This document shows, piece after piece, positions 1 to 64,000 of a DNA stretch of 64,000 nucleotides. Position numbers and translations under genes: made by a program. The stretch's first letter is position 1, and every line of letters starts with the position of its first letter. This stretch comes from Terriglobia bacterium (GTDB lineage: Bacteria; Acidobacteriota; Terriglobia; UBA7540): assembly GCA_020072655.1 (NCBI GenBank), contig JAIQGH010000011.1, forward strand, positions 10,364 to 74,363, read 5' to 3'. The notes beneath the pieces are model-generated. The model worked only from the letters and a program-made list of their open reading frames with translations. It was not told the origin of the DNA and searched no databases.

Positions 1-2730
<2,730 letters not shown>

Positions 2731-2733
2731 TCG

Positions 2734-2761
2734 CCGGACTCGCGACTCGGGACTCGGGAAA
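2734..2761. repeat. Seven-base tandem repeat array, left arm of cassette 1
   Basis: Four consecutive heptads: CCGGACT, CGCGACT, CGGGACT, CGGGAAA. Their reverse complement matches the array at 3165-3227, so the two form the arms of an inverted repeat around the four-helix-bundle gene. The array starts 3 bp after the eno stop codon. Confidence 0.85.
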
Positions 2762-2786
2762 GGACAAAAGGCGAACCCAGCGGGGG

Positions 2787-3152
2787 ATGATCACGGTGAA
2801 GGACTATAAAGAATTGGAGGTCTGGCAGAAAGCCGTAGACTTGGCTACGTCCCTTTATGAAGTGACAAGAGGTTTTCCGGATACTGAGAAATTCGGACTG
2901 GTCGTACAAGTCAGGAGAGCTGCCACCTCGGTGCCTGCCAACATTGCCGAGGGGTGGGGGCGTGGATCGACGAGAGAGTATGTCCAGTTCTTGCACGTGG
3001 CCAGGGGATCTCTGCTGGAACTGGAAACTCATCTAATCATCGCGCAGAAGCTGGCCTACCTAAGCCGAGAGCGATCGGAAGTGGCCCATCAACAAGTCAA
3101 AAGCATTAGCATGATGCTGAATCGGCTGATCGGAGCGCTGAGGGCTCGTTAG
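2787..3152 (+). CDS. Four-helix-bundle protein (23S rRNA intervening-sequence / S23 family), cassette 1
   Basis: A 121-residue protein of the family first known as the ORF inside intervening sequences of some bacterial 23S rRNA genes, and related to Avd of diversity-generating retroelements. Biochemical function is unknown. The family pattern is clear: DYKELEVWQKAVDLA, then RRAATSVPANIAEGWGR and LLELETHLIIAQKL. ATG 2787 was chosen because homology starts at ITVKDYKELEVW and GGGGG lies just upstream; the in-frame codons before it run through the repeat array. It is enclosed by inverted heptad arrays (2734-2761 and 3165-3227). A paralogue lies at 25393-25776 in the same kind of setting. It is not linked to rRNA here. 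Confidence 0.92.
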   Translation: MITVKDYKELEVWQKAVDLATSLYEVTRGFPDTEKFGLVVQVRRAATSVPANIAEGWGRGSTREYVQFLHVARGSLLELETHLIIAQKLAYLSRERSEVAHQQVKSISMMLNRLIGALRAR

Positions 3153-3164
3153 CCTAACCCGACA

Positions 3165-3227
3165 GGCGAGTCCTCTCTCCCGAGCCCCCAGTCGCGAGTC
3201 CCGAGCCCCGAATCCCGAGTTCCGGCC
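3165..3227. repeat. Seven-base tandem repeat array, right arm of cassette 1
   Basis: Nine consecutive heptads, including GGCGAGT, CCCGAGC, CGCGAGT, CCCGAAT and CCCGAGT. It is inverted relative to 2734-2761. A 22-bp stretch (3190-3211) recurs exactly at 15273-15294, linking this locus to the large array region there. Confidence 0.85.
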
Positions 3228-3291
3228 CCTCTGACAGCCTCGGGACCTCCTTCCGCATCAAAGAAAAATGCGAGCCAGGAGCGGGGAACTT

Positions 3292-3320
3292 TTGACACCC
3301 CCAGGGCAGCGTGCCATAAT
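3292..3320 (+). promoter_or_regulatory. Sigma-70-type promoter for the TPR gene
   Basis: TTGACA at 3292-3297 and CATAAT at 3315-3320 with a 17-bp spacer, the ideal spacing. Transcription would start near 3327, about 27 bp before the TPR start codon. It lies just beyond the right heptad arm, so the TPR gene need not rely on eno transcription. Confidence 0.7.
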
Positions 3321-3353
3321 TTGTAAAGCCACTTTGGCGGGGCGCGGAGAAAT

Positions 3354-5435
3354 ATGCACACAACCGGCAAGAGAATGGCAGTTGGAAGCAGTCTCCTATT
3401 GTTTGGCATAGCAGGTTTGGGGTTGGGGCAAGAAACGCCTGCTGCCGTGCCGGCGGCGAAACCTGCCGAAGCGGCCTCGGCCGCACCCGACCATTCCGCG
3501 GCCTACTACCACTACATGCTGGCTCGCCGCTATCGGGAACTGGCGGGAATCAACAACCGCGGGGATTTTGTGGAACGCGCCATCGCCGAATACAAAGAGG
3601 CGATGCAGGCGGACCCGGACTCGCTCTTTCTTCGCGTCGAACTCGCGGAGCTTTACTGGCGGATGGGGCGGACGGCCGACGCGGTTCGTGACGCCGAAGC
3701 AGTCCTGAAGATCAACCCCAACCAGGAAGACGCCCACCGGCTGCTGGCCAACATTTACTGGCGGAACTTGGGCGAGAGCCAGCCGGACAAGGTCGCCAAA
3801 GAGAGCCTGGGCAAGGCCATCGAGCATTTTGAGGCGCTGAGCCGCATCAGCCCCGGCGACAACGACAACTACCTCGTTCTGGGGCGGCTCTACCGCCTCA
3901 ACAACCAGAAAGACAAAGCGGAAGCGGCCTTCCGCAAAGTCCTGAACGCCGACCCAGATTCGCGCAGCGCCCTGGCCAGCCTGGCGCAGCTTTACTTTGA
4001 CCACGGGGAATACGCGGAGGCCATCGAGCAGCTCAAGAAGATTCCGGAAGGCGAGATGGAGCCCGGCCTGGTAGCCATGCTGGCCTATGCTTACTCCCAG
4101 GCCCGCGATTACGATGATGCGGTGGCCACTTACGAGAAGGCACTGGCGCAGGATTCCGACAATTTGGAAATCGAGCGGGCGTACGCCGACGCCTTGGCCA
4201 ACGCGGGGAAGACCGAGGCCGCCCGGACGGAGATGCAGAAGATCCTCAAGCAGCAACCCAATGATGGGCCGACGCACCTTCGCTTGGGGCAACTCGATCG
4301 CCAGGAGGGCCGCTTCGACGAGGCCCGCCAGGAACTCGAAAAAGCCCAGAGCTCGATGCCCGACAGCCTGGAGGTTTCCTACCAAATCGTCCTCCTGGAA
4401 GACGCGTTGGGCAATGAAGACAAGGCGATCCCGCTCCTCCAAAAGCTGATCAAGGACACGGAAAAGCCAGCGGGCCAGTACACCCCCGCCGAGGCGACCA
4501 ACCACGCGATTTTCCTCGAACGCCTGGGCCTGATTTATCGCACCCAGGAAAAATACGACCAGGCCATCGAAATCTTGAAGCAGGAGGCTGCGCTGGGCTC
4601 GGAGCAAGCGGAGCGCGCTGAGGCCCTCATCGTTGAAACCCTCCGGTTGAGCCGCCAGCCCCAGAAGGCGATGGAGGCTGCCGATTCCGCGGTCGCGAAG
4701 TATCCGAAGGACCAGGCGCTGCGCCTGATGCGCGCCACGTTGCTCGGCGAGCGCGGACGGGTCGATGAGGCCGTCGAGGACCTGCGCGGGCGGTTGAGCA
4801 ACGGCCCCTCCGACCGGGAAGTCTACCTGACCATTGCTCAGATCTACTCCCAGGCCAAGCGTTTTTCCGACGCCGAAGCCGCGGCCGAGAAAGCGCTCTC
4901 CCTGAGCACCAAGCCCGACGACCAGGAATACCCGCGCTTCGTGCTGGGCTCGATTTACGAACGGCAGAAGAAATACGAATTGGCCGAGGCGCAGTTCCGG
5001 CAGGTCCTGGCGGCGGACCCGCTCAACGCGGCCGCCTGTAATTACCTCGGCTATATGCTGGCCGACCGCGGGGTCCGCCTCGAGGAGTCGGTGAAATACA
5101 TCCAGAAAGCCGTGCAGCTCGAGCCCAACAATGGCGCCTACCTCGACAGTTTGGGCTGGGCATACTACAAAATGAATCGCTATGACCTGGCCGAATCCCA
5201 CTTGGAGAAAGCGGCGCGGCTGATTTCGAGTGACCCAACAATTCAGGAACACCTGGGGCATCTCTACCTGCAGCTTGGGCGCAAGCAGGACGCCGAGCGA
5301 GCTTGGGAACGCGCCCTCAAGAATTGGCCCGACGCGGCCGGCAGCGACTTCGACGCCGACCAGGCCGCGCGGCTGCAGAAGCACCTCGAAGAACTCAAGG
5401 CGCGCTTGAGCAAGGAAAAAACCGCCCAGCGCTGA
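3354..5435 (+). CDS. Exported tetratricopeptide-repeat protein
   Basis: A 693-residue protein with an N-terminal signal sequence (GSSLLLFGIAGLGLGQETPA) followed almost entirely by TPR units from about residue 50 to 670, for example AEYKEAMQADPDSLFLRVELAELYWRMGR in shape. TPRs form protein-binding superhelices; no catalytic domain is seen. The likely location is the periplasm or cell surface. ATG 3354 has GGAG just upstream; an in-frame ATG at 3375 is possible. There is no lipobox cysteine. ispE starts 50 bp downstream, so the two may be co-transcribed. A role as assembly scaffold or secretion partner is plausible but not shown. Confidence 0.85.
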   Translation: MHTTGKRMAVGSSLLLFGIAGLGLGQETPAAVPAAKPAEAASAAPDHSAAYYHYMLARRYRELAGINNRGDFVERAIAEYKEAMQADPDSLFLRVELAELYWRMGRTADAVRDAEAVLKINPNQEDAHRLLANIYWRNLGESQPDKVAKESLGKAIEHFEALSRISPGDNDNYLVLGRLYRLNNQKDKAEAAFRKVLNADPDSRSALASLAQLYFDHGEYAEAIEQLKKIPEGEMEPGLVAMLAYAYSQARDYDDAVATYEKALAQDSDNLEIERAYADALANAGKTEAARTEMQKILKQQPNDGPTHLRLGQLDRQEGRFDEARQELEKAQSSMPDSLEVSYQIVLLEDALGNEDKAIPLLQKLIKDTEKPAGQYTPAEATNHAIFLERLGLIYRTQEKYDQAIEILKQEAALGSEQAERAEALIVETLRLSRQPQKAMEAADSAVAKYPKDQALRLMRATLLGERGRVDEAVEDLRGRLSNGPSDREVYLTIAQIYSQAKRFSDAEAAAEKALSLSTKPDDQEYPRFVLGSIYERQKKYELAEAQFRQVLAADPLNAAACNYLGYMLADRGVRLEESVKYIQKAVQLEPNNGAYLDSLGWAYYKMNRYDLAESHLEKAARLISSDPTIQEHLGHLYLQLGRKQDAERAWERALKNWPDAAGSDFDADQAARLQKHLEELKARLSKEKTAQR

Positions 5436-5484
5436 GGACGTTCCGAGGAACCAGCTCGGAAAGCCTCCGACCGCACACCTCCCG

Positions 5485-6387
5485 TTGACCACAGCGATCC
5501 GAGTCCGCGCCTTCGCCAAAATCAATCTCGGCCTGAAGATTCTTGCCCGCCGGCCAGACGGCTACCATGAAATCCGAACGCTCTACCAGGCGGTTTCGCT
5601 AGCCGACTGCCTGGAAATCCTCCTCTCATCGCGGGGGCGCGGCATCCATTTGGAATGCGATGACCCGGCGATCCCCGCGGGGCGCGCGAACCTGGTCTGC
5701 CAGGCGGGCGCGCTGTGGAAACGGGCTCGGCAGTTTCGCGGGGGCATTGAAATCCGGCTCTCTAAACGCATCCCCGCCGGTTCCGGCCTGGGCGGCGCGA
5801 GCAGCGATGCCGCCGCCACCTTGCTGGGCCTCGAGCGGCTCACCGGCGACCGCCTGGGCCTTGCGGAGCGGTTTCGCCTGGCATCCCGCTTGGGATCGGA
5901 TGTGCCCTTTTTTCTCTGGGGAGGCCGCGCCCTGGGAATCGGACGAGGCGAAGAGGTCTATCCCCTCTGGGACCTTCCCCGCCGCCATTGTCTGATCGTG
6001 TTTCCCGGTTTTGCCGTCTCGACGCAGGAAGCGTATGGCGAATTGGATCGCCGCCGGCGATTGACAGAATCTCCGCGAAACCCTAGAATAGCTCTGTTTG
6101 GCGCGCGGTCACATTTTTCCCTAGAAGATTGGGGACCGGCCGAAAACGACTTCGAGCAAGTGGTTTTCGCGAGGTGGCCGAAGCTGGCGCGCATGAAGCG
6201 TCAGCTCATCCGGGCCGGAGCCGAGACAGCCTCTCTGACGGGCAGTGGTTCAGCGGTATTTGCCCTCTTTCGCTCCGCCCGCACTCTGGCCCGCGCCGCA
6301 AGTTTGATCCCTCGAGGTTGGAAGCAGTACCCGACACGGACGCTTTCCCGACTCGAGTACCTGACTGCAGTGACGAGCGAAAAGTGA
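5485..6387 (+). CDS. ispE: 4-diphosphocytidyl-2-C-methyl-D-erythritol kinase
   Basis: GHMP-family kinase phosphorylating CDP-methylerythritol in the non-mevalonate isoprenoid pathway. It begins at a TTG codon; the translation TAIRVRAFAKINLGLKI carries the conserved AKINLGL start of the family. The ATP-binding glycine-rich motif IPAGSGLGGASSDAAAT lies near residue 95, and the C-terminal GSGSAVFALF motif is present. Length (300 residues) is normal. The last codons and the TGA stop lie inside a seven-base repeat array (GTGACGA units), so the extreme C-terminus (TSEK) is repeat-encoded and was probably altered by the array's arrival. Confidence 0.93.
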   Translation: MTTAIRVRAFAKINLGLKILARRPDGYHEIRTLYQAVSLADCLEILLSSRGRGIHLECDDPAIPAGRANLVCQAGALWKRARQFRGGIEIRLSKRIPAGSGLGGASSDAAATLLGLERLTGDRLGLAERFRLASRLGSDVPFFLWGGRALGIGRGEEVYPLWDLPRRHCLIVFPGFAVSTQEAYGELDRRRRLTESPRNPRIALFGARSHFSLEDWGPAENDFEQVVFARWPKLARMKRQLIRAGAETASLTGSGSAVFALFRSARTLARAASLIPRGWKQYPTRTLSRLEYLTAVTSEK

Positions 6388-6456
6388 CGAGTGACGAGCA
6401 GGACGTGGTCGGTTGATGCTTGCTCGTCACTTGTCACTCATCACTTGTCACTGTTC
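6370..6456. repeat. Empty heptad inverted repeat / hairpin on the ispE stop codon
   Basis: The left arm has GTGACGA units from 6370 to about 6404; the right arm has GCTCGTC, ACTTGTC, ACTCATC, ACTTGTC from 6422 to 6456. Bases 6384-6400 can pair with 6421-6437 (17 positions, one G-T) across a 20-nt loop. It lies between the last codons of ispE and the first base of tRNA-Gln, and contains no gene. It could also act as an RNA processing or termination hairpin. Confidence 0.8.
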
Positions 6457-6457
6457 C

Positions 6458-6531
6458 TGGGAGGTCGTCCAGTGGTAGGACACATGCCTTTGGAGCATGG
6501 AACCCTGGTTCGAATCCAGGCCTCCCAGCCA
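6458..6531 (+). tRNA. tRNA-Gln (anticodon TTG)
   Basis: Complete cloverleaf. The acceptor arms TGGGAGG / CCTCCCA begin with the T1-A72 pair typical of bacterial tRNA-Gln. The D arm is GTCC/GGAC. The anticodon stem CATGC/GCATG holds loop CTTTGGA (anticodon TTG), and the T arm CCTGG-TTCGAAT-CCAGG is intact. The 3' CCA is encoded at 6529-6531. It starts 1 bp after the heptad hairpin behind ispE. Confidence 0.97.
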
Positions 6532-6578
6532 GAGCATTATCCCGAGCGAAAGGGACTTCGATCGTCGAGGACACCGCG

Positions 6579-7532
6579 ATGACGGAGAAGAATCGGCACA
6601 ACCTGAAAGTCTTCACGGGAAATGCGCACCCGGCGCTGGCGCGCGAGATTTGCGAATACCTAGGCGTCCCCCTCGGCCAAGCCTCCATTGGGAGATTCCC
6701 CGACGGTGAGGTCCGGTTGCAGATCTTGGAGAATGTGCGCGGCGCGGATGTTTTTGTGATCCAGCCCACCTGCCGGCCAGTGAACGATAACCTGATGGAG
6801 TTGCTGATCCTGCTGGACGCGTTCCGTCGAGCCTCCGCCGAGCGGATCACCCCCGTCATCCCTTATTACGGCTACGCGCGGCAGGACCGCAAAGACCGGC
6901 CGCGAGTGCCCATTTCTGCCAAGCTCGTCGCAGATCTGCTCACCACGGCGGGCTCGGACCGCGTGCTGGCTCTGGACTTGCACGCCGGGCAGATTCAGGG
7001 ATATTTCAACATCCCCGTGGATCACCTCTACTCGACGCCGGTGACCGTGGAATATTTCCGCCGCCTGCGGCTGAAGAACCTGGCGGTGGTGGCGCCGGAC
7101 CCCGGCGGCGTGGAACGCGCCCGGGCGTTTGCGAAGAAGATGCGGGCCCCGCTGGCGATCATTGACAAACGGCGGGAGAATGAAAACGTCGTCGAGATGT
7201 TCAACGTCATCGGCGAGGTGGCGGGGAAGACCTGCCTGATTGTCGACGACATGATTGATACGGGTGGGACCATGGTGCGCGCTGCCCAGGCGCTGCTCGA
7301 GAAAGGCGCGGTGAAAGTCTATGCCTGCGCGACGCACGGGGTCTTTGCCGGCGACTCGGTGACGAAGATCTGCGATTCGCCCCTCGAGCAAGTGGTGACT
7401 ACGAATTCGGTCCCGCTCTCCATCGAGGGCCAAAAGTGCGCCCGCATCAAGGTGCTGAGCGTGGCCAAGCTGCTGGCCGAAGCCATCCGCTCGATTCATG
7501 ACGAGACTTCGGTGAGTCGGCTGTTTATTTAA
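6579..7532 (+). CDS. prs: Ribose-phosphate pyrophosphokinase (PRPP synthetase)
   Basis: Makes phosphoribosyl pyrophosphate from ribose 5-phosphate and ATP for nucleotide, histidine and tryptophan synthesis. The 317-residue protein has normal length. ATG 6579 was chosen because homology starts at LKVFTGNAHPALAREI; the frame stays open upstream through the tRNA. It shows VIPYYGYARQDRKDRPR (ATP/flexible loop region), DLHAGQIQGYFNIPVDHL, and the PRPP-binding loop CLIVDDMIDTGGTM. It heads the usual prs-rplY-pth-rpsF-rpsR-rplI order. Confidence 0.97.
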   Translation: MTEKNRHNLKVFTGNAHPALAREICEYLGVPLGQASIGRFPDGEVRLQILENVRGADVFVIQPTCRPVNDNLMELLILLDAFRRASAERITPVIPYYGYARQDRKDRPRVPISAKLVADLLTTAGSDRVLALDLHAGQIQGYFNIPVDHLYSTPVTVEYFRRLRLKNLAVVAPDPGGVERARAFAKKMRAPLAIIDKRRENENVVEMFNVIGEVAGKTCLIVDDMIDTGGTMVRAAQALLEKGAVKVYACATHGVFAGDSVTKICDSPLEQVVTTNSVPLSIEGQKCARIKVLSVAKLLAEAIRSIHDETSVSRLFI

Positions 7533-7554
7533 CGGGCCGCGGAAAGACCGCTAC

Positions 7555-7624
7555 TGTAGCGCCGGTCTATGACCGGCGGCCTTCTGTTTTCGAGTGCTTC
7601 GCCGCTCATAGAGCGGCGCTACAG
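7555..7624. repeat. Paired-palindrome (REP-like) element, TGTAGCG...CGCTACAG
   Basis: Two imperfect palindromes, GCCGGTCTATGACCGGC and GCCGCTCATAGAGCGGC, are bounded by TGTAGCG on the left and CGCTACAG on the right. It is the same architecture, and partly the same sequence, as 11382-11451. Located between prs and rplY. Confidence 0.8.
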
Positions 7625-7680
7625 CCGCGGTGGGGTTCCCGGCGAACCCGCCCCGCAAGAGTTTTGAGGAGTGAAAACCT

Positions 7681-8397
7681 ATGTCTCAAGCTTTGAGTGT
7701 TGAGGCCGATCCGCGAGAGGATTTCGGCAAGAATGCCTCCCGGCGTCTCCGCCGCGCGGGCCGCATTCCCGGCATCGTTTATGGCGGGGGAGGGCCGGCG
7801 ATTCCCATCACCGTGGACCCGAAGAGCGTTTCCGCCGTCCTGCATTCCGAGTCCGGACACAATGCTATCTTCTCGCTGGAGATCAAAGGCAAGGCTCCTG
7901 CGCGCGTGATGCTGCGCGACTGGCAAGTTGACCCGGTTCACGGTGAACTGCTGCACGTGGACATGGTCCGCGTGACGCTCGGCGCCCGGATGAAAGTCAA
8001 GGTGCCCATTCAAATCACCGGCGAGGCCAAAGGCGTCAAAGTGCAGGGAGGCATTTTCGAGTTCCTGCTGCGCGAAGTCGAATTGGAATGCCTCCCCGAC
8101 GACATCCCGGACCAAATCACGGTGGATGTGACTGAGCTCCTGATTGGGCGGAATCTGCGGGTCGCTGATCTGCCGGTGGGAGACAAGGTCAAGGTGCTCA
8201 CGGACCCGAACCGGGTCGTCGCCCACGTCGTGGCGCTGAAGGCGGAAGAGGAGAAACCGGCCGCCGAAGTCGTCGAAGCGGCGACGGCAGAACCGGAAGT
8301 GATCCGCAAGGGCAAGGCGGAGGAAGGCGAGGCGGAAGGCGGGGAGGCCGAAGGCAAGCCAGAAGAAAAAAAGGAGAAGAAGGAAAAGAAGGAGTAG
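7681..8397 (+). CDS. rplY: 50S ribosomal protein L25, long (Ctc/TL5) type
   Basis: Binds 5S rRNA in the large ribosomal subunit. The 238-residue protein has the N-terminal L25 domain (GKNASRRLRRAGRIPGIVYG) and the C-terminal TL5-type domain (KVKVPIQITGEAKGVKVQGG). It ends in a charged low-complexity tail rich in Glu and Lys from about residue 205, longer than many homologues. TGAGGAG precedes ATG 7681. It lies in the conserved prs-rplY-pth order. Confidence 0.96.
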   Translation: MSQALSVEADPREDFGKNASRRLRRAGRIPGIVYGGGGPAIPITVDPKSVSAVLHSESGHNAIFSLEIKGKAPARVMLRDWQVDPVHGELLHVDMVRVTLGARMKVKVPIQITGEAKGVKVQGGIFEFLLREVELECLPDDIPDQITVDVTELLIGRNLRVADLPVGDKVKVLTDPNRVVAHVVALKAEEEKPAAEVVEAATAEPEVIRKGKAEEGEAEGGEAEGKPEEKKEKKEKKE

Positions 8398-8451
8398 CGG
8401 CGCGCCCGATCTCGCCGTGCAGGACGACCTTGGGCGCTGGGAAGGGGCGGC

Positions 8452-9033
8452 GTGAAACTCATTGTCGGGCTCGGCAACCCCGGTTACGAGTACCATCTGA
8501 CGCCCCACAACCTGGGCTTCATGGCCGTGGACCGGCTGGCCGAAAGCCACGGCGTGGAGTTGACGCGCCGCGAGGCCCAGGCGCTCACCGCCGCCACCGA
8601 AATCGAGAAGGAACGGGTCATCCTGGCCAAGCCGCAGACGTTCATGAATCTGAGCGGCATGGCGGTGGCGAGGCTGCTCCAGCAGTACAAATTGCCCGTC
8701 GGCGACTTGATCGTGCTGCTTGATGATGTTGACCTGCCGCTCGGGACTTTGCGCATCCGCTCCCGGGGCAGCGCCGGGACGCACAACGGTCTGAAGTCGG
8801 TCATCGGCGCGTTGCAGGCCGAAGATTTTGCTCGCGTGCGGATGGGAGTGGGCCCTGACCGGCCGGTGGAGGATCTCGTTTCCTATATTTTGAGACCGTT
8901 CCGCAGGGCCGATCTGGAGGCTGTGGCGGAGCTGATTGAGCGGGCCGCCCAAGCCGTGAGTGTGATTCTCAGAGAAGGGATTCCTGCGGCGATGAATCGC
9001 TTTAACCGGCGGGTGAAATCGCCCAAGACATGA
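8452..9033 (+). CDS. pth: Peptidyl-tRNA hydrolase
   Basis: Cleaves peptidyl-tRNAs dropped by the ribosome, recycling tRNA. It starts at GTG 8452, directly giving the family N-terminus KLIVGLGNPGYEYHLTPHN. The catalytic histidine is at about residue 19 (PHNLGF), with the substrate-binding region KPQTFMNLSG and DDVDLPLGTLRIR...GTHNGLKS. The 193-residue length is normal. rpsF begins 6 bp downstream, so translation is probably coupled. Confidence 0.97.
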   Translation: MKLIVGLGNPGYEYHLTPHNLGFMAVDRLAESHGVELTRREAQALTAATEIEKERVILAKPQTFMNLSGMAVARLLQQYKLPVGDLIVLLDDVDLPLGTLRIRSRGSAGTHNGLKSVIGALQAEDFARVRMGVGPDRPVEDLVSYILRPFRRADLEAVAELIERAAQAVSVILREGIPAAMNRFNRRVKSPKT

Positions 9034-9039
9034 GGTTCC

Positions 9040-9447
9040 ATGCGTAAATACGAGATAGTTTTTGTTCTCCGGCCCGATATGGCCGAAGAAGAAGTCGACA
9101 AACTCATCACGCAGATGGAAGGCGTGGTGACCGGCACCGGCGGGAAGGTCGAGAAGATCGAAAAGATGGGCCGTCGCCGGCTCGCCTACCGCGTCGCGGG
9201 GCATCGCGAGGGGCACTACGTGCTCTTTCTGGCCGAAGCGCTGGGCGACACGGTGAAAGAGTTCGAGCGGCGCCTCAAAGTGACGGATACGGTCATTAAG
9301 TACCTCACCGTGCGCGTGGACGAGGACCTGCAGCGGGCCGAGAAATATAAGGCGTTCCGCGCCAAACAGGAGGCCCGCCGGCCACGTTCCAAGGCCTCGG
9401 CGGCTGCACCCTCGGCCCCGCCCGCCGCCGCGACCGAAACAGCTTGA
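9040..9447 (+). CDS. rpsF: 30S ribosomal protein S6
   Basis: Small-subunit protein that pairs with S18. The 135 residues begin MRKYEIVFVLRPDMAEEE, with the conserved MGRRRLAYRVAGHREGHYVLF and VTDTVIKYLTVRVDED. An Ala/Pro-rich tail extends the C-terminus beyond the compact E. coli form. It sits 6 bp after pth and 21 bp before rpsR. No ssb gene lies between rpsF and rpsR, unlike many bacteria. Confidence 0.97.
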   Translation: MRKYEIVFVLRPDMAEEEVDKLITQMEGVVTGTGGKVEKIEKMGRRRLAYRVAGHREGHYVLFLAEALGDTVKEFERRLKVTDTVIKYLTVRVDEDLQRAEKYKAFRAKQEARRPRSKASAAAPSAPPAAATETA

Positions 9448-9468
9448 TACGGGAAGGAGCAAACAACT

Positions 9469-9762
9469 ATGGCGGACCCTAGAGCGGGAGCAGCCCCGGC
9501 AGAGCGTCCCGCGAGAAGAGAAGGCGGCGGTGGAGGCCGGAAGCAGTACTTTCGTCGCCGCAAGGTGTGCAAGTTCTGCACCGAGAAAATCGATGTCATT
9601 GACTACAAGGACGTCCGGCTGATCGCCCAGTTTGTCTCCGAGCGCGGCAAGATTCTGCCGCGGCGGTTGACCGGAACTTGCTCGCCACATCAGCGGACTC
9701 TCACACTGGCCATCAAGCGCGCGCGGAATATTGCCTTGCTGCCCTTCGCCACGGGGACGTAG
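9469..9762 (+). CDS. rpsR: 30S ribosomal protein S18
   Basis: Partner of S6 on the 30S platform. The 97-residue product has a Gly/Ala/Arg-rich N-terminal extension of about 24 residues before the conserved [16 protein letters not shown], then [23 protein letters not shown] and the C-terminal [20 protein letters not shown]. The CKFC pair suggests a zinc-binding (C+) form. A clear GGAAGGAG site precedes ATG 9469. Confidence 0.97.
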
Positions 9763-9873
9763 CAGCCACCCGATGAATCGCCTCGGGGGCGTCGCACCCC
9801 GGACAAGGGCGGTGCCGATGCGGCCTATCGGGGCCAGCGTGGAACCCGACTTTCGAGTTCAGGGAGTTCTTCG

Positions 9874-10338
9874 ATGGAAGTCATTCTTTTGCAGGATATG
9901 GAGAAGCTGGGAATTCGCGGGCAGATTGTGACCGTGGCGGATGGCTACGGCCGCAACTATCTTCTGCCCAAGAAGCTGGCCGTCGCCGCCACCGCGCAGA
10001 ACCGCAAGTGGATCGAGCAGCAACGGATCCGCTTCCTGAAGCAGTCGGCAAAGGAGAAAGCGGAGGCCGAAGACCTGGCCCGGTTGCTGGCCGACGTCTC
10101 CGTCAGCTTCACCCGCCGGGCGGGCGAGCAGGGGACGCTGTTTGGCTCGGTCACGGCCATGGACATTGCCGAGGGCCTGCACGCCCAGGGCTACAACATC
10201 GACCGACGGAAAATTCACGTCGATCCCCCCATCAAGCTGCTGGGCGAGTATGATGTGACCATCAAACTCCACCGCGAAGTGACGGCCAAGATCAAGGTCA
10301 AGGTGGAGGGCGAAATCGAGGCTGCCGCCAAGGAGTAG
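9874..10338 (+). CDS. rplI: 50S ribosomal protein L9
   Basis: Large-subunit protein with two RNA-binding domains joined by a long helix. The 154 residues begin MEVILLQDMEKLGIRGQIVTVADGYGRNYLLPKKLA, the family signature. The central helix and the C-terminal domain (SVTAMDIAEGLHAQGYNIDRRKI) are intact. A 111-bp gap separates it from rpsR, where a second protein is often missing or small; no gene is seen there. Confidence 0.97.
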   Translation: MEVILLQDMEKLGIRGQIVTVADGYGRNYLLPKKLAVAATAQNRKWIEQQRIRFLKQSAKEKAEAEDLARLLADVSVSFTRRAGEQGTLFGSVTAMDIAEGLHAQGYNIDRRKIHVDPPIKLLGEYDVTIKLHREVTAKIKVKVEGEIEAAAKE

Positions 10339-10602
10339 CCGCCCCGTGTCGTACCCCCGTAGGGGCGGTGCTTGCGGTTCGACTTCGCTCACCGCCCTGA
10401 GCGAAAGCCGAAGGGCCCCGCTCAGGGGTGACAGTCTTCATGTCGACGCGGCGTTATCACAATGGTTGGGATCCCGGTCACGAACCTCGGACGTTTTGTC
10501 CAATGCGGTTCAGTTTCTTCGGCCCCAAAAATGCACTTAGTGTCCGTGTGAGGCGGACAACTGCGACTATTTGTCTGCACCGCGGCTGAAAAGGGGTGGA
10601 AA
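10339..10602. other. Intergenic region with CGCTCAGGGTGACA-type short repeat
   Basis: 264 bp between rplI and the next gene. It contains inverted segments around CGCTCACCGCCCTGAGCG (10386-10403) and a CCCGCTCAGGGGTGACA motif (about 10418-10434). A similar CCGCTCAGGGTGACA motif occurs near 17178-17192. I see no gene, tRNA or clear terminator T-run. Confidence 0.5.
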
Positions 10603-11373
10603 ATGCGCACTCATCTGGGATGCACCGGACGCATTGACTTGGGCCAACTCAGCCAAGCGACGCAGCAGAAGCTAGAAAAGGTCCAGGCGACTTGGCTGGA
10701 ATTCACCCCCTCCCCCGCCTCCCTTGTGGTTCGGCACGTCCAACCGGACGATGTTCCCGCCCTCCGCGAGATTGCCGGAGAGTTGCTCGAATTCTTGAGC
10801 TTGGTTGCCGACTCCGAGCGCAAGCAGCTTCCGGGTGGCGCGCTCTATTTCCTCGACGAGCAGAACGGGCAATCGGTGCGCATCAAGGTTTGGGAGGGCG
10901 GCTTCACGACTTTTGCCTGGGCACAGCCGGACTACACCTCCGCCAACTGGGAACGCTACCGCGGCCAGCGGATTCCCCTCGTGTTCGACGCCTACCAGCG
11001 GCTGAACGGCACGGTGAAGTTACAGGCGCCCCGCGAAGCGCTGGAGGAGATCCGCGCAGTCATCGAGCGGCCGGAAGGCCTGTACCCGCAAGGCAATTTT
11101 GACGCCTTCGTGATGGGCAGCCAGATCGAGATTCGCATGGTGGACGTCAACGCCAGCGTGCTGCCCCTCCTGAAGGCGCTACAGGCCAAAGCCGAGCCCC
11201 CCAGCTCCCTCGATGGCGAAATTGATGTCAGCTCGTTCCGCTCGGGCGATGTCGAGGATTACTGCCGGTTTGTCGTTCGCCGCGGCGAGGCTTGGGTGGC
11301 GCGCCCGGCGCTCTGGCCCGACGTCCCCCAGGCAAAGCCCGCGCCGCCGCAGGCGTTGGAGCCGGCAGCGTGA
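10603..11373 (+). CDS. Conserved-looking protein of unknown function, cytoplasmic
   Basis: 256 residues, not recognised. There is no signal peptide or membrane segment. The protein looks like a mixed alpha/beta fold with two similar halves: residues 35-125 (VVRHVQPDDVPALREIAGEL...RIKVWEGGFTTFAW) and 135-200 (KLQAPREALEEIRAVIERPE...IEIRMVDVN). The tail is Pro/Ala-rich. AAGGGGTGGAAA precedes ATG 10603, a good ribosome binding site. Codon use and GC match the neighbours. It stands alone between rplI and an acyl-CoA dehydrogenase gene; the REP-like element at 11382 follows its stop. No function is proposed. Confidence 0.75.
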   Translation: MRTHLGCTGRIDLGQLSQATQQKLEKVQATWLEFTPSPASLVVRHVQPDDVPALREIAGELLEFLSLVADSERKQLPGGALYFLDEQNGQSVRIKVWEGGFTTFAWAQPDYTSANWERYRGQRIPLVFDAYQRLNGTVKLQAPREALEEIRAVIERPEGLYPQGNFDAFVMGSQIEIRMVDVNASVLPLLKALQAKAEPPSSLDGEIDVSSFRSGDVEDYCRFVVRRGEAWVARPALWPDVPQAKPAPPQALEPAA

Positions 11374-11381
11374 GGAGCCTT

Positions 11382-11451
11382 CTGTAGCGGCGGTCTATGA
11401 CCGCCGGTTTTTCTCCTTGTATGGGCCGGCGCTCATAAAGCGTCGCTACAG
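11382..11451. repeat. Paired-palindrome (REP-like) element, second copy
   Basis: Begins CTGTAGCGG and ends CGTCGCTACAG. The inner palindromes CGGCGGTCTATGACCGCCGG and GCCGGCGCTCATAAAGCG correspond to those at 7555-7624. The same TGTAGCG/CGCTACAG borders and CTATGAC / CTCATA spacers show common descent. Confidence 0.8.
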
Positions 11452-11514
11452 CGCCCCGACGTTTGTCCCTAACCTTGGCCCTTGACTTTCACTCCGTAAG
11501 GAGACTTTCCAACC

Positions 11515-12711
11515 ATGCTCGACTACGGCTTCACCGAATATCAAACCGCCATTCGCGACTTGGCGCATGAGATTGCCGAGAAGGAAATCCGCCCCATCGC
11601 CGCCGAATACGACCGCGAGGCCAAGTTCCCCTGGCCGGTAGTGAAAGTGCTCGGCGAGACAGACCTGTTTCGTGTGTTCGTTGACGACCAGTTCGGCGGC
11701 ATGACCGAAGGCACGCCCATCATGAACATGGTGATCGTCACGGAAGAGCTCTCGAAGGCCTGCGCGGGCATCGCGCTGAGTTTTGCCGGCACGGCGCTGG
11801 GCGCGATTCCGATCATTCTTTCCGGCAACGAAGAGCAGAAGCGGCGCTGGCTGCCCGACGTTGCGGCCGGCAAGAAGCTCGCCGCCTTCGCGCTCACCGA
11901 GCCGCAGGCGGGCTCGGACGCCGCCGCCGTCCGCACCACCGCCCTGCGCGACGGCGACCACTACGTGCTCAACGGCGCCAAGCAGTGGATTACCAACGGC
12001 GGCGAGGCGGAGCTTTATTCGGTCATCGCGCTCACCAATCCCGCCAAGGGGCCGCGCGGCGCCTCGTGCATTGTGGTGGAAAAGGGCACGCCGGGATTCA
12101 GCTTCGGCAAGAAGGAAGACAAGCTCGGCATCCGCGCCTCGGCCACGCGCGAGCTGGTTTTCGAGGATTGCCGCGTCCCGGTCGAAAACTGCCTGGGGCG
12201 CGAAGGCACGGGCTTCATCACCGCCATGAAAACGTTCGACGTGTCGCGGCCCGGCGTGGGCGCGCAGGCGGTAGGAATCGCCCAGGGCGCGTTCGATCTG
12301 GCGCTCGATTACGCCTGCACGCGCCGCCAATTCGATGCGCCCATCGGCTCGTTCCAAGGACTGCGCTTCATGATGGCCGACATGGCGATGAAGATTGAAG
12401 CCGCGCGCGCCCTCGTCTACGCCGCCTCCCGCCACATCGACCGCCAGCCCAAGGAGCGCCCCACGCTCTATTCCGCCATGTCAAAGTGCTTCGCCTCCGA
12501 CGTCGCCATGGAGGTCACCGTGGACGCCGTCCAAATCTTCGGCGGCTACGGCTATATGCACGACTACCCGGTCGAGAAGTTCATGCGCGACGCCAAGATC
12601 ACCCAAATCTACGAAGGCACCAACCAGATCCAGCGCGAGGAAATCTCCAAAGTCCTCATCGCCGGCTACCACTCGCGCCGGGCCGCCGCCACCGCCGCCC
12701 GCGCCGCGTAG
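11515..12711 (+). CDS. Acyl-CoA dehydrogenase (short-chain/butyryl type)
   Basis: FAD enzyme introducing the alpha-beta double bond in acyl-CoA, passing electrons to ETF; fatty-acid or branched-chain amino-acid breakdown. 398 residues, full length. It shows FALTEPQAGSDAAAVRTTA (FAD/substrate signature, about residue 124), QWITNGGEAELYSVIA, and the second signature QIFGGYGYMHDYPVEKFMRDAKI. The catalytic glutamate is expected in IYEGTNQIQREEI near residue 365. A strong GTAAGGAG site precedes ATG 11515. No ETF genes are in the window, so the substrate cannot be deduced from context. Confidence 0.95.
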   Translation: MLDYGFTEYQTAIRDLAHEIAEKEIRPIAAEYDREAKFPWPVVKVLGETDLFRVFVDDQFGGMTEGTPIMNMVIVTEELSKACAGIALSFAGTALGAIPIILSGNEEQKRRWLPDVAAGKKLAAFALTEPQAGSDAAAVRTTALRDGDHYVLNGAKQWITNGGEAELYSVIALTNPAKGPRGASCIVVEKGTPGFSFGKKEDKLGIRASATRELVFEDCRVPVENCLGREGTGFITAMKTFDVSRPGVGAQAVGIAQGAFDLALDYACTRRQFDAPIGSFQGLRFMMADMAMKIEAARALVYAASRHIDRQPKERPTLYSAMSKCFASDVAMEVTVDAVQIFGGYGYMHDYPVEKFMRDAKITQIYEGTNQIQREEISKVLIAGYHSRRAAATAARAA

Positions 12712-12784
12712 GGGAGCCCTCCGGCCTCCCGCCTGCGACAAATCGGATCGGGAGGGCAACTTGCCCCGGCATGGTCGGGGAGGT

Positions 12785-12872
12785 GGTAGCGCGGACCTGC
12801 GTCGTTCAGGTCCGCGGTTCTTCGCCGATCGTGCGCAAGCCGCAGACCTCAGAAACGGAGGTCTGCGCTACC
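12785..12872. repeat. Paired-palindrome element, GGTAGCGCGG...CTGCGCTACC
   Basis: Two hairpins, GCGGACCTG..CAGGTCCGC and CGCAGACCTC..GAGGTCTGCG, bounded by GGTAGCG and CGCTACC. It has the same border logic as 7555-7624 with different palindrome content. It forms the left boundary of the lower-GC accessory pair. Confidence 0.75.
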
Positions 12873-12889
12873 TTGCTCTGCGCTACCCG

Positions 12890-13213
12890 CTACTCTTTAT
12901 TGCACGGGGGATCCCATTTGGCGAGAAGGTCGGCCTCCTCAGCTTTGCGGACTTGTTCCCCGCCAGAGGCGGTGTGAGCGTGGATGTGCGTCCCACCGTT
13001 ACGCTTCACGCAAGGGAGCTTGTCATGATTGGATAGTCGCTCTTTTAGGCTCTCCGTCTGCCCAATGTAGACAGGCGTCCAACGATTTGGTGAGGTCTCC
13101 TTCGCGAAAATGTAGTTGCCTGCCTCATCTTTGAAGGAGGAATTCAGTTCAGAAATCCAGTATTTGTATTCTTTCCCCGATGCTCCCGGCCACATGATGG
13201 TTTGCTCTGCCAT
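12890..13213 (-). CDS. Small GIY-YIG-like nuclease-family protein
   Basis: 107 residues from ATG 13213. The core shows the two halves of a GIY-YIG domain: GNYIFAKETSPNRW followed by TPVYIGQTESLKERLSNH (YIG with the conserved Arg). The C-terminal part, HIHAHTASGGEQVRKAEEADLLAKWDPPCN, fits the helix carrying the metal-ligand glutamate and the family's terminal PPCN-type motif. Such stand-alone domains occur in mobile and defence loci. It lies 56 bp downstream of the nuclease-like gene on the same strand. GC is visibly lower than in flanking genes, which suggests transfer. Confidence 0.75.
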   Translation of the reverse strand: MAEQTIMWPGASGKEYKYWISELNSSFKDEAGNYIFAKETSPNRWTPVYIGQTESLKERLSNHDKLPCVKRNGGTHIHAHTASGGEQVRKAEEADLLAKWDPPCNKE

Positions 13214-13269
13214 AACAACCTGCTCAAAAAATGCCAACTGTTGAAACACTACCAACCGCGTCTGCCCAC

Positions 13270-14565
13270 TTATGTTTCCCTCTCCAAATGCGGCTCCAGC
13301 AGCTGATACAGGGTGTTGTGCCATTTGCCGATTAGCCAGCCCATGTGAGGATATCTTTTCGCGTAATCGTCTATTCCGAACACGATTCGACGCAGGAACG
13401 CACCACCGCCCCTGACAGTCGCAGGGGTCATCTTCATGCACAGGACTTCATCCTTTTGCACGAAGAAGAACGTGCCGCCCTCGGGAGCAAAGAATTCATC
13501 GAGGATTTTGACGCAATCGACCACATCAGTCCTTGGAACACCTGTGAGCGCCTCGATGAAGGCGAGCTCTTCATCGTCATGCAAAACAATGAATCCTCCC
13601 AGAAGATCCGCGAACGCCTGGAATAGATAGGGTAGCCGTAGCGCATGAGGGTGGTCGCGAACTACGCTGAGCCCATCGAAGAAACTCCTGGGAAGAGCAT
13701 TCAGTGGGACATTCAGGGTCAGGCTGCCAAGCCTTAAAACAGTTCCCGGTGGGGGCAGAGCTCCACGCTCAACCACGTCGTCCAGTGCGTTCTTCACAAT
13801 CGTCAGTCTGGCCGTCGTCTCCGTTTGCATCAATGCCTGAACCCAAGGCCACCTGTCCGTGTCATTGACCATGTTCCACGCATGTCTTTCGCTGACGCCC
13901 GCCTCCCGTGCAACCTGCCCAATGGCTGCCCCAGAGAGCCTCGGAGACGCCAAGTATGAGTTGTACAGCGCCTCCGCTCGCGCTAAGGCCGTCTTCTGGA
14001 AGAAGCTGGCCCGAACGTTGAAGATGTAATTCCGTGCTTGTGCAAGACATTCCTCGTTTGGTCGCTTTTTGCACTCGTCAAAAAAGTCGGCTTCGCGTAT
14101 GCGTTTGGCGATTTGTTGGTACCAAGCGGCCGCTATCACTCGTCCGCGTTGTTGCTCGCTGAGGTTGTTCGCGGGGGTGGCAAGTCTGTCAAATGGGGAT
14201 TCAAGCGCGTAGTTGCATACCTTGATACCTAGCTCGGCACCCTTAGCCTCGTACACGGGGAAGTGGAGCGGATCAGGGCTGTATAGGCCAACGAGGCTGG
14301 CGGTCCCAATATTGAGGTAGGTACGCTGCCCAAATAGCTTGAACACGTTTGGAAAGCTGAAGGCATCCTTCTTCGCCTCGAAGAGTTGTCGAGCTGGTCC
14401 CGCCGCGCCTGTCGGTGTCGCAACTACGTCGAGTTCAAGAATCTCTTTGCTGCCTTCGCGGAGCTTCAACCTAGTCTCGACAAAGTACCCCAATCCCATT
14501 AGGCTTGCAGACACGTAATCTTCATACTGTTCACCGTCAGGCGAGGTAGGTAGGGCAATGGGCAT
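13270..14565 (-). CDS. Putative PD-(D/E)XK-fold nuclease, restriction-like, with HTH-like middle region
   Basis: 431 residues from ATG 14565 (an upstream in-frame start at 14664 would add 33). The N-terminal region reads EQYEDYVSASLMGLGYFVETRL, then ILELDVVATP and LFEAKKDAFSF. The E-x(n)-LD-x(n)-ExK order is that of a PD-(D/E)XK nuclease of the Mrr/restriction type (about residues 12-85). A middle stretch, LSGAAIGQVAREAGVSERHAW, looks like a helix-turn-helix. The rest is unassigned. Composition is lower in GC than neighbours and codon use differs, as expected for an acquired gene. No methyltransferase is adjacent. A defence role is an inference. Confidence 0.65.
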   Translation of the reverse strand: MPIALPTSPDGEQYEDYVSASLMGLGYFVETRLKLREGSKEILELDVVATPTGAAGPARQLFEAKKDAFSFPNVFKLFGQRTYLNIGTASLVGLYSPDPLHFPVYEAKGAELGIKVCNYALESPFDRLATPANNLSEQQRGRVIAAAWYQQIAKRIREADFFDECKKRPNEECLAQARNYIFNVRASFFQKTALARAEALYNSYLASPRLSGAAIGQVAREAGVSERHAWNMVNDTDRWPWVQALMQTETTARLTIVKNALDDVVERGALPPPGTVLRLGSLTLNVPLNALPRSFFDGLSVVRDHPHALRLPYLFQAFADLLGGFIVLHDDEELAFIEALTGVPRTDVVDCVKILDEFFAPEGGTFFFVQKDEVLCMKMTPATVRGGGAFLRRIVFGIDDYAKRYPHMGWLIGKWHNTLYQLLEPHLERET

Positions 14566-14780
14566 ACTCGGAATGTGTCGGGACGGCCCACACATCGCGT
14601 TTTCTGCGATGTGCGCGGCGCACTCACCGGTCCGAACGGCTCTCACCCAAAAGCAGTCACTCACTGCCGCCCGTGGTCTCGGCCAGGGCGGTCTTCCGGT
14701 CCAGGTATAGCGTCAGGGTAACGGTCGGGGAAACATTAAAACAAACGGCATTGCAAAGCAAGGGGAAAAAAGCGGGGGCC

Positions 14781-15302
14781 GGTAGACGGTAGACGGCATA
14801 TGGGGAAAGGCCGAACCCCAGCGCGTGCTTGACGGATCTGGACAAGAATGCTAGGCTAGGAATGCCAGGATTCAGGTATCAGGATTCAGGATTCAGGGGC
14901 CAGGACTCAGGAATCAGCATTCAGGATTTAGGATTCAGGGCGACACAACCAGATTGAGGAAACGAACCCAAGATGTGCTTTAGAATCAGTGCAGGTGCAA
15001 GAAAAACGAACCCAAAACGAAGCCACCAGGGGCAGGGTTTGGGGGTTAGGGACTAGGGATTAGGGGATCAGACACAAGGGGCTAGGTGCTGGGGACTGGA
15101 GAACAGGGATTAGGGGATAGGGACTGGGGAGTCGAAGAGCAGGTGCTGGGTGCTGGGGGCTAGGTGCTAGGGACTGGAGAACAGGGATTAGGGGATAGGG
15201 ACTGGGGATTAGGTAGAGACCCAGACACCGAATCCCGACTCCCGAGTGGCGACTCCCGACGCCCGACTGGCGAGTCGCGAGTCCCGAGCCCCGAGTCCCG
15301 GC
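14781..15302. repeat. Large composite block of degenerate seven-base tandem repeats
   Basis: About 520 bp with no gene, made of several distinct heptad families: GGTAGAC (14781-14801), GGATTCA-type (about 14865-14940), GGGATTA / GGTGCTG / GGGACTG (about 15035-15212) and CCCGACT / CCCGAGT / GGCGAGT (about 15233-15302). Inside the third part a segment of about 50 bp is repeated 78 bp apart (15093 and 15171). The last part shares 22 bp exactly (15273-15294) with the right arm of cassette 1. The 95 bp between 14941 and 15035 show no pattern. Confidence 0.85.
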
Positions 15303-15304
15303 CT

Positions 15305-15739
15305 TTATCCCCCCGGACCGTCGTTCAAGAGGTACTGGTCGAGGGAGTGGATTTCATGCTGGAGGTCTTCGACCATGTGTTCGAGCAAATTGCGGATGGA
15401 GAGCATGCCGAGCAGCTTGCCGGCGTTATCAACGATGGGCAGATGGCGGATGTGGTGTTCGAGCATATAGCTGAGGACCTGTTCGGCGGGCGTGTCGCGC
15501 GAGGTAGTTTGGGGCGGCGTGGTCATCACGTCCTTGACGCGAGTTTCCTGCGGGCGGCGCTCGCGGAGCACCACGCGCAGCATGACGTCGCGCTCGGTGA
15601 AGATGCCGCGCAACTCGCCGTCTTCGACCACCGCCACCGCGCCCACGCCCTCTTCCGCCATCACCTGCACGGCTTCGAGGACCGTGGCGCTCGTCTCCAC
15701 CGCCGGGGGCGGAACGTGCGCTATTTTTAGGAGACCCAT
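15305..15739 (-). CDS. Two-CBS-domain protein
   Basis: 144 residues from ATG 15739, preceded on its strand by GGGAGGGAACA. It is made of a CBS pair: the first at about residues 10-60 (VEDGELRGIFTERDVMLRVV), the second at about 70-125 (LPIVDNAGKLLGMLSIRNLLEHM). CBS pairs bind adenosine nucleotides or S-adenosylmethionine and usually regulate a partner; here nothing else is fused. The nearby genes (acetyltransferase, methyltransferase) give no partner. The stop codon lies 3 bp from the heptad block, so the 3' end abuts that repeat region. Confidence 0.9.
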   Translation of the reverse strand: MGLLKIAHVPPPAVETSATVLEAVQVMAEEGVGAVAVVEDGELRGIFTERDVMLRVVLRERRPQETRVKDVMTTPPQTTSRDTPAEQVLSYMLEHHIRHLPIVDNAGKLLGMLSIRNLLEHMVEDLQHEIHSLDQYLLNDGPGG

Positions 15740-15849
15740 TGTTCCCTCCCGAGGGGACATCGCCCCCAGTGAAATCCAGCGCCGAATAGGCCCGATAAAC
15801 GAAAGGCTAAATCCCCGCGCAGCCAAAGTCAAGGCGGCAAGGAATTGGG

Positions 15850-16040
15850 TAGGGGCTAGCGCAGAGTTTCGGTTCCCAGAAACTCTGCGGCTTTTCGGCG
15901 GTTTCCAGACCAACAACCGCAGAGTTTGAAGTGCGCAAACTCTGCGCTACCCTCCTCGCCGCGACGACGTCAAGGTACCTGGCGAGGCATACTCGCCGCG
16001 ACAACACCAGGCTGCTTGGCAAGATAAACTCGCCGCTACG
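15850..16040. repeat. Two adjacent paired-palindrome elements (GCAGAGTTT and GGCGAG types)
   Basis: First element: CTAGCGCAGAGTTT...AAACTCTGCGG then CCGCAGAGTTT...AAACTCTGCGCTACC (15855-15952). Second: GGCGAGGCATACTCGCCGCG then GGCAAGATAAACTCGCCGCTACG (about 15979-16040). Both end in CGCTAC. The last border contains the TAG stop codon (as CTA, 16036-16038) of the acetyltransferase gene. Confidence 0.7.
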
Positions 16041-16515
16041 GCATCGGGAGTTGTTTCTCGAAGCACACGCTCCTTTGGCTGCCCACATAGATGCCGAAGT
16101 TCGGGATGCGGTAATACCCTGAGCGCTCATAGAGCCGAATCGCCTCCGGCTGCCGGTCGCCGGTTTCCAAACGGACGGTTGTGTAGCCGTTCTCCCGCGC
16201 GAGTCGCTCCAACTCTCGGAGGACCGCTTTCGAATAGCCGCGGCCCCGGCAGTCAGGGACAACGAACATTCTCTTGATTTCCGCCACCTGGCCCTCCAGC
16301 GGACGGAGTGCCCCACACGCCACGGCGCGGCCCCCGAGGCGGCCGATGACAAAGGCGCTGCCGGCGACCAGCGCGCCCTCGGGCTGGAAATGGCCCGAGC
16401 CATCATCCACGCGGTCGTATCGCTCGGCCAAATCCTCGGACAAGGCGTGAATGAGTTCGACGGCTTCCGGGAGGCGCGGATCGACGGCAACGATCTCCAT
16501 GGCGGCTTCGCTCAT
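16036..16515 (-). CDS. GNAT-family N-acetyltransferase
   Basis: 159 residues from ATG 16515 (a GTG at 16527 or ATG at 16500 are alternatives). GNAT proteins transfer an acetyl group from acetyl-CoA to an amine. Motif A, with the acetyl-CoA pyrophosphate loop, is seen in IKRMFVVPDCRGRGYSKAVL (R/Q-x-x-G-x-G/A type), followed by VRLETGDRQPEAIRLYERSGY. The substrate is unknown. The stop codon lies within a palindromic repeat border. Confidence 0.9.
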   Translation of the reverse strand: MSEAAMEIVAVDPRLPEAVELIHALSEDLAERYDRVDDGSGHFQPEGALVAGSAFVIGRLGGRAVACGALRPLEGQVAEIKRMFVVPDCRGRGYSKAVLRELERLARENGYTTVRLETGDRQPEAIRLYERSGYYRIPNFGIYVGSQRSVCFEKQLPMP

Positions 16516-16557
16516 TGGACAATCCACTCGCTTGCGCCCACAGTCCTCGCGCCCTGC

Positions 16558-17130
16558 TTAGGGACGCACGTAGAGGAAGAGCTTGTACTGACTGCCGTTT
16601 TCGGAGGTCGCGTTGACGACTTCCTGGGGCGTCCAGCCGGGAATCGGGAAGTCATTCGCCACGACACGCGTGCCGGGGCGGAGTTTCTTTTCGAGCAGCG
16701 GCCGCAGGCGGTCATTGACGTCGGTGAGTTGGTAGAGGGTGACGACCGTCGCCGGGCCGAGTTCGACGGCAAACATGTCGTCGTGGAGGATGCGGACGCG
16801 CTTTTCCAGGCCCAGCCGGGCGATTGCCTCCGAGGATTCCTTCCAGAGCTCGCTGCGGATTTCCACGCCCACGGCGCGAGCCCCGAACTTCTGGGCGGCG
16901 GCGATCACGATGCGCCCGTCGCCCGAACCCAGGTCGTAGACGATGTCGTCGGGGCCAACGGCGGCGAGCTCCAGCATCTTCTCGACAACCAGGGGAGGCG
17001 TGGGGACGAACGGCGTGAAGCGGTCCGAACGTGGCGGTCCGCCCGGCCCTCCGAAGACGGCCGCGCGCGGGCCCGCCGCAGCGGCGAGCAGGAGTCCTGC
17101 AAGCAGTAGTCCGCGCGAACGAAGGTTCAT
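16558..17130 (-). CDS. Exported-looking class I SAM-dependent methyltransferase
   Basis: 190 residues. The N-terminus MNLRSRGLLLAGLLLAAAAGPRAA looks like a signal peptide or anchor, which is unusual for a SAM enzyme. The Rossmann motif I is clear (DIVYDLGSGDGRIVIAAA, about residue 62), followed by an acidic strand end (AVGVEI) and LHDDMFAV. The family resembles small methyltransferases of the SAM/50S L11-type fold; the substrate is unknown. Either the start is wrong and the enzyme is cytoplasmic, or the protein is periplasmic and may not use SAM. No in-frame ATG with a better site was found before motif I. Confidence 0.8.
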   Translation of the reverse strand: MNLRSRGLLLAGLLLAAAAGPRAAVFGGPGGPPRSDRFTPFVPTPPLVVEKMLELAAVGPDDIVYDLGSGDGRIVIAAAQKFGARAVGVEIRSELWKESSEAIARLGLEKRVRILHDDMFAVELGPATVVTLYQLTDVNDRLRPLLEKKLRPGTRVVANDFPIPGWTPQEVVNATSENGSQYKLFLYVRP

Positions 17131-17225
17131 GAGGATTCTTCGCGGAGGCGACGCTGAGCGCCCACTGCGGACCCTTCGCTCCGCTCAGGGTGACAGGGAC
17201 ATCCGCAGAACGGCAACGGAAGGAA

Positions 17226-17798
17226 CTAGTCCGCTTTCACTGCCTTGAATTTGACGCGGCCCTCTTCGACGCTGATGGAGAATTGGACCTTCTCGCAGCC
17301 CAGCGATTCCTTGAGTTCCTGGGTTTTTTTGGCGACGAACTGGCCGAACTGATACGGATCGAGGTTGTCCACGCGCTCGCCGACCTGCCGTTTGGCCTCG
17401 ATCATGGCTTTGAGCAGCTCGTTCACCTTCTCTTTTTCCTGCTCGGGATTCGTGCAGACCACACGCGTCGAGCCATCCGCGGGCTTTCTTTCCGCGACGC
17501 GGTGCGACGCAGAAGAGGGGCCCCGGCCTTCTTCCTTCTCCTTCAGCCTTCGGCGCCAGAGGTCGCTGTAAACCGCGTATTTCTGCACAAGCTGGTTGAA
17601 CCTGAACCGGTGCCCGAAACTCAGCTTGGCGAGGCCGTCGTTGAACTTCTTGATGGTGGTGTCGACGCGGAAGGCCGTGTCATGAGGAGGTCGAGGCTGG
17701 CCGCCATTGAAGTAGGCCTCATACTCAATTTTGAGCCTGCGGATGTTGTCCTCGAGCCTGTTCAGTTCCTCGTCGACGGTCACGATCGGGACCCTCAC
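17226..17798 (-). CDS. Helical protein resembling the MXAN_5187 C-terminal family
   Basis: About 190 residues from GTG 17798; an ATG at 17888 would add 30 residues that look untranslated. The body is mostly helical: LEDNIRRLKIEYEAYFNGGQ, then FRFNQLVQKYAVYSDLWRRRL, a pattern I associate with the MXAN_5187_C family. A loop rich in Arg and Ser follows. The C-terminal part (KLLKAMIEAKRQ... QFVAKKTQELKESLGCEKVQFSI) could be a second domain. Function is unknown. The gene is divergent from fucP. Confidence 0.65.
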   Translation of the reverse strand: MRVPIVTVDEELNRLEDNIRRLKIEYEAYFNGGQPRPPHDTAFRVDTTIKKFNDGLAKLSFGHRFRFNQLVQKYAVYSDLWRRRLKEKEEGRGPSSASHRVAERKPADGSTRVVCTNPEQEKEKVNELLKAMIEAKRQVGERVDNLDPYQFGQFVAKKTQELKESLGCEKVQFSISVEEGRVKFKAVKAD

Positions 17799-17955
17799 TT
17801 CTGCGGGAGCCAAACAGATTATAGCCCCCTCGAAACGCAGGCAGTCAATCGAAATGTAGGAGTTGAAGGACCCGGCAAACAAGGTCAAAATGGGTGCGGC
17901 GAAGGTTGAAGGCAGGCGATTTCGGATATCCCCGTTTGCATAGGCTGTTCAATTG

Positions 17956-19281
17956 ATGAGCATCTCGACCGGATTTCCCGACCAGGCGGAGCAGCGTGTG
18001 AATCAACACGCGCCGCTCTTTGCACCGGGCTACACGGGACCCTTTGTTCTGGTGACGGCGTTGTTCCTGTTCTGGGGAATTCCCAGCAACATGAACGACA
18101 TTCTGATCAAACAGTTCATGAAGTCATTCGAGATCACCCGTTTCAGGGCGGGACTGATCCAGTCGGCGTTCTACATGGGATATTTCGTGCTGGCGATGCC
18201 AGCGGCGCTGATCATGCGGAGGTATAGTTACAAAGCCGGGCTCGTCATCGGGCTGTTGCTCTACAGCGCGGGAACGTTCCTGTTCTGGCCGGCGGCCATT
18301 CACCGGCAGTACGCGTTCTTCCTGTTCGCGCTGTTTATTATCGCCAGCGGGGCGTCCTTCCTGGAAACCGGGGCAAACCCGTTTATCGCCGTGCTGGGCG
18401 ACCCGCGAACCTCCGAGCGGCGGCTGAATTTTTCCCAGGCCTTCAATCCGGTCGGGGCCGTGACGAGCGTGCTGGTCGGAACGATTTTCATCCTCTCGGG
18501 GATCGAACTGAGGCCGGCCCAAATCGCGGTGATGAAAACCGAGGGGACCTACGACGCTTATCTGCGGTATGAGACGATGCGGGTGGTCAAGCCCTATCTG
18601 CTCATCGGGACCGTAATGTTTATCTGGGCAATGCTCATCCTGAGAACCAAGTTCCCGAAGATCGCGGAAGAAGCGGACGAGGGTCCCGATCGCGCGAAAG
18701 GGCGGTTTCTGGATCTTTTCAAGCATCGGCACTTCGTTCTGGGTGTCGTAGCCCAGTTTCTTTACGTCGGCGCTCAAGTGGGGACCTGGAGCTACTACAT
18801 CCAATATATCCAGGACTACACCCATCAGCCGGAAAAGGTGGCTGGGTATTTGCTGACCGGGACGCTGGTCGCCTTCGGGGTGGGAAGGTTCACGGCCACT
18901 TACTTGATGAAGTTCTTCTCACCGAGCAAGCTGACGGGGATTTACGGCCTCATCAACGTCGCCCTGTTGGGCACCGCGGTGCTGCATCCCGGCTGGATTG
19001 GCGTGGGCGCGATCTTTCTGACCAGCTTCTTCATGTCCCTGATGTTTCCGACGATTTTTGCCCTGGGGATTAAAGAGTTGGGACCCAACACGAAACTGGG
19101 CGGCTCGCTGATGGTGATGGCGATCATCGGCGGCGCCGCGTTTCCGCCCATCGAGGGACTGATCTTCGGCGCGACTCACAGCATGGCCACGGCGCTGGCC
19201 ATCTTGCTCGTTTGCTATGCGTTCATCGCACACTACGGGTTCGCCGGCTGCCAGGTGCGAGCGGCGCAGACGGCACGATAG
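17956..19281 (+). CDS. fucP: L-fucose:proton symporter-like MFS transporter
   Basis: 441-residue major-facilitator permease with about 12 membrane helices. FucP-type features are FLFWGIPSNMNDILIKQFMKSF in helix 1, LETGANPFIAVLGDP and RLNFSQAFNPVGAV. Family members import L-fucose, glucose/galactose or N-acetylglucosamine with protons; the exact sugar is not decided by sequence reading. ATG 17956 was preferred over the overlapping TTG 17953. Together with the dehydrogenase downstream (spacing about 115 bp) and the rhamnosidase at 34 kb, it suggests use of plant deoxysugars or galactosides. Confidence 0.9.
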   Translation: MSISTGFPDQAEQRVNQHAPLFAPGYTGPFVLVTALFLFWGIPSNMNDILIKQFMKSFEITRFRAGLIQSAFYMGYFVLAMPAALIMRRYSYKAGLVIGLLLYSAGTFLFWPAAIHRQYAFFLFALFIIASGASFLETGANPFIAVLGDPRTSERRLNFSQAFNPVGAVTSVLVGTIFILSGIELRPAQIAVMKTEGTYDAYLRYETMRVVKPYLLIGTVMFIWAMLILRTKFPKIAEEADEGPDRAKGRFLDLFKHRHFVLGVVAQFLYVGAQVGTWSYYIQYIQDYTHQPEKVAGYLLTGTLVAFGVGRFTATYLMKFFSPSKLTGIYGLINVALLGTAVLHPGWIGVGAIFLTSFFMSLMFPTIFALGIKELGPNTKLGGSLMVMAIIGGAAFPPIEGLIFGATHSMATALAILLVCYAFIAHYGFAGCQVRAAQTAR

Positions 19282-19395
19282 GCGACAGAGCCGTCGTTTC
19301 TGGTGCAGAATGAGGGAGCCAGATTTCGCGTCAGGGCGAACCCAAGACGACTAAGGCGGACGGGTCGATTCGGCGCAGGAGGAAAGGCGACTCGT

Positions 19396-20421
19396 ATGAA
19401 AGCGCTCGTAAAGAGCAAGAGAGAACCCGGACTCTGGCTGGAGGAGGTCGAGGCCCCCAAGATCGGGATCAACGACGTCCTGATCCGCGTGCATCGCACC
19501 GGGATCTGCGGGACGGATCTCCATATCTACCGCTGGGATTCGTGGTCGCAGAAGACCCTTCCCGTCCCGCTAGTGATCGGGCATGAGTTTGTCGGCGAGA
19601 TCGTCGAGGTGGGCTCGAATGTCTCGGATTTCTTTCCGGGCGACCTGGTGAGCGGCGAAGGACACGTGGTCTGCGGGCGCTGCCGGAACTGCCTCGCCGG
19701 CCGTCGCCACCTCTGTGCCCGGGCGGCGGCCGTGGGCGTCAACCGGCCCGGGGCGTTTGCCGAGTACATCGCCCTGCCCATGTCCAACATCTGGAGGCAT
19801 CACCCTTCGATCGACGAGGATGTTGCCGCCATCTTTGACCCGTTTGGCAACGCCGTCCACACGGCCCTCTCCTTCCCGGTCCTGGGTGAGGACGTGCTGA
19901 TTACGGGCGCCGGGCCCATCGGACTGATGGCCGCGGCGGTGGTGCGCTACGCGGGCGCGCGCTACGTGGTGATCACGGACGTCAACCCCTATCGGCTTGA
20001 ACTCGCCAAGAAGATGGGCGTGACCCTCGCGCTCGACGTCCGCGCAGGCACTCTGCGCGACGTGCAGAAGAAACTGGGAATGCTCGAAGGCTTCGACGTG
20101 GGGCTGGAGATGTCGGGGAACGGGTCGGCATTCCGCGAGATGCTCCTCAACATGAGCCACGGGGCCAAGATCGCCATGCTCGGCATTCCCAGCAACGAAA
20201 TGGCCATAGACTGGAACACGGTGATCTTCAACATGCTCACCATCAAAGGGATATATGGCCGCGAGATGTTCGAAACGTGGTACAAGATGACAGTTATGCT
20301 GCAATCCGGGCTGGATATCACTCCGGTCATCACTCACCGCTTCCCTTACGAGGATTTTCGCAAGGGCTTCGAGGTTGCGGACACCGGCCAGTCCGCCAAG
20401 GTCATCCTGAACTGGACCTGA
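19396..20421 (+). CDS. tdh: Zinc-dependent L-threonine 3-dehydrogenase or related polyol dehydrogenase
   Basis: 341 residues, the normal length of Tdh. Medium-chain dehydrogenase: catalytic zinc ligands in [11 protein letters not shown] and IGHEFVGEI, structural zinc in [18 protein letters not shown] fold at [16 protein letters not shown]. The signatures [10 protein letters not shown] and GEGHVVCG are typical of Tdh, which oxidises threonine to 2-amino-3-ketobutyrate. The usual partner kbl is absent, and the gene lies behind fucP, so a sugar-alcohol substrate remains possible. ATG 19396 was chosen for homology start. Confidence 0.8.
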
Positions 20422-20446
20422 CCTCGCACCTTTGATGAGGTGGGGA

Positions 20447-21643
20447 ATGAGCACCGAACTGAGAAGCAGCAAGCTCGTGCTGGCCGAGCGCATGTCGCGC
20501 CTCGGGTCGGAGAGCGCATTCGACGTGCTGGTGCACGCGCGGGCGCTGGAAGCCAGCGGCAAGGAAGTCATTCATCTGGAGATCGGCGAGCCGGATTTCC
20601 CCACCGCCCCGCACATCATCGAAGCGGCGGCGCAGGCGATGCGCGACGGTTTCACGCACTATGGCCCGCCGGCAGGACTGCCGCGACTGCGCGAAGCGAT
20701 TGCGGAGGACGCCGGGCGGCGCCGGGGCATCCGCGTCGACCCGGCGGAAGTGGTCGTGACCCCGGGCGCCAAACCCATCATGTTTTTCACGATCCTGGCG
20801 CTGGTCGAGCGGGGCGACGAAGTGCTCTACCCCAACCCGGGGTTTCCCATCTACGAATCCATGATCAACTTTGTGGGTGGGCACGGAGTACCCTACGCGC
20901 TTCCCGAGGACCGCGAGTTCGACGTGGATGTCGAGGAGTTGCTCACCAAGCTGACCGCCCGAACCAAGCTCGTGATTCTCAATTCACCGCATAATCCCAC
21001 GGGCGGCGTGATGAGCGGCGCTCGGGTAGAGGCCTTGGCGCGCGGGCTCGCCGGCCATGACGCCATGGTGCTCTCCGACGAGATCTACAACCAGCTCATC
21101 TTCGAGGGCGAGCACGTGAGCCTGACACAGTTTCCAGGCATGAAGGAGCGAACGATCCTGCTCGATGGGTTCTCGAAGACCTACGCGATGACCGGCTGGC
21201 GGATGGGGTACGGCATCATGCGCACGGACGTGGCCGAGCACGTGGCGCGGTTGATGACGAATTCGAATTCCTGCACGGCGAGTTTTTCGCAGATGGCGGG
21301 CATCGCCGCGCTGCGCGGCGACCAAACTTGTGTCACCGAGATGCGCGCGGAATTCCGCCGCCGCCGTGCCGTGATGGTTGAGGGGCTGAACAGCATTCCC
21401 GGCTTCCGCTGCCGCATGCCGCACGGGGCCTTTTACGTTTTCCCGAACATCAGCGGAACGGGCATAGGCTCGCGGCGGCTCGCCGACGCGCTGCTCAACG
21501 AGGCGGGCGTCGCCTGCCTCTCCGGCACCGCCTTCGGCGCCTGGGGCGAAGGCTACCTGCGCTTCTCCTACGCAAATTCGATCGAAAATATCCAAAAAGC
21601 CCTGGAAAAGATCGAACGCTGGGTGGCGCAACAGAACACTTAG
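20447..21643 (+). CDS. Class I/II PLP-dependent aminotransferase
   Basis: 398 residues from ATG 20447 preceded by GATGAGGTGGGGA. Fold-type I aminotransferase: IGEPDFPTAPHI near the start, NSPHNPTGGVM, and the PLP-lysine in DGFSKTYAMTGWRMGY (about residue 240), with the conserved Arg in EGYLRFSYANS. Homologues include aspartate, alanine and aromatic aminotransferases. It is spaced 25 bp from the dehydrogenase, so the two probably form an operon; a linked amino-acid role (threonine or glycine) would fit, but this is inferred. Confidence 0.9.
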   Translation: MSTELRSSKLVLAERMSRLGSESAFDVLVHARALEASGKEVIHLEIGEPDFPTAPHIIEAAAQAMRDGFTHYGPPAGLPRLREAIAEDAGRRRGIRVDPAEVVVTPGAKPIMFFTILALVERGDEVLYPNPGFPIYESMINFVGGHGVPYALPEDREFDVDVEELLTKLTARTKLVILNSPHNPTGGVMSGARVEALARGLAGHDAMVLSDEIYNQLIFEGEHVSLTQFPGMKERTILLDGFSKTYAMTGWRMGYGIMRTDVAEHVARLMTNSNSCTASFSQMAGIAALRGDQTCVTEMRAEFRRRRAVMVEGLNSIPGFRCRMPHGAFYVFPNISGTGIGSRRLADALLNEAGVACLSGTAFGAWGEGYLRFSYANSIENIQKALEKIERWVAQQNT

Positions 21644-21701
21644 CGGGACGATGGAAAAACCTCTAAGCCTGTCAGAGGTTCTTCTGCATCGTGCGGGAAG
21701 G

Positions 21702-21908
21702 TCATCGCTCAATTTTGAAGCCGATCTTGAGCGTGACCTGGAATTCCGCCACCTGGCCGTCCGCAATGCGGCCACGCATCTCCGCCACCTCGAACCAGTC
21801 CATGCGGCGGACGGTCTTGGCCGCCTCCGCCACTCCCGATTTCACGGCCTCGGCAAAACTCACCGGCGACGTGCCCACGATTTCCGTGATCTTGTAAACG
21901 CCCGGCAT
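21702..21908 (-). CDS. Dodecin family flavin-storage protein
   Basis: 68 residues, MPGVYKITEIVGTSPVSFAEAVKSGVAEAAKTV then RRMDWFEVAEMRGRI, the dodecin signature, including the flavin-stacking tryptophan in DWFEV. Dodecins form hollow 12-mers that store riboflavin, FMN or CoA. AAGGAGGCACATCAAC precedes the start on its strand. It is convergent with the aminotransferase and divergent from the prolyl oligopeptidase gene. Confidence 0.93.
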   Translation of the reverse strand: MPGVYKITEIVGTSPVSFAEAVKSGVAEAAKTVRRMDWFEVAEMRGRIADGQVAEFQVTLKIGFKIER

Positions 21909-22035
21909 GTTGATGTGCCTCCTTTGAGTGAACTGCGATTGGAGCAAGTCTGCATTTTACCCTTAGTCGCGGGAAAGCCAACGGGCTTATACTGAGGCCG
22001 CTCGGGGACATTTGACGGTTCGGGAGGAACGCAAA

Positions 22036-24126
22036 ATGGTTCGGTCTCTGCACACCGCCGGCTGGGTGCCGATCACCCTATGCCTGACAGGACTGGCGCT
22101 CGCGCAAGACACTAAAGCGCCGCCCACGCGCGTCGAAAACTTCCGCGAGGTTCTCCACGGCGTCGAGCTCGTCGATCCCTATCACTGGCTGAATGACCTC
22201 CAAAGCCCCGAAGTGCGTGCCTGGATCAAAGCGCAGAATGCCTACACGCATTCAGTCCTTGATGCCCTGCCGGCGCGCGAAGCGATTCGCCGGCGGCTCG
22301 CCGAACTGATAGTTCACGACACGGTCGGCGCGCCCGAAGAGCGCGGCGGGCACTACTTCTTTTCCAAACGCACCGCAGGCCAGGACCAGCCGGTGTTGTA
22401 TGTGCGCTCGGGCCGCCACGGCAAGGATGAGGTGCTGATCGATCCCCGGAAACTGAGCGACGATCCCACTACGGTCGCTTTGCTCTACGGCATCTCTCGC
22501 GACGGCAAGCTGGTGGGTTACGCCGTGCGCCAGGGCGGCCAGGACGAAGTCGAAATCCGCTTCCGCGAAGTCGATTCGGGTCGCGATTTGCCGGATCGCC
22601 TGCCCAAGGCCCTCTATTCGGAATCGATCGAGTTCAGCGCGGATGCGCGCGGTTTCTACTATGCCCGGCGCTCGCGCCAGACGGGTAGCCGGGTTCTCTA
22701 CCACCGGCTTGGCACCGACCCTGCCCGCGACGCCGAAATCTTCGGCGAGGGCACGACGATCGACCAGTTCGTCTCACCCATGATCTCCGAGGACGGCAAC
22801 ACGCTCCTGCTGGAGGTCCAGCACGGCTGGGCGAAAACCGAGATCTTTATGAAGGACCTCAAGAGCAGCAGCCCGGTCAAGCCGCTCGTCACGGGCATCG
22901 ACGCCAACTTTGAATTGCAGTGGGCGGGCGATCGCAAGCTCGCCCTGATGACGGCCTGGAAAGCGCCCCAGCGGCATGTGCTGCTCGTGGATCTCGACCG
23001 GCCTGCACCCGAAAACTGGCGCGAGGTCGTACCAGAGTCATCCGATAGCATCGAGAGTTTTTCCGTGGTCGGCGGCAAGCTCTTCGTGCGCTACCTCCAC
23101 AACGTGGCGAGTGTGATCAAGGAATTCGCGCTCGACGGTCGGCCGCTCGGCGAAGTGAAGCTGCCGGGACTCGGCTCCGGCAGCTTGTCCGGCCGGTGGA
23201 ACAGTCCCGAAGGCGTGTTGACCTTCACGTCTTTTGTGACACCCACCTCGATTTCGCTCTATGACGCGCGCGACGGTTCGACTGCACTCTGGTTCCAGGC
23301 CAAGGTGCCCATCCAGACTGCGCAGTTTGAGACCGAACAGGTCTGGTACACCTCGAAGGATGGCACGCGCGTCCCGATGTTCCTAGTTCACAAGCGGGGC
23401 CTGAAGCCGGATGGCCACCGCCCGGTGCTCCTCTATGGGTACGGTGGATTCAACGTCAGCATCACGCCGCGCTTCACACCCGCGGCGGCGCTCTGGGCCG
23501 AGCACGACGGCGTCTACGCGCTCGCCAACATTCGCGGGGGCGGCGAGTTCGGCGAGGCCTGGCACCGCGCCGGCATGCTCGATAAGAAACAAAACGTCTT
23601 CGACGACTTCATTGCCGCCGCCGAATGGCTGATTGCCCACCACTACACGGACCCCGCGCGGCTCGCCATCAACGGCAGGAGCAACGGCGGGTTGCTGATG
23701 GGCGCCGCGCTCACCCAGCGGCCGGACCTTTACCGTGCCGTGCTCTGCGAGTATCCGGACCTCGACATGGTCCGCTACTACCAATTCACCCAGAACAACA
23801 ACCCGCCCGCGTTGCTCGAATACGGCAACGCCGCCCTCGCCGAGCAGTTCAAGTTTCTCGAGGCCTATTCGCCCTACGAGCATGTGAAGCCCGGCACCCC
23901 GTACCCGGCGACCCTTCTCGCGACCGGCGATGGCGATACGCGCGTGCCTCCGCAACAGGCGTGCAAGATGGCCGCCAAGCTCCAGGCCGCCACCACTTCG
24001 GGCTTGCCCGTGCTCCTTCGTTACGATGTCGGCACCGGCCACGCCGGCGGCGAGCCGCTCTCCAAAACCCTCGACGACATGGCGGCCGAGTACGCATTCC
24101 TATTCTCGGAGCTTGAGGTTCAATAG
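22036..24126 (+). CDS. Prolyl oligopeptidase, family S9A, exported
   Basis: 696 residues from ATG 22036, preceded by CGGGAGGAACGC. A signal sequence (PITLCLTGLALAQD) implies export. The beta-propeller domain covers about residues 80-420 and the alpha/beta hydrolase domain the rest. The catalytic triad is visible: Ser in NGRSNGGLLMGA, Asp in LATGDGDTRVPP, His in DVGTGHAGG. The N-terminal VDPYHWLND motif is typical of S9A. It cleaves after proline in short peptides; probably a scavenging enzyme in the periplasm. Confidence 0.95.
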   Translation: MVRSLHTAGWVPITLCLTGLALAQDTKAPPTRVENFREVLHGVELVDPYHWLNDLQSPEVRAWIKAQNAYTHSVLDALPAREAIRRRLAELIVHDTVGAPEERGGHYFFSKRTAGQDQPVLYVRSGRHGKDEVLIDPRKLSDDPTTVALLYGISRDGKLVGYAVRQGGQDEVEIRFREVDSGRDLPDRLPKALYSESIEFSADARGFYYARRSRQTGSRVLYHRLGTDPARDAEIFGEGTTIDQFVSPMISEDGNTLLLEVQHGWAKTEIFMKDLKSSSPVKPLVTGIDANFELQWAGDRKLALMTAWKAPQRHVLLVDLDRPAPENWREVVPESSDSIESFSVVGGKLFVRYLHNVASVIKEFALDGRPLGEVKLPGLGSGSLSGRWNSPEGVLTFTSFVTPTSISLYDARDGSTALWFQAKVPIQTAQFETEQVWYTSKDGTRVPMFLVHKRGLKPDGHRPVLLYGYGGFNVSITPRFTPAAALWAEHDGVYALANIRGGGEFGEAWHRAGMLDKKQNVFDDFIAAAEWLIAHHYTDPARLAINGRSNGGLLMGAALTQRPDLYRAVLCEYPDLDMVRYYQFTQNNNPPALLEYGNAALAEQFKFLEAYSPYEHVKPGTPYPATLLATGDGDTRVPPQQACKMAAKLQAATTSGLPVLLRYDVGTGHAGGEPLSKTLDDMAAEYAFLFSELEVQ

Positions 24127-24293
24127 ATTCTCCCTCATCGTCAGACCGCACGGATTAAGGCCAAGGTGGTTGTCAACGCGAAGACAGTCTCCCCGACACG
24201 TAAAGGGATACAAAGAACCTGGATTTTCTCCTACATTACGTCCTATATTGGCGAGTTAAAGCGGCTTCATCCGTGTAATCGGTGGAGGTCTTC

Positions 24294-25322
24294 ATGGTGG
24301 ACGTGGTGACGTTTGGGGAGGCGATGATCCGTCTGGCGCCGCCGCATTTCCAGCGCCTCGAGCAGACCTCGACGCTCGACGTGCAAATCGGTGGCGGCGA
24401 GTTGAATGTGGCCGTCGGCGTCGCGCGGCTGGGGCTCAAGAGCGCCTGGGTCTCGCGTCTGCCGAAAAACCCGTTGGGCCGGCTGATGCTGAACCGGGTG
24501 CGCCAGGCGGGGGTGGACTCGTCGCACATTGTTTGGGCCGATGGTGATCGCATGGGCCTGTACTTTGTCGAATTCGGCGCAGCCCCCCGCGCGAGTTCGG
24601 TGCTCTACGACCGTGCCTATTCGGCCATCAGCGCTATCCAGCCAGGCGAAGTAGATTGGGGGAAGGTCTTCGAAGGCGCGAAGTGGTTCCACACGAGCGG
24701 CATCACGCCGGCGCTTAGCGCTTCCGCTGGCGAAGTGACGCGCGAAGCGCTGGTCGCCGCAAAGCAGGCCGGCCTGACCGTCAGCTATGACCTCAACTAT
24801 CGCGGCAAGCTGTGGTCACCCGACAAGGCCCAGGTTGTGCAGGAGCCGCTGATGCAGCACGTGGATGTGCTCATCACCACCGAGGAAGATACCAGCGTGG
24901 TGTTTAAGATCAAGGCCACGGGCAAGAGCAACGAGAAGGGATTCACCGAAGTATCTGCGGAGTCGTACAAGCAAGTGGCAAAGAAGCTGGCCGACCGATT
25001 CGGGTTCAAGGCTGTGGCGATCACCCTGCGCGAGAATCCCCTCGTGTGGCGGAACACCTGGACGGCCGTCGCCTATGCCGAGGGTAAGTTCTACGACGAC
25101 GTGAAGTACGAGATTGAAATCGTGGACCGGGTGGGCGGCGGGGATTCCTTCAGCGCGGGATTCATTTACGGACGCCTGGCGAAGAATTCCTATGAGGCTG
25201 CCGTGCGTTACGGCAACGCCTTCAGCGCGCTGAAGCATACGAACCCCGGCGACTTCAATTGGGCAACGCTCGCGGAGGTGGAAGGGTTGCTGAAAGGGGC
25301 GAGCCTGCGCGTGGCGAGGTGA
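24294..25322 (+). CDS. kdgK: 2-keto-3-deoxygluconate kinase (PfkB family)
   Basis: 342 residues from ATG 24294 after GGTGGAGGTC. Ribokinase fold: GEAMIRLAPP and the GGGELNVAVGVARLG substrate lid region at the start, DLNYRGKLW, and the PfkB signature VDRVGGGDSFSAGFIYG with the catalytic Asp. It makes 2-keto-3-deoxy-6-phosphogluconate, the substrate of the eda product encoded 0.5 kb downstream. The two genes should be one operon, but a heptad-bounded four-helix-bundle gene lies between them, its left arm starting 3 bp after this TGA stop. Confidence 0.9.
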   Translation: MVDVVTFGEAMIRLAPPHFQRLEQTSTLDVQIGGGELNVAVGVARLGLKSAWVSRLPKNPLGRLMLNRVRQAGVDSSHIVWADGDRMGLYFVEFGAAPRASSVLYDRAYSAISAIQPGEVDWGKVFEGAKWFHTSGITPALSASAGEVTREALVAAKQAGLTVSYDLNYRGKLWSPDKAQVVQEPLMQHVDVLITTEEDTSVVFKIKATGKSNEKGFTEVSAESYKQVAKKLADRFGFKAVAITLRENPLVWRNTWTAVAYAEGKFYDDVKYEIEIVDRVGGGDSFSAGFIYGRLAKNSYEAAVRYGNAFSALKHTNPGDFNWATLAEVEGLLKGASLRVAR

Positions 25323-25325
25323 TTA

Positions 25326-25367
25326 GGTGCTGGGTGCTGGGAACTGGATGCAGGAAACTCAGCACCC
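25326..25367. repeat. Seven-base tandem repeat array, left arm of cassette 2
   Basis: Heptads GGTGCTG, GGTGCTG, GGAACTG, GATGCAG, GAAACTC, AGCACCC. The reverse complement matches 25782-25812. The arm also folds on itself (GGGTGCTG against CAGCACCC). It starts 3 bp after the kdgK stop. The same heptads (GGTGCTG, GGGACTG) recur in the block at 15.1 kb. Confidence 0.85.
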
Positions 25368-25392
25368 GGTCGGAGGCAAGAAGGGGGGAAAC

Positions 25393-25776
25393 ATGGGTGG
25401 GAGACGACCCATCAAATCTCATCGTGACCTCGAAGTCTGGCAGGAGGCAATGAAGCTCGCCGAGATCTGTTATCAACAGACGGGCAGCTTCCCGGCGCGA
25501 GAGGCTTATGGGTTGACGAGCCAGATTCGTCGAGCAGCAGTCTCGATACCTTCCAACATTGCCGAAGGGCACGCTCGCCGAAGCCTTGCCGCTTTTTTGA
25601 ACCACCTCTCCATCGCGCTGGGATCGCAGGCGGAATTGGAGACTCAGATCGAGTTGTGTTGCCGCCTGAAGCTGCTCCCTGCCTCATCCGCTGAGGACAT
25701 TTTGACGAAAGCTGGGCAGGTCGGCCGCATGCTGCATGCTCTCACTCAATCGTTAGAGAAATCCGGCCGATGTTGA
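25393..25776 (+). CDS. Four-helix-bundle protein (23S rRNA intervening-sequence / S23 family), cassette 2
   Basis: 127 residues from ATG 25393, preceded by AAGGGGGGAAAC, a strong binding site. It is a paralogue of the protein at 2787-3152: SHRDLEVWQEAMKLAEICYQ, IRRAAVSIPSNIAEGHAR and GSQAELETQIELCCRL line up with the same family positions, but overall identity by eye is well under half. So the two cassettes are not recent copies of each other. The function of the family is unknown. It is bounded by inverted heptad arrays and inserted between kdgK and eda. Confidence 0.92.
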   Translation: MGGRRPIKSHRDLEVWQEAMKLAEICYQQTGSFPAREAYGLTSQIRRAAVSIPSNIAEGHARRSLAAFLNHLSIALGSQAELETQIELCCRLKLLPASSAEDILTKAGQVGRMLHALTQSLEKSGRC

Positions 25777-25781
25777 CGCTG

Positions 25782-25812
25782 CCCAGTACCCAGCACCCAG
25801 AACCCAGCACCT
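25782..25812. repeat. Seven-base tandem repeat array, right arm of cassette 2
   Basis: Heptads CCCAGTA, CCCAGCA, CCCAGAA, CCCAGCA, then CC. Inverted to 25326-25367. It ends immediately before the GAGGAGGG ribosome binding site of eda, so the arm pairs right up to the eda leader. Confidence 0.85.
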
Positions 25813-25823
25813 GAGGAGGGAAG

Positions 25824-26489
25824 ATGGCTTGGACCAAAGAACAGGCACTCACGAAAATCCGCGAAGTGGGGTTGATTCCCATCGTGCGCGCACCGTCGTC
25901 GGAGGACGCGCTGAAGGCCGCCGAGGCCATCATCGCAGGCGAAATCGGCATCGCGGAGATCACCATGACGGTGCCCAATGCTCTGCGGGTGATGGAGACG
26001 GTCGCGGCCCGTTACGGCGACCAGGTGCTGCTCGGCGCCGGAACCATTCTCGATCCGGAGAGCTGCCGTGCGGCGTTGCTCGCCGGTGCCGAGTTTATCG
26101 TGACGCCGTCGCTCAACCTGCGCGTAATTGAAGTGGCCCGCCGGTACAGCAAGCCGATCTTTCCCGGGGCGCTGACGCCTACCGAAGTCGTCACCGCGTG
26201 GCAGGCGGGCGCTGACATGGTAAAGATCTTTCCCGCTGGCCCGGTCGGCGGCCCGAAATACATCAGGGCGCTCAAGGGCCCGCTGCCGCACGTCGAAATG
26301 GTTCCGACTGGCGGCGTCAACCTGGAGACGACGCCGGAATTCATCAAGGCCGGTGCCGCTGCCGTGGCCGTGGGTGGCGAGCTCGTGGACGTGAAAGCGC
26401 TCCGGGAAGGCAACCTCGAGCAAATCACCAAGACGGCAAAGAAGTTTCTCGAAGCTATCCGCGCGGGCCGCGCTGCGCTCCGCGAATGA
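25824..26489 (+). CDS. eda: KDPG/KHG aldolase (bifunctional 2-keto-3-deoxy-6-phosphogluconate / 4-hydroxy-2-oxoglutarate)
   Basis: 221 residues. Class I aldolase splitting KDPG into pyruvate and glyceraldehyde 3-phosphate. The Schiff-base lysine is in MVKIFPAGPVGG (about residue 134); the catalytic Glu is in IAEITMTVPNAL; TPSLNLRVIEVAR and the phosphate-binding VPTGGVNLET and AAAVAVGGELV are present. GAGGAGGG precedes ATG 25824. It works with kdgK upstream. Its last codons overlap the start of the zinc-ribbon microprotein by 4 bp (ATGA). Confidence 0.95.
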   Translation: MAWTKEQALTKIREVGLIPIVRAPSSEDALKAAEAIIAGEIGIAEITMTVPNALRVMETVAARYGDQVLLGAGTILDPESCRAALLAGAEFIVTPSLNLRVIEVARRYSKPIFPGALTPTEVVTAWQAGADMVKIFPAGPVGGPKYIRALKGPLPHVEMVPTGGVNLETTPEFIKAGAAAVAVGGELVDVKALREGNLEQITKTAKKFLEAIRAGRAALRE

Positions 26490-26662
26490 AAGAGACTCTC
26501 TTCAACGTGGCGCTCGCCGTCGCGATTCTCGGCGCGAGCGCTCTCATCACCCACTTGTTCGCCCGCGCCATGTACATCACCTGCCCCGGGTGCGGCACGC
26601 TTAACGCCCGCCGCCGGAAGGAATGCCGCAAATGTGGCCAGTCGCTCCAGTCACTCTCCTGA
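26486..26662 (+). CDS. 58-residue membrane microprotein with zinc ribbon
   Basis: Starts at ATG 26486 inside the eda stop (ATGA overlap), so translation is probably coupled. Residues 6-28 (FNVALAVAILGASALITHLF) form one membrane segment. The C-terminal half carries CPGCG and CRKCG, four cysteines in a treble-clef or rubredoxin-like knuckle pair, between very basic residues (ARRRKE). It is not recognised as a named family. It may anchor or bind nucleic acid or protein at the membrane. The open frame, start/stop overlap and knuckle spacing make it likely real despite its size. Confidence 0.7.
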   Translation: MKETLFNVALAVAILGASALITHLFARAMYITCPGCGTLNARRRKECRKCGQSLQSLS

Positions 26663-26719
26663 AGCACCCGGCCTCGCACTAGATTGTCATCCTCGACAGG
26701 AGGCGGACACTTTGTCTTC

Positions 26720-26760
26720 TTGACAACTCCCTAAGCTTTTCTATACTTACCGGTAAGTAT
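26720..26760 (+). promoter_or_regulatory. Promoter with overlapping 18-bp palindromic operator of the pump operon
   Basis: TTGACA (26720-26725), 16 bp, TATACT (26742-26747). A perfect palindrome ATACTTACC/GGTAAGTAT covers 26743-26760, overlapping the -10 box and the first two bases of the TetR start codon. Such a site would let the TetR protein shut off its own operon. The expected transcript start (near 26754) leaves only about 5 nt of leader. Confidence 0.75.
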
Positions 26761-27373
26761 GGGCCACACCGTCAGGGAAAGGAAACGGACGGTACCCGCG
26801 AAGCAGGCAATCCGCGACGCCGCGGCCTTGCTCTTCGCCGAGAAGGGTTTTGCCGCGACGTCAACGCGCGAAATCTGCGCGCGCGCCGAGATAACGAAGC
26901 CCGTTCTTTATTACTATTTTGGGAACAAGGAACAGCTTTACGAGGAGCTTGTCCTCGAAGCTTCCCACGAGTATCAGCAGGAGCTGCGGCGCGCCACATG
27001 GCGTGGCCGAACCCCCAGCGAGCGGCTCATCAACGTGCTCAGCGCGATATTCACCTTCGCTCGGCATGAACATAGTTACTGGCGTATGGGTTTCCGGATG
27101 GTTCTCGCGCCCGAGAAGGAATCTCCCGTTGTCAATTATGTTGAAATTGGTCACGCCACGGAGCGGTTGCTGGCGGAGATCGTCCGTGAGGGCGTTCGGA
27201 GGAGGGAAATAAGAGGCGACCCTGAATTCATCGCGGGAGCTATTTTCGGCAAGGCCTTAGCTTCTATTATCAGCTATCTGGTCATCGGGGAGCCTCCCCT
27301 CGACCGATCGCTAGCGCGCCGGACTATCAATCTCCTCATCAATGGGTGCGGAGTCAAACCTACTGATCGGTAG
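26759..27373 (+). CDS. TetR/AcrR-family repressor of the adjacent RND pump
   Basis: 204 residues. N-terminal helix-turn-helix: KQAIRDAAALLFAEKGFAATSTREICARAEITKPVLYYYFGNKEQLYEEL, a textbook TetR DNA-binding domain (residues about 15-65); the C-terminal ligand domain is divergent. It is the first gene of a tight operon (6 bp to the tolC-like gene), and a palindrome overlaps its promoter and start codon, so it probably represses itself and the pump. No ribosome binding site is visible and the leader would be very short, so translation may be leaderless. Confidence 0.93.
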   Translation: MGHTVRERKRTVPAKQAIRDAAALLFAEKGFAATSTREICARAEITKPVLYYYFGNKEQLYEELVLEASHEYQQELRRATWRGRTPSERLINVLSAIFTFARHEHSYWRMGFRMVLAPEKESPVVNYVEIGHATERLLAEIVREGVRRREIRGDPEFIAGAIFGKALASIISYLVIGEPPLDRSLARRTINLLINGCGVKPTDR

Positions 27374-27379
27374 ATATTT

Positions 27380-28783
27380 ATGGGAATCGGCAGACTTATA
27401 AGACCGGAAATCTTACTGCCCGGTACACTCCTGGCGACCATGCTTTACGCCGGGGACTTGGCTGAGCAGCCGGCTCTCACGCTCGAGCAGGCGGTGGCGC
27501 TCGCCGTGGAACGCAACCCCAAGGTGCTCATCGCCAGCGAGCGCACGGAGATGCTCAAGGGGAAGATCAAGGAGGTCCGGGCGGATGCGCTGCCGTTCCT
27601 TCGGCTTAATGGCAGCGGCATGCGCTGGCGTGACCCATCATTCCTGAACTCACCCAGCTTTGATAAGATCCCCCCGGAGTTTCTGGAGGCCTTACAGGTC
27701 GCCCCCGCCAACCTCTTCGATTACAACCTGAGCATCTCGCAGCCGCTGTACACCTCCGGCAAGGTGGGGACCGCCCTGAAGCTTGCCAGTCTCGAATCCG
27801 AAGGCACCGGCGTGGACCGTGACCGGGCTGAGCAGGACACTCGCCTGGCGGTCATCAAGGCATTCTATGGCTTGCTGCTGGCGCAAGGGCGGCTGGAGGC
27901 AGCTCAGGAGACGGTGCGCGAGCAGGAAAAGAGTCTGGAGATCGTGCGCGGCCGCTATGCGGCAGGAGTGGCGATGGAAGTAGACGTTCTGCGCTCGCAG
28001 GTAAGTCTGGCCAATGCTCAGCCGGACCTGATTCGCGCCGACAACGGTGTCCGGTTGGCACGCACCGTGCTTAACAACCTTTTGGTGCGTCCCCTGGACT
28101 TCCCCACCGAGGCGGTCGGCCGTCTGGCCTTTGAACCTCAGGCCTCCAAGGGTCTGGAGGAAGTCGTTCGCAGCGCTTACGCGCATCGTCCGGAGCTGCA
28201 ACGAGCCCGCATCAATGAGCGGGAAGCGGAGGGGCAGCAAAAACTGGCCAATGCGGAAAACCGCTTGCGCCTGGACTTCAACGGCCAGTACGGCGTAAAT
28301 AGCCGCTTGCCGTCTCACCTCTTCAATCACGAATTTACGCGCTTCATGTTTACGGTGAACGTAGGACTTCCCCTGTTCGATGGAGGCAGGCGGTCAGGGC
28401 TTCTTCAGCAGGCTGTTGCCAACCGTAAGGTGGCAGAGCTGACGCGGATCGACACGGAGAACTCCGTCCGGCTCGAGGCCCAAACGGCACTCGACGAGTT
28501 GGCCCGCGCGGAAAAGACCGTGGAGGCGGCACGGCTGAACGTCAAGCAAGCGGAGCGCGTGTTGACGATGATGCAGGGCAACTACCGCTACGGCGCTGCC
28601 ACCACGCTCGATGTCCTGCAAGCGGAGACCGCTCTCTCGGTCGCCCGCTTGACTCTTCTCCAGGGGCTCTATGACCACACGATCGCGCGCGCGCACCTTG
28701 GCTGGGTGATGGGCCTGGACCCCGTCGAACAATTGCAGGCCGCGACGAAGCCGGAGGAGGCGCATGAGCAGGACACGAATTGA
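27380..28783 (+). CDS. TolC-family outer membrane efflux protein
   Basis: 467 residues with an N-terminal signal sequence. Two TolC/OEP repeats: LTLEQAVALAVERNPKV at residue 34 and a second helical repeat with GQYGVNSRLPSHLF... NVGLPLFDGGRRSG, then GAATTLDVLQAETALSVARL. It forms the outer membrane channel of the tripartite pump encoded with the next two genes. It lies 6 bp after the TetR gene and overlaps the adaptor gene by 20 bp. Confidence 0.93.
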   Translation: MGIGRLIRPEILLPGTLLATMLYAGDLAEQPALTLEQAVALAVERNPKVLIASERTEMLKGKIKEVRADALPFLRLNGSGMRWRDPSFLNSPSFDKIPPEFLEALQVAPANLFDYNLSISQPLYTSGKVGTALKLASLESEGTGVDRDRAEQDTRLAVIKAFYGLLLAQGRLEAAQETVREQEKSLEIVRGRYAAGVAMEVDVLRSQVSLANAQPDLIRADNGVRLARTVLNNLLVRPLDFPTEAVGRLAFEPQASKGLEEVVRSAYAHRPELQRARINEREAEGQQKLANAENRLRLDFNGQYGVNSRLPSHLFNHEFTRFMFTVNVGLPLFDGGRRSGLLQQAVANRKVAELTRIDTENSVRLEAQTALDELARAEKTVEAARLNVKQAERVLTMMQGNYRYGAATTLDVLQAETALSVARLTLLQGLYDHTIARAHLGWVMGLDPVEQLQAATKPEEAHEQDTN

Positions 28784-29912
28784 ATGGAGCTGCGGCCTGC
28801 GGCTGGCGGGACTCGGCGTCGCGATGGCCGCGACGCTGCTCACTGCGGCGTGCTCCAAGCAGACGGCGAAGTCGATTGCGACCGCACCGACGCTGGCCGT
28901 GCGCGCGGTGCGTGTCGAGCCCCGGCCGCTCGACGTGGCCGTGGAAGTGACCGGCTCGGTGGTCTCTTCGGTCGCCGTGGATGTGAAGACGGAGTTCGCC
29001 GGGCGCCTCGTGACCATGCTCAAGCGGGAAGGCGATGCGGTCACGCAGGGCGAATGGCTGGCGCAACTCGACGACACGAACGCGCGGCTTTCGCTCGGCC
29101 AAGCCCGCGCCTCCCTCGACGTCGCGCAAGCGGGGCTCGAGCGCGCCAAGGTGGCGCAGGACCACGCCCGCCTGGAATCCGAGCGGGCGCAAAACCTCCT
29201 GAAAACCGGCGGGATCACCGACCGTGACTTCCAGGCGGCGCAGGTGGCGGACCGCGACGCCCGCGCGCAGCTCAAACTCTCCGAGGCCCAGGTCGAACAG
29301 GCCCGTGAAGCTCTGGGGCTCGCCGAGAAGCGCTTGCGCGATTGCCGCATTCTTTCGCCCATCTCGGGCGAGGTCGATCGCAAAGCCCTCAATCCGGGCG
29401 GCTGGCTCGATGGCAACGTGCTGCTTTATCGCTTGGTGGACAACCGCCGCCTGGAACTCGAAACCTATGTGGCCTCGTCCGAACTGGGGCGCGTGAAGAA
29501 AGGCCAAACGGTGCACTTCACCGTGGCGACCTATCCCGGCGAGACGTTTGAAGGAACGGTTTCGAACATCAGCGGCGGCGTGGACATGTTGAACCGGTCG
29601 GCCCGCGTGCGCGCCGCGGTTCCCAATCCCGCCGGAAAGCTCAAGGCGGGCATGTTCATCAAAGGGAAGATCGTCACCGGAACCAAGCGCAACGTGATCG
29701 TAGTTCCCGTTGATGCCGTCTGGCGGCGGGCCGGGCAAGCGCCCTTTGTTTACGTGGTCGAGAACAACCAGGCGAAAAAGCGGGAAGTCAGAACGGGCCA
29801 AGAAGACGCCGACGGCCTGGAGATCACCTCGGGGCTTGCCCCCGGCGCGACCGTCATCATCGAACAAAACCTCGAACTGGCGGAGGGAGTAGGCGTTACA
29901 CCGCGATCATAA
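28764..29912 (+). CDS. RND efflux periplasmic adaptor (membrane fusion) lipoprotein
   Basis: 382 residues. Signal peptide with lipobox (LLTAAC, Cys about residue 30), so lipid-anchored. The order is: barrel-sandwich (VDVKTEFAGRLVTMLKREGDAV), long alpha-hairpin (AQVEQAREALGLAEKRL), return lipoyl half (CRILSPISGEVDRKALNPGGWL), beta-barrel, and membrane-proximal domain (VIVVPVDAVWRRAGQAPFVYVV). It links the RND pump to the TolC-like channel. The RND gene starts 3 bp after its stop. Confidence 0.94.
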   Translation: MSRTRIEWSCGLRLAGLGVAMAATLLTAACSKQTAKSIATAPTLAVRAVRVEPRPLDVAVEVTGSVVSSVAVDVKTEFAGRLVTMLKREGDAVTQGEWLAQLDDTNARLSLGQARASLDVAQAGLERAKVAQDHARLESERAQNLLKTGGITDRDFQAAQVADRDARAQLKLSEAQVEQAREALGLAEKRLRDCRILSPISGEVDRKALNPGGWLDGNVLLYRLVDNRRLELETYVASSELGRVKKGQTVHFTVATYPGETFEGTVSNISGGVDMLNRSARVRAAVPNPAGKLKAGMFIKGKIVTGTKRNVIVVPVDAVWRRAGQAPFVYVVENNQAKKREVRTGQEDADGLEITSGLAPGATVIIEQNLELAEGVGVTPRS

Positions 29913-29915
29913 GTT

Positions 29916-32900
29916 ATGTTTCTTTCCAACCTTTCCATTCGCCAGCCGGTTTTCGCCACGATGATGGTGGTCGCGCTCGTCGTCGTGGGCATCTTCTCCT
30001 ACATCGAACTGAAGATCGACCTCTTCCCCAACATCGACATTCCGGTGATCAGCATCACAACGACTTATCCGGGCGTGGCGCCGGAAACGGTGGAGACGGA
30101 AGTCTCGAAGCGGATCGAAGAAGCAGTCAACCCCGTCGGCAGCATCCGGCACATCAGTTCGGTCACGACGGAGGGTATCTCGAGCGTTGTGGTGGAATTC
30201 CAGCTCGGCAAGAACATCAACACGGCGCTCCTGGAAGTGCAGAGCAAGATCAACGGCATTCGGAGCCAGTTCCCGCGTGAAGTCAAAGAACCGGTCATCC
30301 AACAGATCCGGTTCGATGAACTGCCCATTCTCTCCGTCGTCGTGCTCTCTCCGACGCTGGACGCCAAGGCGCTGACGACGCTCGCCGAGAAGGTTCTGAA
30401 ACGGCGGCTGGAAAACATCTCCGGGGTCGGCCAAGTGCGGCTGGTCGGCGCGGCGCGGCGAGAAATTCAAATCTTGCTCGACCGCGACAAGCTGAAGGCC
30501 TACGGTCTGACCTACTTTGATGTCGCCGAGGCGCTGCGGCGCGAAAACCTCGACATCCCCGCCGGAAAGCTTGACCAGGGTCTGCGGGAGTCGCTGGTGC
30601 GCGTCGCGGGGCGCGCCAAGGAACCGCGCGACTTCAGTGGTCTGATCGTGACGGAACGGAACGGATTCCCGGTCACGCTCAGCATGCTGGGCCACGTTGA
30701 GGACGGCATTGAGGAGCAGCGCAGCTTCTCGCTGCTCGACGGCCAGCCCGCCCTGGCCCTGCAGATTCAGAAGCAGACCGGCGCCAATACCGTAGAGGTC
30801 GCCGACAGCGTGAAGGAAGGTCTCGCGAAGCTGCAAGCCGAGATGCCCACGGGCGTTGGGCTTCGCGTCGTCCAGGACAACTCGATTTTCATCCGCGATT
30901 CGGTGGAAGACGTCACCACGACGCTGATTCTGGGCGCCATCCTGACGGTGCTCGTGGTTTTTTGCTTTCTGAATAGCTGGCGCAGCACGGTCATCACCGG
31001 CGTGACGCTGCCCATCTCCGTCATCAGCGCGTTCATCATCATGCGGGCGCTCGACTTCACACTCAACGTCATGACGCTGATGGGGCTCTCGCTCGCCATC
31101 GGCATGCTCATCGACGACGCCATCGTGGTGCGCGAGAACATCGTGCGCCACATGGAGCAGGGCACCGACCACCTGACGGCGGCCATCGAGGGGACGACGG
31201 AAATCGGCCTCGCCGTGATGGCCACGACCTTCACGATCATCGCGGTCTTCATCCCCGTGGCCTTCATGGGCGGGGTCGTGGGCCGCTTCTTCTTTCAATT
31301 CGGCGTGACGGTCGGCTTTGCTGTCCTGGTTTCGCTTTTTGTCTCCTTCACGCTTGACCCCATGCTCTCCTCGCGCTGGTACGATCCCTCCATCGAAGCC
31401 GGCCGACGCAAGGGCTGGCTGAGCCGCGCGCTCGCAAGCGCCAACGAACGGTTCGAAAATCTCCACAATGTCCTGGGCCGGGGCCTCGGCTGGTCGCTCC
31501 GCCACCGCGGGGTGGTGATCGGCATCGCGGTAGGGTCCATTATCGTGAGCTTCGCCATCTTTGGCCGGCTCGGAACTGCGTTCTTCCCCGACTACGACCG
31601 CGGCGAGTATCAGGTGTCGTACAAGATGCCGCCCGGAACGACGCTGCGCGAAACAGCGGACGTTGGCCGGCGCATTACCGCGCTGCTGAAAGGCTACTCC
31701 GAGACGGCGTATTCGTTCGTGACCATCGGCGCGGGGGGGACCACGCCCGTTAACGAGGGTGCCGTCTACATCAAGTTGAAGCCGAAGCGGGAGCGCGCGC
31801 GGACGGACTTCCAGCTTCGCCAAGCGGTGCGAGGAGATTTGGTGCGCTGGCCAGGGCTGCGCTCCGTCGTCGGGGAAGTCGAATACATCGCCGGTGAGGG
31901 CCAGCCGCTGCAGGTTAGCGTCCGCGGCACGGATCTCGCCAAGCTGGACGACATCGCGGCGCGCGTGGCGGCCAACACCAAGGCCACTCCGGGGGCGGCC
32001 GACGTGGACTCCAGCCACGAAGATCCACGACCGGAGATTCGCGTGCGGCTCGACCGCAAGACGGCTTCCGATCTCGGCCTGGATCTCGGAACGGTGGCCT
32101 CGATGGTCCGCGGGCTCGTTGCGGGCGACGTCGTTTCGCAGTTTCAGGATCCGGACGGCGATGCCTACGACGTCCGCGTGCGTCTGGATGAAGATCAACG
32201 CCGCCTGCGCGACGATCTGGCGAACATCTACGTGCCGGTCATGAAAGGCCTGACGAGCGCGGGACAAGGCGTCCCGCTCACGCAGGTGGCGGCGCTGGAG
32301 GATTCCGAGGCGCCCTCCATCATCCGGCGTCGTGACCTGCTGCGCGAGGTGCGCATTATGGCCTCGACGCAGGACCGGCCGCTGGGCACGGTCGTTGACG
32401 ACCTGCGCGCCCGAAACGGGCAACTTCAGCTCCCACCCGGCATTCAGATCAGTTACACCGGCCAGGCGGAGGATCTCGGGGAGACCTTTTACTATATCTA
32501 CCGCGCACTGATTCTGGCCGTGATTTTCATTTATGCGATTCTCGCTTCGCAATTCCGCAGCTTCTTCCATCCGCTGGCCATCATGCTCTCGCTGCCGTTG
32601 TCGCTCGTGGGCGTGGCGCTGACGCTTCTCTTGACCCATGAAAATCTCAACATCATGTCCATGATCGGGCTCATCATGCTGATGGGCCTGGTCACCAAGA
32701 ACGCCATCCTGCTCGTCGATTACGCCAACCGCCTCCGTCGCGAGGGCGAAGACCGGGCGCAGGCCCTCATCCGTGCCGCCAAGGTCCGGCTCCGCCCCAT
32801 CATCATGACAACGACGGCGATGATCTTCGGCATGCTGCCGCTGGCCTTTGAAATCGGAGCCGGCTCCGAGATGCGCGCCCCCATGGCGCGCGCCGTCATC

Positions 32901-32993
32901 GGCGGCCTCATCACCGCGAGGCTCCTCAACTGGTGGAAGGCCGGAGCCCCTGCACCCCCCTCCACGGTTCTCCAGGAAGAGGAAATCCGCTAG
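29916..32993 (+). CDS. RND-family efflux pump inner-membrane subunit with abnormal C-terminus
   Basis: 1025 residues, AcrB/HAE1-like. It begins MFLSNLSIRQPVFATMMVVALVVVGIFSY (helix 1). The proton-relay aspartates are present in SLAIGMLIDDAIVVRENIVRH (helix 4), and the RND repeat recurs at MSMIGLIMLMGLVTKNAILLVDYANRL. After MARAVIGGLITAR, where the final membrane helix (LLTLLVVPV-like) should follow, the sequence turns to LNWWKAGAPAPPSTVLQEEEIR and stops. Helix 12 therefore appears to be missing. No other frame downstream restores it. Confidence 0.93.
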   Translation: MFLSNLSIRQPVFATMMVVALVVVGIFSYIELKIDLFPNIDIPVISITTTYPGVAPETVETEVSKRIEEAVNPVGSIRHISSVTTEGISSVVVEFQLGKNINTALLEVQSKINGIRSQFPREVKEPVIQQIRFDELPILSVVVLSPTLDAKALTTLAEKVLKRRLENISGVGQVRLVGAARREIQILLDRDKLKAYGLTYFDVAEALRRENLDIPAGKLDQGLRESLVRVAGRAKEPRDFSGLIVTERNGFPVTLSMLGHVEDGIEEQRSFSLLDGQPALALQIQKQTGANTVEVADSVKEGLAKLQAEMPTGVGLRVVQDNSIFIRDSVEDVTTTLILGAILTVLVVFCFLNSWRSTVITGVTLPISVISAFIIMRALDFTLNVMTLMGLSLAIGMLIDDAIVVRENIVRHMEQGTDHLTAAIEGTTEIGLAVMATTFTIIAVFIPVAFMGGVVGRFFFQFGVTVGFAVLVSLFVSFTLDPMLSSRWYDPSIEAGRRKGWLSRALASANERFENLHNVLGRGLGWSLRHRGVVIGIAVGSIIVSFAIFGRLGTAFFPDYDRGEYQVSYKMPPGTTLRETADVGRRITALLKGYSETAYSFVTIGAGGTTPVNEGAVYIKLKPKRERARTDFQLRQAVRGDLVRWPGLRSVVGEVEYIAGEGQPLQVSVRGTDLAKLDDIAARVAANTKATPGAADVDSSHEDPRPEIRVRLDRKTASDLGLDLGTVASMVRGLVAGDVVSQFQDPDGDAYDVRVRLDEDQRRLRDDLANIYVPVMKGLTSAGQGVPLTQVAALEDSEAPSIIRRRDLLREVRIMASTQDRPLGTVVDDLRARNGQLQLPPGIQISYTGQAEDLGETFYYIYRALILAVIFIYAILASQFRSFFHPLAIMLSLPLSLVGVALTLLLTHENLNIMSMIGLIMLMGLVTKNAILLVDYANRLRREGEDRAQALIRAAKVRLRPIIMTTTAMIFGMLPLAFEIGAGSEMRAPMARAVIGGLITARLLNWWKAGAPAPPSTVLQEEEIR

Positions 32994-33037
32994 CGCTCCT
33001 CCGCGCCCTCCTCTCAGAGATTTATGGAGCAGCCCGT

Positions 33038-34000
33038 CTATGCAACGGGGTTGGTGAGCGTACCGATTTTCTCGACAGTGACGCTGACCGTGTCGCCCGC
33101 CTGAAGGAAGACCAGCGGAGTGCGACCGACGCCGACACCTTCGGGCGTCCCGGTTGAAATGATGTCGCCGGTTTCGAGGGTGAGCGATTGTGAGATGTAC
33201 CTCACCAGGTAGGGAATCTTGAAGATCATGTTGCCGGTATTCGAATCCTGCATCGTCTGGCCATTGAGCGTCAGCGTGATACGCAGATTATGGGGGTCGG
33301 GAATTTCATCGCTGGTCACAATCCAAGGGCCCGTGGGCGCGAACGTGTCGCAGCTCTTGCCCCGGAACCACTGCTTGTCGGCGGACTGCATATCGCGCGC
33401 GGTGACGTCATTCAGGATCATATAGCCCGCGAGATGTTCGTAAGCCTTGTCTTCAGAGATCTGCTTCCCGCCTTTGCCGATCACGAGCGCCAGTTCCGCC
33501 TCGTAGTCAACCTGTGTGGAATTGGGAGGGCGCACGATGGTGTCGCCCGGTCCGCAGATGGTGTTGTTGGATTTCAGGAAGAAGATGGGCTGACTGGGGA
33601 CATCGCCGCCCGTTTCGCGCGCGTGCTCGGCATAATTGCGGCCCACACAGATGATCTTGCCGGGACGCGGAATCGGCGCGAGCAGGCGGGCGGCACCCAG
33701 CGGTGTGAAAAGGCGGTCGAGTTCGAGATCAGCATGAAAGTGCTCGACCACGCCGTCGAGGATCTGATCGAGTGCCCGGCGCCGCGCGTCACCCAGAGCC
33801 AACAGTCCATTTATGTCCTCGGGAATTGGGCCGGTGGTGAGAAAAAAGTGGCGCGCTTTGCTACGCGGCGTCCCGCCCGGAAATTTGATGATCGTGCGTT
33901 CAGCCACGAGATCAATCGCCGTGGGGACACTTACAATCAAGTCCCCCTTCACCACGCCCAAGCAGGGCTTGCCTTCGAGTTCAAAGTTGACGAGTCTCAT
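33038..34000 (-). CDS. Fumarylacetoacetate hydrolase (FAH) family protein
   Basis: 320 residues from ATG 34000 (MRLVNFELEGKPCLGVV). C-terminal FAH domain: KIICVGRNYAEHARE, metal ligands in DYEAELALVIGKGG, DVTARDMQ, GDIISTGTPEGVG. The family includes ureidoglycolate lyase, 2-keto-3-deoxy-L-fuconate and -L-rhamnonate hydrolases, oxaloacetate decarboxylase and FAHD1-type enzymes. Proximity (94 bp) to the rhamnosidase gene hints at deoxysugar acid cleavage, but no other gene of that pathway adjoins it. Confidence 0.85.
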   Translation of the reverse strand: MRLVNFELEGKPCLGVVKGDLIVSVPTAIDLVAERTIIKFPGGTPRSKARHFFLTTGPIPEDINGLLALGDARRRALDQILDGVVEHFHADLELDRLFTPLGAARLLAPIPRPGKIICVGRNYAEHARETGGDVPSQPIFFLKSNNTICGPGDTIVRPPNSTQVDYEAELALVIGKGGKQISEDKAYEHLAGYMILNDVTARDMQSADKQWFRGKSCDTFAPTGPWIVTSDEIPDPHNLRITLTLNGQTMQDSNTGNMIFKIPYLVRYISQSLTLETGDIISTGTPEGVGVGRTPLVFLQAGDTVSVTVEKIGTLTNPVA

Positions 34001-34094
34001 GGTTTTGTGTGGGGGCGGGCTTCGTGCGCGCCCGCACATAGTCTACAGCAGAGCTGCCGCCGTCGTCAGCCCTTCGCCGCCGAGGGGCAGCCGA

Positions 34095-36800
34095 TCACTT
34101 CTCCTCAAGGTCAAAGGCATAGCGGCCCGAGCCCACTTCCAGCGTGAGATTTCCCTCCGCATCCTGGCTCGCCCTGGCGACCCCGGGAGTGCCGGGCGTA
34201 AATTTCCCGTTTTGCCAAATGACCAGCCCGCCCTCGCGCAGGGTGAGTTCCGTCGCCTCGACCTCTTTGGGGACAACGACTGTCGCCGTGCTGTTCACAG
34301 GGACAACGACTTCGAGGGTGACCCGGCCGGGTGAGTGCTTCCAGGAAGAGGAGACCGTCCCGCGCACCGTTTCGACCGTCGCGCTCACCCCGGCGAGGTC
34401 GCGCACGATTTGGGGCGCGATGCGGATGCGCTCGTAGCCGGGCGTTTCCGGCGTAATCCCGCCCAGCGCCTGGTAGAACCAGGCGCCCACGCTGCCGAAC
34501 ATTGGGTGATTGTGAGAGTTCATCGAGGGCCCGGTTCTTTTCTCCCACAACTCCCAGAGCGTTGTTGCGCCATTGGCAATCATGTAGCCCCAACTTGGGT
34601 AGGTCGTCTTCGTCGCCAAGTCATAAGCGAGGTCCGCCTGCCCGATGCGGGAGAGAAGCGGAAGGAGGTATTTGACCCCGATGAAACCGGTCGTGACGTG
34701 CGAGTCGTTCGTGTAAACGATGTCGATGAACAGCGCCCTCCTCACCGCGCTCTGCGCCTCCTGTGGTACCAAATCGAGGAAGAGGGGCAGGGTATTGGCA
34801 GTCTGCGTCCCATTCGCGTAGAGGCCGCGCGGGGCGTTGTAGAACTCATGATGGAACGCCACTTTGATTTGCTCGCTCAGTTGTTTGTAAGCCTCGGCGT
34901 CGGCGGACTTCCCGAGCAAAGCCGCAATTTTCGCGAGAATCTGCACGTCATAGTAGTAATAGGCGTCCGAGACCAGTTCGCCCGGCGTGCGTTCGATGGC
35001 GACCCAGTCGCCGTAGTGGGAGTCACGTAGAACGTTGTCGGGAGCTTTCGAACGCAGGAACTCGACATACCTCTTCAGCCCTTCGTAGTTCTCCTCGAGG
35101 ATGCGCCGGTCGCCATACTGCTCGTACATGTACCAGGAGATCAGAGGATAAGCGGCGCCCCAGGCCGGGTCGGCGGGCCGGCTGCCGTACTTGAACGGAA
35201 CCGTATCGGTGATGGTGCCGTCCGTTCCTTGCACGTCGCGGATGTCGCGCACGAAGTTCGTATAGAAGGCCGCCATATCGAAATTGAGCATGGCCTCTTC
35301 CGCGGTCACCTGCGCGTCGCCCAGCCACCCCTGGCGCTCGTCCCGCTGATCGCAGTCGGTCGGCACGCTGTGCAGGTTGGTGCTCTGGCCCCAGTAGATG
35401 ATTTTCTGAATAGCGTTCAGGGTCGGGTTGGAACTGGTGAAGCTGCCTGTCGCTTCGACCGCGCTGCGCACCAAGCGGCCGCGCAGCGTATCGAGACTGG
35501 GCGTGCCAGGATAGCCCGTCAGCTCGACGTAGCGGAAGCCGTGATAGGTGAAGCGCGGCTCCCAGGTCTCCACGCCCTCCCCGCGCAAAATGTAAGTGTC
35601 GCGAGACTTGGCGCGCCGAATGTTTTCGCGGTTGATCGTGCCATCGTCATAAAGCAGTTCGGCGAAGCGCAGCGTGACCGCCGTGCCGCGCGGGCCGCTC
35701 ACGCGCAGTTCTGCCCAGCCGCTGAAGTTCTGCCCCAGGTCGTACACGTAGACGCCGGGCCGCGGGTTCGTCATCTTCACCGGCACCAGCGTGTCGATGA
35801 CGCGAATCGGCGGCATCATCTGCGCGGAGAGTTCGCCCCCCGGCCCCTTCGTCGCCTGTGCCGCCGGCCACGCGGAATCGTCGAATCCCGCGCGATCCCA
35901 GCCAGGGGTTTCCAGACGAGCGTCGTAAGTTTCCCCATCATATATGCTGTCGCTCGTGATAGGGCCGCGGGCGGCTTTCCAAGCGGGGTCGCTCACAATC
36001 GTTATCTGCTTGCCTCCTTCCAGTTCCACCTGCAGTTGGAGCAGGAGCGCCGGCGCGGTGTACGGGGTCGCCAGCGGCGGGCCATACTGCTTGGGGAGCA
36101 CCGCCCAGCCGTTGCCTAGCATCACCCCCACCGCATTCGTGCCCTGCTGAAGTTGCGCGGTGACATCGTAGGTGACGTAGAGGCTCCTCTTCTCGTAGGT
36201 CGTCCACGCCGGATCGAGAACGTTCGTTCCTATCTTCTGGCCATTGAGTCGCAGCTCGTAGTAGCCCAGCGCCGTCACGTAGGCGCGAGCGCGCACGACA
36301 TGGCCGGGAAGCGAAAACTGCTTGCGAAGCTCGTTCCCGCCTGTAATCCATTGCGCCTTCCATTCTCCGGGGGAAAGCAGCCCCATTTCGAAACGAGCCT
36401 CAGGGCTGTACGGGCTGGCATTGCCCTGCGCATCCCAAGTGCGAACCTTCCAGTAGTACGTGCGGCCGCTCTCCAGAGGCTTGCCGCCATAGGCGACCTG
36501 GGCGGATTGGCCGGAGGCCGTCTTGCCCGTATCCCACTGGTCTCCTTTCGCCTGCGCGAGCAGGTCGGGCGCCGTCGCCACAAGGAGTTGATACGCCGAC
36601 TGCTTCTCGCCGCGCTCCGAGTGCTGGAGCACCCAGGCGAAGCGGGGTTGGCGGGCGTCGACTCCCAGTGGGTTCGACAGGTACTCGCATCTCAGATTAC
36701 TCGGGGGCAGGGGGCCGTCCGCGCCGTAGCCGGGCGGGCAGGCCCACTCGACGCAGGTAACGAAAGGGCTGACCAGAACAACCACTCGAAGGAAATCCAT
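34095..36800 (-). CDS. Exported alpha-L-rhamnosidase (GH78)
   Basis: 901 residues with an N-terminal signal sequence. Order: Fn3-like N-terminal module (about 30-140), beta-sandwich rhamnosidase N domain (ALGYYELRLNGQKIGTNVLDPAWTTY), further beta domains, then the (alpha/alpha)6 barrel with the family motif SVPTDCDQRDERQGWLGDAQVTAEE (written here in parts: DCDQRDERQGW, GDAQVTAEE) containing acidic catalytic residues, and a C-terminal sandwich. It releases L-rhamnose from plant glycosides, pectin or flavonoids. It fits with FucP and GH35 as plant-polymer degradation. Confidence 0.94.
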   Translation of the reverse strand: MDFLRVVVLVSPFVTCVEWACPPGYGADGPLPPSNLRCEYLSNPLGVDARQPRFAWVLQHSERGEKQSAYQLLVATAPDLLAQAKGDQWDTGKTASGQSAQVAYGGKPLESGRTYYWKVRTWDAQGNASPYSPEARFEMGLLSPGEWKAQWITGGNELRKQFSLPGHVVRARAYVTALGYYELRLNGQKIGTNVLDPAWTTYEKRSLYVTYDVTAQLQQGTNAVGVMLGNGWAVLPKQYGPPLATPYTAPALLLQLQVELEGGKQITIVSDPAWKAARGPITSDSIYDGETYDARLETPGWDRAGFDDSAWPAAQATKGPGGELSAQMMPPIRVIDTLVPVKMTNPRPGVYVYDLGQNFSGWAELRVSGPRGTAVTLRFAELLYDDGTINRENIRRAKSRDTYILRGEGVETWEPRFTYHGFRYVELTGYPGTPSLDTLRGRLVRSAVEATGSFTSSNPTLNAIQKIIYWGQSTNLHSVPTDCDQRDERQGWLGDAQVTAEEAMLNFDMAAFYTNFVRDIRDVQGTDGTITDTVPFKYGSRPADPAWGAAYPLISWYMYEQYGDRRILEENYEGLKRYVEFLRSKAPDNVLRDSHYGDWVAIERTPGELVSDAYYYYDVQILAKIAALLGKSADAEAYKQLSEQIKVAFHHEFYNAPRGLYANGTQTANTLPLFLDLVPQEAQSAVRRALFIDIVYTNDSHVTTGFIGVKYLLPLLSRIGQADLAYDLATKTTYPSWGYMIANGATTLWELWEKRTGPSMNSHNHPMFGSVGAWFYQALGGITPETPGYERIRIAPQIVRDLAGVSATVETVRGTVSSSWKHSPGRVTLEVVVPVNSTATVVVPKEVEATELTLREGGLVIWQNGKFTPGTPGVARASQDAEGNLTLEVGSGRYAFDLEEK

Positions 36801-36866
36801 CAGTTGTCTCGTAGGGCACCTCTTATTCTCCGCCGGTTGTCCGTGGCACGGCCGGCGGTTCCACCT

Positions 36867-39043
36867 TTAGATCCTGAACATGTAGCCTAGCTTGACAAAG
36901 AACTGCCGCCCGACGGCGGTGCCCGGCCAGTCGCGGCGCGTGAGATAAGGTGGCGCGGTGGAGTTGAGCAGCAGGTTCTCGTAAGCGTCTGTATAACCGA
37001 CGTAGAGTGCGGTGCCGGGGTGAAGCAGGTACGTCAGCAGCAAGTCTACCCCGAACCGCTTGCTCCGTTCGAGCGCGACCAGGGAGGCGTTCGGCAGGGC
37101 GGCGTTGTAATCAAGGATCAGCCGCAGCGACAGCTCGCGGTTGAACTGATAATTCACCTTCGAGCGCAGGATATGATTCGTGAACACCACCGGCATACCG
37201 GTGACGGACTCCGGCGCCCCTCCCGGTGATCCCACTTGATTTGCGGCGTGGGCCGCAGGGTGAGCCCCAGCACCCCTTCCGAATCCGCTGCCAGGAAGGG
37301 TTTCACGCCCGCTGCGGGATAGTAATTGATGCCGGTGCCCTGGGTGAAGGAAGAATTCACCGCAAACCACTTCGTCCACTGCGAGTTGAAGTAGCCGTTG
37401 GTTTGCTGCTTACGGAATTCAAGGTTCTGATATAACTCGTAAGACTGCGAGTGCTTCGCGCCGAAGGTCGTCATCCTGGTGAGCTCGAATACAAACTCCG
37501 GCGCTACTTGCCAGTCCAGCAATTGCCCCGCGTGATTCCAGTCCATCATGGCGCTCACTTGCGGTCCGTACCCGACGACCCGTCTTCCCTCTGGGCGCCA
37601 ACGGTAGGTAAAGGTCTGCTGGACCTGCCGGATATCCACTCGCTGGATGAATCCCAGATCCGTACGAAATCCCGGGCTGCGGTCGATGTACCGGGTTTGG
37701 GAGGTGACCTTGCGGTCCATGTGGGTTAGTGCCGCAACGTAGGCCGGGCCTGCAAACCGCTGCCCATCAAGCTGCCGCGTGTTGCTGCCGATGGCTTGGG
37801 TCGCCAGATACCAGTTGCGCGGCAGCTTAAGCTGTGTGTCGAGCGCGTAGACCCGGCTGTAACTTCCCGCAAAGTCGGAGCTGGAGGCGAATATGCCAAC
37901 GTACGATTCCGAAGCAAACTCGCGCATCACCCGAACCACGCCATCCGCTGCGCGGCGGCCGGAGTCAGGGGTGCTCGCCGAGACCATCCGCCCAGGCGCA
38001 CGATCGTCCGTGGCCAAGGCACCCACAGCCCACCGGCCGTGCTTGCCGGTCATCCGTACACCGAACTGAGGATCGATGATCCGCCGTGAGAAGAAGAGTT
38101 GCTCCGGCGTGTTGAAGAACGCGGCGTTCTCAATAAACAATGGACGCTTTTCCGGAAAGTAGACCGCGTAGCGCTGGTTCACGGTCACCTGCGGTTCATC
38201 CGACTCGACCTGGCTGAAGTCGGGATTGAGAGCCACATCGACCGTGAAGGCATCTTTCAATACGGCTTTCGCGTCGAGCCCGACGCGGGCGTCATTTCCG
38301 GTGTGAATGCCGGGTATACCTGTGGCCGGCACATCGAGAAAACGCGAAGTTGAGAACATTCCGTAAGGAATAAATTGCAGATTGCGGCCCGGCGAGACCT
38401 TCTTGATGCCCTCCACGTGTCCCAATTGTCCGGTCCAGCTCGGCAGCAGGCGGCGCGTCATATAGGGCCACCAGGAGAATTCGTTGTTCCGGCCGATGAC
38501 CCGGCCCAACGCCAGTCCCCACGTCTGTTTCTCCGTGTTAGGAAACCGCAGACTCCGAAACGGGATGGCTTCGTAGACGATATAGCCGTCGGGCAGCAGC
38601 CGTCCTTCAGAATACCAGAGCGTGTCGAAACTAAAGTCGTCCACGCCGTCGGTGGTAATCCCATCCATTTGAATGCCGTAGAGGTTGGCATCAAACCAAT
38701 ACGACCGGCGATGGTCATGAAATGTGTCAATGTTAACCGTGATTCGGTCATCATAGAGCAGGTCGTCGCGCCTGGCTCTGCGGGCGCGGATTTTTGTCGG
38801 GTCATCTCTGCAGATGAAGATCACGTACAAATTCTTGTCGTCGTAAGAGAGATACGCCGTCGTCGGCTGGCTGACCGGATCGCCGTCCCCAGGATCAAAC
38901 TGGCGGAAGTCGGTGACAACCGTTTCCGCCTCGCGCGGTCTGCCGCTCAGAAAGTCCTCCAACTTCGGCGCGCGGCTGACGTGCGGAATCGCGAGGGTGG
39001 GAGTCGGCGTTGCACTCTCCCCCACGGCGTTGGAAGCAGACAA
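36867..39043 (-). pseudogene. DUF5916 / CBM9-like outer-surface protein, frameshifted
   Basis: One gene in two frames. The first part (TTG 39043 down to about 37220) has a CBM9-like N-terminal domain (TAYLSYDDKNLYVIFICRDD) and the DUF5916 beta-barrel region (NPDFSQVESDEPQVTVNQRYAVYFPEKRPLF). After TPQIKWDHREG the frame becomes garbage, while another frame continues the family from APESVTGMPVVFTNHILRSK to FVKLGYMFRI at 36867. The shift is near 37214-37225, in GGGAGGGG on the coding strand, so it could be real or a sequencing slip. The true N-terminus lies a little upstream: the frame encodes a signal-like LLVLVGLAALSASNA, but no good start codon is seen. Confidence 0.85.
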
Positions 39044-39224
39044 AGCCGCGAGCCCTACGAGAACTAGCAGCTCGGACCAGCGGAGTCGGGCGTGCAGGCA
39101 AACGCTCCTCTTCGGAGCTGGCGGAAAAGCTCGATCAGCCCGATGGGGTATGCGAACCTGTTCACTCTGAGCATAATCAACCCTCTCAAGTAGCGAGCGA
39201 CAACCTGCCTCCCGCCTTGAGCTG

Positions 39225-39252
39225 GCTCGTCACTTTCCACTTATCACTCGTC
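39225..39252. repeat. One-sided heptad array at the lutB stop codon
   Basis: Plus-strand heptads GCTCGTC, ACTTTCC, ACTTATC, ACTCGTC. On the lutB strand this reads GTGACGA, GTGATAA, GTGGAAA, GTGACGA, and the first TGA is the lutB stop codon (39251-39253). It is the same heptad as behind ispE. No inverted partner was found within the 200 bp downstream. Confidence 0.75.
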
Positions 39253-40690
39253 ACGGTTTTTCAATCTCTTTCCACCGCTCGCGAAAGGATTTCGGGGCCA
39301 GCGCCGGCAGATCGCGGCCATCCGTCCAACCGGAAGCCGGATACATGGGGACTCTGGCAATCCAGCCGTGGCGCGCCAGCAACCGCTGCCCCCAGCGGGC
39401 CAGGCGGGAGCCGAACGAGTAAACCCGCGGGCGTTTCATGGCCCACGCCCACAAACGCATCAACGTCCGCTCCCCGAGTAGCGCCCCGCGAGGAGAAGGC
39501 CCGGGCGCACGCTCCTGCACCTCACCTCGGAGATACAGAAGGAGGTCGGGAATATTGATCTTGACCGGGCAGACGTCGCGGCAGAGACCGCACAGGGACG
39601 ACGCGAACGGCAGCTCGCGGGCGTTCTGGAGGCCCATCAGTTGGGGGGTGACCAGGGCGCCAATCGGCCCGCTATAAACCCAGCCGTAGGCATGGCCGCC
39701 GATCTTGCGGAATACCGGGCAACCGTTCAGGCAGGCGCCGCAGCGGATGCAATAAAGCATCTCGCGCATCTTTTCGTCCGCGAGGGTGGCAATGCGGCCG
39801 TTATCAAGCAGAACAACGTGCATCTCCTCCGGACCATCCTCGCCCGGCCTCCTCGGTCCGGTGAGCAGCGACGTGTAGACGGTCAGCTTCTGCCCTGTTG
39901 CGGAGCGGCCGAGGAGGCGAAGGAAGACGGCCAGGTCCGCGAGGCGTGGAATCAGCTTCTCGATCCCCACCAGCGCCACATGGACGCGCGGCGCCGTCGT
40001 CAAGAAGCGGATATTCCCCTCATTCTCGATCAGCACAACCGTCCCGGTCTCCGCCACGGCGAAGTTTGCCCCACTCAAGCCCAAGCCCGCGCGCGCGAAC
40101 TTCTCGCGCAAAGTCCGGCGGGCGATCGCTGTCAATTGCTCAGGAACTTCCGTAGGTTCGGAATGCATCGATCGGACGAAGAGATCGGAGACGTCGTGGC
40201 GGGTCAGGTGCATGGCGGGGGCGACGATGTGCGCCGGGCGCTCGCCCGAGAGTTGCACGATGAACTCTCCGAGGTCCGTCTCGAAGGGCCGGATCCCCGC
40301 CCGCTCGAGCGCGGGATTCAACTCGATCTCCTCGCTCACCATCGTTTTGGCTTTCACAACTTCGCTCGCGCCGGCGCGCGCCGCAATCCCCGTGACAACG
40401 GTCCGCGCCTCCTCCGCCGATTCCGCCCAATGGACAACGCCACCCCGACGCTCGACGTTCTCGGCAAACTGCGCGAGATAGAAATCGAGATGGTCCATGA
40501 TTTCTCGCTTCAACTCGCGCGCGCGCTCGCGCAACTGCTCGAAGCCCGGCACTTCGCTGACCGCCGCCTGACGGTGCGTGAACAGACGGAGAGTCGAGGA
40601 GCGATAGGCCTCCTGCAGCCGGCTGTCGCCGAGCACCTGCCTGCCCTGCTCGTGGATCTGATTGCTGTGAATAGTGTGTTCGCTCATCAT
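39251..40690 (-). CDS. lutB: LutB-like iron-sulfur lactate-utilisation protein
   Basis: 479 residues from ATG 40690 (a second ATG follows at 40687). N-terminal LUD domain (about 60-300), then two 4Fe-4S motifs, CIRCGACLNGCPVF and CGLCRDVCPVKI. LutB works with LutA and LutC in oxidation of L-lactate to pyruvate. lutA lies immediately upstream, 41 bp away. No lutC is seen on either side. The stop codon is the first TGA of a heptad array. Confidence 0.92.
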   Translation of the reverse strand: MMSEHTIHSNQIHEQGRQVLGDSRLQEAYRSSTLRLFTHRQAAVSEVPGFEQLRERARELKREIMDHLDFYLAQFAENVERRGGVVHWAESAEEARTVVTGIAARAGASEVVKAKTMVSEEIELNPALERAGIRPFETDLGEFIVQLSGERPAHIVAPAMHLTRHDVSDLFVRSMHSEPTEVPEQLTAIARRTLREKFARAGLGLSGANFAVAETGTVVLIENEGNIRFLTTAPRVHVALVGIEKLIPRLADLAVFLRLLGRSATGQKLTVYTSLLTGPRRPGEDGPEEMHVVLLDNGRIATLADEKMREMLYCIRCGACLNGCPVFRKIGGHAYGWVYSGPIGALVTPQLMGLQNARELPFASSLCGLCRDVCPVKINIPDLLLYLRGEVQERAPGPSPRGALLGERTLMRLWAWAMKRPRVYSFGSRLARWGQRLLARHGWIARVPMYPASGWTDGRDLPALAPKSFRERWKEIEKP

Positions 40691-40696
40691 TCTTAA

Positions 40697-40726
40697 CTGT
40701 AGCGGCGGTCGCAGGCCGCCGCGACG
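40697..40726. repeat. Half paired-palindrome element in the lutA-lutB gap
   Basis: CTGTAGCGGCGGTCGCAGG then CCGCCGCGACG. The left border TGTAGCGG and the CGGCGGTC arm match the element at 11382. The second palindrome and the CGCTACAG border are missing. Confidence 0.6.
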
Positions 40727-40731
40727 TGAGA

Positions 40732-41481
40732 TCACTTTTGGCTCGCCAGGACCTCGGCCAGATGCAGCGTCCCAAGCGGCAGCCCCTTGCGGTGGATCAA
40801 CCCTGCCAAATGCATCAGGCAGCCGGAATCGTTCGCCACCAGATATTCGGCGCCGGCGGCCGCGACCGCGCGCAGCTTGTCTTCGCCCATCGCTACGGAG
40901 ACTTCCGGAAACTTCACGCTGAAGGTGCCTCCGAACCCGCAGCACGTCTGATTGTCGGCGAGCTCCACGAGCTCGATGCTCCGCACCGCGCGCAGCAGTC
41001 GCCGCGGCTCCTCCTGGACATGGAGTTCGCGCAGCAGATGGCAGGAGTCGTGATAGGCGACACGGTGGGGAAAACTCGCGCCCAGGTCTTCCACCCTCAA
41101 GATTTTCACCAGGAATTCCGAGAACTCGAAAAGGCGTGTGCGCAGCCGCTCGACTTTGGCGAGTTTTTCACTGTCGCCCTGGAAAAGCTCCGGGTAGAAG
41201 ACACGCATCATGGACGTGCACGACCCGGAAGGAGCAACCACATAGTCGGCATCATCGAACAGATCCAGAACCGTGTCGGCGACCTCCCGCGCTTCCTGGC
41301 GGTAGCCGGTGTTGAATGCCGGCTGACCGCAGCAGGTCTGCGCAAGGTTGAAGGTCACATCCACCCCCAGGCGCCGAAGGACCTTGACAACGCATTCGCC
41401 TACCTGCGGAAAAAACTGGTCGCCAAGACAGGTGATGAAGAGCGCCACGCGAAGCTTCGCCGTATTGGGAAAGTTGTTCAC
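40732..41481 (-). CDS. lutA: LutA-like cysteine-rich (CCG) iron-sulfur oxidoreductase subunit
   Basis: 249 residues. Two CCG domains: the first with TCCGQPAFNTGYRQEA (about residue 50), the second with TCCGFGGTFSVKFPEVS (about residue 185). These bind unusual Fe-S clusters in LutA, GlpC and heterodisulfide reductase. It begins MNNFPNTAKLRVALFITCLGDQFFP. Operon lutA-lutB on the minus strand with a half palindromic element in the gap; lutC is not present. Confidence 0.92.
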   Translation of the reverse strand: MNNFPNTAKLRVALFITCLGDQFFPQVGECVVKVLRRLGVDVTFNLAQTCCGQPAFNTGYRQEAREVADTVLDLFDDADYVVAPSGSCTSMMRVFYPELFQGDSEKLAKVERLRTRLFEFSEFLVKILRVEDLGASFPHRVAYHDSCHLLRELHVQEEPRRLLRAVRSIELVELADNQTCCGFGGTFSVKFPEVSVAMGEDKLRAVAAAGAEYLVANDSGCLMHLAGLIHRKGLPLGTLHLAEVLASQK

Positions 41482-41698
41482 CAGCTTATTCCCTAAACAT
41501 CCGGACCCTGCACCTGCCGCTCACCTATTCTGCGGACGCGCGCTCGGCAGGTCAAGCGCGGTGAGAAGGACTACCGACGCTACTGGATTTGCACGGTGAG
41601 GTCAAGAAAAGAACAATGAAGGCAAAGTGCGATTCAGCGCACGGCGCCGCCTTGCCAAATGATCCTTCCTCATTCACAATTCACCTGTCAGGAGAGGC

Positions 41699-42427
41699 AT
41701 GACCCTGCGCGAACAAATTCGAAAGTTATTCCGGCTGTTCCTGCTTCTTACCGTTCTCGTGGCAGTAGCGCTCTTCAGCGCGATCACCACCATTCGGCTC
41801 ACCATCCATGGTAACCAGGAAACCATGCCCAGCCTCGTGGGAATGACGCTGGCGGCGGCGGAGCGTACGGCCAGCTATAAGGGCCTGGTGGTGAAAGTCG
41901 AGGACAAGATCTTCAGCGCTCAGCGCCCTGCGGATCAGATCGTTTCGCAGCAGCCTCCGGCGGGCACCCGGATCAAAGTGGGCCAGCACGTCCACGTCAT
42001 CGTTAGTCTGGGTCCGCCGCGGGTGGCGATTCCAAACCTCGTTGGCTCAAGCCTGCGCGCGGCGCAAATCACTGCAGCGCAGCGGGGGTTAACGGTGGGC
42101 AGCGTGGCGGCCATGCCGTGGGCGGGCAACGAGGCCGACCAGGTCGTGGCCCAGGATCCACCACCCGCGACGCCGGACGTTCACAGCCTGACAATTAGTC
42201 TTCTCGTTTCTCTTGGCGAGGCTCCGCCAGCCTTCCTCTGTCCAAACGTTACGGGCCAACCACTCGCCATAGCACGTCGGGAACTTGAGAAGGCCGGAAT
42301 GAAGGTAGGAGAGATTACACCCCTCCCCGCGGCAAACACGCCAGCAGGTACGATCCTCTTCCAGACGCCAGCCCCAGGCAGCAAGATCGGCCCAGAAGCC
42401 GTCTTCAGTTTCCAAGTGAGCCAGTGA
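41699..42427 (+). CDS. Membrane-anchored triple-PASTA-domain protein
   Basis: 242 residues. One N-terminal membrane helix (FLLLTVLVAVALFSAIT) and three PASTA repeats: QETMPSLVGMTLAAAERTA, RVAIPNLVGSSLRAAQITA and PAFLCPNVTGQPLAIARRE, each with the closing V.Q.P.G pattern. PASTA domains bind muropeptides or beta-lactams, usually in Ser/Thr kinases or penicillin-binding proteins. Here there is no kinase domain, and none is encoded nearby. AGGAGAGGC precedes ATG 41699. Extracytoplasmic orientation is expected. Confidence 0.9.
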   Translation: MTLREQIRKLFRLFLLLTVLVAVALFSAITTIRLTIHGNQETMPSLVGMTLAAAERTASYKGLVVKVEDKIFSAQRPADQIVSQQPPAGTRIKVGQHVHVIVSLGPPRVAIPNLVGSSLRAAQITAAQRGLTVGSVAAMPWAGNEADQVVAQDPPPATPDVHSLTISLLVSLGEAPPAFLCPNVTGQPLAIARRELEKAGMKVGEITPLPAANTPAGTILFQTPAPGSKIGPEAVFSFQVSQ

Positions 42428-42668
42428 GAGTTGCCGTCGTGCTGGCACTTGGTCCTTTCAGAGTGCGCACCCCAAAGGAACTACTCGTCCTCCTGACGGT
42501 CCCCTAGAAAAGGCGTGAAAGCGATCTTTTCGGATGGTGAGACACAGACCTGAAGGCTCTCCCAACTATTGCAAAACTACGCTCTCCGGCACGATAACTG
42601 CTACACTCTGTCCGATAAGCCGGGCGTTTGGCCAAATTGTCTTGATTACTCGGCAATCGTTACTCTCT

Positions 42669-44897
42669 ATGCGCGGAATCACCCAGCGTGGGTTTGCATT
42701 CAGGCACTTGCAGACAAGCAACCCGGATAATCACTTCCCGCTCAGAGGGCACCAAGCAAGCGTTTCACCTGCCATCCGGCTATTCGTAGCATGCCTGCTG
42801 GGCCTGGTTCCGCTGACCAGTGCGGCGACGGCTCGGGCTGCGGAAGACTGTCTCGCCTGCCACATAGCCGGTGGGGGGCTCCTCAACTCCCAAGGTAGAG
42901 ACATCTCCGTCCATCCTGAGGCCCTGCAGAAAAGCGTCCACCGGGATTTGCGCTGCCTCGACTGCCACGCCGGGGCAGCAAAGCCTGGTCACACGGCCAA
43001 GACGGCTGCAGCTTCTTGCCAAGCCTGCCACAGCGACGTCCCGAACCTTTTGGCAGCGGGCGCTCACGCCATGGTAGGCGAGCCAAAGCATACCGCGACC
43101 TGCATCGCCTGCCATGGGGCTCATAACGTGATGAAGCCCTCGTCGCTGGGCGTCAAGCTCTGCGCCTCCTGCCATTTCACGGAGGTGAGCGAATACGCTA
43201 AGAGCATCCACGGCCGGGCGCATGCCAACATGAACGGTGATGCGCCCACTTGCCAGAGTTGCCACGGGGCTGCCCACGAGGTGCGCGTCGCCAACGATCC
43301 CAAGTCGCCCGTGAACAAGGTGAACCTGCCGGACACCTGCGGAAACTGCCATTCAAATCCCGCGCTGGCAGCCAAATACTTCTTTGCGGTTGCCCTTCCG
43401 GTTGAGGCTTACAAGCAAAGCGTGCATGGCCGGGCCATCCAACACGGAAACCTGAACGCTGCCTCCTGCAAGGATTGCCACGGCGTGCACGATATTCTCC
43501 CTGCCGACGATCCGCGCTCGGAAATCTGGAAGCAGAATGTAGCTGCGACGTGCGGCAAGTGTCACGCGGGTGTTTATGACACCTACAGGGAGAGCATTCA
43601 CGGGAAGGCCGTGGCGGCTGGCGTTCTGGCCGCCGCCACCTGCACAGATTGCCATGGCGAGCACAAGATTCTGGCGCCGGGCAATCCCCAGTCGCCCGTT
43701 TACCTGATGAACGTCTCTCGCGCCACTTGTTCGCGCTGCCATGGCAACACCCAATTGATGTCGCGCTTCAGTGTTCCGGCAGCCCGGGTTCCCACATATG
43801 AGGACAGTTATCACGGCCTGGCCTCGCAGGCTGGCCAGCAGACGGTCGCGAACTGCGCAAGTTGCCACGGGGTACACAACATCTTTCCATCCAGCGATCC
43901 CCGCTCGACGATCAACAAGGCCAATCTGGGCAAGACGTGTGGGAAGTGCCATCCGGACGCTGGCCAGCGCTTCGCCATTGGCATGGTCCACACCCTTCCC
44001 GCCTCGACGACCGGCGGCAGAGTTCTCGGCTTTGTGAGAGCTTTCTACCTGATTGCCATTCCCCTCATCCTCGGCTTCATGGTCCTCCACAACTTGCTGG
44101 ACTGGTGGCGGAAGGCCCGGCGCACCCTGGCCCGGTATCGGGCGGGCTACGGCGAGATGCGCATGAACCTCAACGAGCGCATCCAGCACTACCTGCTATT
44201 GGGGAGTTTCCTGATTCTGGCCATCACCGGCTTCTCGCTCAAGTACCCGCACGCCTTTTGGGCCGAACCGATCGTGCGGTGGGAGGGCAACTTCCCCTTG
44301 CGCGGCATTCTGCACCGCATCGCAGGGGTAGCGCTGCTCGCCGCGGCGGCCTACCACCTCGCTTACCTCGTCAAAAGCCGGAACGGCCGTCGCTGGCTCG
44401 TGGGGATGCTGCCGAAAGTCCGAGACGTTCACGAGGCGGTCGGAACGATTGGTTACAATCTGGGATATCGCAAAACCTTGCCGCAGTACGCGCGCTTCAA
44501 CTACATCGAAAAGGCCGAGTACTGGGCTCTCGTCTGGGGCACCGTGTTGATGGCCGTCACGGGCATTTTGCTCTGGTCCCACGACTGGATTCTAGCGGAC
44601 CTGCCTTACCCCATGTCGGTGCTCGACGTCACCACCGCGATTCACTTCTACGAGGCCATTCCGGCCACCTTCGCCATCCTCATCTGGCATTTCTACGCCG
44701 TGATCTTCGACCCCGATGTGTACCCGCTGAAGTGGACTTTCGTCACCGGACGCGCGCCCGAACACGAAGTCCGCGAGGAGGAAGGGAGCGCCGTACCTCC
44801 CGGGCCAGGAGCGGATGCCACGGATGTTATCGCCCCCGTACCCAAGGATCCGGCTGGCCCCGAGACCGGAGGGGGCGCCGAGGAGACTTCAGACTAA
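42669..44897 (+). CDS. 13-haem c-type cytochrome fused to a b-type cytochrome membrane domain
   Basis: 742 residues from ATG 42669 (the start is uncertain; the frame is open upstream to 42534). A signal segment (LFVACLLGLVPLTSAATARA) precedes AEDCLACH. I count thirteen CxxCH motifs: CLACH, CLDCH, CQACH, CIACH, CASCH, CQSCH, CGNCH, CKDCH, CGKCH, CTDCH, CSRCH, CASCH, CGKCH. The C-terminal part holds about five membrane helices with histidines in ERIQHYLLL, LHRIAGVALL, AAYHLAYL, AIHFYEAI and LIWHFYAV, as in b561/hydrogenase-type cytochrome b. It probably moves electrons between the quinone pool and periplasmic partners. Confidence 0.92.
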   Translation: MRGITQRGFAFRHLQTSNPDNHFPLRGHQASVSPAIRLFVACLLGLVPLTSAATARAAEDCLACHIAGGGLLNSQGRDISVHPEALQKSVHRDLRCLDCHAGAAKPGHTAKTAAASCQACHSDVPNLLAAGAHAMVGEPKHTATCIACHGAHNVMKPSSLGVKLCASCHFTEVSEYAKSIHGRAHANMNGDAPTCQSCHGAAHEVRVANDPKSPVNKVNLPDTCGNCHSNPALAAKYFFAVALPVEAYKQSVHGRAIQHGNLNAASCKDCHGVHDILPADDPRSEIWKQNVAATCGKCHAGVYDTYRESIHGKAVAAGVLAAATCTDCHGEHKILAPGNPQSPVYLMNVSRATCSRCHGNTQLMSRFSVPAARVPTYEDSYHGLASQAGQQTVANCASCHGVHNIFPSSDPRSTINKANLGKTCGKCHPDAGQRFAIGMVHTLPASTTGGRVLGFVRAFYLIAIPLILGFMVLHNLLDWWRKARRTLARYRAGYGEMRMNLNERIQHYLLLGSFLILAITGFSLKYPHAFWAEPIVRWEGNFPLRGILHRIAGVALLAAAAYHLAYLVKSRNGRRWLVGMLPKVRDVHEAVGTIGYNLGYRKTLPQYARFNYIEKAEYWALVWGTVLMAVTGILLWSHDWILADLPYPMSVLDVTTAIHFYEAIPATFAILIWHFYAVIFDPDVYPLKWTFVTGRAPEHEVREEEGSAVPPGPGADATDVIAPVPKDPAGPETGGGAEETSD

Positions 44898-45014
44898 CCT
44901 TCCGGATCACTGACCGGGGGATTTAGGAAGGGCGGCTGGCGAACTGGCACTCACCCGGGAAGTCCGCCGAGATCTGGACCAGCCGAACACCAGGTGATTC
45001 TCTAGTCAGAACAA

Positions 45015-45044
45015 GGGGCTCCCCGCTGGCGGCGGGGAACCCCC
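45015..45044. repeat. GC hairpin downstream of exported paralogue 1
   Basis: GGCTCCCCGC-TGGCG-GCGGGGAACC. Closely similar hairpins follow paralogues 2 (45650-45683) and 3 (46668-46703). No T-run follows on the gene strand, so termination is uncertain. Confidence 0.6.
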
Positions 45045-45057
45045 CTGGGAAAAAGCT

Positions 45058-45627
45058 TCACGATCCAGACGCGGAGGTCGGACCTAGTTGTTGCTGGGAC
45101 TTCGCCTCCTGAATCTCGCGGACGACGGAGCGGCGGATCCGGGCGGCATCTTCGTAAACCGCCGTCATATCATCCGGGAAGCTGGTCGCCCACAAGCTGT
45201 GTTCATTGCTCCTGACTGTTTCGATTGCGGCCTCGGCTTTCGCGGCCAAATCCTGCAGCCTTGGCGTGATTCGATCAATCTCATGCTGTTGCCAAGGCAG
45301 TGCCGCGGCACGGAGCTCCTGCAGGCGAGAGAGGTCCTTGCCCATCGCGTTCACCTCGTGCCGGATAGCCACCAGATTATCGGACACGCTTGCCCAGTCG
45401 ATGTCGCCGTATCGGCTGTGGATGACCGGCATATCAGATTCGTCCATCACCCAGAACGATCTGGCACTCACATCGCTCAAGAGCCGCGTGGTTTCACTAA
45501 GAGAGTCCCCAGTATTTGACAGCGCCCCAGGTCCGGAAGTCTGGCAAGGTTGCTGAGAAGCCAGGAGCCCGGCCGGGATAACCAACACCGCTGCCAACAG
45601 GAAAGAGATGTGATTTGCTAGACGCAT
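45058..45627 (-). CDS. Exported helical protein, tandem family copy 1
   Basis: 189 residues, not recognised. Signal peptide MRLANHISFLLAAVLVIPAGLLASQQ, then a helical domain with the family core VRHEVNAMGKDL-type segment (IRHEVNAMGKDLSRLQEL), PWQQHEIDRITPRLQDLAAKAEAAI and VYEDAARIRRSVVREIQEAKSQQQ, ending TSASGS. Two paralogues follow in the same orientation. The conserved positions and signal sequence suggest a small periplasmic helical bundle. Copy 1 is the most diverged. No function is proposed. Confidence 0.8.
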   Translation of the reverse strand: MRLANHISFLLAAVLVIPAGLLASQQPCQTSGPGALSNTGDSLSETTRLLSDVSARSFWVMDESDMPVIHSRYGDIDWASVSDNLVAIRHEVNAMGKDLSRLQELRAAALPWQQHEIDRITPRLQDLAAKAEAAIETVRSNEHSLWATSFPDDMTAVYEDAARIRRSVVREIQEAKSQQQLGPTSASGS

Positions 45628-45649
45628 AATCCTCCTTTCGAAACAGGAA

Positions 45650-45683
45650 GGTACCCCCCGCGGGCGGCGGGGGATCCCCTACC
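45650..45683. repeat. GC hairpin downstream of exported paralogue 2
   Basis: GGTACCCCCCGC-GGGCG-GCGGGGGATCCCCTACC, about 11 bp from the copy-2 stop codon and 23 bp upstream of the copy-1 start. The GGTA/TACC borders resemble the paired-palindrome family elsewhere in the window. Confidence 0.6.
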
Positions 45684-45694
45684 GAGACTAGGTC

Positions 45695-46260
45695 TCACGA
45701 ACCGGACGTGGAAGTCGTGCCGGGTTGCTGGTGGGTTCTTGCCTCCTGAATTTCGCGGATGACGGAACGGTTGACCCGGAGGGCATCGCTATAGACAGTG
45801 TCCAAATCGTTCGGGAGGTTGGTTGACCAGTAGCTCTGTTGGCTGTTGTTGAGCAGTCTGATCGCAGCACTGGTTTGGGTAGCCATGTCCTGCAGCCGTG
45901 GCGTTATGCGGGAAATCTCCCTTTGCTGCCATGGCAGCGCCACGCGACGGATTGCCTGCAGACGGCAGAGATCCTTGCCCATCGCGTTGACGTCGGCGCG
46001 GATAGCCGAAAGACTGTCGCCGACGTAGACCCAATCGCTCATGTGCTCCCTGAGCAAGACTTGGGCATCAGACTGCCGAATCACGTCCTCCGATTTGGCC
46101 TCCACATCGCTCAGGAGCTGGGTTGCTTCCCGGGAAAGTCCCAGTTTTTCGACATTGCGGCGGATCCGGAGCCCTGGCAAGGCTGCTGAGCGGCCATGAG
46201 CCCCGCTGGCACGACCAGCACCGCCGCCAAAACATAAGTGATGCAGCTTGATAGACGCAT
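45695..46260 (-). pseudogene. Exported helical protein, tandem family copy 2, frameshifted
   Basis: ATG 46260 opens MRLSSCITYVLAAVLVVPAGL, almost the same signal peptide as copy 3, then QQPCQGSGSAAMSKNWDFPGK and a stop soon after. The rest of the family (REATQLLSDVEAKSEDVI to TSTSGS) continues in another frame down to 45695. Compared with copy 3, one base has been lost in CCCGGGAAGC versus CCCGCGGAAGC (about 46129-46136). The downstream part is well preserved, so the break is recent or a sequencing slip. Confidence 0.85.
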
Positions 46261-46287
46261 ACGCCTCCTTTTGTACTCCTAAAGGTC

Positions 46288-46321
46288 CAAAAGGGCGGAA
46301 AAGCGCCCTCGCCTTTCCGCC
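46288..46321 (-). terminator. Duplicate of the hom terminator
   Basis: Stem GGGCGGAAA (46292-46300) with TTTCCGCCC (46313-46321), followed on the minus strand by TTTT. It corresponds to the terminator at 47270-47303 and was copied with the hom remnant. Confidence 0.7.
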
Positions 46322-46446
46322 CTAAACCTTTTCATTTGAATCAGATGCAAGCGGATTCCGAGGGGTTGCCTGAATCCAGACTTTAAGTCTACATCGCCGG
46401 ATGCCCGCGCCCGTCCGACAGAGGCGCAAGGGTTTCCTGGCTTGTC

Positions 46447-46561
46447 TCAGGGGAGGTCCGCAAACGGCATCATCAAAGGAGCTTGGGCAAGAAACGGCAG
46501 GTGTGCGATGTCAACCACGTCGGACAGCGCAGCCACACGTGTCGGCTCGGCGCCGCGGGAA
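46447..46561 (-). pseudogene. Decayed duplicate of the homoserine dehydrogenase 3' end
   Basis: 46447-46512 aligns with the last codons of hom (47428-47492), and 46505-46561 with 47773-47836, with the roughly 280 bp between them deleted. Shared runs include TCAACCAC.TCGGACAGC and GCTTGGGCAAG.AACGGCAGG. The flanking sequence (46288-46446) also matches 47270-47427, so a segment with terminator, spacer and hom 3' end was duplicated together with the exported paralogue. It encodes nothing. Confidence 0.8.
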
Positions 46562-46667
46562 GAAACCTGAGAGATCGGTCGCGACCGCATCATCAGTCGG
46601 CAGCCTAGTCCCCTCGAGTGGCGACAATCGATCGAAGCAACTGAAGCCGGTGCCTCTTCAAAGCAGG

Positions 46668-46703
46668 AAGGGGGGAACCCCGCCGGGCGGCGGGGAACCC
46701 CTA
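46668..46703. repeat. GC hairpin downstream of exported paralogue 3
   Basis: GGAAGGGGGGAACCCCGCC / GGGCGGCGGGGAACCCC, 14 bp after the copy-3 stop. Same type as 45015 and 45650. Confidence 0.6.
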
Positions 46704-46716
46704 CTGGGAATAAGTC

Positions 46717-47241
46717 TCACGAACCAGATGTGGAGGCCGGACCCAGTTGTACCCGGACGGCATCCCTGTAAACATCCGCCATGTCATTCGGCAGGCCGGT
46801 TGACCAATAACTCTGTTGGTTATTGTTGAGCAACACGATCGAGGCCTCGGTTTGGGCGGCCATGTCCTGCAACCGTGGCGTAATACGGTGAATTTCTCTT
46901 TGCTGCCAAGGGTCCGCCACGCGACGGATTGCCTGTAGACGGCAGAGGTCTTTGCCCATCGCGTTGACGTCGGAGCGGACAAGGGCAAGTTGGTAGCCAA
47001 CGTGGGTCCAATCGGTCGTATAGTGTTCGTTGAGCAGGGTTTGGGCATCAGATTGTTGAACCACGTCTTCGGATTTGGCTCTCACATCGTTCAGGAGCTG
47101 AGTAGCTTCCGCGGGAAAGTTCCAGGTTTTTGACATTGCGGCAGATCCGGAACCCTGGCAAGGCTGCTGAGAAGCCAAGAGCCCCGCCGGGACCACCAAC
47201 ACCGCCGCCAAAACGTAAGTGATGCAGTTTGATAGACGCAT
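46717..47241 (-). CDS. Exported helical protein, tandem family copy 3
   Basis: 174 residues, intact. Signal peptide MRLSNCITYVLAAVLVVPAG, then the family core (VRSDVNAMGKDLCRLQAI, PWQQREIHRITPRLQDMAAQ, DVYRDAVRVQLGPASTSGS). Compared with copies 1 and 2 it lacks about 15 residues (the NRSVIREIQEARTHQQ stretch) near the C-terminus by an in-frame deletion. The start has an excellent AAAGGAGG site, shared with copy 2. It lies between the hom terminator and the hom remnant. Confidence 0.8.
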   Translation of the reverse strand: MRLSNCITYVLAAVLVVPAGLLASQQPCQGSGSAAMSKTWNFPAEATQLLNDVRAKSEDVVQQSDAQTLLNEHYTTDWTHVGYQLALVRSDVNAMGKDLCRLQAIRRVADPWQQREIHRITPRLQDMAAQTEASIVLLNNNQQSYWSTGLPNDMADVYRDAVRVQLGPASTSGS

Positions 47242-47269
47242 ACGCCTCCTTTTGTACTCCTAAAGGTCC

Positions 47270-47303
47270 AAAAGGGCGGCAAAGCACGTTCGCCTTGCCG
47301 CCC
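47270..47303 (-). terminator. Intrinsic terminator after hom
   Basis: Minus-strand stem GGGCGGCAA / TTGCCGCCC (arms at 47295-47303 and 47274-47282) followed by TTTTGG. It lies 125 bp after the hom stop and just upstream of the copy-3 leader. Confidence 0.75.
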
Positions 47304-47427
47304 TAAGCCTTTTCATTTGAATCAGATGCAAGCATATTCCAGGGGGTTGCCTGAATTCAGACTTTATGCTCACATCGCCGAATGCCCGCGCCCATCCGAC
47401 AGAGGCGCAAGGCCTTCCCGGCTAATT

Positions 47428-48786
47428 TCAGGGGAGGTCGGCGAACGGCATCATCAGGGGAGCTTGGGCAAGGAACGGCAGGCGCGCGATCTGCTCGACC
47501 GCCCGCGCCACGTACTTTTCTTGTATGGGCTCGAGAACCATCACAAACGGCAGGTGCTTCTTGGGCATGGCAGGCTCTTGCAGCACGGAATCGATATTGA
47601 TGCCGTTACGCGCCAGAATGGCGCAAACCCGCGCCAGGATGCCGGGACGGTCGCGCACCACGAGTCGCAGATAAGCGCTCAGAAGGTTTTCTCCGGGTGG
47701 GGCCGTTTTCGCCTTCTGCCAGCGCGTGTAACCGAGCGGCGAAGTAGTGGCGCTGCCGGCCAGGATGGAGCGGGCGATCTCAACCACATCGGACAGCACC
47801 GCCACGCCCGTCGGCTCGCCGCCTGCGCCGCGGCCCGTCATGGTGGTGTTACCTCCCTTGTTGCCGACCAGCAGCACCCCGTTGATGGAGCCCATGACGT
47901 TGGCCAGCGGCGACGCCTGCGGGATCATCATCGGACGCACGAAGATTTCGAGACTCCCATTCTTCCTGCGCCGCGCGCCGGCGATCAGTCGGATGGTGTG
48001 ATTCAAGCGCCGGGCGTAGGCGATATCCACTTGCTCAATGTGCGTGATGCCGGCCACGGGAATGCTCTCGACGCGCACGGCCTGGCCAAAGCACATCATG
48101 GCCAGGATCGTAATCTTGTAACGCGCGTCGTAGCCCTCCACGTCGAAGGTAGGATCACGTTCGGCGTAGCCCTTCTCCTGCGCTTCGGCGAGCGCCTCCC
48201 GGAACGAGCACCCGCGTCGTTCCATCTCGGTGAGGATGTAATTGGTCGTACCGTTCAGAATGCCATAGACCGCCGTGAAGTGCTCGCCCGCCAGACCTTC
48301 ACGGACGGCGTGCAGGAGCGGCGTCCCGCCCATGACGCAGGCCTCAATTCCCAGATGCACTCCGGCGGCGCGGGCGCGCTCGGCGAGCTCCACACCGTAT
48401 TCCGCCACGAGGTGCTTGTTGGCGGTCACGAGGTGCTTGCCGGCATCGAGCCCCGCCAAAGCCACCTCGCGCGCATGCGTGGTCCCCCCGATCAGCTCCA
48501 CGACGACGTCGATTTCCGGGTCGGCGACCACCTTCTTCCAGTCGGAGATTACGGACACGGTGCGAGGCAGCCAGGAAACGTCCTTCTTCATCACATCGCA
48601 GACAGCCTTGAGCTCCAAGCGGCAGCCCAGCCGCCGCTCGACTTCGCCCTGGTGCTCGAGCAGCACCTTCGCCGTGCCGCTGCCCACCGTCCCGAACCCG
48701 ACGATGGCCAGGCGAATCGCGCGCCTCCGCGTGCCACGAACCTGCACAGGCGCACCCGTCGGTCGACTTGTTCGGTTGGCAGTCAT
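47428..48786 (-). CDS. hom: Homoserine dehydrogenase with C-terminal ACT domain
   Basis: 452 residues from ATG 48786. NAD(P)-linked reduction of aspartate semialdehyde to homoserine, leading to threonine, methionine and isoleucine. Rossmann motif LAIVGFGTVGSGTAKVL, catalytic-region ANKHLVAEYG and GILNGTTNYILTEM, KGYAERDPTFDVEGYDARYK with the conserved Lys/Asp, and an ACT domain (YLRLVVRDRPGILARVCAIL) for feedback control by an amino acid. GAGGAGGGGA precedes the start. A terminator lies upstream of it and another downstream, so it is a single-gene unit. Confidence 0.96.
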   Translation of the reverse strand: MTANRTSRPTGAPVQVRGTRRRAIRLAIVGFGTVGSGTAKVLLEHQGEVERRLGCRLELKAVCDVMKKDVSWLPRTVSVISDWKKVVADPEIDVVVELIGGTTHAREVALAGLDAGKHLVTANKHLVAEYGVELAERARAAGVHLGIEACVMGGTPLLHAVREGLAGEHFTAVYGILNGTTNYILTEMERRGCSFREALAEAQEKGYAERDPTFDVEGYDARYKITILAMMCFGQAVRVESIPVAGITHIEQVDIAYARRLNHTIRLIAGARRRKNGSLEIFVRPMMIPQASPLANVMGSINGVLLVGNKGGNTTMTGRGAGGEPTGVAVLSDVVEIARSILAGSATTSPLGYTRWQKAKTAPPGENLLSAYLRLVVRDRPGILARVCAILARNGINIDSVLQEPAMPKKHLPFVMVLEPIQEKYVARAVEQIARLPFLAQAPLMMPFADLP

Positions 48787-48811
48787 TCCCCTCCTCAGCG
48801 AATGCCGAATA

Positions 48812-48843
48812 CAAAAACCGGCTCCCGCCCGTTGACGGGAGCC
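48812..48843 (-). terminator. Intrinsic terminator between the OmpA-like gene and hom
   Basis: Minus strand: stem GGCTCCCG / CGGGAGCC with an 8-nt loop, followed by GGTTTTTG. It probably ends the OmpA-like transcript. It might instead be an attenuator in the hom leader, but no leader peptide is seen. Confidence 0.7.
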
Positions 48844-48964
48844 ACCTACAAAACCCACACTGCGCGGATCGCCCGAGCCGAACAGGAAAACATGGAGGCC
48901 CTCCAGCCACGACCCAGTTGCGCATCAGAGGCGAGAGGGCCCCGAGAGGTTACCGCCCGCGGCC

Positions 48965-50701
48965 CTATTTCTTCTTCGCCGCCGCGGCGTGTTCACGCAT
49001 CAGTTCTTTGAAGTCTTCCGCATTGAATGGGAAGTAGCGTGTGGATTGCTGTTTCGTCGTGCTCAGCATGACGTCCACGCGCCGGTTATTGGCGAGCACG
49101 ATGGCTTGCCAGTTCTTCATGAGTTTCTTGCGGCCGGCCGCATCCAGGTTGGGATTATTTTCCACGAGCTGCTTGACTTCCTCTTCGCTCAAGTTTTGCT
49201 CGCTGCCGTAAGCCACGGTCTCCAGAGCGCCCGCTGGGATCCCCCCGTCGATGAGGGCCTGTTTCACACGCGCCGAGCGCCGTTCGGAAAGCGCTTGGTT
49301 CGAGGCCTTCGACCCGCGCCGGTCAGCGTGCGCCTGGATGATCAGGTGAGCCTCTGGCCGGGCCTCCAGGTATCGCTTGAAGCCCGTAGCGAGATCGGTG
49401 AGCGCACTCTGCTGGCTGGCGACGAGCCCGCCATCCGGCTCCTTTATGTTTGGCAGCGCCGTGGGGAAGTAGACGCTGTTCATCGCTAGGCGCGTCTCAA
49501 GCAGGGTCGTTTCTTCCACCGAAATGATCGGTTCGATGGTGCCGGTGATGTGCAATGCGGCGGTGCGGGTTTCCGAGCCGCCACAAGCGTTAGCAGCCTT
49601 AAGAGTGTAGGTCACCGTTTCGTCGACGGGGCCGAGGTCACTCTTCTTGGGAGTCGCCTGAACGGTCTGAGTCCCGCTGGAAGAAACCGCGCCGAAAGGA
49701 TCGAGTGAAGCCGTATCGGCGCCTGAGGCGGACCAGGTCACCGTGGCACTTCCCTGCTCGAGCACTTTATCGCCCTTCCGATGATACCGAATCTCGGTCG
49801 GTGAAACGCCGAGCGACGCCTGAATGCCGCTGTTGACGTCCACGGTGGCGCTGGGCGTGGCCTTGCCGCCCGGCCCCGCCGCCGTGAGGGTATAGGCGGT
49901 GGTCTGCTTCGGCTGAACGGCCTGGTCCCCCGAGGCCGCGACCTTGCCGATGCCGCTGATCTCATTTTCAACGGCGCCTGAGGATGACCAGCTCAGCTTG
50001 GCTGATTCGCCGCAATTGATCTGCGCCGGCGCGGCCGAGAATTGCGCGCTTACCGGCATCACGGCCACGGTGGCGCTGGCTTGACCCGCCTTGAAAGGAG
50101 GCAGCGACTTCAACTGCTCGCCCCGCTGCCAGGGGATGGTCTTGCGGACGCCGCCTTTGTGCGCGTCAATGACTACCCGCTGGTTGGCCGGAACGTTCAC
50201 GGAACCGGACCACACCTCCTTATTCCCGTCCAGCACCGTGAGTTGGTGGGTTCCCGCCGGAACGATCAGCTCCTGCTTCCACAACCACGCGTGATTGAAC
50301 TCATCTCCGTGTCCCACGAAGTATTCCGGCGTCTTTCCATTCAGGAGGACAGCATTGCGGTTGACCCCTTCGATGGTGACGGCGCCCCAAGGACCATTCA
50401 CCGTCCCCGGAATAGACTCAAGTGCGACGTCGATCGTCGTGGTTTTTCCAGCGGTGATGGAGACGTCGCGCGCCGCTGGCTTGTAGCCGTAATTGTAAAG
50501 CATGATCTTGTGCTGGCCAGCGCTTAGACGAACGGCGCTCCGCGCGTCGCGCATGGCTTGGCCGTCCACAAAAAGGTAAGCCTCGCGGGGATTGGCCCGC
50601 ACTTTCAGCTTGCCTTCCTGCGCCGATGCCGGAACGACGCCGACAAGCAGGAGCAGCATACCCAGCACCGATAGAAGAATGGCTTGTCGTGATTTGAACA
50701 T
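48965..50701 (-). CDS. OmpA-like peptidoglycan-binding outer membrane protein with PEGA and Ig-like repeats
   Basis: 578 residues from ATG 50701, preceded by CAGGGAGGTGGAAA. Signal peptide SVLGMLLLLVGVVPASAQ. PEGA-type domain (KLKVRANPREAYLFVDGQAM), a second beta domain, then two Ig-like repeats at about 220-400 (AKLSWSSSGAVENEIS and TVTWSASGADTASLDP). The C-terminal OmpA domain reads HADRRGSKASNQALSERRSA and NRRVDVMLS, which holds peptidoglycan. A structural link between outer membrane and cell wall is likely. Confidence 0.92.
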   Translation of the reverse strand: MFKSRQAILLSVLGMLLLLVGVVPASAQEGKLKVRANPREAYLFVDGQAMRDARSAVRLSAGQHKIMLYNYGYKPAARDVSITAGKTTTIDVALESIPGTVNGPWGAVTIEGVNRNAVLLNGKTPEYFVGHGDEFNHAWLWKQELIVPAGTHQLTVLDGNKEVWSGSVNVPANQRVVIDAHKGGVRKTIPWQRGEQLKSLPPFKAGQASATVAVMPVSAQFSAAPAQINCGESAKLSWSSSGAVENEISGIGKVAASGDQAVQPKQTTAYTLTAAGPGGKATPSATVDVNSGIQASLGVSPTEIRYHRKGDKVLEQGSATVTWSASGADTASLDPFGAVSSSGTQTVQATPKKSDLGPVDETVTYTLKAANACGGSETRTAALHITGTIEPIISVEETTLLETRLAMNSVYFPTALPNIKEPDGGLVASQQSALTDLATGFKRYLEARPEAHLIIQAHADRRGSKASNQALSERRSARVKQALIDGGIPAGALETVAYGSEQNLSEEEVKQLVENNPNLDAAGRKKLMKNWQAIVLANNRRVDVMLSTTKQQSTRYFPFNAEDFKELMREHAAAAKKK

Positions 50702-50920
50702 GTTTCCACCTCCCTGAAAAGAGCAGGAATGTTTGCTTTCGGCGGAACAAAATGTTTGGAACTGTGACTCCGTCGGGCTGCTAGTAAACCACAAATCCGG
50801 AGGGATTGCCAGCACAGGCGCCCTCAGTTGTTCTCACGCCGCCCGCCGGTATCTTGAGGCGGAGCAGCCAGTGCGGACGGTTGTGGGGATGAGGTGAGAA
50901 TCTTGCCAGCCGTTTCCCGG

Positions 50921-53707
50921 TCACCACTCGAATTCGACCCGTGTGCGGCGCGCTGCGAACTCCTCGTAGGGCGCGACGCTAAGAGTCCGGATGTAACCGG
51001 GGCGGTCAGCATAAGCCAGGACGACGGTCAAGACGTTTTTCTCCCCTCCGGCATTGAAAAAGGGATCCGGCAGGTAGAAATCTTTCTGCGGGCCCACCGT
51101 CACATAACGGCCGACAAATCTGCCGTTGAGATAGAGCAAAGCATCCCGGGCGGCCTCGAAAGTCAGTTTCCAAGGAATTGTCCAACCAGTTGGCACGGCC
51201 GGCAGCGCGAACTCCGCGCGACACCAGGTGAATGCGGGAGCCAATTCACCCATGGCAGAGACCTCGCCCAGGTTCGCGGATTGCCAGCCGCTCGCGGGAG
51301 CCGCCGGATCGATCTCGTGCCCCCGGGCCGGTAACGGGAATCGCTGCATTTGCCAGGCTTCAATCGTCGAGCTTTCCTGCGCGCTCTTGCCCAAGCGGGC
51401 CGACTCGATACCGCTCAGCTCTCCGAGCTCCGGGCCGAAGTTGGGACTGCCGAAGCGCTCGTAGGCAATCTCCAGAAGATTGGAGCCGGGCTGCGCATGC
51501 TTTTCCAGAATAAACTCCGCATTCTTCTCGGCGTTCGACGCCTCTTCGACCAGCTCGCCATTCAGGAACACCTTCTTCGCATCGCCACCGAAGGTGGCCA
51601 AGAACATCTTCGCCTGACCATCGTAGGTGAACGAGGCGCGGTATTTGACGTACCCGTACGGGACCGGGCCGAGATCCTCGAGCGCGCGCAGAGGCCCACT
51701 GCGCCATTCTCCCGAGCCGGGATCGAATCTCTCGACCCAGAATTCAACTTGGTTGAGACCGAGCGACTGCACGGGAAGCGGCGGTGTGGTCACGCTCAGA
51801 CTCGTCCTGCGCCACGGCTGCTCATATTGCGGTTTGAAGGGCACGCCGTCCAAGCGGCCCTTGTTGGGGGCCGGCGGCAGCAAGATCGTCATTTGGTGCT
51901 CACCGGGTTGAAAATCCAACTCCGCCCAGATGCCCTTGCCGTCAGAGCCGCTCGCCGCGAGCTGGTAGCTATCGGTGATGAAGGGCACCAACATCGGCTT
52001 CGGTTCTTCGGCGCCGGGAACGACCTTGGTGGGGAACTCCGCGGTCCACGAGCGCAGGGCGCGATCGCGAGGCACAACGACCACGAGCAAGTGGTTGTTG
52101 ACCAAGAGCAGCTTCTCGGCCTTGTCCACCCTGACACCGAGCACCACGGACTCGAAGTCCTCGTCCCAGTAGTTGTAGAGATAGTCGCCTTCCACCTTCG
52201 GGGTTTCGGGAGATGCGAGCCCGATCTCCACCAGGCGGCCCGGCTCGTCGTAAACGATCAGGTAGTGCCGGTCGAGGAGAAGGCCGGCGGCGAGGACTTC
52301 CCCGGTCGTGTAGCGGAGCGTGCTGCCGGGGATGGGAATTTGCACGGGCAGCATCTTCATTTCGCGCGCGCCGAGCACCAGCTCGCCTTCGCGCGGCGCT
52401 GCTATGACGCGCCGAGTGGGGCTGGCTGGATCCTGGAAGTACATCTTATACCGCTGCTCAGCGTTGGCGTTCTCACGCACGAAGACGACGCCGCTCCGGG
52501 CGCCCAAACGTTGAGTGACGCTGACGTTAGGATTCGTCGATTGGGGAACTCCCGGGACCGCTCCCGTGCGAGTGAGGGTTTCTCCAAAGACCCCGAGCGC
52601 GGCCCCAATGCCGCGCGCGGCGTAGTACTTCTCCCATAAGCCTCCGGGCTCGCGCAGGGGCGCGGCATAATCGTACGTTGTGGTCAGGTTTTTTGCCGTC
52701 CAGTCGAAACTCGTTCCGCCGAAGCCCATGTAGTAGTTGAAATACGTCGCACCCTGCTCGATGACCGTTTTGGTCACCATGTTGAGCTGCGTGGCATTCA
52801 CACCGTCCTGGTCGACGGAAAGCTTGCCCCCGAACTCGCTGAACCATCCTCCCTGCAGCTCGGTCACGCCCACCGGCGAGTCCGGCTCCTCCCGGCGCAA
52901 CTGGGCGAGCTTGGGCGGAACTTCTTTCACGATGTTCCAGCGCGGGTAGAAATTGCAGGTGTCCATGATGCTCGCCATGTAGGGGTCGGAATTCTCTCGC
53001 GCTTGCTTGGTCCAGCAGGTGATGAGGGGCACGTTGATGCCCGCGGCGGAGCACATGTTGGCGAGCGCGCGAACGTAGGCCAGCTTCTGCGCGTCGGGAA
53101 GCTTCCAGTAGTCGTACTCGTTCTCCACCTGCACCATGATGACGGGGCCGCCGGTGGTGATTTGCTGACGCTGAATCACCGGCAGGACCAGATTGAACCA
53201 ATGCTGCGACGACTCGATGCTTTGCGGGTCATTGGAGCGCAAGGGGAAGTGCTGGGCGGCAATCCAGTTGGGTATTCCACCTCGCTCCCACTCCGCGCAC
53301 ACGTACGGCCCCGGCCGGGCAATCATCCAGAGACCCATCTGCTTGACGAGCTGCACGAACTCTTCGAACTCGCTGAGATCCGCCTTGCCTTCTTGGGGCT
53401 CGTGGTAATTCCAAAAGACGTACGTTTCGATGGTGTTGAAACCCGCGCGCTTCAACTTCTCGAGGCGATCGCGCCAGAGCGCCTTTGGGCAGCGCGGGTA
53501 GTGGAACGCCGCGCTAAAAACAAACGTGTCCTTTCCCTGAATCGTGAAACATTTCGCGTCGTACCGAATGACCTCCGGGTTCTGGAAGCGCTCCTCTTCT
53601 TGCGCCAGGGGTCCCGCGCGCAGCAGCCGCGCGGAAGAAATCCCCAGCGTCCCAGCCAGCGGAGCGCTTAGGGCCGTCCTGAGGAAATATCGTCGAGAAG
53701 ATTTCAT
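50921..53707 (-). CDS. Exported GH35 beta-galactosidase
   Basis: 928 residues. The N-terminus has a Tat-like signal (SSRRYFLRTALSAPLAGTLG). The (beta/alpha)8 domain shows FVFSAAFHYPRCPKALWRDRLEKLK, PGPYVCAEWERGGIPNW, the acid/base glutamate in VQVENEYDYW and the nucleophile in GVTELQGGWFSEFGG. The C-terminal half has jelly-roll domains (VFLNGELVEEASNAE, LYLNGRFVGRYV). It releases terminal galactose from plant or bacterial polysaccharides outside the cytoplasm. Confidence 0.94.
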   Translation of the reverse strand: MKSSRRYFLRTALSAPLAGTLGISSARLLRAGPLAQEEERFQNPEVIRYDAKCFTIQGKDTFVFSAAFHYPRCPKALWRDRLEKLKRAGFNTIETYVFWNYHEPQEGKADLSEFEEFVQLVKQMGLWMIARPGPYVCAEWERGGIPNWIAAQHFPLRSNDPQSIESSQHWFNLVLPVIQRQQITTGGPVIMVQVENEYDYWKLPDAQKLAYVRALANMCSAAGINVPLITCWTKQARENSDPYMASIMDTCNFYPRWNIVKEVPPKLAQLRREEPDSPVGVTELQGGWFSEFGGKLSVDQDGVNATQLNMVTKTVIEQGATYFNYYMGFGGTSFDWTAKNLTTTYDYAAPLREPGGLWEKYYAARGIGAALGVFGETLTRTGAVPGVPQSTNPNVSVTQRLGARSGVVFVRENANAEQRYKMYFQDPASPTRRVIAAPREGELVLGAREMKMLPVQIPIPGSTLRYTTGEVLAAGLLLDRHYLIVYDEPGRLVEIGLASPETPKVEGDYLYNYWDEDFESVVLGVRVDKAEKLLLVNNHLLVVVVPRDRALRSWTAEFPTKVVPGAEEPKPMLVPFITDSYQLAASGSDGKGIWAELDFQPGEHQMTILLPPAPNKGRLDGVPFKPQYEQPWRRTSLSVTTPPLPVQSLGLNQVEFWVERFDPGSGEWRSGPLRALEDLGPVPYGYVKYRASFTYDGQAKMFLATFGGDAKKVFLNGELVEEASNAEKNAEFILEKHAQPGSNLLEIAYERFGSPNFGPELGELSGIESARLGKSAQESSTIEAWQMQRFPLPARGHEIDPAAPASGWQSANLGEVSAMGELAPAFTWCRAEFALPAVPTGWTIPWKLTFEAARDALLYLNGRFVGRYVTVGPQKDFYLPDPFFNAGGEKNVLTVVLAYADRPGYIRTLSVAPYEEFAARRTRVEFEW

Positions 53708-53725
53708 GGTTTGTCAGAGCTAAAC

Positions 53726-54286
53726 CTACTGCCGCCCTCCTCCCTTCTCGCCTTCTGATTGGAACCCGATCCGCCGCCGAGGCTTCGTGGGCGGGGTCAT
53801 CAGTTCCCTGATCGCATCAAACACCGCCTTAAACTGGGCGTCGTATTTCTTCTCCATCTCCTCCAACTTGCGTGCCAAATCGCGATGCGACGCCAGCATC
53901 TCGCGCAATTTGACGAATGCTCGCATAATGGCAATATTCACCTGCACGGCGCGCTCGCTCCGCAGGACGCTGGACAGCATCGCCACACCTTGTTCGGTGA
54001 AAGCGTAAGGAGTGGCCCGCCTTATCCCTCCCCAACTTGAAGTCACAAATTGTGATTTCAAATTGGCAAACTCGTTTCTCGATAGCTGGAACATAAAGTC
54101 TTTGGGAAACCTGCTGGAATTGCGTTTGACTGCCTGAATGAGAACCCGCGGCTGGACCTCATAGAGCTCCGCGAGGTGAGAACTGAGCATGACCCTCTGC
54201 CCGCGAATCACCAAGATGCGACCCTCAATGTGCTCTGCCGGTATAGCCACGATTGAGGTCGCATTTTGCGACTTCAAACCCCTCAT
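53726..54286 (-). CDS. ORF6N-domain DNA-binding protein
   Basis: 186 residues from ATG 54286; a GTG at V12 is possible, since homology starts at [29 protein letters not shown]-terminal ORF6N (phage-type) DNA-binding domain with [25 protein letters not shown] and [13 protein letters not shown], then a coiled-coil helix ([23 protein letters not shown]). The peptides LKSQNATS (residues 4-11) and LKSQFVTS (about 76-83) are both encoded by a 25-bp palindrome that also occurs upstream of the gene. Probably a transcription factor of phage descent that binds that palindrome. Confidence 0.9.
54037..54061. promoter_or_regulatory. 25-bp palindrome, copy 1, inside the ORF6N gene
   Basis: 12-1-12 arrangement: TTGAAGTCACAA, A, TTGTGATTTCAA. 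Eleven of 12 arm positions pair. It encodes LKSQFVTS in the ORF6N protein. Confidence 0.6.
54253..54277. promoter_or_regulatory. 25-bp palindrome, copy 2, at the 5' end of the ORF6N gene
   Basis: TTGAGGTCGCAT, T, TTGCGACTTCAA; 10 of 12 arm positions pair. It encodes LKSQNATS if translation starts at 54286, or is untranslated leader if the GTG at V12 is used. Confidence 0.6.
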
Positions 54287-54345
54287 TATTCACTCCAACT
54301 TGTCCGTCGCTTGCAGGCTTCGACAACTTGCGCCTACAAGCTCGT

Positions 54346-54370
54346 TTGAGGTAACAATTTGCGACCTCAA
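54346..54370. promoter_or_regulatory. 25-bp palindrome, copy 3, upstream of the ORF6N gene
   Basis: TTGAGGTAACAA, T, TTGCGACCTCAA; 10 of 12 positions pair. It is 60 bp upstream of the ORF6N start, in its expected promoter zone. About 35 bp to its right also resemble the sequence right of copy 4. Confidence 0.6.
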
Positions 54371-54431
54371 AACTGGAGAATTATACGTCAAGTCGTAAGT
54401 GGCCAGATATCAGTGAACGGGGAAAAGATTG

Positions 54432-54510
54432 CGAAACTGGAAACTGGAAAATCGAAACTCGAAGAGCGGCAGTCCTACGCTTTCAACTCTCGACTCCTCG
54501 ACTCTTCCCC
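54432..54510. repeat. Empty heptad inverted repeat upstream of dinB
   Basis: Left arm heptads CGAAACT, GGAAACT, GGAAAAT, CGAAACT, CGAAGAG (54432-54466); right arm TCAACTC, TCGACTC, CTCGACT, CTTCCCC (54483-54510). Only 16 bp lie between. It contains no gene. Confidence 0.75.
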
Positions 54511-54583
54511 GCTTGACTCCCACGTTATGCCGGGTTCTAATCCGTTTTGGCGCAAGGTCGCCGACGCAGCGTGGGGGGGACCA

Positions 54584-55072
54584 ATGAAGAGCGATCAGAG
54601 CATCATCCAAGCGACAGTGGCGCATGCCTTGTCCGGCAAGGGCGCGCACGCGGCTGCGAAGAATATCTTTGAGGGACTCGACTGGGAGCTGGCCGCCGTT
54701 CGGCCCGAGGGCGCTCCGCACTCGCTTTATCAACTACTCGGCCACATGACCTTCTGGCAAGACTGGGTGGTGAAGTGGCTGGACGGCGGGAATCCCCCGG
54801 TTCCCAAGCACGCCGCAGGAAGCTGGCCGAAGGACACTGCGCCCGCGAGCAAGCAAGACTGGGTGCGAGCGGTCAAAGCCTTCCGGCGCGGCCTGGAAGG
54901 GCTGGAACGCCGGTCGCGCAAGGGAGATCTTCTCGCCAAGCGCGGGGAGCATACCCGACTGGGAATGCTTCATGCCATCGCCTCGCACAACAGCTATCAC
55001 CTTGGGCAGGCAGTTGTTCTACGAGAGACGCTCGGCGTGTGGCCGCCACCGTCGGGCGGGCTGACGTGGTGA
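54584..55072 (+). CDS. DinB/YfiT-like four-helix metal-binding protein
   Basis: 162 residues from ATG 54584, preceded by GGGGGGGACC (an upstream ATG at 54527 is weaker). DinB-like fold: HSLYQLLGHMTFWQDWVVKWLDG supplies a first histidine and HNSYHLGQAVVLRETLG the terminal HxxxH. This family includes thiol-dependent metalloenzymes (bacillithiol or mycothiol transferases). The substrate is unknown. The upstream region contains the heptad hairpin at 54432-54510. Confidence 0.85.
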   Translation: MKSDQSIIQATVAHALSGKGAHAAAKNIFEGLDWELAAVRPEGAPHSLYQLLGHMTFWQDWVVKWLDGGNPPVPKHAAGSWPKDTAPASKQDWVRAVKAFRRGLEGLERRSRKGDLLAKRGEHTRLGMLHAIASHNSYHLGQAVVLRETLGVWPPPSGGLTW

Positions 55073-55104
55073 GGGGTGGCGCCCTTCTCGCACCTAGCGG
55101 GGGT

Positions 55105-56049
55105 TCACGACAAAGGAGCTAACCTCTGGAGGACGCTCGCACGAATGCCTTTCGGTTGCAGGCCGTGTTTTTCGAGCAGCTCATCCGCAAGCCCTGATTC
55201 ACCAAAGCAATCACGTACACCCAATCGCAGGAGCGGGGCTGCCGGACGAGTCTCGGCCAGACACTCAGCCACCGCGCTGCCCAGTCCTCCAATGATGCTA
55301 TGCTCCTCGACCGTCACAAAGAGGACAGCCCGGGCGGCTGCGTCTTTGATCAGCGCCTCGTCGAGGGGTTTGATCGTCGACACGTTGATGACGCCTGCTT
55401 CCACGCCGTCGTGAGCGAGATCTTCCGCCGCGGCTAACGCCTTCGCCACCATGTGGCCGGTCGCGGCGATCACCGCCTCGCTCCCCTTGCGCAACCACTT
55501 GGCTTTGCCAATTTCAAAGTGATGATCGGCATCGAATATAGGCGGCGTAGGATAACGCCCCAGCCGCATGTAGGCGGGTCCGGGCCAATCGGCCAAGGCA
55601 AAGGTCGCCTGCCGCGTCTCGATATCATCGGCTGGCGAAATGATGGTCATGTTGGGCAGGCCCCGCATGAGTGCAATATCTTCCAGCGATTGGTGGCTGG
55701 CGCCGTCCGGTCCTTGGGTCAGGCCGTAGCTGGAGCCGACCAGCTTGACGGGCAGCGAGGGATAGGCGATCTGCGTGCGGATCGGCATATAGCAGATGCC
55801 CGTGATAAACATGGCGAAGCTGTTGCAGTAGGGAATCAGACCACACGCCGCCATTCCCGCGGCCGTGCTCACCATGTCGGCCTCCGAGATGCCGACATCG
55901 AAGAAGCGATCGGGAAAGGCATCCCGAAACAGGACCGTACGGGTGGACTTGTACAGATCCGCATCCAGGACGACCACTTCCGGCCTCTGCTCGCCTAACT
56001 CCAGCAAGGCCTCACCGTAAGCGAAGCGCGTCTCCGTCGAGTCTCTCAT
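55105..56049 (-). CDS. Transketolase, C-terminal subunit (split form)
   Basis: 314 residues. Pyrimidine-binding domain (ETRFAYGEALLELGEQRPEVV; DVGISEADMVSTAAGMAACG) plus the C-terminal domain (AVIAATGHMVAKALAAAEDL). It pairs with the N-terminal subunit encoded just upstream (4-bp overlap, ATGA). Split transketolases in bacteria often serve sugar- or polyol-specific pathways instead of the housekeeping pentose phosphate route. It is last in a four-gene operon. Confidence 0.93.
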   Translation of the reverse strand: MRDSTETRFAYGEALLELGEQRPEVVVLDADLYKSTRTVLFRDAFPDRFFDVGISEADMVSTAAGMAACGLIPYCNSFAMFITGICYMPIRTQIAYPSLPVKLVGSSYGLTQGPDGASHQSLEDIALMRGLPNMTIISPADDIETRQATFALADWPGPAYMRLGRYPTPPIFDADHHFEIGKAKWLRKGSEAVIAATGHMVAKALAAAEDLAHDGVEAGVINVSTIKPLDEALIKDAAARAVLFVTVEEHSIIGGLGSAVAECLAETRPAAPLLRLGVRDCFGESGLADELLEKHGLQPKGIRASVLQRLAPLS

Positions 56050-56891
56050 TGGGCTTGCTCCTTGAGTGCCAATTCCAGTTCCGCCACTGCCTGGCGGTAC
56101 TGTTCCTCTGTGATGGGAGCGTTGTGGAAGCCTGCCTGCCCGGCCATGAAGGACACACCCTTCCCCTTCACGGTGTGGGCGATAATCATGGAGGGCTGGT
56201 TAACCTGCCCATCGGCCCAGTCCAGGGCGTCGCAAAGGGCTGCCATGTCGTGCCCGTCGACCTCCTTGACAGCCCAGCCGATGCTGGCCCAGCGTGGTGC
56301 CAGGGGCTCCAGAATCTTGCCACACTCGGTTGCATCCATGGCCTTCAGCCGGTTGCGATCGATGATGGCCACCAAGTTTCCCAGGCACTGCTTGACGGAG
56401 GTCATCGCTGCTTCCCACACTTGCCCCTCGTGCAGTTCACCATCACCCAGCAGACAGTACACGCGATAAGACCTCTCCATCACCCGGGCGGCTAGGGCCA
56501 CACCATTCGCGAAGGAAAGTCCCTCCCCCAGAGCGCCTGTGCACGCCTCAATCCCCGGGGTGTAGTGCATAGCCGGGTGTCCCTGGAGGCGGCTGCCGAG
56601 GTACTTCAAGGTGGCCAATTCCTCTAAGGGGAAGACTCCTAACTTAGCCAGGGCCGCGTATTGGGCGGGCACCGAGTGCCCTTTGCTCATGACGAAGCGG
56701 TCCCGATCGGGCCACTTCGGGTTGGCGGCGTCGTACCGCATCTTGTAGAAGTAAAGGGCGGTGACGATATCGGCCGCGGAAAGCGAACCCCCAAAGTGAT
56801 GGGCTTTGTTCGGGCCCATCATACATACGATGCGCCAGCGCATCTCCGCTGCCTGGCGGCGTAAGGCATTGATCTGAGATTGAGAAGTCAT
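56046..56891 (-). CDS. Transketolase, N-terminal (thiamine diphosphate) subunit
   Basis: 281 residues. TPP-binding motif GDGELHEGQVWEAAM...NLVAIIDRNRLKAM, with HFGGSLSAADIVTALYF and KGHSVPAQYAAL near the start. It overlaps the C-terminal subunit gene by 4 bp and the upstream reductase gene by 4 bp, so translation is coupled. It transfers two-carbon units between sugar phosphates. Confidence 0.93.
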   Translation of the reverse strand: MTSQSQINALRRQAAEMRWRIVCMMGPNKAHHFGGSLSAADIVTALYFYKMRYDAANPKWPDRDRFVMSKGHSVPAQYAALAKLGVFPLEELATLKYLGSRLQGHPAMHYTPGIEACTGALGEGLSFANGVALAARVMERSYRVYCLLGDGELHEGQVWEAAMTSVKQCLGNLVAIIDRNRLKAMDATECGKILEPLAPRWASIGWAVKEVDGHDMAALCDALDWADGQVNQPSMIIAHTVKGKGVSFMAGQAGFHNAPITEEQYRQAVAELELALKEQAQ

Positions 56892-57793
56892 AGTTTCTCC
56901 CCGCGAGTCCGGGCTGCCACGTGCGCTAGGTCCTCCAGGATCGTGATCACGGCGGAATGATCCAGGTCGCCACGGCCCGCGGCCATCAGAGCCGCGAACA
57001 GTTCGTGTGCCAGCCCCGTGGCCGGGAGTGGGACATGGAGGCGCTTGGCGGTCTCCATGATGATGTTGAGATCCTTGTAATGAAATCGGCTTCTAAAACC
57101 CGGCTCGAAATCACCCTGGATCACACGTGGCCCGCGCACATCCATGACCCGAGTCTGAGCGTATCCCCCACTGAGCACCTTGAGAATAACGGCCGGGTCC
57201 ACTCCAGCCTTGGCGCCCAGCACAAACGCCTCCGCCATGCCGATGAAGTTCAGCGCAACCTGGATCTGATTGCACGCTTTCACGGTCTGGCCGGCGCCCT
57301 TGGCTCCGCACAGCGTGATGGTCTTGCCCATCACTTGCAGAATAGGCATGACCTGATTGAGGAGCTTCTCCGAACCCCCCACCATGATCGATAAGGTCGC
57401 GGTTTTCGCTCCCACTTCGCCGCCGCTCACGGGCGCATCCAGGCAGTCGACTCCTCTTTTCTCCAGCTCCGTGGCCACCTTGACGGCTGCGGCCGGCGCA
57501 ATACTGCTCATGTCCACGTAAACGAGACCGGCGCGGGCAGCTTCGATAATGCCGCCTGGACCGAGAGCAACCTGTTCCACATCCGGAGAGTCAGGCACCA
57601 TCGAGATGACGACGTCGGAGCGGGAAGCAACATCGGCAGAAGTCGCGCCCCGAGCGGCTCCTCGGGCAACGAAGGGTTCCACGGCTTCGGGCCGCAGGTC
57701 ATGCACGGTGAGCGAATAGCCGGCATCGAGCAGGTGCCCGACCATATGTTGACCCATAATTCCAAGCCCAATGAATCCAATTCTTGGTTTCAT
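56888..57793 (-). CDS. 3-hydroxyisobutyrate dehydrogenase / tartronate semialdehyde reductase family
   Basis: 301 residues. Rossmann motif RIGFIGLGIMGQHMVGHLLDAG, substrate motif DAPVSGGEVGAKTATLSIMVGG, and the catalytic lysine in GAGQTVKACNQIQVALNFIGMAEA (about residue 170). The family reduces small hydroxy-carboxylate aldehydes (GarR, GlxR, MmsB). In this operon a sugar-acid or polyol intermediate is likely. It overlaps the transketolase gene by 4 bp. Confidence 0.9.
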   Translation of the reverse strand: MKPRIGFIGLGIMGQHMVGHLLDAGYSLTVHDLRPEAVEPFVARGAARGATSADVASRSDVVISMVPDSPDVEQVALGPGGIIEAARAGLVYVDMSSIAPAAAVKVATELEKRGVDCLDAPVSGGEVGAKTATLSIMVGGSEKLLNQVMPILQVMGKTITLCGAKGAGQTVKACNQIQVALNFIGMAEAFVLGAKAGVDPAVILKVLSGGYAQTRVMDVRGPRVIQGDFEPGFRSRFHYKDLNIIMETAKRLHVPLPATGLAHELFAALMAAGRGDLDHSAVITILEDLAHVAARTRGEKL

Positions 57794-57830
57794 CGATATC
57801 TCCTACAGAAAAACACAGATGGGCATCGTC

Positions 57831-58859
57831 TCAGGGGATGAGGACAACCTTCAGCAGCCCCGAATTCCTTTGGCGTAATTTTTCGAACCAGGCAGCTCCT
57901 TCTGCTAACGGGGCGACCGCGCTAATCAAGCTATCCACGTTGATGGCCCCCCGCGCCATCAGGTCCAGACAGGCAGGATACTCCCCCGTGGATTGGCAGG
58001 AACCATAAAGTGTCAATTCGCGGGTGACCACTCTCTGCAAGGGTAGAACGGCGGTCGGGGAGACGTTGCCAATCAGAGTAAGCGCGCCACCTTTGCGTAA
58101 ACATTCGAAGGCAATCTGAACGGCAGGGGGCGTGCCGACCGCCTCAAAGACCAGCTCCGCCCCGCCGTCCAGGCGTTCCTGGACTTGATTCAAAACATCA
58201 GGAGCATCCGCCCGCAGCCCCGCATTCGCACCAAGCTGGCACGCCAGATCGAGTCGGTTCGGCAGCAAGTCGATAACGATGATATGACCGCAGCCGGCAG
58301 CCCGCAAGGCTTGCACAAGCAAGAGCCCAATCATGCCGGCACCCACAACCACCACGCGGTCATTCAGCTTAATGGTTGGCCGGCCAACCGCGTGGAGCGC
58401 GATCGAAACCGGCTCGACGAGGGCAGCGCGCTCGAAGGACAGGGCGTCGGGCAGGCGATAAACACACTGCTGGGGCACCGCGACATATTCCGCAAAGGCG
58501 CCATCCTGGCGGAACTCGCCACAAGAAACACCCAGGACGCGCCGGTTGTCGCACAGGTTGATCTTGCCCTTCCGGCAATAACGGCATACGCCACAGTAGA
58601 TGTTGGAATCAAAAGTGACGCGCTCACCAGGCTGCCAGCCGCGGGCCTGGGAGCCGACTTCAGCGACAACCCCGGCCGCTTCGTGTCCCATGATGACGGG
58701 AGGGATTCTGCGTCCGGTACTGCCATCCAGGCCGTGGACATCGCTGCCACAGATGCCGCAAGCCTTGACGTTCACCAGTAATTCGTTCGGGCCGATGGCA
58801 GGCTCCGCCACGTCTCTGCATTCAAGCCGATTGTATGCTTCCAATACCAAGGCTTTCAC
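57831..58859 (-). CDS. Zinc-dependent sugar-alcohol / sorbitol-type dehydrogenase
   Basis: 342 residues, starting at GTG 58859 (KALVLEAYNRLECRDVAEP). Zinc ligands are in ACGICGSDVHGLDG and MGHEAAGVV; the structural zinc site is CGVCRYCRKGKINLC; the NAD fold is VVVVGAGMIGLLLVQAL. Homologues oxidise sorbitol, galactitol 1-phosphate, threonine or butanediol. It is first in the operon with the reductase and split transketolase, which suggests catabolism of a polyol. A 25-bp palindrome lies 223 bp upstream of its start. Confidence 0.9.
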   Translation of the reverse strand: MKALVLEAYNRLECRDVAEPAIGPNELLVNVKACGICGSDVHGLDGSTGRRIPPVIMGHEAAGVVAEVGSQARGWQPGERVTFDSNIYCGVCRYCRKGKINLCDNRRVLGVSCGEFRQDGAFAEYVAVPQQCVYRLPDALSFERAALVEPVSIALHAVGRPTIKLNDRVVVVGAGMIGLLLVQALRAAGCGHIIVIDLLPNRLDLACQLGANAGLRADAPDVLNQVQERLDGGAELVFEAVGTPPAVQIAFECLRKGGALTLIGNVSPTAVLPLQRVVTRELTLYGSCQSTGEYPACLDLMARGAINVDSLISAVAPLAEGAAWFEKLRQRNSGLLKVVLIP

Positions 58860-59081
58860 GGACGTCGTTCCTGTTCTGTGCCGGCTCTTGCAGCGTTGGG
58901 GGGCAAAGGGCGCCAAGCGACGATAGCTCTGGTCACCCTACTCTTTCCGCCACCCGCTCTCTTTTAAGCGCGAGGGAGTATACACCAGTCCGCCTGCTTT
59001 CGACCCGTTGCCGCGCAGATTCTTCTCCTGCTTGCCCGTGCGGCCGAGCAGGGTGCTAGCAACCTGCGACCGCCTCATTGT

Positions 59082-59106
59082 TTGAGGTCACAGATTGTGA
59101 CCTCAA
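59082..59106. promoter_or_regulatory. 25-bp palindrome, copy 4, upstream of the polyol operon
   Basis: TTGAGGTCACAG, A, TTGTGACCTCAA; 11 of 12 arm positions pair, the best of the set. It lies between the dehydrogenase start (58859) and the toxin gene stop (59197). The next 35 bp (AAAACCGGAGGATTCTATG...GTGGCCA) resemble those beside copy 3. Confidence 0.6.
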
Positions 59107-59196
59107 AACCGGAGGATTCTATGTCAGGCAGTCGGTGGCCAATGGCTGCTGGGCGCAGCTAGAAAGTGGATAATTGACGAGCCCGCCTCGCCGCGC

Positions 59197-59469
59197 TTAT
59201 TCATTGGAGAGCATCTTGTTGTAGTCAGCGTGAGAGCCAATCCAAAACCAGATGATGCCACCCTCGCAAGTAATTCCCAACGCGCGGTAGCCGAGTCCCA
59301 CGCGCACGGACCAAAAATCGTCAATGCGCTTGAGATGAAGCGAGGGATGTTTGGAGTCACCTTTGAGAAGCTGAAAATTCTTGTCGGCGAGATCGCGTAC
59401 AGCCTGAGGAAGGCGCCGATAGTAGGCCCAGAATTCAGGGCAAGCAAAGTGCTTCAAAGCGGTGTGCAA
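59197..59469 (-). CDS. RelE/ParE-superfamily toxin (mRNA interferase-like)
   Basis: 90 residues. KHFACPEFWAYYRRLPQAVRDLADKNFQLLKGD, then SLHLKRIDDFWSVRVGLGYRALGI and a C-terminal GIIWFWIGSHADYNKML: the RelE/HigB fold pattern with conserved basic and aromatic residues. It begins at a TTG that overlaps the antitoxin gene by 16 bp; translation is therefore likely coupled to, and weaker than, the antitoxin. Confidence 0.88.
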   Translation of the reverse strand: MHTALKHFACPEFWAYYRRLPQAVRDLADKNFQLLKGDSKHPSLHLKRIDDFWSVRVGLGYRALGITCEGGIIWFWIGSHADYNKMLSNE

Positions 59470-59651
59470 TTCCCGGAGTCGAAGTCCTTCTTGGCCTGAC
59501 GCGCCAGTCGGTCGAGCTTCCCGGCCTTGACGTCAGCTTCCAACTGCTGGTCCCACGCCCCAGCCTGAAACTCGGCGAACCAGCTCGCCAACTGTGCTAA
59601 CTCGTCCGGAGTGAGCTCGCCAATAGCCTCTTCAATCTCTTTGATACTCAT
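59454..59651 (-). CDS. Antitoxin partner, small acidic helical protein
   Basis: 65 residues from ATG 59651. SIKEIEEAIGELTPDELAQLASWFAEFQAGAWDQQLEADVKAGKLDRL, the pattern of small antitoxins that lie before RelE-like toxins (helical, with W-D-x-Q-[IL]-E-x-D). It has no evident DNA-binding domain. It overlaps the toxin gene by 16 bp. Confidence 0.85.
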   Translation of the reverse strand: MSIKEIEEAIGELTPDELAQLASWFAEFQAGAWDQQLEADVKAGKLDRLARQAKKDFDSGNCTPL

Positions 59652-59829
59652 CGACAACAGTATAGACTCGCTCCGGTACACCTTTCAAGCAGCACGCCGA
59701 AAAGCCCGCACTCCTCAGAAGGCTGCGGAGTTACGACAAGAGCCATGCGCACTGTAGATGTGACTCGTCATTTGTGTGCAGGATTGTAGAATATGCCCGT
59801 CTACACTTGAGTTCACATACTGTGGCCTC

Positions 59830-59880
59830 GGGTAGGGGCGGCCTCGGGCCGCCCGCGGGAGGGTGGAGCCCTCCCCTACC
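59830..59880. repeat. Paired-palindrome element at the DgoD-like gene stop codon
   Basis: GGTAGGGGCGGCC/GGGCCGCCC followed by GGGAGGG/CCCTCCCCTACC. GGTAG...CTACC borders as in 12785-12872. The TAG stop of the dehydratase gene (59876-59878) lies inside the right border. Confidence 0.65.
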
Positions 59881-61027
59881 GTCCGAAGCTGCGCAGGTGC
59901 CAGTCTTCGGCGAACAAGTTGAAGAAACCTTCCTTGTAGGGATGTTTCTTGATGAGATCCTCGTTCAGTTCCACGCCCAGGCCGGGCTTCTCGGGCAGCT
60001 CGAAGTAGCCGTCGCGTGGCACGGGGCAGCCGGGAACCGCTTCGCGCACCCAGGTCTCGGAAAAATCGTCGAAGCACTCCTGCACATTGATGTTGGTGGT
60101 GGTGAAATCGAAGTGGACGGCGGCGGCCGTGCACACGGGGCCATTGGAGTTGTGCGGCGCCACGGTCATCGAACGGACGTCGGCCATGGCGGCGATCTTC
60201 TTCATCTCCAGCAGGCCGCCGGCATGGATGGGGTCGGGCTGCAAGACGTCCGGCGCGTCCGATTCGATGACCTCGCGGAAACCGTAACGCGTGAAGCAGC
60301 GCTCGCCCGTCGCCACCGGCACGTTGACGTGCTCGGCGACTTTCTTGAGTGAAGGAATGTCCTCCGGCGGGCACGGCTCCTCGATCCATGCGGGCTTGTA
60401 GGGTTCGAGCATGTGCGCGAGCTCGATCGCCGTGGCGGCGCTGAAGCGTCCGTGCATTTCGACAAGAACCTCGATCTCCGGGCCCACGGCCTCGCGGATG
60501 GCAGCGACCAGCGCGACCGACCGGTCCTTCTCCGCGCGCGAAATCTCCAGGCCGCCCGCGCCGAAGGGATCGACCTTGAGCGCCTTGTAGCCTTTCTCGA
60601 GGACGACCGAGACGCGCCTGCCGAATTCCTCGGGCTTCCGCTCCACCGTGTACCAGGCGTTCGCGTAGGCTTTGATCTTCTCGTGGCAGCGCCCGCCGAG
60701 CAGCCGCCACACCGGCTGGCCGAGCGCTTTGCCCATGATGTCCCAACAGGCGATTTCGATACCGCTCATCACCGAGGTGGAAATCACCCCGTTGCGCCAG
60801 AACTCGTTCCGGTACATCCGCATCCAGAGGTCTTCGATGTTGAACGGGTCGGAGCCGATCACGTGCCGCCGCGCCGCTCCCTGCAAATAACCCAGTACGC
60901 CTTCTTCGCGATTCTGTACGGTGCACTCGCCGATGCCGTGCAGTCCTTCGTCGGTGTGGACCTTGATAAACACCAGATTCCGCCAGGCCGTCCCCAGCAC
61001 CAGCGGCTCAACAGCAGTGATTTTCAT
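59876..61027 (-). CDS. Enolase-superfamily sugar-acid dehydratase (galactonate dehydratase-like)
   Basis: 383 residues from ATG 61027. Mandelate racemase/DgoD subgroup: KVHTDEGLHGIGECT, WDIMGKALGQPVWRLLGG, metal ligands in VEMHGRFSAATAIELAHML, IEEPCPPEDI and ATGERCFTRYGF, and the catalytic histidine in VAPHNSNGPV. It dehydrates an aldonate to a 2-keto-3-deoxy acid. If the substrate is galactonate or gluconate, the product could feed kdgK-eda at 24-26 kb; the distance means this is inference only. Confidence 0.88.
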   Translation of the reverse strand: MKITAVEPLVLGTAWRNLVFIKVHTDEGLHGIGECTVQNREEGVLGYLQGAARRHVIGSDPFNIEDLWMRMYRNEFWRNGVISTSVMSGIEIACWDIMGKALGQPVWRLLGGRCHEKIKAYANAWYTVERKPEEFGRRVSVVLEKGYKALKVDPFGAGGLEISRAEKDRSVALVAAIREAVGPEIEVLVEMHGRFSAATAIELAHMLEPYKPAWIEEPCPPEDIPSLKKVAEHVNVPVATGERCFTRYGFREVIESDAPDVLQPDPIHAGGLLEMKKIAAMADVRSMTVAPHNSNGPVCTAAAVHFDFTTTNINVQECFDDFSETWVREAVPGCPVPRDGYFELPEKPGLGVELNEDLIKKHPYKEGFFNLFAEDWHLRSFGR

Positions 61028-61207
61028 TCGTGTTCCTCCCAACGGGCACGTGAATTCCCTCGCACCCCGATTCAACGGGCCAAGAAGAGGTGGCAAAGGT
61101 TGGAAAGAAATAGTTTAGCGACGAATCGAGGAAACGGGAAGAACAAAAAGTCGTGGTGCCTTCCGGGCTGCGGGAGGACCCGTGGCAGGATGTGACCGCT
61201 GCCGCGA

Positions 61208-63151
61208 TTAGTTTCTGGCCTTGAGGTAGCGATCGAACCACTCCACGGTCCGCCGGATGGCATCAATCTGGTTCTCGCGCTTGGCGAAGCCGTGGCCTTC
61301 ATTCGGGTAGTAGTGGGCTTCTACGGTGCGCCCTTCCTTCTTGAGAATGTCCACCACCTGCTGGGCCTCTTCCTTGGGCACACGAATGTCATTGTCACCT
61401 TGCAGGACGAGGAGAGGAGCCTTGGCGTCTCGGATAAAACTGATGGGTGAGGCGGCCTCGTACACTTTGCGGTCCTTTTCAGGATCGCCCAGGAGCGACC
61501 GTAGATACTGGTTAAGCAGCGGATCAGAGTGTTTCAACATCGTAAACCAGTTGATGATTCCGTAGGCTTCCACCGCGGCGCCCCACACTTCCGGGGCCTT
61601 GCCAATAGCCATCAGGGTCATGAATCCGCCGTAAGAACCGCCCGTGATGCCGATTTTCCTGGGATCGACATATCCCGTGGCCTTCAGGAAATCGACGGCG
61701 TAGAGTTCGTCCTTCAGGTCTCCGCCGCCCAGGTCTTGATGGTTGGCCTTCTGGAACTCCATTCCATACCCTGTCGAACCGCGCACGTTGGGCGCAATGC
61801 AGATGTAACCGCGAGAGGCCAGCGCCGCCACGTCGGTGTTCCAGTAATCCACCATCTGTCCCGTCGGGCCGCCGTGCGGAACGACCAGTGCGGGGTTGCT
61901 GCCATCGCGCTTCAGGTTGAAGGGCATCCAAAGCAGGGCGCTGATGATGCTACCGTCAAAAGTCTTGTAGTGGACGATTTGTGAGGGCGGAAGCTGAGCG
62001 GACCGCAGACTGGCGACACTGGAAAAGGTGAGTTGGGTGGCGTGGCGCTGGGCGAGATCGTAGACCCAAAGGTCGCCGGGCTGCGTGGAACTTTCGTGCG
62101 ATGCCAGCAGGCGGTCACCTTGCGGCGCGAAAGCCGTGGGATTGCCCGTGAAGAAATTGAGGCCTTCGGGCATGGAGATTCTCTCCGCCCGGCCGGTCGC
62201 CCGGTCCACGAGGTAAGCATCTGTGCGCCCATCTTCGTTGAGGATATAGGTGAAGAGCTTGCCGTCCGGGGAGAAATCCCCCGCGAATGCCTCCCACTTC
62301 GTGTCGGTCACCCAAGTGAGCTTCTTGGTCGCCAAGTCGAGTGAGGCGACGTTTTGATAGCCACCCTTTTGGTTCGAGGTGATGAGCAGGGTCTTCCCGT
62401 CGGGCGAGAGCGAGGAACCGTTGTAGAGCACCTGGCCGCTGTGAGGCGTCAGGTTCTCCGTCGTGCCGCTCGCCAGATCGATGGAATAGACGTCCGAATC
62501 CGTGAAGCTGACCTCCATGCGGTTGGCGTAGATCACTTTTCCATCCGGGCTCCAAGCCACCACGCCCCACAGGCGATTCTTGGCGGATTCATGGGTTAGT
62601 TGCCGGACTTGCCGCGTCTGCCAGTCCAGCAGGGCAACATCAATCACGGAGGATTCTTTGGGCTTGTAGGCGAGTGCCAGCGTCTTCCCGTCCGGCGACC
62701 AGCGCGGCGCTATCTCGCGGATTTGGTCGGTGTTCGTCAGATTGATGACTTCGCCCCCATCGCTGGGAACCGCATAGAGGTCGTGCATCTCGTTCCCGGC
62801 CCGGTCCTGCTGATAGACGATCCACTTGCCGTCCGGCGACCAGACGGCGCTCGATTGCACGTCATCCGATTGCGTAAGCTGAATCGGCCAGCCGCCACCG
62901 GAGCTGACTTTCCAGAGGTTGAAGCGCCCAGACATGTCCGTGGTAAAGACTACCTGCCGACCGTCCGGCGACCAGGAGGGGCCGAACACGCTTCGCGTGT
63001 AGTACAGGTCATCGATGGGTACGGGATGCGCTGCCGGGTTGGAAGCTGAGACCGCCGACTGGGGATCGGTGATCTGGCGGTCGCCCGGACCGGAGGCGCC
63101 CCAGAGGAGTGGTGCAGCGAGGAGCATCAGGCAAGTAAGGCGGAGTTTCAT
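61208..63151 (-). CDS. Exported S9-family peptidase (acylaminoacyl-peptidase / DPP-like)
   Basis: 647 residues with signal peptide KLRLTCLMLLAAPLLWGASG. The N-terminal beta-propeller is built from PD40/TolB-like repeats (ARFNLWKVSSGGG..., SPDGKWIVYQQDRAG, WSPDGKTLALAY). The C-terminal hydrolase domain has Ser in GITGGSYGGFMTLMA, Asp in LVLQGDNDIRVPKEEA and His in NEGHGFAK. It releases N-terminal residues or dipeptides outside the cytoplasm. Confidence 0.95.
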   Translation of the reverse strand: MKLRLTCLMLLAAPLLWGASGPGDRQITDPQSAVSASNPAAHPVPIDDLYYTRSVFGPSWSPDGRQVVFTTDMSGRFNLWKVSSGGGWPIQLTQSDDVQSSAVWSPDGKWIVYQQDRAGNEMHDLYAVPSDGGEVINLTNTDQIREIAPRWSPDGKTLALAYKPKESSVIDVALLDWQTRQVRQLTHESAKNRLWGVVAWSPDGKVIYANRMEVSFTDSDVYSIDLASGTTENLTPHSGQVLYNGSSLSPDGKTLLITSNQKGGYQNVASLDLATKKLTWVTDTKWEAFAGDFSPDGKLFTYILNEDGRTDAYLVDRATGRAERISMPEGLNFFTGNPTAFAPQGDRLLASHESSTQPGDLWVYDLAQRHATQLTFSSVASLRSAQLPPSQIVHYKTFDGSIISALLWMPFNLKRDGSNPALVVPHGGPTGQMVDYWNTDVAALASRGYICIAPNVRGSTGYGMEFQKANHQDLGGGDLKDELYAVDFLKATGYVDPRKIGITGGSYGGFMTLMAIGKAPEVWGAAVEAYGIINWFTMLKHSDPLLNQYLRSLLGDPEKDRKVYEAASPISFIRDAKAPLLVLQGDNDIRVPKEEAQQVVDILKKEGRTVEAHYYPNEGHGFAKRENQIDAIRRTVEWFDRYLKARN

Positions 63152-63460
63152 TGCGCCCTCCCTAAACCAAAGGCAGGAGATTGCATTGGCGGAATTACAG
63201 CGTGATTAAAACGCCGTACCCATGCCGTGTCAAGGCTCGGGAAAGTGGTGTGCGACGAGAAGACGAACAGGGTGGGAGATGAAGAGTGGGCTCCGCTTCC
63301 AGCCTGGACAATTGAAGATGGTTGGCCTTCGAATGCAAGCCGTCAAATGTTGGGGTCTATGGTGGGGAGGCGGGCAATGAGAAGGCCCGCCCTAGCTCCG
63401 CAGTCAAAGCAAGCTTGCACGCGATGAAGGGCAGGGCAGCGGTCACGAGTGGGGCAAGGC
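63152..63460. other. Intergenic region without recognised features
   Basis: 309 bp upstream of the peptidase gene and downstream of the ferredoxin gene. An imperfect inverted segment GGAGGCGGGCAATGAG / AAGGCCCGCCCT lies near 63365-63395. I see no gene, tRNA or clear promoter. Confidence 0.5.
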
Positions 63461-63712
63461 CTATGCGTAGTACTGCGCGTTCTTCTCAATGGCCGCCTTG
63501 AATTGCTCGGGGACATCGTCCAACGCAAAAACCGCCGACGCCTCACAAACCGGCACGCAGGCCCCGCAATCAATGCAGTTCACCGGGTCAACGAAAAGCT
63601 GGGCGGTTTCCGCGAACTTCTCCTCGTCCTTGCGGGGATGGATGCAGTCAACCGGGCATACCTCAACACACTTCTCATCTTTGGTGCACTGTTCGGTAAT
63701 TACGTAAGCCAT
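63461..63712 (-). CDS. Ferredoxin of the 7Fe/8Fe (FdxA-like) type
   Basis: 83 residues, MAYVITEQC... with cysteines at 9, 15, 19 and 23 (CxxxxxCxxxCPxxC), then CIDCGACVPVCEA. The first motif is spaced as in FdxA/Azotobacter ferredoxin I but lacks the usual second cysteine, so a 3Fe-4S plus a 4Fe-4S cluster is the more likely content; this is inference. AAGGAGTGAAGCCCC precedes the start. Electron partner unknown. Confidence 0.9.
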   Translation of the reverse strand: MAYVITEQCTKDEKCVEVCPVDCIHPRKDEEKFAETAQLFVDPVNCIDCGACVPVCEASAVFALDDVPEQFKAAIEKNAQYYA

Positions 63713-64000
63713 GGGGCTTCACTCCTTCTCGATTTTCCGGTGCGCCCTCGCCGCACGACATCTTGTCCCACACCGGCCACGCCAAACAAATGGACAATAT
63801 CGCTGAGCAATTCGCTGCCCAATTGCCCGTGGCGCCCCTCGAGAAGCAAAGTCCGCCTGGCAGAAAGCGTTTGATGAAAAAGGGCTTAGCGGTAGGGCAA
63901 TGGGGTTGCCCATCCTCACGAGGAGCGGCCATAGAAGCTCCGACAATATTTCGCTTTCAATGCAGACCAAAAGGGGCTTATCACCCAACAGGAAGCCGGA
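63713..64000. other. Right edge of window, no supported gene
   Basis: 288 bp upstream of the ferredoxin gene. Open frames exist on both strands but none resembles a protein family or has a good start site. It probably holds the ferredoxin promoter and part of an intergenic region continuing outside. Confidence 0.45.

Follow-up and report, generated by a model that had tools for sequence, protein, structure and literature searches.

Why should a small gene lie between two mirror-image arrays of a degenerate seven-base repeat, in the gap between eno and a TPR gene? The original prediction read this locus (cassette 1) as a gene of the 23S rRNA intervening-sequence family, placed in a loop closed by inverted arms, the arms themselves being made up of short tandem units, and suggested that the whole might be excised from mRNA. 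In the window, by which we mean the complete 64-kb stretch of DNA that was analyzed, the layout is borne out: the positions given for heptads and gene are exact, and the arms are reverse complementary far beyond chance (Table 1). The left arm reads CCGGACT CGCGACT CGGGACT CGGGAAA. The best inverted pair, 27 nt long with 89% complementarity, joins 2736-2762 to 3175-3201, and pairing is also seen in several further registers.

Table 1. Repeat arms, S23/IVP genes and gene-less arrays in the window (G numbers denote individual genomes)
Feature	Position	Strand	Description
Left arm, cassette 1	2734..2761	.	Four degenerate heptads, unit GGACTCG, 3 bp past the eno stop (2730)
S23/IVP four-helix-bundle gene, cassette 1	2787..3152	+	ATG at 2787, stop at 3152; 121 aa; PF05635, TIGR02436; AlphaFold2 pLDDT 97
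Right arm, cassette 1	3165..3227	.	Nine degenerate heptads, CCCGAGT, reverse complement of left unit
Cassette 1, entire	2731..3232	+	Eno-TPR gap of same-genus G001 and of G017 has neither gene nor arms
Gene-less heptad hairpin	6369..6452	.	AGTGACG / 24-nt loop / CTCGTCA, immediately before a tRNA gene
Cluster of gene-less heptad arrays, partly inverted	14866..15300	.	CAGGATT, GGGATTA, GGGACTA, CCGAGTC
Left arm, cassette 2	25326..25347	.	Unit GGTGCTG
S23/IVP gene, cassette 2	25393..25776	+	
Right arm, cassette 2	25782..25811	.	CCCAGCA, reverse complement of left unit; cassette 2 present in G001, absent in G003, G009, G017
Gene-less heptad array	54433..54504	.	GAAACTC, then a degenerate inverse arm

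The family assignment holds as well. The cassette 1 protein matches PF05635 (23S_rRNA_IVP) with an E-value of 6.5e-38 and 129.6 bits against a cut-off of 33.8, and TIGR02436 with 121.8 bits against a cut-off of 24. Its AlphaFold2 model is a four-helix bundle that superimposes on 2GSC (XCC0516 of Xanthomonas) with a TM-score of 0.91 at 0.7 Å; the next nearest structures are 2RLD and then 4DWL, which is Avd, an accessory protein of diversity-generating retroelements (DGRs), and the Avd chains of the DGR ribonucleoprotein 8UB7 are also close. A match to the NCBIfam Avd profile is weak (7.7e-08) and falls under that profile's cut-off. Profile searches gave no Y1 transposase match for the S23 protein, and no transposase or nuclease was found encoded in the cassette. 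A known anti-phage defence system was considered and rejected, as PADLOC returned no match. A further 36 relatives of S23 are located on contigs classed as viral, among them L154, L156, L171, and L172.

Arrays with this period are far from confined to the two cassettes. In the window, nine period-7 segments scored at least 11, compared with 0.1 in order-2 Markov sequence; periods of 4-6, 8, and 10-12 gave 0-1 segments and a period of 9 gave three. Chance, or a general bias towards short periods, was rejected as an explanation, with period 7 (and its multiple, 14) standing out and a smaller excess at 8. Across sampled stretches of the source genome amounting to 390 kb there are 86 period-7 arrays (score of at least 10), the majority of them without S23. 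Matched inverted pairs in these stretches have mainly gene-less loops of up to ~100 nt, or loops of 368-483 nt, all of which hold S23. When loops of 250-700 nt are taken together, S23 is inside 13 of 15; the other two are a pair of separate hairpins flanking a gene and a 254-nt loop with a non-coding dispersed repeat. Candidates for another gene in a loop were rejected: loops of 235 and 254 nt contain a different dispersed repeat, and a 506-nt 'loop' spans the gap between two hairpins beside a pilin-like gene. No unrelated gene enclosed by a single matched pair was found in the 390 kb.

Some further arrays in the source genome deserve mention. Just beyond the upstream end of the window, ~3.2 kb from cassette 1 and on the opposite strand, lies a third S23 cassette (L049:9348-9880, G000:C170), with arms GGACTAG/TCCCTAA. 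Two heptad hairpins, L048:12165-12447 and L053:13764-14069, have loops that hold a non-S23 dispersed repeat with the core TGTCATTCTGAGCGAAGCGAAGAATC... Hairpins of the unit AGTGACG are common (6369-6452 in the window, L048:12165, L054:2905, L063:1548); this unit is found at none of the 17 resident S23 genes and is carried by S23 of G005, G020, and G023.

The architecture is general within the family. Inverted arrays with reverse complementary units flank both sides of 16 of the 17 S23 genes in the source genome, the sole exception being L010, which has a left array and no right arm. The units vary among these cassettes (GACTCGG/CCCGAGT, GGTGCTG/CCCAGCA, GAAACTA/CCAGTTT, ATTCTGA/ATTCAGA, GGATTTT/AATCCAA, and others) and in L015-L017 they are octads. 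For a wider comparison, 124 loci were assembled, drawn partly from 30 related genomes and partly from a scan over more than 20 phyla, the scan supplying most of the loci outside Acidobacteriota, and each left flank was scored against the reverse complement of each right flank. The median score was 20 within cassettes compared with 10 between them, and in 61 loci the best-scoring of the 124 right arms was the locus's own, where about one would be expected. Scores reached the 98th percentile of between-cassette values in 88 of 124 loci, with 36 below that threshold. The repeat period is mostly 7, with 8 in some Bacteroidota and others and 9 in a Saprospiraceae. Ten plasmid copies (nine cyanobacterial, one from Gemmatimonadota) have units that include AGTAGGG, AACAGGG, and AGGTGAC; in eight of them the own right arm ranked best or second of the ten, and some occupy the gaps nrdB/nrdA, cmr2/cmr3, and cas6/cas4. 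The S23 cassette of X. vasicola has GGGAATC arms. As a control, the six Y1_Tnp genes of the source genome were inspected and none has such arms. There is no rRNA in the window or around the 20 S23 loci that were checked, and Rfam found only one tRNA in the window. Most members of the family are therefore armed, and in the 390 kb of the source genome no unrelated gene turned up inside a matched pair, so that neither of the two outcomes that would have told against the original prediction was seen. On the flanks compared here, a small orphan gene is almost always, across bacteria, located between mirror-image arrays, which links the protein to a class of repeats that has lacked an explanation. 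Separately, purines predominate in the 5' arm of 72 of the 88 cassettes and, because the arms are inverted, this is so on both strands.

The sequence of the unit is informative about what travels with what. Among 126 heptad cassettes, the mean distance between units rises from 0.41 substitutions at protein distances below 0.3 to 3.4 above 0.7 (Mantel p=0.001). Distantly related S23 genes have units that differ by 3.4 bases within the source genome and by 3.4 between genomes. Where closely related S23 genes come from different genomes, their units are 1.5 bases apart, compared with 3.4 for distant pairs sharing a genome (p=4e-15). For example, GGACTCG is common to L003 of the source genome and to L033 from another genus, and AGTGACG is common to three genomes. 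Judged by these distances, the arm unit goes with the S23 lineage and not with the host genome. Furthermore, the gene-less arrays of the source genome are closer to the units of resident S23 genes than to those of S23 genes in other genomes (p=0.0005).

The number of arrays also follows the number of S23 genes. A survey covered 28 genomes and avoided the surroundings of listed S23 genes; in it, array density correlated with S23 count with a rho of 0.73, and of 0.85 within the family, neither value being corrected for phylogeny. Genomes with no S23 had 3 arrays in 209 kb, those with 1-3 copies had 2 in 238 kb, and those with at least seven had 56 in 275 kb. An independent test in Xanthomonadaceae agreed with this: at least 20 GKGAWTS arrays were present in 35 of 54 genomes with S23 versus 8 of 65 without (p=3e-9, again not corrected for phylogeny). 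With an identity cut-off of 60% that was picked post hoc on data already seen, 24 of 25 genomes with an S23 resembling that of X. vasicola carry GKGAWTS arrays, compared with 6 of 23 genomes in which only other S23 genes were examined; two of those six possess a second S23 copy. The known GGGAATC-type repeats of this family are thus found mostly where one particular S23 lineage is present. Some observations run counter to a system in which S23 and arrays belong together, namely the eight S23-less Xanthomonadaceae genomes with at least 20 arrays, for which S23 loss or assembly gaps are possible, and the AGTGACG hairpins of the source genome, which are present without an S23 of that unit.

These distributions bear on a reading in which the hairpins arise by polymerase slippage or other host processes, and an independent S23 gene uses their loops as safe insertion sites, as in the helices of 23S rRNA. 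Other repeats too occupy hairpin loops, the excess of heptamers has been attributed to slippage (PMC4692102), and rRNA intervening sequences are located in helix loops (PMC4990558). Hairpins made independently of S23 would not, however, be expected to be almost missing from genomes that lack the gene, or to have a unit that tracks S23 lineage across genomes, and we consider this explanation unlikely. The eno-TPR gap is a further difficulty for it: in the same-genus genome G001, whose eno is 94% identical, and in G017, the site has no arrays at all.

Orthologous gaps of this kind indicate how sites are occupied over time. Behind eno, G022 carries an S23 cassette built on another unit; in G013 and G023 the sequence there looks, by eye, like a gene-less hairpin. 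At the site of cassette 2, G000 and G001 have the cassette itself, G003 has nested gene-less hairpins, G009 has a hairpin of octads, and G017 has little. With orthologous gaps empty or variously filled, it follows that the spaces past stop codons have been occupied more than once and independently. Neither a transposition event nor a target-site duplication of the kind left by an insertion sequence or MITE was observed, and the boundaries are too diverged for a duplication to show.

This turnover is relevant for the suggestion that S23 is an RNA-binding regulator, with heptad hairpins in untranslated regions as its selected targets and the arms of its own cassette as an autoregulatory site. 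Such a role would fit the placement of hairpins directly behind stop codons and between genes, the transcription of the Xanthomonas repeats (PMC4692102), and the Avd-like fold, relatives of which act in a ribonucleoprotein. It is harder to reconcile with the same intergenic gap holding different hairpins in related genomes, and with up to 17-23 S23 copies per genome, whose units differ from each other in the genome that was examined. The base-pairing of the arms, described below, also provides no sign of it. A regulator with dispersed targets thus appears quite unlikely.

The arms were predicted to pair as RNA in most of 22 cassettes, and also in cassette 1, and the question becomes whether pairing in a transcript is what the arms exist for. 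In the intervening-sequence interpretation they pair in mRNA and RNase III cuts the stem, so that the S23 cassette is removed or freed in the way of its counterparts in 23S rRNA. A precedent exists in Coxiella, where the 23S intervening sequence has a 28-bp stem, its S23 ORF is preceded by three GACAGAT heptamers in tandem, and RNase III cuts at the first repeat (PMC4990558). The upstream gene is, moreover, more often co-directional with S23 where the call is unambiguous (9 versus 2). Selection on one RNA strand should leave an excess of G-U over A-C among arm mismatches, and none was seen (146 versus 171, p=0.18); RNA-level selection on the arms was rejected on this basis, and the absence of bias speaks against excision from mRNA as it does against an RNA-binding regulator. 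Variants of the unit are not in the same order in the two arms (p=0.07), and with this test not significant, arms as exact copies produced by recent palindrome correction were likewise rejected. A purely RNA-level constraint and recent copying between arms are therefore both unsupported. Folded as one RNA, the entire cassette 1 gains no stability over shuffled sequences (z -0.99), so strong overall structure was also rejected, and in Nostoc edaphicum an S23 copy lies between nrdB and nrdA, antisense to both.

Taken as an account of the locus, the intervening-sequence interpretation is right about family, loop layout, pairable arms, and generality. It is too narrow in that it leaves the gene-less hairpins, their genome-wide tracking of S23 copy number, and the coupling of unit to lineage unaccounted for, and these point towards a dispersed element system more than towards an mRNA intervening sequence. 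Because the arms can pair as RNA, RNase III might still process the transcript, and we regard such processing as the reason for the arms to be very unlikely.

The reading that we prefer, and hold to be somewhat more probable than not, is that S23 and the inverted tandem-repeat hairpins form a dispersed element system of two parts, in which the cassette is the coding member and S23 recognizes its own unit. One part would be a hairpin made of two inverted arrays of 7-bp units (8 or 9 bp in other lineages) and inserted past stop codons or elsewhere between genes; the other would be the S23/IVP protein, whose gene occupies the loop in a subset of the hairpins. S23 is a four-helix bundle that forms pentamers and has the fold of Avd. 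It may recognize, in nucleic acid, the repeat unit that belongs to its lineage, and this recognition would allow both the cassette that encodes it and gene-less hairpins with that unit to spread or persist within a genome. The sequences themselves show the architecture, its generality, the coupling of unit to lineage, the link between array load and S23, and the empty and filled sites; binding of the unit, action in trans, and the mechanism of mobility we infer. Two familiar routes of mobilization were considered and rejected: a reverse transcriptase, with no PF00078 match in the source genome, and a RAYT/Y1 transposase, the six copies of which are unarmed as noted above. The combination of S23 with its repeats suggests a new kind of mobile element. 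A bolder version, which we offer tentatively and rate a little below an even chance, makes S23 the dedicated protein of a bacteria-wide class of mobile elements with inverted tandem arrays of a 7-9 bp unit. In this version S23 would recognize its own unit and disperse gene-less hairpins with no classical transposase involved, and the cyanobacterial STRRs, the Xanthomonas GGGAATC repeats, and the 23S rRNA intervening sequences would all be products of the one system.

Several known systems share some of these properties. As in the 23S rRNA intervening sequences of Leptospira and Coxiella, an S23-family ORF lies in the loop of an inverted-repeat stem; in contrast to them, cassette 1 is behind a protein gene and outside 23S rRNA, the arms are degenerate tandem arrays, and there are many copies per genome along with gene-less hairpins. 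Given the tandem heptamers before the S23 ORF in Coxiella and the RNase III cut at the first of them, rRNA intervening sequences may belong to this class, as a member that has inserted into rRNA. The REPIN/RAYT system of REP doublets and their tyrosine transposase (PMC3116915) is similar in having a gene between inverted short repeats that are also dispersed as gene-less hairpins, and in a link of repeat type and load to the associated gene, which here is a correlation only. It differs in that S23 is a four-helix bundle lacking an HUH/Y1 motif, the arms here are tandem 7-, 8-, or 9-mers, and Y1_Tnp genes of the source genome are without them. The fold is shared with Avd; DGRs have a reverse transcriptase, for which no match was found in the source genome.

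Heptamers dispersed throughout genomes have been described before: GGGAATC in Xanthomonas and GGGGAYT in Nostoc, often inverted (PMC4692102), and the STRR of Calothrix and TAACTGA of Beggiatoaceae (PMC4679880). As of 2015, what they do in Xanthomonas and Nostoc still awaited explanation (PMC4692102). The arrays described here resemble them as intergenic 7-bp tandem arrays, often inverted and numerous in each genome, and differ in having S23 in the loop and in the S23 lineage predicting the unit. A term search of both papers found no mention of S23 or intervening sequences. In the open-access literature, with subscription papers outside the search, we found no earlier report that ties S23 to genome-wide heptamers. 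The link would join two orphans. One is a widespread protein family whose structure is solved (2GSC) and for which no function is known; the other is the group of heptamer repeats that Xanthomonas, Nostoc, and other bacteria carry. If the link is correct, a general element exists of which the intervening sequences of rRNA are one special case, as does a REPIN-like dispersal system that is based on a non-transposase protein. The link predicts that the repeat unit can be foretold from the S23 lineage, and that turnover of the repeats stops on loss of S23.

Two observations concern the neighbours of particular cassettes. IVP genes appear in published lists of CRISPR-associated genes (PMC3936711, PMC10910872), and the cyanobacterial plasmid cassettes L323 and L324 are those found in the cas6/cas4 and cmr2/cmr3 gaps; chance insertion among cas/cmr genes could explain the listing of 23S_rRNA_IVP. 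In L290 and L292 of Xanthomonadaceae, the frame immediately upstream of S23 resembles the end of AccB, the biotin carrier protein (IIEAMKMFNPIEAD), and one S23 lineage in this family seems, from these flanks, to be fixed behind accB.
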